Origin: a virus
Virus record (IMG/VR): IMGVR_UViG_3300026097_001399
Location: 1 to 24,093 of that record
DNA: 24,093 bases
Strand: one strand, 5' to 3'
In this document: positions 1-24,093 of the stretch, one piece after another
Layout of the letters: each line of letters opens with the position of its first letter
Numbering within the stretch: the first letter of the stretch is position 1
Made by a program: the position numbers and the translations under genes
The notes under the pieces: model-generated
Told to the model about the DNA's origin: nothing
The model's input: the letters and a program-made list of their open reading frames with translations, nothing else
Database searches by the model: none

Positions 1-284
1 GTGCGTTCACTAAACAGCGCCATTGTTTTTGGCATCAGATAGTAAGGACAAGGCAGTAGTTGGTCGAATCTATAAAGATAGTTCAGTGTGAGATTTTGAA
101 TATTGATCAAATAAAATTCTATGCCAAGCTCGGTGCCTAATATTACAAAGCCCTGCGGCGACAGTCTCAGCCCACCGTCTTTGAGTGTATTTTGCCAAAT
201 GCAGTGCCATGCTTCTTTGAATGCATATCCTTTGTGTTCAACCACATAATCAGTTATCTGTTTTTTTAGAGTATATTGCTTCAC
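1..284 (-). CDS. Conserved hypothetical protein, C-terminus beyond the window
   Basis: An open frame runs from about position 284 off the left edge, so only the first 94 or so residues are seen. The translation begins MKQYTLKKQITDYVVEHKG if the GTG at 284-282 is the start, and continues with LRLSPQGFVILGTELGIEF and FDQLLPCPYYLMPKTMALF. It looks like a small globular phage protein, and the style matches conserved small proteins of marine T4-like phages, but I cannot name a function. The GTG overlaps the end of the preceding gene by 35 bases and has no clear ribosome binding site. An alternative GTG at 245-243 would give a shorter product. The frame is real because it stays open in the same direction as all its neighbours. 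Confidence 0.6.
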   Translation of the reverse strand, partial: MKQYTLKKQITDYVVEHKGYAFKEAWHCIWQNTLKDGGLRLSPQGFVILGTELGIEFYLINIQNLTLNYLYRFDQLLPCPYYLMPKTMALFSER

Positions 285-552
285 CTTGTGTGAGAAGAAA
301 AACTTCAAATCCGTCGGTGTTAAACTGGTCGTTTAACTTTTTTGCAAGGTTTATAGCATGCCCTGGATTACTGAATGCAACTTTTTTATATTTAGGTCCA
401 GGATAACTGACCACTGTGTTGAGACTTTTAAGGTTGATTGGCTCGCCGTTGTAGTACACAGCCCAAAAACCTTCAGATTGAATTACTTGATCTGCTTTAT
501 AGGTGGATTGATTTAGATCTTGTAGTAGTATTTTGGGTTTTGGTCGACTCAT
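250..552 (-). CDS. Conserved phage hypothetical protein, 100 aa
   Basis: The product is a 100-residue soluble protein with an N-terminal basic segment (SRPKPKILLQDLNQSTYKAD) and a central block GPKYKKVAFSNPGHAINLAKK. It ends in a short segment containing FEVFLLTQGE. The pattern, with a PKYKK..F.NPGHA..LA core, resembles a small protein I remember as common in marine T4-like phages. Its function is not known. No catalytic motif, signal peptide or membrane segment is visible. It lies 22 bases after the preceding 68-residue gene and overlaps the partial gene at the window edge. It is probably co-transcribed with the nuclease gene upstream. Confidence 0.75.
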   Translation of the reverse strand: MSRPKPKILLQDLNQSTYKADQVIQSEGFWAVYYNGEPINLKSLNTVVSYPGPKYKKVAFSNPGHAINLAKKLNDQFNTDGFEVFLLTQGEAIYSKKTDN

Positions 553-574
553 GTATACACCTCGTGTAGTGTAT

Positions 575-781
575 TTACCAGGTGTTGCCTTTGATCTCTA
601 CCTCTACTACTTGATTTGATTCGCTTTTGCTTTGAAAATGCTGTGCGCCGGCAAGATCGCTTAATACTATGCTGATGTCTGTGCTGAGTTGTTCTGCTTC
701 CTGCAAAGTCAAAATCAGCTGTTTTTGATTGCTAGCGCGGGCACTTTGTACTCGTTGTAAGAATTTTTTAATATGTATCAT
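575..781 (-). CDS. Small helical hypothetical protein, 68 aa
   Basis: This short protein has a strongly helical N-terminal half (KKFLQRVQSARASNQKQLIL, then TLQEAEQLSTDISIVLSDL) with heptad-like leucines, so a short coiled coil is likely. The tail reads VVEVEIKGNTW. Its ATG overlaps the stop of the preceding gene in an ATGA arrangement, which indicates translational coupling. I remember similar short proteins containing TLQEA in marine T4-like phages, but no function is established. The size, the coupling and the lack of any competing frame support it as a real gene. Confidence 0.7.
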   Translation of the reverse strand: MIHIKKFLQRVQSARASNQKQLILTLQEAEQLSTDISIVLSDLAGAQHFQSKSESNQVVEVEIKGNTW

Positions 782-1248
782 TGTTGTTTATGTAATCGCA
801 ATTGTTCTTGCATTTCTACCTGTGTCTTATACGGACCTTTGAATTGGTAGCGATGCAGTGTGATTAATTTAGGACAAAATGCTTTGGCCCAATTGTTGTT
901 GAACTTGATAATATAGTAGCCAGCACAATAATAACTGCTGGACTTTTGTGACTTTGTAAACAGTGGTAGTTTTTTCTGCACATCATACACTGCATTGTAA
1001 GGAAACAATTTTGTAGGATATCCGTTAACGGCATGTTCGGCTTCGGACTCTGCTGGTTGTTCAGACGAGCCAGCTATAAACCGAATCGAGTACTGCTTTT
1101 TTAACTGTGATAGATTTTGGAAATTGGTTTTTTGTTTTTTGATTGTAAGTGTTAGACCGCCCTCGGTTTGTTGCAAGATACCGGTTCTTACACCGTTTTC
1201 CTCCAATATCCAAAAGTTGTCCGAAAGCTCTTTTGCTAGTATTTCCAT
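778..1248 (-). CDS. Conserved phage hypothetical protein, 156 aa
   Basis: The preferred start is the ATG at 1248-1246. It shares a base with the stop codon of the nuclease gene (TGATG) and has an AAGGAAA ribosome binding site in front. An upstream ATG at 1281 would add 11 residues and a deeper overlap. The protein begins MEILAKELSDNFWILEENG and has a basic middle. It carries two aromatic-rich patches, SSYYCAGYYIIKF and LHRYQFKGPYKTQ. The tyrosine/phenylalanine and lysine content would suit a nucleic acid contact, but that is only a guess. No domain is recognised. It sits directly behind the FEN-like nuclease and is probably translated with it. Confidence 0.7.
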   Translation of the reverse strand: MEILAKELSDNFWILEENGVRTGILQQTEGGLTLTIKKQKTNFQNLSQLKKQYSIRFIAGSSEQPAESEAEHAVNGYPTKLFPYNAVYDVQKKLPLFTKSQKSSSYYCAGYYIIKFNNNWAKAFCPKLITLHRYQFKGPYKTQVEMQEQLRLHKQQ

Positions 1249-2243
1249 CAGTGATTTTCCTTGTATGGCGCCTGTAGCCATTCTGCAAATGCAGTGGCCT
1301 GTTCTGACATTTTATGTAGATCGTATTTGCCACAAAATTTTAAAAATTTTGCACCCACCATTGGGTTAGACTTGACTGTGCTGGCCTGTTGAATGGTTTC
1401 GTCTATGTATTGTTTGATGTCCCCGGGCTGTGCTGTAAGATCAATCAGTTGACGATTGCGTTCATAGTCATCTAGCACTCTGTGCTCTTCGCCATTATGG
1501 TCTGTCCAACGCTGTAACATCATGTTGTTCCAATTGAATCCTTTGTTAGATCTGTCAGCGTATGCTTCTAACAGTCCTACTTTGTTTTTGGTACCTTTTT
1601 TGCGCACCCCCGGATAGGCTGAAAATACATTATCACTGGTGTCGCCTCGCATGCATTTCTCAAACAGCAGATATTGCGGATCTCCAGGATGTTTTTGATC
1701 GCCAGTTTTTTTGTCTTTTACTGGATTTCCTTTTCCATCAAAGTATCCGTCTAGTGTAATGTGTTCGTCTGTGATACCATTGTACTGTGTAACATTGTGC
1801 GCTAGTAGTTGATAATAATCGCTGTCGCTACTAATGATCACATGTTCGTCGTTTGGGTGCAGTGCAATAAATCTTGCAATCATATCATCTGCTTCGGCAA
1901 TACTATTTTGTAATACTGTACAGTTGGACTTGTCTTTTAAGAAATCACAAAGATCGTCAAACGCTTCAAAAAACAAACGATCTTCTTCTTGTTCTGATTC
2001 GGTTTTTGCCATGCGTTGTGCACGACGCTGCGCCTTGTATGGAGTGTAAAAGTCTTTGCGCCAACTACGCCCTTCTAGTGCAAATACAACGTGGTCTGAG
2101 TTGTGCATTCTGTGGCATTTGTTTACAGCACCCAGTGTGATATGAATACTAAGACCAAGTTTATCCCACATGTCACTGCCGCGATGTGCAACATGTCTGC
2201 CACGGAAAAAAGTATTTGCGGCGTCTACCAGTAGATATTTCAT
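1248..2243 (-). CDS. T4 RNase H-like 5'-3' exonuclease (FEN family)
   Basis: This 331-residue protein has the layout of the T4 RNase H/flap endonuclease family, which removes RNA primers and 5' flaps during lagging-strand synthesis. The acidic metal-binding residues are visible in order: D7 in LLVDAAN, the EADDM block at 117-121, SSDSDYYQL at 138-146 and RGDTSDN at 199-205. The last block precedes the helix-hairpin-helix part (YPGVRKKGTKNKVGLLEAY). The basic stretch WRKDFYTPYKAQRRAQR at 61-77 fits the helical arch that threads DNA. The length is close to T4 RNase H. Its ATG overlaps the stop of the SGNH-like gene (TAATG). It belongs functionally with the polymerase and clamp at the far end of the window. 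Confidence 0.9.
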   Translation of the reverse strand: MKYLLVDAANTFFRGRHVAHRGSDMWDKLGLSIHITLGAVNKCHRMHNSDHVVFALEGRSWRKDFYTPYKAQRRAQRMAKTESEQEEDRLFFEAFDDLCDFLKDKSNCTVLQNSIAEADDMIARFIALHPNDEHVIISSDSDYYQLLAHNVTQYNGITDEHITLDGYFDGKGNPVKDKKTGDQKHPGDPQYLLFEKCMRGDTSDNVFSAYPGVRKKGTKNKVGLLEAYADRSNKGFNWNNMMLQRWTDHNGEEHRVLDDYERNRQLIDLTAQPGDIKQYIDETIQQASTVKSNPMVGAKFLKFCGKYDLHKMSEQATAFAEWLQAPYKENH

Positions 2244-2920
2244 TATAACAACTTTCTAATATAAGGGGTTAAATGTTTTGCCCACGCAATATGAGCATCC
2301 TTGCCAAAGTGAAAAGTATCTAGATGTCTTGTTTTAAAACCTTGTGACCGAAGCCAATCACAATATATGTCTTCCACAAAGCAACCGTGCCATTCTTTGT
2401 TTAAATACAGAGGAGTAAATGTATTAAAAAACAGATGCTTGATACGTCGATCAAGCAGTTCCTGGTGAAAATCAAAAATACGATTTTCCCAGTATCTTAT
2501 TTTTTGCCCGTAGTGTTCTTTGTCGCAGTTTGCAATAAAATTCTTGTATCGATTGTGCAAATCTGCTGGCACACTATCAATTCCACTTCCGTTGATTTGA
2601 AAGTATTCTCCTTCGTGCAACCATTCTTCTCGTTCGGGTGTACTCCAGCCTATCAGCACAAAAATTTCACTTTTGTGTTTTTGATCTAAAAATTCTCTAG
2701 CGGTACGCAGTATTCTTTCGTTGCTAGCACTGCTGACAGCATCGGTAGCGAAGCCACAGTTTAATGCAGTGGCAATTCGCTTGCCAAAACTTACTTCAAG
2801 ATTGTCTGGATGGGGCCTGTCTCTCATGGCTTTGTATCTAGGATCATCACTGGCAAAACAGTAGGTGTTGACTGCTTCTGCGCCTGCACTATGACTATCA
2901 CCGTTTACATAAAGAATCAT
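2243..2920 (-). CDS. SGNH/GDSL hydrolase-like protein
   Basis: The 225-residue product opens with MILYVNGDSHSAGAEAVN, a GDS block I with the candidate nucleophile Ser9. Near the C-terminus is LDTFHFGKDAH, giving the Asp201-x-x-His204 pair typical of SGNH hydrolases. A central IFVLIGWSTPEREEW resembles the block that shapes the active site. There is no signal peptide, so it would act in the cytoplasm or be packaged. Proteins of this type are frequent in marine T4-like phages, and a role in esterifying or de-esterifying glycans is possible. The substrate cannot be inferred. Its start overlaps the preceding gene in an ATGA arrangement. Confidence 0.7.
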   Translation of the reverse strand: MILYVNGDSHSAGAEAVNTYCFASDDPRYKAMRDRPHPDNLEVSFGKRIATALNCGFATDAVSSASNERILRTAREFLDQKHKSEIFVLIGWSTPEREEWLHEGEYFQINGSGIDSVPADLHNRYKNFIANCDKEHYGQKIRYWENRIFDFHQELLDRRIKHLFFNTFTPLYLNKEWHGCFVEDIYCDWLRSQGFKTRHLDTFHFGKDAHIAWAKHLTPYIRKLL

Positions 2921-3255
2921 TTGACTTCTGTTCTGCCGTTGCCAATGTCGGTTTTGTCGATGTATTTGTTTGTTGCCGCATCCTGCTCGTAGGTTTCCAG
3001 CACCACGTGTCTACATACATTTCTAAACCAATTGTCTACCACATCAATTTCGGTTTGTCCTTGGAATCCTTCTTTGCGAAGTTGCTCTACAAAGTAATAA
3101 TTCCAGTCAAGTTCAAAACTGCCTTCTGTGGCTTTTGTGCCAATGTCTACACCCAATACCTCTACCCATGGTTCGCCACGATGTGTAGCCAGCTCTTTGG
3201 CAGATTTGGCAGGTTGTTGTTTTTTGTTTTTTACTAGTTTGCTCCACCAGCCCAC
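2917..3255 (-). CDS. Conserved phage hypothetical protein, GTG start, 112 aa
   Basis: I place the start at the GTG at 3255-3253. A strong GGAGG ribosome binding site lies 7 bases upstream at 3267-3263, and the GTG follows the metK stop by two bases. A longer frame with ATG at 3315 would overlap metK by 58 bases and is less likely. The protein starts with a basic tryptophan-rich segment (GWWSKLVKNKKQQ) and has GEPWVEVLGVDIG in the middle. It then has FELDWNYYFVEQLRKEG and VVDNWFRNVCRHVVLETYEQ. From memory this matches a conserved protein of marine T4-like phages, possibly a structural one. The function is unproven. Confidence 0.7.
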   Translation of the reverse strand: MGWWSKLVKNKKQQPAKSAKELATHRGEPWVEVLGVDIGTKATEGSFELDWNYYFVEQLRKEGFQGQTEIDVVDNWFRNVCRHVVLETYEQDAATNKYIDKTDIGNGRTEVK

Positions 3256-3257
3256 GA

Positions 3258-4346
3258 CTATTCCTCCAGTTGTTCCCATGGCACATCTTTGTTGCCAAAG
3301 TGTCCATATGTGCATTGTTTACTATACTTGGTAAAGTTAAACAAGTCAAATCTTTTTATAATACCGTATGGTGTTAGATCAACGGAATTACACCAACGTA
3401 GAATTGCATCTGTATCACCGTCGCTGTCTACATAAACAGCCATTGGTTCCTTAACGCCAATAGCATAACTCAATTGAACAGTGCACCAATTAGCCATGCC
3501 TTTTGCTACAGCGTTTTTTGCCAACCAGCGAGCCATGTATGCTGCACTACGATCTACTTTGGAGGGATCTTTTCCGCTGAAAGCACCCCCACCGTGAGGA
3601 GCGTAACCGCCATAAGTGTCAACAATAATTTTTCTACCGGTGAGTCCTGCATCCCCATCTGGGCCACCAATAACAAACTTGCCAGTAGGATTGATGTATA
3701 GCTTAGTAATTCCTTCATTGTATAAATTTCCCAGTGTTTGCTTGATTGCTTGTTTTGCCAGTCGTTCTGCATCAAGTTCGTGCCCTTCGGTGTGTTGCGT
3801 GCTTACAACCACACTGGTTGCATGATCGGGCTGACCGTCTTTGTAGGCAATACTCACTTGGCTCTTTGAATCGGGGCCAAGTACATGCAAGTTCTGCTGG
3901 CGAATCTCTGCCAAGCATTTTAAAATTTCATGCGAGTAGTGAATGGGTGCGGGCATGTAACTGGGTGTTTGATTACAAGCATACCCAAACATTATGCCTT
4001 GATCCCCTGCTCCAAACTCATCTGTGCCCAAGCTGATGTCGCCACTTTGTTTGTGTAGGTGATTGTGCACTGTTAACTTGCGCCAGTCAAATCCTTCTTG
4101 TTCGTAACCAATCTGTTTGACCACATCTTTGACTATGTTTTCCACTTGATCTGTAGAGAGATTAAAGTTTTTCACTTCGCCTGCTACGCACACATAATTA
4201 GTTGTAACCAATGTCTCAATTCCTGCACGAGTGGTTTCGTCCCCTGCTTCAAGAGCCGCATCCAGTAATGCATCTGAAATCTGGTCTGCAATTTTATCAG
4301 GATGCCCTGCACTCACCGATTCACTGGTAAAAATATAATCTGTCAT
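3258..4346 (-). CDS. metK: S-adenosylmethionine synthetase
   Basis: The 362-residue protein is a full-length methionine adenosyltransferase, making SAM from methionine and ATP. The signatures are all present: GHPDK at 14-18, the GAGDQGIMFGYA loop at 112-123, and GGGAFSGKDPSKVDRSAAY starting at 252. Bacterial MetK is about 384 residues, so this copy is slightly compact at the ends but lacks no core motif. An AAGGAAACAACAA ribosome binding region precedes the ATG. It lies 17 bases behind queE in the operon served by the promoter near 5,900. QueE needs SAM as a cofactor, so co-expression makes sense. Extra SAM could also serve methyltransferases or offset SAM loss. MetK is uncommon as a phage gene. 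Confidence 0.96.
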   Translation of the reverse strand: MTDYIFTSESVSAGHPDKIADQISDALLDAALEAGDETTRAGIETLVTTNYVCVAGEVKNFNLSTDQVENIVKDVVKQIGYEQEGFDWRKLTVHNHLHKQSGDISLGTDEFGAGDQGIMFGYACNQTPSYMPAPIHYSHEILKCLAEIRQQNLHVLGPDSKSQVSIAYKDGQPDHATSVVVSTQHTEGHELDAERLAKQAIKQTLGNLYNEGITKLYINPTGKFVIGGPDGDAGLTGRKIIVDTYGGYAPHGGGAFSGKDPSKVDRSAAYMARWLAKNAVAKGMANWCTVQLSYAIGVKEPMAVYVDSDGDTDAILRWCNSVDLTPYGIIKRFDLFNFTKYSKQCTYGHFGNKDVPWEQLEE

Positions 4347-4363
4347 TTGTTGTTTCCTTATTA

Positions 4364-5215
4364 TTATGTGCCCCAGCCGTTGCCGAAAATATCGACATGT
4401 AATCTAGGACTGTATCGCCAACCCTCTGACATTGCTAGATGGGCTACGTTTTTGGCGTTTGCTTGATATTCCTCAGCGCACCCGCCAACGGGCATAATAT
4501 ATACTGGTGCACGTACTCCTGCAAGCGCATATTGGGTAACAGCTTGACGAACTTCCTCCAGATCGGCCTGATCACCAACCACAAACTTAAAATAGAGGTT
4601 GCTGTTAGGAATGTTAGAATATTCCACTGCAATTTCAGGCCTAATAGCAGAATCCCAAGATTCTCCCGAAACACTGAGTTTTGGGCTACAAGAAAAAGTC
4701 CATGTAATCTGCTTTTGAGTTTCGAGGAATTCACGGAAAGGTCCGCGTAGCTGTTGAGTTGTATTTGTCTCAAAAGTGACATTTTTTAAATCCTTCATTT
4801 TAGGGTGGCCGAACAGATCTGCGTACAATCTTTGCCATCCTAGTAGAGGTTCCCCTCCTGTTAAAATAAGATGTATGTCTTGCCCGTTGTCTAGTGTCCA
4901 ACTGCCGTTTGGTGTTAACTCCAGTAATCGATCTACTACTTCATCAAGTTCACTATCAGTAGCAAGGTGCTTAAACCTAGGATCCCAACTAGCGTAGCTG
5001 TCGCATCCGGTGCGTACAAGAGGTAGTTCCTCAAATGTTGTATAATCTGTTGCAATGACATTTTTATATTCCTCACTTAATTGGCCTTTGGGCATGCCAA
5101 AACCTTCGCATTTAAAATTGCAGCCAAATGTACGCAGGAATACACTAGGCACGCCTACAAACTGTCCTTCGCCTTGCACACTATAAAATGCTTCTGTGTA
5201 TCTTAACTTTGGCAT
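4364..5215 (-). CDS. queE: 7-carboxy-7-deazaguanine synthase (radical SAM)
   Basis: QueE converts 6-carboxy-tetrahydropterin to 7-carboxy-7-deazaguanine (CDG) using a radical SAM 4Fe-4S centre. The 283-residue product starts MPKLRYTEAFYSVQGEG, the classic QueE opening. The start at 5215 overlaps the queD stop as TAATG, and a longer ATG at 5263 lies inside queD. The cluster cysteines appear as GCNFKC (Cys32, Cys36), with the third displaced to Cys71 in TGCDSYASW. That block matches the usual CDTxYTW, so about 34 residues are inserted between the second and third cysteines. The glycine-rich SAM-binding block ILTGGEPLL follows. A VYIMPVGG motif lies near the C-terminus. Neighbours queD and metK support the role. 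Confidence 0.93.
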   Translation of the reverse strand: MPKLRYTEAFYSVQGEGQFVGVPSVFLRTFGCNFKCEGFGMPKGQLSEEYKNVIATDYTTFEELPLVRTGCDSYASWDPRFKHLATDSELDEVVDRLLELTPNGSWTLDNGQDIHLILTGGEPLLGWQRLYADLFGHPKMKDLKNVTFETNTTQQLRGPFREFLETQKQITWTFSCSPKLSVSGESWDSAIRPEIAVEYSNIPNSNLYFKFVVGDQADLEEVRQAVTQYALAGVRAPVYIMPVGGCAEEYQANAKNVAHLAMSEGWRYSPRLHVDIFGNGWGT

Positions 5216-5802
5216 TATTTTTCTAGCCTTGCTAATGCATCTTGCGGTGACTCCCAGTCCCATTCAGGAATCATTGGCAATGTCTTGTCCTTTGCCATTT
5301 TACGCTGTGCGTCAGTTTTAGCAGTTTCCTCATCAACTTCGCACATAGCATCGTTGCGATCATGCTCGTACACACGCACTCGCTCTACATAACAACGACC
5401 TTGTGTGATCTTGTAAATGTAGTGATTAACATGTTCCCAGATAAACAAACTGCTCATTTCCATGCTTACGCCACTGGGCAATACACGTAATGTGCCCAAT
5501 AGGCCATTTGTTTCGATGTGATCACTGCCGCGAAGTTGCTCCAATCGCGGATCGTCTGCTGGAAGAACAGTAACATGATCAAAATAGTATTCTAAAAACT
5601 CCTTCACAGGCTTTAGCCCGCCAAACGGAACAATCCATCCATGCTCGTCTGGTTCACCTGCAAATGTAAATTCTACACTGCGATCATATCCGTGAATTTG
5701 GGCACAATGTCCAGGTGATCCATCTTCTTTGATATCAAACCACTGTGCATGCCCACAAGGTAGATACTTGTATACTTTGGTTGACTTAATCTTAATACTC
5801 AT
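5215..5802 (-). CDS. queD: 6-carboxy-tetrahydropterin synthase (QueD-like)
   Basis: QueD makes 6-carboxy-5,6,7,8-tetrahydropterin from dihydroneopterin triphosphate, the step before QueE. The 195-residue protein has a T-fold pattern. It shows CGHAQWF (His18, a zinc ligand), then CAQIHGYD with the catalytic-type Cys33 and His37, and VPFGGLKPVKEFLEYYFDH in the position of the usual DFG.LK....LDH block. VRVYEHDRNDAMCE near residue 160 supplies the substrate-binding glutamate. The third zinc histidine of the canonical CxxxHGH is a tyrosine here (Tyr39), which is unusual. It is longer than bacterial QueD (about 120 residues) because of an insertion and a C-terminal tail. A GGAGG ribosome binding site precedes the ATG. 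It is the first gene of the promoter-driven queD-queE-metK group. Confidence 0.88.
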   Translation of the reverse strand: MSIKIKSTKVYKYLPCGHAQWFDIKEDGSPGHCAQIHGYDRSVEFTFAGEPDEHGWIVPFGGLKPVKEFLEYYFDHVTVLPADDPRLEQLRGSDHIETNGLLGTLRVLPSGVSMEMSSLFIWEHVNHYIYKITQGRCYVERVRVYEHDRNDAMCEVDEETAKTDAQRKMAKDKTLPMIPEWDWESPQDALARLEK

Positions 5803-5868
5803 CTCTTGCCTCCGTTGAGTAAGTTTGATGACGCAGAATTTTTAAAGTGGGTTGATGTCGAGACCACT

Positions 5869-5891
5869 GTGTATAATAGAGTATTATACAC
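5869..5891. repeat. Perfect 10-bp inverted repeat overlapping the -10 box
   Basis: The arms gtgtataata (5869-5878) and tattatacac (5882-5891) are perfect inverted copies with a 3-base centre. One arm contains the -10 box of the queD promoter and the other covers the expected transcription start. It may be an operator for a dimeric repressor, or it may form a short hairpin. As it is AT-rich, chance cannot be excluded. The symmetrical arm also contains a TATAAT on the other strand. Confidence 0.5.
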
Positions 5892-5911
5892 GGTATACGA
5901 GGATTTGTAAA
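5883..5911 (-). promoter_or_regulatory. Sigma70-type promoter for queD-queE-metK
   Basis: On the minus strand TTTACA (5911-5906) and TATAAT (5888-5883) are separated by exactly 17 bases, one mismatch from the full consensus. It starts two bases after the stop codon of the 2OG oxygenase gene. It would initiate near 5,876 and leave a leader of roughly 70 bases before queD. This is the clearest break in an otherwise overlapping gene chain, so it probably gives queD, queE and metK early expression by host RNA polymerase. Confidence 0.75.
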
Positions 5912-5912
5912 G

Positions 5913-6428
5913 TTATTTATCACAGATCTGTATTGCAAGAACACTGCGAAGCTCCCCGCAGTTTCTTGTAGGAGCACGGCCAACATGCGGGTACTTGCTG
6001 TTGAAAATTACAGCAGTGCCCGGTTTTGGTAAAACTGATGTGGTACTGTCTTCAAAAATAAAAGTTTCTCCGCCCCAGTTATGATCCCAGCGTTTGTTGA
6101 GATACAAAACACAGGTGATGTGATCATCGTCAGGATGATCTATGTGCACATCCCCATCTAATCCATAGGTGTTGCCTGCAATCATTACTCTTAGTATTTT
6201 TTTGTTCGGATAAAGATCCAACAATTGTTTTACAAGTTCTTTTACGCTTGTAACACAAATATCTTTGAATCGTGATGCATATAGATCATATAAATTGATA
6301 AACCACATAGGATATGCAGTGTTTTCGTTGCTTTTCTGACCAAATCTCCACAACGGTTGATTTATAAGTTCTCGATTTATTTGTTCCAACTGTTGTTCAG
6401 TTGCAAAATTATCTATAATTTGACTCAT
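5913..6428 (-). CDS. 2-oxoglutarate/Fe(II)-dependent oxygenase
   Basis: This 171-residue protein has the double-stranded beta-helix metal triad of 2OG-Fe(II) dioxygenases: His95 and Asp97 in DVHIDHPDDDH and His148 in YPHVGRAP. Arg161 in RSVLAIQI is placed to bind 2-oxoglutarate. The block GGETFIFED is typical of the prolyl-hydroxylase-like group common in marine T4-like phages. The substrate is not predictable, and hydroxylation of a protein, sugar or base are all possible. I chose the ATG at 6428 (MSQIIDNFATE), which overlaps the previous gene by 20 bases. A start at 6467 would overlap by 59. It is the last gene before the queD promoter. Confidence 0.85.
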   Translation of the reverse strand: MSQIIDNFATEQQLEQINRELINQPLWRFGQKSNENTAYPMWFINLYDLYASRFKDICVTSVKELVKQLLDLYPNKKILRVMIAGNTYGLDGDVHIDHPDDDHITCVLYLNKRWDHNWGGETFIFEDSTTSVLPKPGTAVIFNSKYPHVGRAPTRNCGELRSVLAIQICDK

Positions 6429-6594
6429 TGTTCTTTGATAGTGCCGCAACAGCCTCGGTTTGAACATCTAATAACAATTCTCGAATCATGTCTTGTCTGA
6501 GACTGTTGAAGCCACGATCTATTTGCCATTTGTGAAGTTCCAACACATTGTCTAACTTATCTTTGAGATCTTGTACAATTTTTTCACTGATCAT
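6409..6594 (-). CDS. Small helical hypothetical protein, 61 aa
   Basis: Starting at the ATG at 6594 (MISEKIVQDLKDKLDNVLEL), this 61-residue protein is almost entirely alpha-helical by composition. It has charged heptad-like repeats, so a helical bundle or dimer is likely. An AAGGA ribosome binding site lies about 9 bases before the ATG, and the gene overlaps the previous one by 11 bases. A start at 6645 would overlap far more and add a sequence without similar character. No function can be assigned. Confidence 0.6.
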   Translation of the reverse strand: MISEKIVQDLKDKLDNVLELHKWQIDRGFNSLRQDMIRELLLDVQTEAVAALSKNNESNYR

Positions 6595-6766
6595 TTTCAG
6601 AATCCTTTTTATCGCTAATACTCCACGTGCCGTCTTTGTTATCATGCCAGTATAGCACAGTGCCTTCTTTCCAGCCCATTTCTTCCAACAAACTTTCTGG
6701 AAAAGGCAAGATTAAATTGCCCTCGTTGTCCTCTTCGAGGTTTGCAACATAATTTTTATCATTCAT
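6584..6766 (-). CDS. AbrB/MazE-like small protein, 60 aa
   Basis: The 60-residue sequence contains EGNLILPFPESLLEEMGWKE followed by GTVLYWHDNKDGTWSI. This is the swapped-hairpin pattern of AbrB/MazE/SpoVT domains (a strand, then P..LL..LGW.EG, then a W.D..DGTW strand). Such proteins are often dimeric DNA-binding regulators or antitoxins. No toxin gene is seen next to it, so a regulatory or structural role is as likely. Similar tiny proteins occur in marine T4-like phages. The start overlaps the phosphoribosyltransferase gene by 8 bases. Confidence 0.7.
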   Translation of the reverse strand: MNDKNYVANLEEDNEGNLILPFPESLLEEMGWKEGTVLYWHDNKDGTWSISDKKDSENDQ

Positions 6767-7325
6767 ACTTGCCTACGGCCTCCCATGGATACACAAGCCA
6801 AACGTCCTTTTCTGCTTTGTTAACTTCGTGGGCATAGTAACTAACCAAATCAAACTCTGAACTCAAATTTTCTGTGATCACAGCAAACCGCACGTTGCGT
6901 CCCCATACACTGTTCCATGCTTCTAGTTCATGTGGTAAACAACTGCTTTCCCAATCATTTTTAATCCAGTTGAATGTAGCGCCTGTGTCGTTGATATCAT
7001 CAACGATTAGAATATTTTTGCGTTGCTTTATGTCCCAACGACAGCCTGTTACGCCACTTTCTTCTGTATAGTTATAACCAAACGCATCTTCGCTCATCCA
7101 GCAATTGGTCTCACTGCCGTGTCCGCTTTTATTGTCGCGAAGACTAACTTTAAGTGCTTCGCCGCCAACATCCAACATGTTGCTGATAATAGTAGCAGGA
7201 ACATTACCACCTCTGGTTATACCTACAACGTAGTCAGGAATCCACGCATCTTTGTGCATCTGAGTACAGATATCCATGCATGCTGTTTCTATGTCTTGCC
7301 AACTGTAGTAGTGTTTTTCTATCAT
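6759..7325 (-). CDS. Purine-type phosphoribosyltransferase
   Basis: The 188-residue protein is a type I phosphoribosyltransferase. The PRPP-binding signature ILIVDDINDTGATF covers residues 105-118, and an upstream VVGITRGGNVPA (33-44) forms the pyrophosphate loop. The organisation resembles xanthine-guanine phosphoribosyltransferase, which joins a purine base to PRPP. Nucleotide salvage for phage DNA synthesis is the simplest role. In this genome the enzyme could also recover the guanine released when DpdA replaces it, which is an inference. A strong AAAGGAGG site precedes the ATG, and the start overlaps the cupin stop as ATGA. Confidence 0.85.
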   Translation of the reverse strand: MIEKHYYSWQDIETACMDICTQMHKDAWIPDYVVGITRGGNVPATIISNMLDVGGEALKVSLRDNKSGHGSETNCWMSEDAFGYNYTEESGVTGCRWDIKQRKNILIVDDINDTGATFNWIKNDWESSCLPHELEAWNSVWGRNVRFAVITENLSSEFDLVSYYAHEVNKAEKDVWLVYPWEAVGKYE

Positions 7326-7762
7326 AGTGCCTCCTTTGATCTAATGGAAAAATATTCTTCGTGATCTATCCACTGTCCTTGTCGCACAAATCCCCAGTTT
7401 CTTTTTTTGCTGAAAGGCATAAAAAGAGTCCATGCTGTGATGTCTGGATCTAACTCTATACGATGCAAACTTTGCGGACTGCTTACTCTAAAATGCCCAG
7501 GCCCCCGCCACTTTGCCACAGGAATACCATTTACTGATACCCATTCCCAGTAGCCACCTCTAAGAATAAAAGTAAAATATCCCCATGGGTGATCATGGAG
7601 GTCATCCGGGTCGCTTTTTAAAAACTTGTGCAAAAATACATTAAATGGAAAATTATTCCTATCCTTGATAAACAGATAATAGCGTTCCAAGTAAGGCTCT
7701 TTGCCTGTTCTGTCAAGTATCACTCGATGTCTGTTTAGTCGTTGCATTAATGTTTTAAACAT
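7322..7762 (-). CDS. Cupin-fold protein
   Basis: The 146-residue product has a single-domain cupin pattern. LHDHPWGYFTFILRGGYWEW supplies His56 and His58 plus the first conserved strand pair. GPGHFRVSSPQSLHRIEL supplies His90 and His100 as later metal ligands. Cupins of this kind act as dioxygenases, isomerases or sugar-binding proteins, and marine phages often carry one. The protein has no signal peptide. The ATG at 7762 follows a GGAG site by about 5 bases, whereas the upstream GTG codons have a poorer context. It overlaps the preceding gene by 8 bases. Confidence 0.8.
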   Translation of the reverse strand: MFKTLMQRLNRHRVILDRTGKEPYLERYYLFIKDRNNFPFNVFLHKFLKSDPDDLHDHPWGYFTFILRGGYWEWVSVNGIPVAKWRGPGHFRVSSPQSLHRIELDPDITAWTLFMPFSKKRNWGFVRQGQWIDHEEYFSIRSKEAL

Positions 7763-8195
7763 CACCACTCCGTTTGATAGTATCGATCATGTGTTTTTGT
7801 TCTATCAAGTCTTCCAAACTGGGCAACGATTCTAGCTTGTGTTTCACTTCAGGACTGTCGCACAATGCTTGTTCTACCATTTCTACTCGGGTAATAATAG
7901 CATCCAGTTTATCGTCTATACGTTCCAGTGTTTCGGCAACTTTTATTTCTTTGCCTGCGCCTCTGTGTATGGTAACATCATTTGGCTGATCCAGTATATC
8001 TGTTAGTGTAAACGAATAGTCACTGTGATCGAACCAACCACTACCGCTCATGTTATCGTCTGAAAAAGACAAATCTAGGGCAGAATCATCTGCTCCTAGA
8101 TCTAGTGTGATTGTGTCCTCTGTGTTGTTACTACAGTCCTCGCTGAGCACTATAATGTTAAAAGGATCATAATGGTGATTAGAATTTGAACTCAT
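7755..8195 (-). CDS. Hypothetical protein with C-terminal coiled coil, 146 aa
   Basis: I use the ATG at 8195 (MSSNSNHHYDPFNI), which overlaps the protease stop by 17 bases. The longer frame from 8267 would lie inside the protease coding region. The N-terminal two thirds are acidic and serine-rich, with beta-type repeats such as DTITLDLGADDSALDLSFSD and DYSFTLTDIL. The C-terminal third (KVAETLERIDDKLDAIITRV and on) looks like an amphipathic coiled coil. The beta-rich then helical layout suggests a small structural or assembly protein. I do not recognise a family with certainty. Confidence 0.65.
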   Translation of the reverse strand: MSSNSNHHYDPFNIIVLSEDCSNNTEDTITLDLGADDSALDLSFSDDNMSGSGWFDHSDYSFTLTDILDQPNDVTIHRGAGKEIKVAETLERIDDKLDAIITRVEMVEQALCDSPEVKHKLESLPSLEDLIEQKHMIDTIKRSGDV

Positions 8196-11100
8196 ATTCC
8201 ACGCCGTATTCCACAACATCTTGATCTGTGCCGGCATAGTTGACCCTATTCTCAACGTATGCACCAAGGTTGTGATTGTCTGTATTATAACTTAAACTTA
8301 CACCAAAGTCAACTTCGGTATAGCCACTGCTGAGATTTGCTGTTTGTCGCTGAGTGATTACCTTGCCGTCTATGGTGCGTGCAACTGGAACATCTAAATT
8401 AAGATCCCCGCTTACAATCCGAGTAGGAATACTTGCTGTAGCACCAAACACATAGTCGCTAACATTTTTAAACATCCCGACATGAGCTGATACGCTTGTC
8501 ACGTTGTTGACTTCAGAAACTAAACTACTGTCTGCACCGGCATTGTTAATGCTGTATCCTAATTCTGTGCGTCCGATAAAGTCAAGCCCAAACATGTTCT
8601 TAGACGCTGTGTAAGCGCCGTACACAGTACGAGTATGATCATCTAATGCAAATACTCCACTAAAATCATTGCCCAACAATTGATCTTTTTCTTGCACAAA
8701 CCCAATCTCCCAACTGTTGTACTGTTTGGCAATACCAAACGAGTTTTGGTTGTGTCCTGATACTACCAAGCCCATTGCACGTTGAACACTGCCTGCTAGA
8801 CTAGCAAAACTGGACGTGACCTTACCTTGACTGAGATCCTTGGCCCAACTAGCGACACGAGTATCTTCTGTAAAGTTAGCACTGCTGAGATCAACGTAGA
8901 AGTCACGTTCAAACTTGTCCAGCACCATTGTATTGCTAGCCACACTTCCTAAGTTGATGTTACCTCCGACACCGCCGCTCAACTGTGCTACGCCGCCATC
9001 GGTTCGGCCTGTTTTGGGGATTCCGGTAGCACCCACTGGTTGCGTAGCACTATCCATGTCAAGCAATCCTTGTCCGTGTACATTTTCATTGTAGTTGGGA
9101 ATGTCTTTGTTTGCTGTAGTTAGTACTAATTTAGCCAAGTTTGGTGCTGTCATGTGTGGCCACATTTGATGCAACACTGCTACTGCACCTGCAACTGCCG
9201 GAGCTGCCATACTAGTTCCACTCATATGATTGTAATTGTTGTTGCGCACACTGCTATAAACACTGCTCCCCGGAGCCATAATATAGAAGTCTTTGATCCT
9301 GTATGCATCGTTGCACTGTTGAACAGCATCATTCCAATCCAAGCAAACATGTCCTGCTTTATTACTGGACGGATCGATGCGATCGTTTGCCGAGTTCCAG
9401 TTGCCTACAATCAACATTCTGCCATCTAACACAAGATCGCCATTGTCGTCTGTGACTGTGGCCATTAGACCCGGGTAAGCTGCGTAGTCTAGTCCGTCGT
9501 TGCCGGCAGCCACTGTTAGTACAGTTTGATTGTTGTCTGCAGATACCCAATTTTTTGTGTCATCTACATAACCATTGTAACCGTTGGTGCTGTAGTACCA
9601 ATGGTTGTTGCTGAACATACCATTGCCGTGGCTCTCAAGATTGTTTTTCCAGCCACTGTCGAAATTACTGCTGGCACTCATGTTGTAAACCACTGCTCCG
9701 TTTTGATGTGCCCAAGCAAGCCCTTGCTTGGCGTAAAAGAAACTGTAACCCGTGTTGTTGGTTACTTTGGCAATTAGCAGTTTAGCATCAGGTGCAACAC
9801 CCACGGATCCGTTGTTGTTCAACTCTCCGGCTGCAATACCGGCTACATGAGTGCCATGACCGTCTAAATCACTGACATTTGAAGATCCGTCTAAGAAATT
9901 TTTAGTGCCAATTATTTGATCGTCCAATTCTGCATGATTAACGTCGGCACCTGTGTCGGCAATAGCAATAATACTGCCTTTGCCCGTCCATCCTCTGCTC
10001 CATGCAGCATCTACTTTGATTTCTGCAAGATGATCATCGCCTTTGCTGTCAGTGGCCCAAAATTCTTGCTTGCTTCTATATTCGTCTGCAGAAAGCACAC
10101 CGGCAGTAGGAGTGCCTAATGCTGAATCAGAATATTCAACATCAACATATCCGTCAAAATCGTCTTCAACTTCTTGTGTATCATCCACAGATTGATTGTT
10201 CTTTATGGATACATCAGTTTGTTCAACCACAGTTTCTTTTTTAGGAGAAGCAATTATTTCTTCTGTGGTTACACGGCGAACAATTTTTGTTTTTGTACTT
10301 TCGTCGCTGTATGTTTCCTTGATTGTATCATCCCAGATAGTTTCCACTACTTCGATCTGACCGGTTGTAATTCTATATTCGGTATACTCTGCGATCACAG
10401 TATCACCGTTGGAATTTACACTTTCCTCCTCGTAGACACGAATAAGTAACTTTCTCACGTCTCCGTCTTTGACTTCGATAATTCTGCGAGCCTTCATTTC
10501 GGTACCCATAACTGTTGACTCGGTAAGCGAAACAACTGGCTCTTCAACAACTGGTTCTTCTACCACTGGCTCTTCAACAACTGGCTCTTCTACCACTGGC
10601 TCTTCTTCAACTACCACTGGCTCTTCTTCAACTACCACTGGCTCTTCAACTACCACTGGTTCTTCAACTACCACTGGCTCTTCTTCAACTACCACTGGCT
10701 CTTCAACTACCACTGGCTCTTCTTCGATAACTACTTCGCCGTCGGAGCCGGTTACTACTACTAAATTGTTTTCCTGTATGATATTATCTGCTTGTTGTTG
10801 TGATTCTACAGCAACAATTTGAGATTCGGAATAGATATAATTTTCAAATTGCCCCGGATCGGCAATAATGTTTGCTTGTGAAACATCAATAGGTTTGCCG
10901 TAGCTGATTTGTTCTACCAAGGGTTTGACTTTTTGCGATAAAAACTTAAAACTGGCCGCGGCAGTGTAATAATCACTGCTGTACAATATTTGTGCTTGTT
11001 TGATTGGATCTAGCTGATTAATAGAAGCCTGTAAAGCAGACCATGTTGACTCGAGCGCACGAATTGCTCTTGTAGCTGTGTGTGCTATTTGTTGATCAGA

Positions 11101-11325
11101 ACCTGTGGGATTGGTCAGACTACTCAGTCGCCCAAGTGCATTTAATTGTTGTTCGAGACCGCTGATATTAGCTTGTACTTGAGAAATATTTTGGTTTAAC
11201 CCGGCTTCGTTGAGAATGTTTTGCACAGGTTGAGAAATGGTGTTTGCACCAGAGTTACCTCCACTGCCGCATCCCGCCAACAGGGCTGTAGCCGAAACTG
11301 CAAGTGCTAATTTTGAATACTTCAT
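8179..11325 (-). CDS. Lipoprotein subtilisin-like (S8) protease with C-terminal barrel-like domain
   Basis: This 1048-residue secreted protease is the largest gene in the window. Residues 1-19 are a lipoprotein signal ending in LLAGC (lipidated Cys19, no Asp at +2, so outer-membrane sorting is expected). A helical region follows to about 195, then eleven acidic EEP repeats at about 200-265. The S8 domain has Asp457 (IADTGADVNH), His490 (DGHGTHVAG), oxyanion Asn609 (VAAGNDG) and Ser705 (GTSMAAP). The last 250 or so residues are beta-rich and end in VEYGVEYEFKF. The terminal phenylalanine is typical of outer-membrane barrels, as in autotransporter-like proteases. The gene has its own promoter. 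Such a cargo gene is unexpected in a T4-like phage, and it may modify or shield the host surface. Confidence 0.92.
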   Translation of the reverse strand: MKYSKLALAVSATALLAGCGSGGNSGANTISQPVQNILNEAGLNQNISQVQANISGLEQQLNALGRLSSLTNPTGSDQQIAHTATRAIRALESTWSALQASINQLDPIKQAQILYSSDYYTAAASFKFLSQKVKPLVEQISYGKPIDVSQANIIADPGQFENYIYSESQIVAVESQQQADNIIQENNLVVVTGSDGEVVIEEEPVVVEEPVVVEEEPVVVEEPVVVEEPVVVEEEPVVVEEEPVVEEPVVEEPVVEEPVVEEPVVSLTESTVMGTEMKARRIIEVKDGDVRKLLIRVYEEESVNSNGDTVIAEYTEYRITTGQIEVVETIWDDTIKETYSDESTKTKIVRRVTTEEIIASPKKETVVEQTDVSIKNNQSVDDTQEVEDDFDGYVDVEYSDSALGTPTAGVLSADEYRSKQEFWATDSKGDDHLAEIKVDAAWSRGWTGKGSIIAIADTGADVNHAELDDQIIGTKNFLDGSSNVSDLDGHGTHVAGIAAGELNNNGSVGVAPDAKLLIAKVTNNTGYSFFYAKQGLAWAHQNGAVVYNMSASSNFDSGWKNNLESHGNGMFSNNHWYYSTNGYNGYVDDTKNWVSADNNQTVLTVAAGNDGLDYAAYPGLMATVTDDNGDLVLDGRMLIVGNWNSANDRIDPSSNKAGHVCLDWNDAVQQCNDAYRIKDFYIMAPGSSVYSSVRNNNYNHMSGTSMAAPAVAGAVAVLHQMWPHMTAPNLAKLVLTTANKDIPNYNENVHGQGLLDMDSATQPVGATGIPKTGRTDGGVAQLSGGVGGNINLGSVASNTMVLDKFERDFYVDLSSANFTEDTRVASWAKDLSQGKVTSSFASLAGSVQRAMGLVVSGHNQNSFGIAKQYNSWEIGFVQEKDQLLGNDFSGVFALDDHTRTVYGAYTASKNMFGLDFIGRTELGYSINNAGADSSLVSEVNNVTSVSAHVGMFKNVSDYVFGATASIPTRIVSGDLNLDVPVARTIDGKVITQRQTANLSSGYTEVDFGVSLSYNTDNHNLGAYVENRVNYAGTDQDVVEYGVEYEFKF
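10531..10726 (-). repeat. Tandem Glu-Glu-Pro repeat stretch in the protease gene
   Basis: About 195 bases encode eleven units of the form VVEEP, VVVEEP or VVVEEEP (residues about 200-265). The DNA itself is repetitive, alternating actggctcttc and taccactggc type blocks, with unit lengths of 15, 18 or 21 bases. It should form an extended, negatively charged linker between the N-terminal helical domain and the catalytic domain. Repeats of this kind change length by slippage. Confidence 0.9.
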
Positions 11326-11358
11326 TGATTGCTTCTCTTGTTTACTACCTACAAGTAT

Positions 11359-11386
11359 AGTATATAGAATACAATTATTTTGTCAA
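11359..11386 (-). promoter_or_regulatory. Sigma70-type promoter for the protease gene
   Basis: On the minus strand a perfect -35 TTGACA (11386-11381) and a -10 TATACT (11364-11359) are 16 bases apart. Initiation near 11,352 would leave a leader of about 27 bases before the ATG at 11325. The -35 box contains the stop codon of a small ORF, which fits a promoter placed at the join of two transcripts. The ribosome binding site in the leader is weak (AAGAGAAG). Confidence 0.7.
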
Positions 11387-11529
11387 CCAAAAATAGCTAC
11401 AAAAAGCAAAAAAGATATGAGAAGTATGATTAATATGCCAAACACTTGTAGCACAAAGTCAACTATACTTCTCATGGTATTAGGAAACAGCAACACAAGA
11501 AGTATTGCTGTTAATAAAAAAACTATCAA
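11383..11529 (-). CDS. Possible small two-helix membrane protein, 48 aa, TTG start
   Basis: An open frame of 48 codons fills the gap between the acidic protein gene and the protease. It begins at a TTG (11529-11527) that overlaps the upstream TGA and follows a GGAAGG site by four bases. The translation has one hydrophobic helix (IVFLLTAILLVLLF), a short polar turn (PNTMRSIVD) and a second helix (FVLQVFGILIILLISFLLFV). A shorter version from the ATG at 11475 would keep only the second helix (30 residues). Small two-helix membrane proteins in phages include holin-type and inner-membrane effector proteins. No family is recognised. Confidence 0.5.
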   Translation of the reverse strand: MIVFLLTAILLVLLFPNTMRSIVDFVLQVFGILIILLISFLLFVAIFG

Positions 11530-12257
11530 TTAGCCTTCCAAATGTCGGCATAGTAGCCCTTGCCAGTGGTATCGCCGCCGTCGTTGTCAACTTCATTGCC
11601 GTTGTATGTAACACCCACAATAGTGTCTTCGCCGTTCAAGTATTCTACTACTTGCAAACGCAGTTTAGCAGGATCAAACTGTTCCCCATTTGTCAGATGC
11701 AGTACTCCATCGAAAAATGTGCCTTTTTCTGAGCTAAACATTTGAGCAACATACTCACTGGGTGCTTCGTCGCAACAGGAGTATTCTTGAATCTCGATGT
11801 ATTCTTCGCCTGAGTTTTCATAGATTTCGTCAGCTAGTGCAGCGACTTCTTGATGTTCCAATACTGTGTCCAGTAACGTTGACTCATAATCTTCGCCGTC
11901 GACTTCGTTGATTTCAATCATGGCACTGTCATAGTCTGCGCCAAATGTATGTTCGAATTCCTCTGGCGGTTCATACCATGGACGAGCATCACCATCTTCG
12001 TCGATCATAAAATGAGCTTCATCTGGCACATCGTCGATGTAGTCGAAATCATACTCGTCGTCTTCTGAACTTACCATGTAATGCACTAGATCAGCGTCGC
12101 CGTGTTCTTCTACCACTGGTTTCCAAAAATCGTGTGCTTGTTTACTAACACTCATGTAAGAGGATTCTCCTCCGTATCCATTGATAGTGATGCGGTAATA
12201 ACGATCCGGGCGTTTGATTGCTTGAATAAGTTCTTCTTGCTGTTCTACAGTTGCCAC
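11526..12257 (-). CDS. Highly acidic conserved hypothetical protein, 243 aa
   Basis: The gene uses a GTG start at 12257 with an AGGAG site six bases upstream and overlaps the aminotransferase stop by 13 bases. The 243-residue product is very acidic, with runs such as SSEDDEYDFDYIDDVPDE. It opens with RYYRITINGYGGESSYMSVS, a block I associate with conserved proteins in marine T4-like phages. The C-terminal part has a beta-rich stretch (VVEYLNGEDTIVGVTYNGNE). The strong negative charge could mimic DNA and bind a DNA-binding protein, as some phage anti-restriction proteins do, but this is speculation. No catalytic motif is visible. Confidence 0.75.
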   Translation of the reverse strand: MATVEQQEELIQAIKRPDRYYRITINGYGGESSYMSVSKQAHDFWKPVVEEHGDADLVHYMVSSEDDEYDFDYIDDVPDEAHFMIDEDGDARPWYEPPEEFEHTFGADYDSAMIEINEVDGEDYESTLLDTVLEHQEVAALADEIYENSGEEYIEIQEYSCCDEAPSEYVAQMFSSEKGTFFDGVLHLTNGEQFDPAKLRLQVVEYLNGEDTIVGVTYNGNEVDNDGGDTTGKGYYADIWKAN

Positions 12258-12850
12258 TTTATACTCCTACAGTCTGGGTAGCTAAAATCATTGTGTTGAA
12301 ATATTTCTTTTCTGCGCAGTTTGTTGTTGGCTATTACACATTCTTCCGGACGCATGTAATAGTGATAGCCGATCGAAATAGTGCCTTCGATCCACGGACT
12401 ATCTCTCAAGTCTCTGCCATCGTACCTGGCACGACTCAGCCATTCATATGCATCTTTGTTGTCAGTTAGTATAGCACCTCCTAAGCCAATGTCAAGAGGT
12501 TTTCCACGTCCAAAGCTCAAGCATTGAAATTGTCCTGCACGGTACATATTGGGTTCTAATCTTCTAGCACTGTCCCACACAGGCGATGGTGCCATTTGGT
12601 ATTCATACTCCCAATCATAATTGCAGTATTCAAAAGGTATGTGCAACTTGTGCAGTGTTTGTGGCACACTCAAATATGTATATGCCGGAATCTCCAACGG
12701 CTCTAACCATTTCAAGTACCGCAAGCAAAGCTCAATTGCGTGGGTACATCTGTCTGTGGTCACTGCATAAGGTGCCCCAGTGAATTCTGCTAGTTTAGTT
12801 TCAAAATCAAAAATAGCATCAAATGGATCTTTGTAATTAGTTAAATCCAC
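12245..12850 (-). CDS. Short DegT/DnrJ-like aminotransferase
   Basis: The product resembles sugar aminotransferases of the DegT/DnrJ/EryC1/StrS family, which use pyridoxal phosphate to convert nucleotide-linked keto sugars to amino sugars. It shows FTGAPYAVTTDRCTHAIEL near the N-terminus and VWDSARRL with Asp93. SFGRGKPLDIGLGGAILTDN follows, in which Lys117 sits at the position of the PLP-binding lysine. From the GTG at 12850 it is 201 residues, against about 370 for the family, so most of the C-terminal small domain is missing. A longer frame to 12922 would overlap the upstream oxygenase by 86 bases. Activity is plausible but not certain. Neighbouring GT and epimerase genes fit a sugar role. 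Confidence 0.75.
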   Translation of the reverse strand: MDLTNYKDPFDAIFDFETKLAEFTGAPYAVTTDRCTHAIELCLRYLKWLEPLEIPAYTYLSVPQTLHKLHIPFEYCNYDWEYEYQMAPSPVWDSARRLEPNMYRAGQFQCLSFGRGKPLDIGLGGAILTDNKDAYEWLSRARYDGRDLRDSPWIEGTISIGYHYYMRPEECVIANNKLRRKEIFQHNDFSYPDCRSIKWQL

Positions 12851-13358
12851 CGGGCATAAGTCCTGTGATCTGCAGTGTGTATCTAAAGTCGGGTCCAAGA
12901 TTTGCTGCCATGTGCGGCACATCTCCTTGCCAGATTACACAGCTTCCTTTGGTGTATTCCACAAATGGTTTGCTATCTATTTCAAAAATATGACCTGGCT
13001 TCCAGTCTTCTAAAAAAACCACTGCACGATATACCATGTCGCTGGTAACGCTGTTGTGCTCGCAGTATCTGGCATATGTGTCGCTGTGATAAGGTAAAAT
13101 TGTTCCAGGGTCCATTCTATAAAAGCTTGTTCCTGCTTTTTCGAATCCTAGTTCTTGTGCAATCTCAATAGCCCATTTTGGCTGATACCGTCTAAAATCT
13201 ACCATCCAACCTGTATCATAGATATCCCCGTAGGTTGCGCTCCATGCTTCTGTGGTTTCTGAATCATTGAACGGTTCTTTGAAGTAATTGAGAAGTTTAA
13301 AGCTTGTGTTGTCGAACTCAGTGTTTACTCGTGAAAAAGTCCAATTGTTATTGTTCAT
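12837..13358 (-). CDS. Putative 2OG-Fe(II) oxygenase / aspartyl hydroxylase-like protein
   Basis: This 173-residue protein contains the FYRMDPGTILPYHSDTYARY block, giving His91-x-Asp93, and WQGDVPHMAANLGPDFRYTL, giving His149 and Arg159. This triad plus arginine is the arrangement of small 2OG-Fe(II) oxygenases of the aspartyl/asparaginyl hydroxylase and PHD-like type. No signal or membrane segment is present. It lies inside the sugar cassette between the epimerase and the aminotransferase, so a sugar or peptide substrate is possible. It overlaps the epimerase stop by 11 bases. Confidence 0.75.
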   Translation of the reverse strand: MNNNNWTFSRVNTEFDNTSFKLLNYFKEPFNDSETTEAWSATYGDIYDTGWMVDFRRYQPKWAIEIAQELGFEKAGTSFYRMDPGTILPYHSDTYARYCEHNSVTSDMVYRAVVFLEDWKPGHIFEIDSKPFVEYTKGSCVIWQGDVPHMAANLGPDFRYTLQITGLMPGGFN

Positions 13359-14238
13359 TGTTTTTTTCCAATGTATACTGGTCTAGACACATGTCTTCCA
13401 GTGATTTAGTGACTACGTTATATTCGCTGGGTGTATCAACCACGCTCATTGGAGTATCGCCTGGTCTTCTGGGACCAATTACAACAGGAACTTTTTCTCC
13501 TGTTGCGTGTTGCATAGCTCTAACAACCTCGTGTACACTCTGGCCTTTGGTAGTGCCTAAACTTTCAAACGGTGTATTCTTTGGTCCGCCATTGATAGAC
13601 GCAAGAATACTATTGCATAAATCCACCACATGAATATAATCTCGCACACAAGTGCCATCTGGCGTGTCGTAGTCGTCGCCGTTGACTGTGAGTGTGTCAC
13701 GTTTTCCTGCTGCAACTTCTGCAGCCACTCTTATGAGATGAGTTGATTCGCCGTGCTGCGAAAATTCTCCGTCACTGCCGCTTACATTAAAAAATCTAAA
13801 GATAGTAAACGCAGGACAAATCTGCTTGATTACATCTTCTGCAGCTACTTTGCTTCTAGCATATGGACTGTCCATTCCCCATGCACTTGCTGTGCTGGCA
13901 AAAATAAAGTGATCTGTTTGAATTGTACTTGCTACAATAGCAGTGCCCATGATGTTTACACGGTAGAATTCAAACGGATTGATCCAACTGTCACCAACTG
14001 TACTCATGCCAGCCAAGTGAACCACAGCATCATATTTTTTGTTGCTGATGCGTTTAGGAATGGATTGTGTAACATCAAGTTCTGTAAATTTCTTCACATA
14101 TGCAGATACATCATTTGATGATTCGTGAATATTTGCATCAACTGCTTCAACTTCAATATTGTTTTGATGCAAAATTTTGCACAAGTGTGCTCCAATATAT
14201 CCTGTTGCACCTGTTACTAATACTTTTTTCTTGCTCAT
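13348..14238 (-). CDS. GalE-like NAD-dependent nucleotide-sugar epimerase
   Basis: The 296-residue enzyme is an extended short-chain dehydrogenase. VLVTGATGYIGAHL at 7-20 is the NAD-binding Rossmann loop. SPYARSK at 124-130 gives the catalytic Tyr126 and Lys130, with a preceding STASAW block. DGTCVRDYIHVVDL around 194-207 is the strong UDP-glucose 4-epimerase signature. It is a little shorter than E. coli GalE (338 residues). It likely interconverts a UDP-hexose for the glycosyltransferase just upstream in the transcript. It overlaps that gene in an ATGA arrangement and is probably translated with it. Confidence 0.9.
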   Translation of the reverse strand: MSKKKVLVTGATGYIGAHLCKILHQNNIEVEAVDANIHESSNDVSAYVKKFTELDVTQSIPKRISNKKYDAVVHLAGMSTVGDSWINPFEFYRVNIMGTAIVASTIQTDHFIFASTASAWGMDSPYARSKVAAEDVIKQICPAFTIFRFFNVSGSDGEFSQHGESTHLIRVAAEVAAGKRDTLTVNGDDYDTPDGTCVRDYIHVVDLCNSILASINGGPKNTPFESLGTTKGQSVHEVVRAMQHATGEKVPVVIGPRRPGDTPMSVVDTPSEYNVVTKSLEDMCLDQYTLEKNNEQ

Positions 14239-15440
14239 TTGTACTCTGTTCCTGAATGACTAAAATTTCTGTCTGCCACATGATCTCTGTAGCGATTACC
14301 ACTTCGCAACCACTGCAATCCGTTGCCCTGCATGATATCTACCATTCGATCAATTGTGCCGTTGTTCCAGTCTGATATTTCGCCCTGCAACACGCTAGGC
14401 TCTTCTAGCCCTGCTAAAATCTTACTTACTGCATCCTCCTTGCTCCACGGAACATACAACCGACTAGCATCGTTGCCGAATGTTTCAGGGAAACTACGAT
14501 ATGCAGGATAAACCACATTACATCCTAGTGCGTCTGCTTCACTGACAGTGTTGCTGACCCAATCCTGTAGCGCACAATTAAACAGTACTTTACTATCATT
14601 GACTACATTGTAATAATCATTCTTCTGCAAGTTCGCCATAATAGTAAGTTTGCCGTCTGCAACCATCTGAGTGGCACGTTCCAGGTACCGTGGATTGTTG
14701 CTACGCAATGGACCACCACTCAGTACTGCAAACTCAACATCTGGACGCACTGCTTTTACCATCTCAATTACATCCATAAAGAAGTCTGGCTGTTTTTCTT
14801 GGTCAAAGCGTGCTGCAAATACCACACGGTCTTTTCTTTCGGTCCACGGTTTAATACGATTGTTTACACGACTTTGAACCTCTGTTTTGCCAAAGCTCAA
14901 ACCCGAGATGTTGTAGATAGGAGCAGTCCAGCCTGCAATCTTCATATGTGCAACCATTTCTTCGTTGGTTGCAAGAATATGTACATTGGGGATTTCATTG
15001 CACATCTTTTCGTACAAACTCATCCACTTTTCCATACCCCATACATGAACAAAGTCATCTGGGTCAATTGCTTGTGCAAGACAGCGTAGATAAATTTTAG
15101 GACGCTGTTCTTCCGGTACCTGACACAAAATATAAGGCAGTGCTTCCATACCAGGCTGAAACATGTCTTCAAAAAAGATTGCATCGTCAGCAGTAATTTC
15201 ACCGTTGCGATGCATCTGTACTAGATTCATCAATTGGCTCATGCCAAAATAGCTGCGACCGTGTGCGTCTAGTACTTGACCTACCGATATTGATTTGGTA
15301 TTATCAATTGTTTCACCTGGTACCACAGTGTAATCAATGCCTCTGCGATTGTACACCTCTGTGCTCCAGTCTTGCAGTTGCAGTGTGTAGCGTCCTTCGT
15401 AAGGCTCTAAGCCCATGTAAAAAAGTTTTCTAAAACTCAT
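14235..15440 (-). CDS. GT-B fold glycosyltransferase (GT4-like)
   Basis: The 401-residue product has a two-domain GT-B layout. The N-terminal half includes DDAIFFEDMFQPGMEALPYI. The C-terminal half has DRVVFAARFDQEKQPDFFMD, VEFAVLSGGPLRSNN and SNTVSEADALGCNVVYPAYR, the EADA block being where the donor sugar binds. This resembles GT4-type retaining glycosyltransferases. There is no signal peptide, so it would work in the cytoplasm on a protein, a lipid-linked or nucleotide-linked acceptor, or on modified DNA. The adjacent epimerase and aminotransferase suggest it uses a phage-made sugar. Its start has a weak AAAGG site. Confidence 0.8.
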   Translation of the reverse strand: MSFRKLFYMGLEPYEGRYTLQLQDWSTEVYNRRGIDYTVVPGETIDNTKSISVGQVLDAHGRSYFGMSQLMNLVQMHRNGEITADDAIFFEDMFQPGMEALPYILCQVPEEQRPKIYLRCLAQAIDPDDFVHVWGMEKWMSLYEKMCNEIPNVHILATNEEMVAHMKIAGWTAPIYNISGLSFGKTEVQSRVNNRIKPWTERKDRVVFAARFDQEKQPDFFMDVIEMVKAVRPDVEFAVLSGGPLRSNNPRYLERATQMVADGKLTIMANLQKNDYYNVVNDSKVLFNCALQDWVSNTVSEADALGCNVVYPAYRSFPETFGNDASRLYVPWSKEDAVSKILAGLEEPSVLQGEISDWNNGTIDRMVDIMQGNGLQWLRSGNRYRDHVADRNFSHSGTEYK

Positions 15441-15464
15441 TGTTGTGCCTTTGTTTGAATAAAA

Positions 15465-15722
15465 TTGAGAGCAGTAACTGGTTAGTGTTTAACGGCGGTA
15501 GCCGCCCCGGGCGTCTTTGCCCCAATGGTTTGTTATTTTTTTACCATCCTTGAATCGGAGGTAGCTGCTATAAGCATAAGACTTATGTCTATACAAATCT
15601 GCCTCGTTGTAGCGATAGCCAAAACGAACACAGAACTTACGGAATTGATCAAGATCGCTAAAGATATTAGCTACTGCTTGCTTCATACACGTGTTTCCTT
15701 ATTATTGAGTTACTGCTCTCAA
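15465..15722. repeat. 15-bp inverted repeat flanking the 65-residue gene
   Basis: The sequence ttgagagcagtaact at 15465-15479 occurs again as its exact reverse complement at 15708-15722. The arms lie in the two intergenic gaps on either side of the small gene at 15489-15686. In the minus-strand transcript they could pair and hold the gene in a loop of 228 bases. They might also mark the ends of an inserted gene cassette. A match this long at this distance is unlikely by chance. Confidence 0.7.
15489..15686 (-). CDS. Small conserved hypothetical protein, 65 aa
   Basis: The 65-residue protein is basic and aromatic-rich: FSDLDQFRKFCVRFGYRYNE, then DLYRHKSYAYSSYLRFKDGK and a tail HWGKDARGGYRR. 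It recalls a small conserved protein of marine T4-like phages, and its positive charge would allow nucleic acid binding. The ATG follows AATAATAAGGAAACA, a leader that also precedes metK. Intergenic gaps of about 40 to 50 bases on both sides are large for this genome, and each contains one arm of a 15-bp inverted repeat. The function is not known. Confidence 0.7.
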   Translation of the reverse strand: MKQAVANIFSDLDQFRKFCVRFGYRYNEADLYRHKSYAYSSYLRFKDGKKITNHWGKDARGGYRR

Positions 15723-15727
15723 AACTG

Positions 15728-16159
15728 TTAACATCCTACTTCTTCAGCGCCATTAAGCTCGTTGGTTACTGTCTCTTTAGGATAAAAAATTTCACAACCG
15801 TTTTCGTTGTCTTCTGCTACAGAAATTTTTACATCTCTGTTTGGGTATCTGGCTTTAATTTCCGCATACAAGTCGTCTGCAATCATTTCACAGCTCTTGT
15901 AATCTAGATCAAGTACTGTGGTCGAATGGTCGACTTCTTCGTACAGTCGTTGCAACCAACGTTTGAACTGTATAAACTCGATGTCGCGATCGTTGTGAAA
16001 TACTTCAATCCACACACGAAAATGAAAAATATGTCTGTGTGGATATCCTAAAAAGCTCACATCGTCCCAATCGCCTGTGGCAAGTTTAGGATCTGTGTCC
16101 GCTCCGGGATATTTATGCACGCCTTCTTTGGTAAAAGAAACCCAAATGCTTCGATTCAT
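15728..16159 (-). CDS. Divergent QueD/PTPS-like T-fold protein
   Basis: This 143-residue protein keeps the T-fold outline of QueD. His15 in GVHKYPG and His41/His43 in YPHRHIFHFRVWIEVF form a plausible zinc triad. IEFIQFKRWL corresponds to the DF..LK block and EEVDHSTTVLD to the LDH block. CEMIADDLYAEIKARYP followed by SVAEDNENGCEIFY matches the C-terminal helix and glutamate strand. The cysteine expected four residues before His41 is absent, so it may not catalyse the QueD reaction. It lies two genes after DpdA and could take part in the 7-deazaguanine pathway or have become a binding protein. The family call is moderate. It overlaps the preceding gene as ATGA. Confidence 0.6.
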   Translation of the reverse strand: MNRSIWVSFTKEGVHKYPGADTDPKLATGDWDDVSFLGYPHRHIFHFRVWIEVFHNDRDIEFIQFKRWLQRLYEEVDHSTTVLDLDYKSCEMIADDLYAEIKARYPNRDVKISVAEDNENGCEIFYPKETVTNELNGAEEVGC

Positions 16160-16659
16160 TTTAATACCTCGTCGTTTTTGTATTCTTGCCAGTCAGTGTA
16201 TTTAGATCTATCCATTAAGTTGTGTAAATTATGACACCATACACCAGGATTAGTCGCCGCAAAATCCTTGTCATCCAACTTGATCATTGTGTTGTAATTC
16301 CACTGACTGATATAAGGTAATGGAATTCTCAACTGTGGAATAAAATTATTGTGTTCAATCAAACAACTTTCTAAAAAGTCTTCTGCTTGTGCAATAGGAA
16401 TATCCAATGTACACAGTATACCCTTGTGCAAAAAATGTGTGATCATAACTTCCCATCTTTCCCACTCTGCGCCAGCTGGATTGAAGCTGTGATTAGCGCC
16501 AAAGAAGATGTGTTCGCAATTGTGTTCAATGTACATTTGTTCAATGTCAGTTGTATCTTGTATTTCGGTTACAAACAGTGTACGACATCCAAACGCAGGT
16601 GTGCGTTCTACTTCGTATCCTATGAAGAAGTTGGTGTTTTCGTGTCCTTCACGATTCAT
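16156..16659 (-). CDS. Conserved phage hypothetical protein, 167 aa
   Basis: The product contains TLFVTEIQDTTDIEQMYIEH, then CEHIFFGANHSFNPAGAEWE. Further on it has LPYISQWNYNTMIKLDDKDF and ATNPGVWCHNLHNLMD. The first half alternates strands and helices in a way that would suit a Rossmann-like or receiver-like fold, but no binding motif is seen. I recall close relatives as conserved unknowns in marine T4-like phages. It lies between the DUF465-like gene and the QueD-like gene, overlapping both neighbours by a few bases, so it belongs to the same transcript as dpdA. Confidence 0.75.
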   Translation of the reverse strand: MNREGHENTNFFIGYEVERTPAFGCRTLFVTEIQDTTDIEQMYIEHNCEHIFFGANHSFNPAGAEWERWEVMITHFLHKGILCTLDIPIAQAEDFLESCLIEHNNFIPQLRIPLPYISQWNYNTMIKLDDKDFAATNPGVWCHNLHNLMDRSKYTDWQEYKNDEVLK

Positions 16660-16870
16660 TTATTTCTGCCTTTAGTGTATTAATACGTTTTAGAGTACTC
16701 TCCATTTCGTCTTTGAGTGCAAGCTTGCGCTTTTTCAATTGCTGTACGTGTTCATCTTCGTCGTATTTCTTGTACTGTTCTACAATATATGCATTTAAAT
16801 CATCGTGTTGTAGTTTAACACTTTCATAGTGGCCTGTCAACTTATCTACTTGATGTTCTATACTTGACAT
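16649..16870 (-). CDS. DUF465-like coiled-coil protein, 73 aa
   Basis: Started at the ATG at 16870, this 73-residue protein is a helical hairpin: MSSIEHQVDKLTGHYESVK, then a polar linker, then HVQQLKKRKLALKDEMESTL and KRINTLKAEIN. The pattern LKK.KL.LKDE is the signature of the DUF465/YdcH group of short coiled-coil proteins. A strong GAGGAGG site lies across the end of dpdA, with a single base between the dpdA stop and this ATG. The longer frame from 16912 lies inside dpdA and is rejected. Relatives are frequent in marine T4-like phages. The role is unknown. Confidence 0.8.
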   Translation of the reverse strand: MSSIEHQVDKLTGHYESVKLQHDDLNAYIVEQYKKYDEDEHVQQLKKRKLALKDEMESTLKRINTLKAEINES

Positions 16871-16871
16871 A

Positions 16872-18329
16872 TTATTCCTCCTCAAATAAGGCACCAAATT
16901 GGGTGCTAGCATTTACAGTTTTCTTGCCGACGTTGAGTCTAGTGCCAATCACCTGCATCCAGAATTTGCTGTGCTGATCAATCAATTCCAAACTTTTTTC
17001 TCTGTCTTGTAAACTGAAAATTTCGTCCACAAGATCTCTGTGTGTAATAGTTTCAAAACGTTCGTCAATCAGCATGTGAGGATATAGTCCAGAATCGTAT
17101 TCTCTGTTGCTACGCTGTGTGCTTTCAATGTGCATCCACACATTGTGCGACATCTGTAGCGCATAACTAAAACTATCCCACGAAGTTTTGCCTTCCTTGC
17201 CTATTTTATTTAGATCACCTGGCTTGTATATACAGATATCTTGAATGCTCAAATGATCGCTAATAGGTGATTCCTCAAAACTAGGCAGTATGCCCTCGTT
17301 GATCACTACATCACCGAACTTGCGACGGTCTGTTGCATATTTTTTATCATCGGCACTTGGACTCATCATGTAACTCCATTTGCCTCTATCTTCGATTCTA
17401 ATATTGTGATATATCTGACCATTTGCAGTAGCAAGAAACGGACTAGCACAATCGTATGTGATCATAAAGTTTGGATTGTGATATTTGCGCACTGCACGTT
17501 GTATGTCTGTTAGCAAACATGCCCACTCTAGTTTGCTAGTGCCTAGGAAATGCATCACATCATGCACGCCTTGTTCTAGCAAACCGTCGTGAATAAGATG
17601 TACAAGCCTGCGCAAGATCAAGTGTACATCGCACATGTTCTGACCACCCATTGCCCAGCCATCAAAGTGTGTTTCTGGGTACTTAGCAGGATCACAATAG
17701 TCTTTGAATTCTTCATACCAACTGTCAGCATCAGCATGATTGCTGCCTTGTAACACATTCAGTACTTTGAAGTTGCCACGACGGTTAGCCATATAGTATT
17801 GAGCATTGATGTGTGTTGCATCAACAGCATCTTGATAACTGTAAATACCACTGGCCGCGGCCGCTTTAGGATCTTGAAATGTCCAAGTAGGAATATCCAG
17901 CATCATACCGTAATCCATATACTCTTCCATCCACTCTACTACCAAGCGGCGTTTTTCGGCTGCCTTTGGGCAGTTGGGATTTTTCCAATCACCTTCCCAT
18001 AATCCTTTGGCAATCTGGAATCCGCCCGAATCGCCCAACAACCACGAATTTTCTCTGTCACGCTGGCGCACCATGTTTTCCTTGGCTATTTCTTTGGCGG
18101 TATCAAGGTTTGCATGACCTGCTGAATACAATGCCCACTTGTACTGGAATGCGCCTTCTTGTACATTTAGAAAGTTTAGTGCTTCAACGCTGCCGAGACC
18201 AGCTGGGACCCTTGCAGGATCTACATAGTTTTCTTCACGCTGTTTGCCAATGAAAGTGGCATAAAACCCGCTTATGCTAGGCAAAAACACAGCATAGTCT
18301 TGTTGTGTTGCTGTTAGGTTTTGATTCAT
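16872..18329 (-). CDS. dpdA: DpdA-like 7-deazaguanine DNA transglycosylase
   Basis: The 485-residue protein belongs to the tRNA-guanine transglycosylase superfamily. In order it shows LLGDSGGFQIAKG (DSGGFQ at 100-105, with the conserved base-recognition Asp100), MMLDIPTW (142-149), VLQGSNHADADSWYEEF (from 192), GWAMGGQN (224-231), HFLGTSKLEW (from 260) and ITYDCASPF. Asp293 in that last block is the likely nucleophile. The CxCxxC zinc site of tRNA enzymes is not seen. Phage members of this group (DpdA) exchange guanine in DNA for a 7-deazaguanine base. The start overlaps the clamp stop as TAATG, and queD/queE occur in the same window. A tRNA substrate is the main alternative. Confidence 0.85.
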   Translation of the reverse strand: MNQNLTATQQDYAVFLPSISGFYATFIGKQREENYVDPARVPAGLGSVEALNFLNVQEGAFQYKWALYSAGHANLDTAKEIAKENMVRQRDRENSWLLGDSGGFQIAKGLWEGDWKNPNCPKAAEKRRLVVEWMEEYMDYGMMLDIPTWTFQDPKAAAASGIYSYQDAVDATHINAQYYMANRRGNFKVLNVLQGSNHADADSWYEEFKDYCDPAKYPETHFDGWAMGGQNMCDVHLILRRLVHLIHDGLLEQGVHDVMHFLGTSKLEWACLLTDIQRAVRKYHNPNFMITYDCASPFLATANGQIYHNIRIEDRGKWSYMMSPSADDKKYATDRRKFGDVVINEGILPSFEESPISDHLSIQDICIYKPGDLNKIGKEGKTSWDSFSYALQMSHNVWMHIESTQRSNREYDSGLYPHMLIDERFETITHRDLVDEIFSLQDREKSLELIDQHSKFWMQVIGTRLNVGKKTVNASTQFGALFEEE

Positions 18330-19060
18330 TACTTGCTTTGTGCAGGCAGAATGTAGTTGTATTCAGCAATACCGCTGTCTACTGTGATCTGTGCAGCACC
18401 TGCATCTGAAAACTTGATGGTAGCATCACCCGGCAACTTAAGAATACTCAGCACCGGTGCTACAGGCCAGTTCCAGCCTTTGCCCAAGTCACCGTTCACA
18501 TCAGCTTCAAACACAAAGTTTCCAGCATGTGTGCTGTGATCGCCAAAGTAAAACTTCAAATCGGCGCCATCAGTTTTGGCTACAAATGTAGTTTCTTCAG
18601 AGTTGGCTTGTGCTTGAAAATGGAATCTTTGTACACTAGCAATGTTGGGTGTTACTTCAACATCCCACTGCACTCCTTTGAATTTCACAGTTTTGAGTTT
18701 TTCGTTGATGATTTCTGCACTCATAAAACGATAGTCGTTTTTAAAGTCTCCAGCAGTGTTTTCAAAATGCAAACCCACAGGCACATCTTCGCCGTTGCGT
18801 TCTTGTGTGTTCACAGAAATTTTAGCATTTTCTTTGTATTCTGGGATGTTCAGCAGAATGTTTAGTTTGTTGAGGTTAGGCATGCCAAATGTACCAACAA
18901 AATCCTCAACTGGTGTTTTGAACTTTCCTTGTACAATCACACTGCGGTCTTCGGCCATTGCATCGATGACAGTTTCTTTGTCGTTGCCTGTGACTTTGAC
19001 AGTGTCGATAAATCCCAAACTGTGGGTGTGTTGTACTAGATCTAGTAGGAAATCATTCAT
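18329..19060 (-). CDS. gp45: Sliding clamp, DNA polymerase processivity factor (T4 gp45-like)
   Basis: The 243-residue protein has the size and beta-rich layout of the T4 gp45 clamp (228 residues), which forms a ring on DNA and tethers the polymerase. Recognisable segments are VEDFVGTFGMPNLNKLNILL (the position of the gp45 YDLNGFLGIL block) and FHFQAQANSEETTFVAKTDG. KGWNWPVAPVLSILKLPGDA also supports the match. The C-terminus IAEYNYILPAQSK is typical of clamps. It lies close behind the polymerase genes as in T4-like phages and starts four bases after the preceding gene, with a GGAG site upstream. Its stop is fused to the dpdA start, linking modification to replication. Confidence 0.85.
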   Translation of the reverse strand: MNDFLLDLVQHTHSLGFIDTVKVTGNDKETVIDAMAEDRSVIVQGKFKTPVEDFVGTFGMPNLNKLNILLNIPEYKENAKISVNTQERNGEDVPVGLHFENTAGDFKNDYRFMSAEIINEKLKTVKFKGVQWDVEVTPNIASVQRFHFQAQANSEETTFVAKTDGADLKFYFGDHSTHAGNFVFEADVNGDLGKGWNWPVAPVLSILKLPGDATIKFSDAGAAQITVDSGIAEYNYILPAQSK

Positions 19061-19063
19061 TGA

Positions 19064-20002
19064 TTATTTCTCCGTGTTTCTTTGAATTTTTGCAAGAGTC
19101 TGTCCTGCTCGATTGTGCTCCAGTTTGCCGGGCTTTTGTATAATAGCATAACTAAAATTAGGATAATGATCTACAAGTTCAATTATACTGAATCCTAATC
19201 CATCTGTCAAGGATTTTAGCCTGGTTTTGGTCATGTAGCACTTGAGATTTTGTTCTGCCAAGATACAACTTCCCTGTATCTCGCAATTGTTGTAGCTGAA
19301 CGCCATGACGCCGCCCGGTCTCAGCAATTGGTAAAATGTTTTGAACAACTCCACCTGTACACTGTATGGCTTGAATTCAAAGTAGTTTAACGCAAAGATA
19401 AAGCCAAATTGTTGTTGCGGCAGAATTGAGAAGTCATCGTTGTTGATCACATATGGCCGCATGCGTCTTTGATATTTTTCGTTGAATCTATCCATCACTT
19501 CGTCCAGCAGTTCTTGATGCCGGTCTACTATGTACAAAGGGTCGCATCCTACCAAGTGCCGGGTCCACTCCTCCATACACGGATTAAGCTGAAGTCCAGG
19601 ATAGGTCCAGTCTACATATGGTTTTATTTTTGCAGACAATTCTTTGGTGTACAGATCTGTGCCATACTGACTATTTTGATATCTAGTTTCGTCGGCATCG
19701 CCACTTTGGTAGTATTTTTCGTATGTGCGGTAACTGTCAATGAGATAGTCTTTTTCCAATTCTTTGATAAGATCGTCAAAGTCGTCGAGCACATTTTTGC
19801 TGTAGTTTCTTATGTTAAAGTAGCTTTGCTCAATGTTTTTTAACTCTTGCTCTATATGATTCACAGAGATATTTAGACCTGGATTTTTAGAGGTGTGTAA
19901 TTTTCTACTCAACCCATTGGCCATTTTGCGAATTTGACTCCAGTTTATATCTAAAAAGTCATCTCTTGCACTGATAATTTTGCTTAATTTACGTTCTGCC
20001 AT
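19064..20002 (-). CDS. SAM-dependent methyltransferase-like protein
   Basis: The 312-residue protein has a helical N-terminal half (KISARDDFLDINWSQIRKMA, NISVNHIEQELKNIEQSYFN) and a class I methyltransferase-like C-terminal half. The second part holds FGFIFALNYFEFKPYSVQVE followed by LFKTFYQLLRPGGVMAFSYN, the LRPGG block being the post-motif strand of class I enzymes. The glycine-rich motif I is not clear (MEEWTRHLVGCDPLYIVDRH is the best candidate). I start it at the ATG at 20002, just after the polymerase stop. It could modify DNA or protein, and an inactive, structural version cannot be excluded. MetK in the window may feed it. Confidence 0.6.
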   Translation of the reverse strand: MAERKLSKIISARDDFLDINWSQIRKMANGLSRKLHTSKNPGLNISVNHIEQELKNIEQSYFNIRNYSKNVLDDFDDLIKELEKDYLIDSYRTYEKYYQSGDADETRYQNSQYGTDLYTKELSAKIKPYVDWTYPGLQLNPCMEEWTRHLVGCDPLYIVDRHQELLDEVMDRFNEKYQRRMRPYVINNDDFSILPQQQFGFIFALNYFEFKPYSVQVELFKTFYQLLRPGGVMAFSYNNCEIQGSCILAEQNLKCYMTKTRLKSLTDGLGFSIIELVDHYPNFSYAIIQKPGKLEHNRAGQTLAKIQRNTEK

Positions 20003-20003
20003 A

Positions 20004-20987
20004 TTAAAACTCAAACAAACTGTCAAAAGTTGTGCTAGTATCGGTCTTTTCTTTGAGATCCCAATCTAGTTCGCCTAATAGATTGTTGACTTTTGCATCA
20101 ACAATTGTTTCTGTCATTAGGTCGTCATCAAACGGTAATTCTTTAAACCAATTTGGAATATGTAATTCGTCAATTGGGTATGCTACACTGGTATAGCCCA
20201 TGGGATTGTGTTTGAGCTTGCACACAATTGTTTTTTGCCCATCCATTATTTCCATGGAATATTTGTCTCCGTTCATTTCACGCAGACTATTCCAATTGAG
20301 TGCTGCTCTGACGTGGCCCGGCATGTTCACTTTGCCTTTTCTTGCTAATTCATTGCGAAACTTGGTCAAGTTGTTTACACGTTTGGGTGTGCCTTTTTCC
20401 CAACTGGGCATTTGTTTAAATTCCAGTTTAAAGTCACGGATTCGCTCTGTAACATAATCTTCACCTAGATCCATCAGTGTATCCAACAAAATACTGCTGA
20501 GAAAGTCTTGCATAAACTTTGGTGTGTCCGACCTTTTTAGGTCAAGGCCCATTGCTTTTACCTTGCCTGGCTTTCCGTCTATGTCTTTGCGCTCGCCTTC
20601 GTCATCATAAACCAGTAATGCATAGCGTTTCTTAGTGATAAACAATCCGCTTTCGGCCACAGCTTCTCGTCCACACTGCACAATTTCACCGTACTTTCTT
20701 GGACAAGCAAATGCACGTTTCATGAAGTCAGGAAAGCTCGCAGACACTTGTTCGCCAATTTGATCATACAATTGTACTACTGTGTCTTTGTCCCAGGTCA
20801 TGGTGCCTGATTCAACTTCCTTGCGCACAGCCGGCCATGCACTAAAATAGCAGGAATCTGTGTTGTGTAAAAGAATATCATTGCCAAAAAAGAATGGATC
20901 GCCATCAGCAATACTTATATCGTAAACATAATCATCGTCGGTGTTAACAAGCTCTACAGATTTTACTCGTTCTCTGATAGTATCCAT
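20004..20987 (-). CDS. gp43: DNA polymerase family B, C-terminal half with split-intein C fragment
   Basis: This gene carries a 42-residue C-terminal intein fragment followed by the rest of the polymerase. The fragment ends in VYDISIADGDPFFFGNDILL and then the terminal His-Asn (HN). The C-extein begins TDSCYFSAW, the second half of the catalytic YGDTDS motif C, and runs 285 residues through the thumb region. It ends in a phenylalanine-rich tail (STTFDSLFEF) of the kind that binds the sliding clamp. I use the ATG at 20987, with an AAAGGA site about seven bases upstream. An ATG at 20996 is also possible. The start overlaps the endonuclease gene by 25 bases. Alone it lacks the exonuclease and most of the palm, so protein splicing in trans is required. 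Confidence 0.93.
   Translation of the reverse strand: MDTIRERVKSVELVNTDDDYVYDISIADGDPFFFGNDILLHNTDSCYFSAWPAVRKEVESGTMTWDKDTVVQLYDQIGEQVSASFPDFMKRAFACPRKYGEIVQCGREAVAESGLFITKKRYALLVYDDEGERKDIDGKPGKVKAMGLDLKRSDTPKFMQDFLSSILLDTLMDLGEDYVTERIRDFKLEFKQMPSWEKGTPKRVNNLTKFRNELARKGKVNMPGHVRAALNWNSLREMNGDKYSMEIMDGQKTIVCKLKHNPMGYTSVAYPIDELHIPNWFKELPFDDDLMTETIVDAKVNNLLGELDWDLKEKTDTSTTFDSLFEF
20862..20987 (-). other. C-terminal split intein fragment (IntC)
   Basis: Codons 20987-20862 encode 42 residues with intein block F (VYDISIADGDPFFFGNDILL) and block G ending in HN. The next residue is threonine, the usual kind of +1 nucleophile. It should pair with the fragment at the end of the first polymerase gene to restore the YGD-TDS junction. 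Confidence 0.92.
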
Positions 20988-21919
20988 TTTTTGCATTCCT
21001 TTAAAATTTTATTGGGATTTTCTAAAAATTCACTTTCCCAAATAACTAAACATTTAATATTTCTTTCAGACAGTAAAAGTTTTATTTTTTGACTATCTTC
21101 TTTCCATATATCACTGGCAACCTTGTTAACAACAGAATGGTAATAATTTTCAACAAAAAATTTAGGATTGCAGTGCCAGTAATCTCCATTATATTCAATT
21201 GCTTTGTTGTTGTGCACTATATCATAAAAATTAGCTTTGTTATGGCCGTAGACGCAGTACTGTTTTGTATTGCACGAATAGTCTAAGCTAAATCCTAAAT
21301 ATTTTTCTAATTCATCTACAAAAAATTTTTCTGTATTGCTAACATAATTTGTAGTATGTACTCTTTCCTGCAATATTATTACTGCCGTTTCTGTATCGCA
21401 ATTATATCTTTTACAAATATTTTCTATAGAGTGTGATTTTTCTTTGCAGATTTCTTTATATTTTTTTGTACCTTGTTCTTTGCCATACTTTTCTACAAAA
21501 TAATCTATGGTATTTGTGTATGCTTGTCGCTCGCAATAGTTTTGCCAGCGTATTGTGCCTTCCGCTTCTCCGTGTTTTTTGATTAGATTTTTCAGTGTAA
21601 CTGCTCTACTTTTGTTAAAGTCTTCAAAATCTTTATCTGTCCAGCCGTATTTTTCTTTTTTATATTCATAAGAATTAGAATATGCCTGTTTTTGTTTATA
21701 TGCCTGCCACCGCAGTTTTCCTTCTTCGACTCCGTGTTTTTTAATTAGATTAGATTCAGTGACGGCTGTATTTTTTGCTAAAGCGTCATCTACAAGTTTT
21801 GCTTCCGGATAAACTTTTTTGTATTCTCTACCGTTTGCGAATCGTCCTGTGCAATTATATTTGAAATGTGTCCATTGCAATCTTGGGGCTTCAAAGCCGC
21901 ATTCTAAACATTTAGGCAT
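20963..21919 (-). CDS. Free-standing Vsr-like homing endonuclease
   Basis: The 318-residue protein sits between the two polymerase halves. An N-terminal zinc-finger-like segment has Cys4, Cys7, His18 and Cys23. At least two tandem DNA-binding repeats follow, each of the form LIKKHG.(E/A)EG..RWQ.Y...QAY.N, which are typical of phage homing nucleases. The C-terminal domain contains AIEYNGDYWHCNPKFF and KIKLLLSERNIKCLVIWESE, the pattern of very-short-patch-repair (Vsr, EDxHD) nucleases. An AGGAG site precedes the ATG. The coding region is clearly more AT-rich than neighbouring genes, a sign of separate origin. It would cut intein-free polymerase genes and spread the whole arrangement. Confidence 0.88.
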   Translation of the reverse strand: MPKCLECGFEAPRLQWTHFKYNCTGRFANGREYKKVYPEAKLVDDALAKNTAVTESNLIKKHGVEEGKLRWQAYKQKQAYSNSYEYKKEKYGWTDKDFEDFNKSRAVTLKNLIKKHGEAEGTIRWQNYCERQAYTNTIDYFVEKYGKEQGTKKYKEICKEKSHSIENICKRYNCDTETAVIILQERVHTTNYVSNTEKFFVDELEKYLGFSLDYSCNTKQYCVYGHNKANFYDIVHNNKAIEYNGDYWHCNPKFFVENYYHSVVNKVASDIWKEDSQKIKLLLSERNIKCLVIWESEFLENPNKILKECKKWILSENE

Positions 21920-21944
21920 ATGGCGATACTCCTGTTGTCATAAA

Positions 21945-22319
21945 CTATTTATCGCCTAGGACGGTAATTAATAAATCATTTGGTTGCAATTCAGTTGGTT
22001 TAACTTCACATGTAAAACCATCTCTGTCCACAATTAGACTATGATCTTCTGTTACGATAATTTGCTTTCCAGATTCGCTTGTAACTTTATATTTTTTCTT
22101 TAAAGTTGAATGACGCATAACATACGAAATATTATAAAAGGAAGCCTGATCCTCATAACTATTGTAACCTAACACTTTATGATCATTGTTTTTAGAAGTA
22201 GGAATCGCGTATTCTTTGTTGTTATCTTGAATAACCCTATATTCGATGTTATTAAAAAGTTCTTCGATACTAATTTTGTTGCCGTTTGACAAAGTTATTA
22301 AAGTATTGCCAGTTACACT
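21945..22319 (-). other. N-terminal split intein fragment (IntN)
   Basis: Starting at Ser1 (22319-22317) directly after VIYGD, 124 residues match the N-terminal part of a polymerase intein. SVTGNTLITLSNGNKISIEE is block A, and IIVTEDHSLIV contains the TxxH motif of block B. The intein lies in the same YGD/TDS site as known archaeal DNA polymerase inteins. The frame then stops at 21945 with no endonuclease domain fused, which is what makes it a split intein. A serine as first residue matches polymerase inteins at this site. Confidence 0.92.
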
Positions 22320-24093
22320 ATCGCCATATATAACTGCATCGCCAACGTGATTGTATTCACCTACAATCAGTTCATTTGCATATGCATCCATGTGCTTGGC
22401 AATTTGTCTGCCAGTGAGTGTAGTTGATTGACCAATGCGCTTATCAAAGAATCTACAACCAGGGTTAAGAATAGCACCATACAAACTGTTCAAGTTAATT
22501 TTCTTGACCAGCTGTCTCTTATCCCAAAACTCTCTGTCTTCTGGTGTTTGTGCGTCTTTCTTTTTCTTCTGCAACTCCTTGCGTTCTGCATACCAACGTT
22601 CTAGCAGCCCAGGCACAACACCTTGTATATCGTAGCGGAAGATAGTGCCATTTGCACTCAACACCCATGGTTCACTGCTGAGATAGATTAGTTTATAAAT
22701 CTCTGCGCCTGTTAGTGTGTCCGATTCGCCGTTTTCCCAGTCTACTGTGATAGGATGAGTGGTGTCTTGTGACATAACATATCCGTATTCTCTACTGCCA
22801 AACTCCCCCTCCCAGGCCTCAGCAAAGCTCTTTTTCTTGGCCATTCTTGACTCAACCATTTCTTCTGTGTAGTCCTGTCGGAGCTGACCAAGAATGGTTT
22901 CGGGTGCCATGTTAAGAGCACGAATCACACTAGGATATAGACTGTTCAAGTCAATACTGCCAATCCATTTGTGCATGCCTTTTTTGGGATATGCAACATA
23001 AGCACCAGCTGCGGCAGTATTTTCGCCGTGATCCTTGCGATTGGGCACCACCATGCCGCGTTCGTGTGCCTCGTTGATAATGGCTTGTTCAGTAACAGCA
23101 ACTGCTCCCATGGTTGTTTGTAGCAACACTGTGTTGGCATGGGCTAGTTCATTTGCAAGGGCTAGAAATTTAAGTTTTTTGTCTAGCTTTCCTAGTAGAG
23201 CAGTATCTTGTCTGTTGTAGTCGATAAACTTTTCAAAATCGTGATTGTACAATTGATCAAGTGTACCTTCATAAGCAACTTTCTTTTCACTTAGTTCGTG
23301 CTCGCCTATGGCATCAAGGCTATAGCTGTGTCGTTCTTCGTAGGTGTATTTTCTGTACAGTTGCATATAGTCCATGTGCACTCTGCCTACTAGATCAAAT
23401 GTTTCATTTTCAGCACCATATCTTTCAAAAGTGCGTTTTTTAGGAAACTGATTCCACAAACAAAACTGCCGAGTGTACTCCTTGCCCAGCACTTTGGTAA
23501 TGCGATTCACTGTGTACGGAATATCATATCCTTCGCTGTTCCACCCACTTAGCACATCAGCATCTTCGATCAGTGCTAAAAAAGTTTCCAGCATGTCTTC
23601 TTCGCGGTCAAACATAAAAGTATTGCCAAATTTCTCGGCAATCTGCTGTGCTTCTTGTGCATCTACAGTTTTTGGCGGAATAGCAAGAGTTACCAATTGA
23701 TCTAGCCAGTCTAGATAGACTGTAATAGCTGTGATTTTGTTGAAAGGATCACTGGGCGGCGAAAAGCCTTTGGTGGTATCAAAGTCAGCCTCAATATCAA
23801 AAAAAGCTGTTTGAAGTTCAGGGGCATCGTGGTTATAGTAATTGTTGGCAAGACATCTAAACACTGGATTGATATCACTCTCAAACAGTGCTTTTTGCCC
23901 ATGAATTTTCAGTTCTTTGCGAAATTCTTTTTGTGATTTACAACGAACTTGTGTTACGGGATCTCCGTAGATACTGCGATGTTTGCCTTTGGGATCTGCA
24001 TAGTAGAAAGTAAATTCTACTGGGTATTCACGAAACTCTCGTTGACCGCGAATGCGTTCCACAATGTGAATAGTGTCTCGATCTCTGTCAAAC
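21945..24093 (-). CDS. gp43: DNA polymerase family B, N-terminal half with split-intein N fragment, 5' end beyond the window
   Basis: The frame enters from the right edge with no start codon in view (FDRDRDTIHIVERIRGQRE), so the gene begins outside. It encodes the 3'-5' proofreading exonuclease with TAFFDIEADFD (Exo I), LSGWNSEGYDIPYT (Exo II) and YNRQDTALLG (Exo III). The polymerase parts are IDLNSLYPSVIRAL (motif A) and KKINLNSLYGAIL (motif B). After VIYGD the polymerase is cut in the middle of motif C and a 124-residue intein N fragment follows, ending at a TAG at 21947-21945. The polymerase aligns in style with T4 gp43, especially the marine T4-like type. The product is inactive alone and must be joined with the C half. 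Confidence 0.95.
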   Translation of the reverse strand, partial: FDRDRDTIHIVERIRGQREFREYPVEFTFYYADPKGKHRSIYGDPVTQVRCKSQKEFRKELKIHGQKALFESDINPVFRCLANNYYNHDAPELQTAFFDIEADFDTTKGFSPPSDPFNKITAITVYLDWLDQLVTLAIPPKTVDAQEAQQIAEKFGNTFMFDREEDMLETFLALIEDADVLSGWNSEGYDIPYTVNRITKVLGKEYTRQFCLWNQFPKKRTFERYGAENETFDLVGRVHMDYMQLYRKYTYEERHSYSLDAIGEHELSEKKVAYEGTLDQLYNHDFEKFIDYNRQDTALLGKLDKKLKFLALANELAHANTVLLQTTMGAVAVTEQAIINEAHERGMVVPNRKDHGENTAAAGAYVAYPKKGMHKWIGSIDLNSLYPSVIRALNMAPETILGQLRQDYTEEMVESRMAKKKSFAEAWEGEFGSREYGYVMSQDTTHPITVDWENGESDTLTGAEIYKLIYLSSEPWVLSANGTIFRYDIQGVVPGLLERWYAERKELQKKKKDAQTPEDREFWDKRQLVKKINLNSLYGAILNPGCRFFDKRIGQSTTLTGRQIAKHMDAYANELIVGEYNHVGDAVIYGDSVTGNTLITLSNGNKISIEELFNNIEYRVIQDNNKEYAIPTSKNNDHKVLGYNSYEDQASFYNISYVMRHSTLKKKYKVTSESGKQIIVTEDHSLIVDRDGFTCEVKPTELQPNDLLITVLGDK

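What the first reader, a model, noticed from the sequence alone, without database searches (positions are those of the whole stretch)
20862..22319. Replicative polymerase broken inside its catalytic motif by a split intein with a free-standing endonuclease between the halves
The sequence directly shows VIYGD joined to an intein block A start with Ser1, a stop codon after 124 residues, a separate Vsr-like endonuclease gene, then a 42-residue intein end (HN) followed by TDSCYF. Joining the outer parts restores YGDTDS exactly. Fractured genes with split inteins and Vsr-like free-standing endonucleases were described from marine metagenomes (Dassa and co-workers, 2009). An essential family B polymerase split in its metal-binding motif makes phage replication depend on trans-splicing. 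The intein pair may be a useful new orthogonal set.
Basis: partly seen in the sequence, partly recalled or inferred. Interest (0 to 1): 0.88.

Follow-up and report, generated by a model that had tools for sequence, protein, structure and literature searches.

The report
Split-intein DNA polymerase gene in phage
A bacterial virus carries its DNA-copying enzyme as two separate gene pieces that almost certainly rejoin as proteins by a self-cutting "split intein", with a probable DNA-cutting mobility gene parked between them; the arrangement is real and looks functional, but the same kind is already known from several other phages.

Summary
On the minus strand the family B polymerase runs to VIYGD, followed by a 124-residue IntN (Ser1) and a stop, a 318-residue endonuclease gene, then a 42-residue IntC (from the likely start) ending HN and joined to TDSCYF. 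The insert is exactly 20862-22319. Most relatives found with the C-terminal part (46-66% identical) carry uninterrupted YGDTDS, the empty site. At least 22 distinct metagenomic phage loci show the same order of parts. Catalytic residues of Ser1 inteins are all present. The joined halves match the crystallised, trans-splicing Aes123 PolB1 split intein (9HTH, E=1.6e-21). The endonuclease's C-terminal domain folds like the I-Bth0305I (EDxHD/Vsr) catalytic domain. Intein and endonuclease histories track each other more closely than either tracks the polymerase, and the insert is patchy among polymerases, as expected of a homing unit. It is not new in kind: annotated or published relatives occur in Aeromonas, Campylobacter, Pseudomonas (MIJ3/PA5oct) and Tenacibaculum phages. 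The distinguishing detail is the site: YGD|TDS with Thr+1 (the archaeal/N. equitans pol-c site), two codons upstream of the YGDTD|S, Ser+1 site of the characterised Aes123/CP21 inteins. Splicing and homing are untested here.

The parts
22320..24093 (-). PolB N-extein (exonuclease domain and polymerase up to ...AVIYGD); gene start lies beyond the window end (MSYVDALFDRDRDTIHI- in the 83-kb contig)
   Evidence: phrog_262 DNA polymerase 2.6e-144; Pfam DNA_pol_B 6e-28; start read in G001
21948..22319 (-). IntN, 124 aa, Ser1; NX-motif His70, block B T90/D92/H93; stop TAA at 21947-21945
   Evidence: Pfam Intein_splicing 1.1e-9, TIGR01445 2e-11, 9HTH match, invariant residues
20963..21919 (-). Free-standing endonuclease, 318 aa: N-terminal Cys/His finger-like domain, helical repeats, C-terminal EDxHD/Vsr-like nuclease domain (about residues 190-318)
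   Evidence: phrog_22677 5e-53; invariant E197, D233, H249, K278; profile top hits Vsr and 3r3p; fold match 3r3p prob 0.96
21929..21933 (-). AGGAG, putative ribosome-binding site 9 nt before the endonuclease ATG
   Evidence: sequence read
20997..21001 (-). AAGGA, putative ribosome-binding site 9 nt before the ATG at 20987 (C-part start inside or next to the end of the endonuclease gene; frame overlap suggests translational coupling)
   Evidence: sequence read; overlap also seen in many relatives
20862..20987 (-). IntC, 42 aa from M4 (45 from the upstream ATG at 20996), ends ...GNDILLHN
   Evidence: Pfam Intein_splicing 9e-4, TIGR01443 0.003, conserved Asp, His, Asn
20007..20861 (-). PolB C-extein, 285 aa, TDSCYFSAW...; stop at 20006-20004
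   Evidence: phrog_1918 3.7e-50; C-part 52.6% identical over residues 10-328 to the PA5oct-group polymerase

Best explanation
This is a 'fractured' phage PolB gene. Two co-oriented genes encode N-extein-IntN and IntC-C-extein. The two intein fragments associate and fold. Ser1, assisted by His70 and His93, forms an oxyester, Thr+1 attacks it, and Asn cyclisation after the penultimate His releases the intein. The result is an intact 883-residue polymerase with an uninterrupted YGDTDS motif. The gene between the halves encodes a free-standing EDxHD/Vsr-type homing endonuclease. It most likely cuts or nicks the uninterrupted polymerase gene of co-infecting phages near the same motif, so that repair copies IntN, endonuclease and IntC as one cassette. 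Shown: anatomy, homology, conserved catalytic residues, empty-site relatives, patchy distribution and co-inheritance of intein and endonuclease. Inferred: splicing activity of this pair, cleavage, and the target.
For: Intein profile matches for both halves. The joined halves match the solved, trans-splicing Aes123 PolB1 intein 9HTH over residues 2-168, E=1.6e-21 (PMC11923092). Ser1, H70, T90, D92, H93, the IntC Asp and the final Asn are conserved in 100% of the aligned inteins, the penultimate His in 97%. 27 relatives carry the uninterrupted YGDTDS site. 22 distinct loci have the order PolB-N, IntN, endonuclease, IntC, PolB-C. On the polymerase tree empty, site-A and site-B alleles are interspersed (15 changes, shuffled mean 17.8). 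Intein and endonuclease distances correlate at 0.81, intein and extein at 0.49, partial 0.75. The endonuclease is under purifying selection, dN 0.13 and dS 1.33 against L044. Its nuclease domain folds like I-Bth0305I, prob 0.96. No RNA family is found in the window.
Against: No splicing, cleavage or homing has been measured for this locus. The Vsr assignment rests on weak profile scores (E about 0.2) and one structural match with E 0.057. IntN dN/dS could not be computed because dS was saturated. The 83-kb contig is identical to the window and may come from the same reads, so it is not fully independent.
Confidence: 0.9

Rival explanations
1. The halves work as a two-subunit polymerase without splicing; the intein fragments are vestigial tails.
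For: Split gp43A/gp43B of Aeromonas phage 25 co-purify and are active (PMC2988022).
Against: That split is described without an intein. Here the break falls inside the YGDTDS metal-binding motif and every catalytic intein residue is kept.
Confidence: 0.05
2. Assembly artefact or decayed pseudogene.
For: The window is a metagenomic fragment; the second contig may share reads.
Against: 22 distinct loci and several isolate genomes have the same order of parts; all frames are open; purifying selection acts on the endonuclease.
Confidence: 0.01
3. Rejoining at RNA level (intron or trans-splicing) or by frameshift or read-through.
For: Aes508 has a group I intron elsewhere in the same gene.
Against: No Rfam match up to E=1 in the window; both insert ends encode intein residues in frame.
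Confidence: 0.01
4. The intervening gene is not a homing endonuclease for this site but an unrelated passenger nuclease.
For: PA5oct/MIJ3 polymerases carry an HNH-annotated endonuclease in the same position instead, so the occupant can change.
Against: Full-length relatives of this endonuclease lie between IntN and IntC of PolB; intein and endonuclease distances track each other.
Confidence: 0.08

Closest known systems
Aes123/Aes508 PolB1 split intein of Aeromonas phages (9HTH; CLm/CL inteins; PMC11923092)
   Same: PolB of T4-like phage, typical split point of the intein, Ser1 chemistry with NX His, VSR-annotated endonuclease between the halves
   Different: Site two codons downstream (YGDTD|S, Ser+1); intein about 34% identical; the Aes508 gene is split a second time and holds a group I intron
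MIJ3/PA5oct split PolB intein (PMC6892783)
   Same: Closest isolate polymerase in sequence (C-part 52.6%); split intein with an endonuclease between
   Different: YGDTD|S site; endonuclease annotated HNH, no match to this one
[quoted passage not shown]
   Same: Split PolB inteins with Ser1; LCGC14 reported as highly efficient in trans-splicing
   Different: Ser at +1, against Thr+1 here; CP21 about 31% identical
Nanoarchaeum equitans split Pol and archaeal/Mimivirus pol-c inteins (PMC549080)
   Same: Exactly the same insertion site, YGD|TDS; N. equitans is also split
   Different: Archaeal or eukaryotic-virus host genes, not phage
Klebsiella phage KP13-7 PolB (L007)
   Same: Isolate with split intein at YGD|TDS and a related endonuclease between
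   Different: Intein only about 30% identical; annotated as hypothetical proteins
Fractured genes (Dassa et al. 2009) and EDxHD/Vsr endonuclease I-Bth0305I
   Same: Architecture and nuclease fold (PMC12350094)
   Different: Dassa paper not held; its host genes (gp41, NrdJ, IMPDH and others) are recalled, not checked

Membership tests
Fractured gene with split intein | Host gene interrupted, each half fused to an intein fragment | tested here: met
Fractured gene with split intein | Free-standing endonuclease gene between the halves | tested here: met
Fractured gene with split intein | Uninterrupted homologues define an exact empty site | tested here: met
   L016-L042 carry contiguous YGDTDS
Fractured gene with split intein | Protein trans-splicing | not testable with these tools
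   needs co-expression
Class 1 Ser1 split intein (Aes123-like) | Ser1, NX His, N3 TxxH, C2 Asp, His-Asn, Ser/Thr+1 | tested here: met
   +1 Thr read; NX motif as in PMC10189870
Class 1 Ser1 split intein (Aes123-like) | Strictly free of cysteine | tested here: not met
   one non-catalytic Cys104 in IntN; CP21, LCGC14 and GOM inteins also have one at a non-conserved position, so this does not bar the chemistry
Class 1 Ser1 split intein (Aes123-like) | Same insertion site as Aes123 (YGDTD|S) | tested here: not met
   site is YGD|TDS, the pol-c site of PMC549080
EDxHD/Vsr homing endonuclease | Conserved E, D, H, D residues in the C-terminal domain | tested here: met
   E197, D233, H249, K278 invariant, D275 nearly so in 21 sequences; the equation with the published EDxHD positions is by inspection
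EDxHD/Vsr homing endonuclease | Vsr-type fold | tested here: met
   top Foldseek match 3r3p, prob 0.96, TM 0.52/0.65, E 0.057; profile top hits Vsr and 3r3p but E about 0.2
EDxHD/Vsr homing endonuclease | Cuts or nicks the uninterrupted host gene | not testable with these tools
   needs cleavage assay

The most novel reading that the evidence does not exclude
Phage PolB split inteins with EDxHD endonucleases occupy two insertion points exactly two codons apart (YGD|TDS with Thr+1, YGDTD|S with Ser+1). The same endonuclease family serves both, so one DNA target may drive two intein alleles, and inteins may have moved between the two points. The window would represent an uncharacterised, possibly orthogonal Thr+1 group.
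Probability: 0.4. Interest if true: 0.5.

Novelty: new member of a known kind. Interest (0 to 1): 0.35.

Why it matters
It adds a sizeable group of split inteins at the pol-c site (Ser1/Thr+1) in phage polymerases for which no characterised member was found in the papers searched. They are about one third identical to the engineered Aes/CL inteins and so possibly orthogonal tools. The mixture of empty and two-site-occupied alleles in related polymerases also offers a natural system for testing how a fractured essential gene and a free-standing endonuclease spread together.

Tried and rejected
The whole-endonuclease fold search found nothing significant; only the isolated nuclease domain gave the I-Bth0305I match. 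RNA families and tRNAs: none in the window. A single origin of site-A inteins is only weakly rejected (AU p=0.03), and the endonuclease tree does not reject it, so a site shift is a hint, not a result. The idea that the endonuclease moves freely between intein lineages was dropped because intein and endonuclease distances agree; L084 (N-terminal 53 residues 83% identical, intein at site B) is an isolated, truncated exception. Dassa 2009 and Petrov 2010 are not in the held library.

Full report
OBSERVATION. Reading the minus strand, a family B DNA polymerase frame ends ...NHVGDAVIYGD|SVTGNTLITLSNG... The 124 residues after YGD form an intein N-fragment that ends at a TAA. After 25 bases comes a 318-codon ORF. 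Overlapping its end by 34 bases is a frame that encodes ...VYDISIADGDPFFFGNDILLHN|TDSCYF... and continues as the polymerase C-terminus. The polymerase start lies outside the window and was read in an 83,266-bp contig of which the window is an exact substring. The spliced enzyme would be 883 residues.

WHAT THE PARTS ARE. The exteins match phage polymerase families at up to 2.6e-144. Both intein halves match intein models. Joined for a search, they match the crystal structure 9HTH with E=1.6e-21 over nearly the whole length. That entry is the Aes123 PolB1 split intein of Aeromonas phages; the wild type splices fast but only to about 30% because its N-fragment aggregates (PMC11923092). In an alignment of 31 inteins Ser1, His70 (the NX-motif histidine specific to Ser1 inteins, PMC10189870), Thr90, Asp92, His93, the IntC Asp and the last Asn are invariant, and the penultimate His is 97% conserved.

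THE ENDONUCLEASE. It belongs to phrog_22677, unknown function. In 21 relatives the invariant residues include E197, D233, E242, N244-G245, Y247-W248-H249 and K278. A profile search of solved structures puts three Vsr entries and then I-Bth0305I on top, though at E 0.18-0.3. Ten of 21 members match Pfam MTES_1575, a restriction-endonuclease-like family. The full-length model finds nothing significant, but the nuclease domain alone (mean pLDDT 95) has the I-Bth0305I catalytic domain as best match, probability 0.96, E 0.057. An N-terminal Cys/His domain and repeated helical units precede it. This resembles the EDxHD/Vsr outgroup described in PMC12350094.

RELATIVES AND HISTORY. A search for the C-part gave 27 loci with uninterrupted YGDTDS. 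A search for the endonuclease gave 22 distinct loci (35 before removing near-copies) with all five parts in the same order. Two insertion points occur: site A, YGD|TDS with Thr+1 (window, KP13-7, SCTP-2 as a contiguous mini-intein, and most close relatives), and site B, YGDTD|S with Ser+1 (Aes508, CP21, MIJ3, PTm1, Lak phages). Site A is the pol-c site shared with archaea, Mimivirus and the split polymerase of N. equitans (PMC549080). On the polymerase tree empty, A and B alleles are mixed (15 changes against 17.8 for shuffled labels). On intein and endonuclease trees the sites cluster. Intein and endonuclease distances correlate at 0.81, intein and extein at 0.49, partial 0.75. This is the pattern of a cassette that moves between polymerases as a unit. 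DNA at the joined site is partly conserved across occupied and empty alleles, mainly at first and second codon positions.

HOW IT WORKS. The best-supported mechanism is protein trans-splicing that restores the polymerase, combined with homing by the free-standing endonuclease. Anatomy and conservation are shown; splicing by this pair, cleavage and homing are inferred. Non-spliced assembly of two subunits is possible in principle (phage 25 gp43A/B) but is unlikely when the break lies in a catalytic motif flanked by intact intein halves.

STANDING. The finding is real and correctly read, but it is a new member of a known kind. The same gene with the same arrangement is annotated as 'intein-containing split DNA polymerase precursor' in Aes508 and PTm1, described for MIJ3 (PMC6892783), and exploited from Aes123, CP21 and marine metagenomes (PMC12707363). 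The mildly new element is the extent of the pol-c, Thr+1 group in viral metagenome contigs and its two-codon offset from the characterised group.

Noticed in passing
window 8179-11325 (-): 1048-residue subtilase (Peptidase_S8 3.7e-40) with a lipoprotein-like N-terminus, a VEEPVV repeat tract (about 10530-10730) and a possibly outer-membrane-barrel-like end; unusual in a phage.
   Followed up: partly
window 3258-5802 (-): Adjacent genes for S-adenosylmethionine synthetase (TIGR01034 1e-128), a QueE-like radical SAM protein and a QueD/PTPS-like protein, suggesting 7-deazaguanine modification of phage DNA or tRNA.
   Followed up: partly
window 16872-18329 (-): 485-residue protein with no Pfam, PHROGs, NCBIfam or PDB match.
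   Followed up: partly
L006 (Salicola phage SCTP-2) 4001-4489: Contiguous mini-intein at the same YGD|TDS site whose penultimate His is Lys (NILLKN); possibly a rejoined form or a relative of the ancestor of the split ones.
   Followed up: no
L084 5602-6300: Site-B split intein followed by an endonuclease whose first 53 residues are 83% identical to the window's while the intein is 34% identical; the frame is broken and the contig ends, so possible domain exchange could not be tested.
   Followed up: no
L002 (MIJ3) 5347-7029: In the PA5oct/MIJ3 group a differently annotated (HNH) endonuclease occupies the same place between the intein halves, so the endonuclease appears replaceable.
   Followed up: partly
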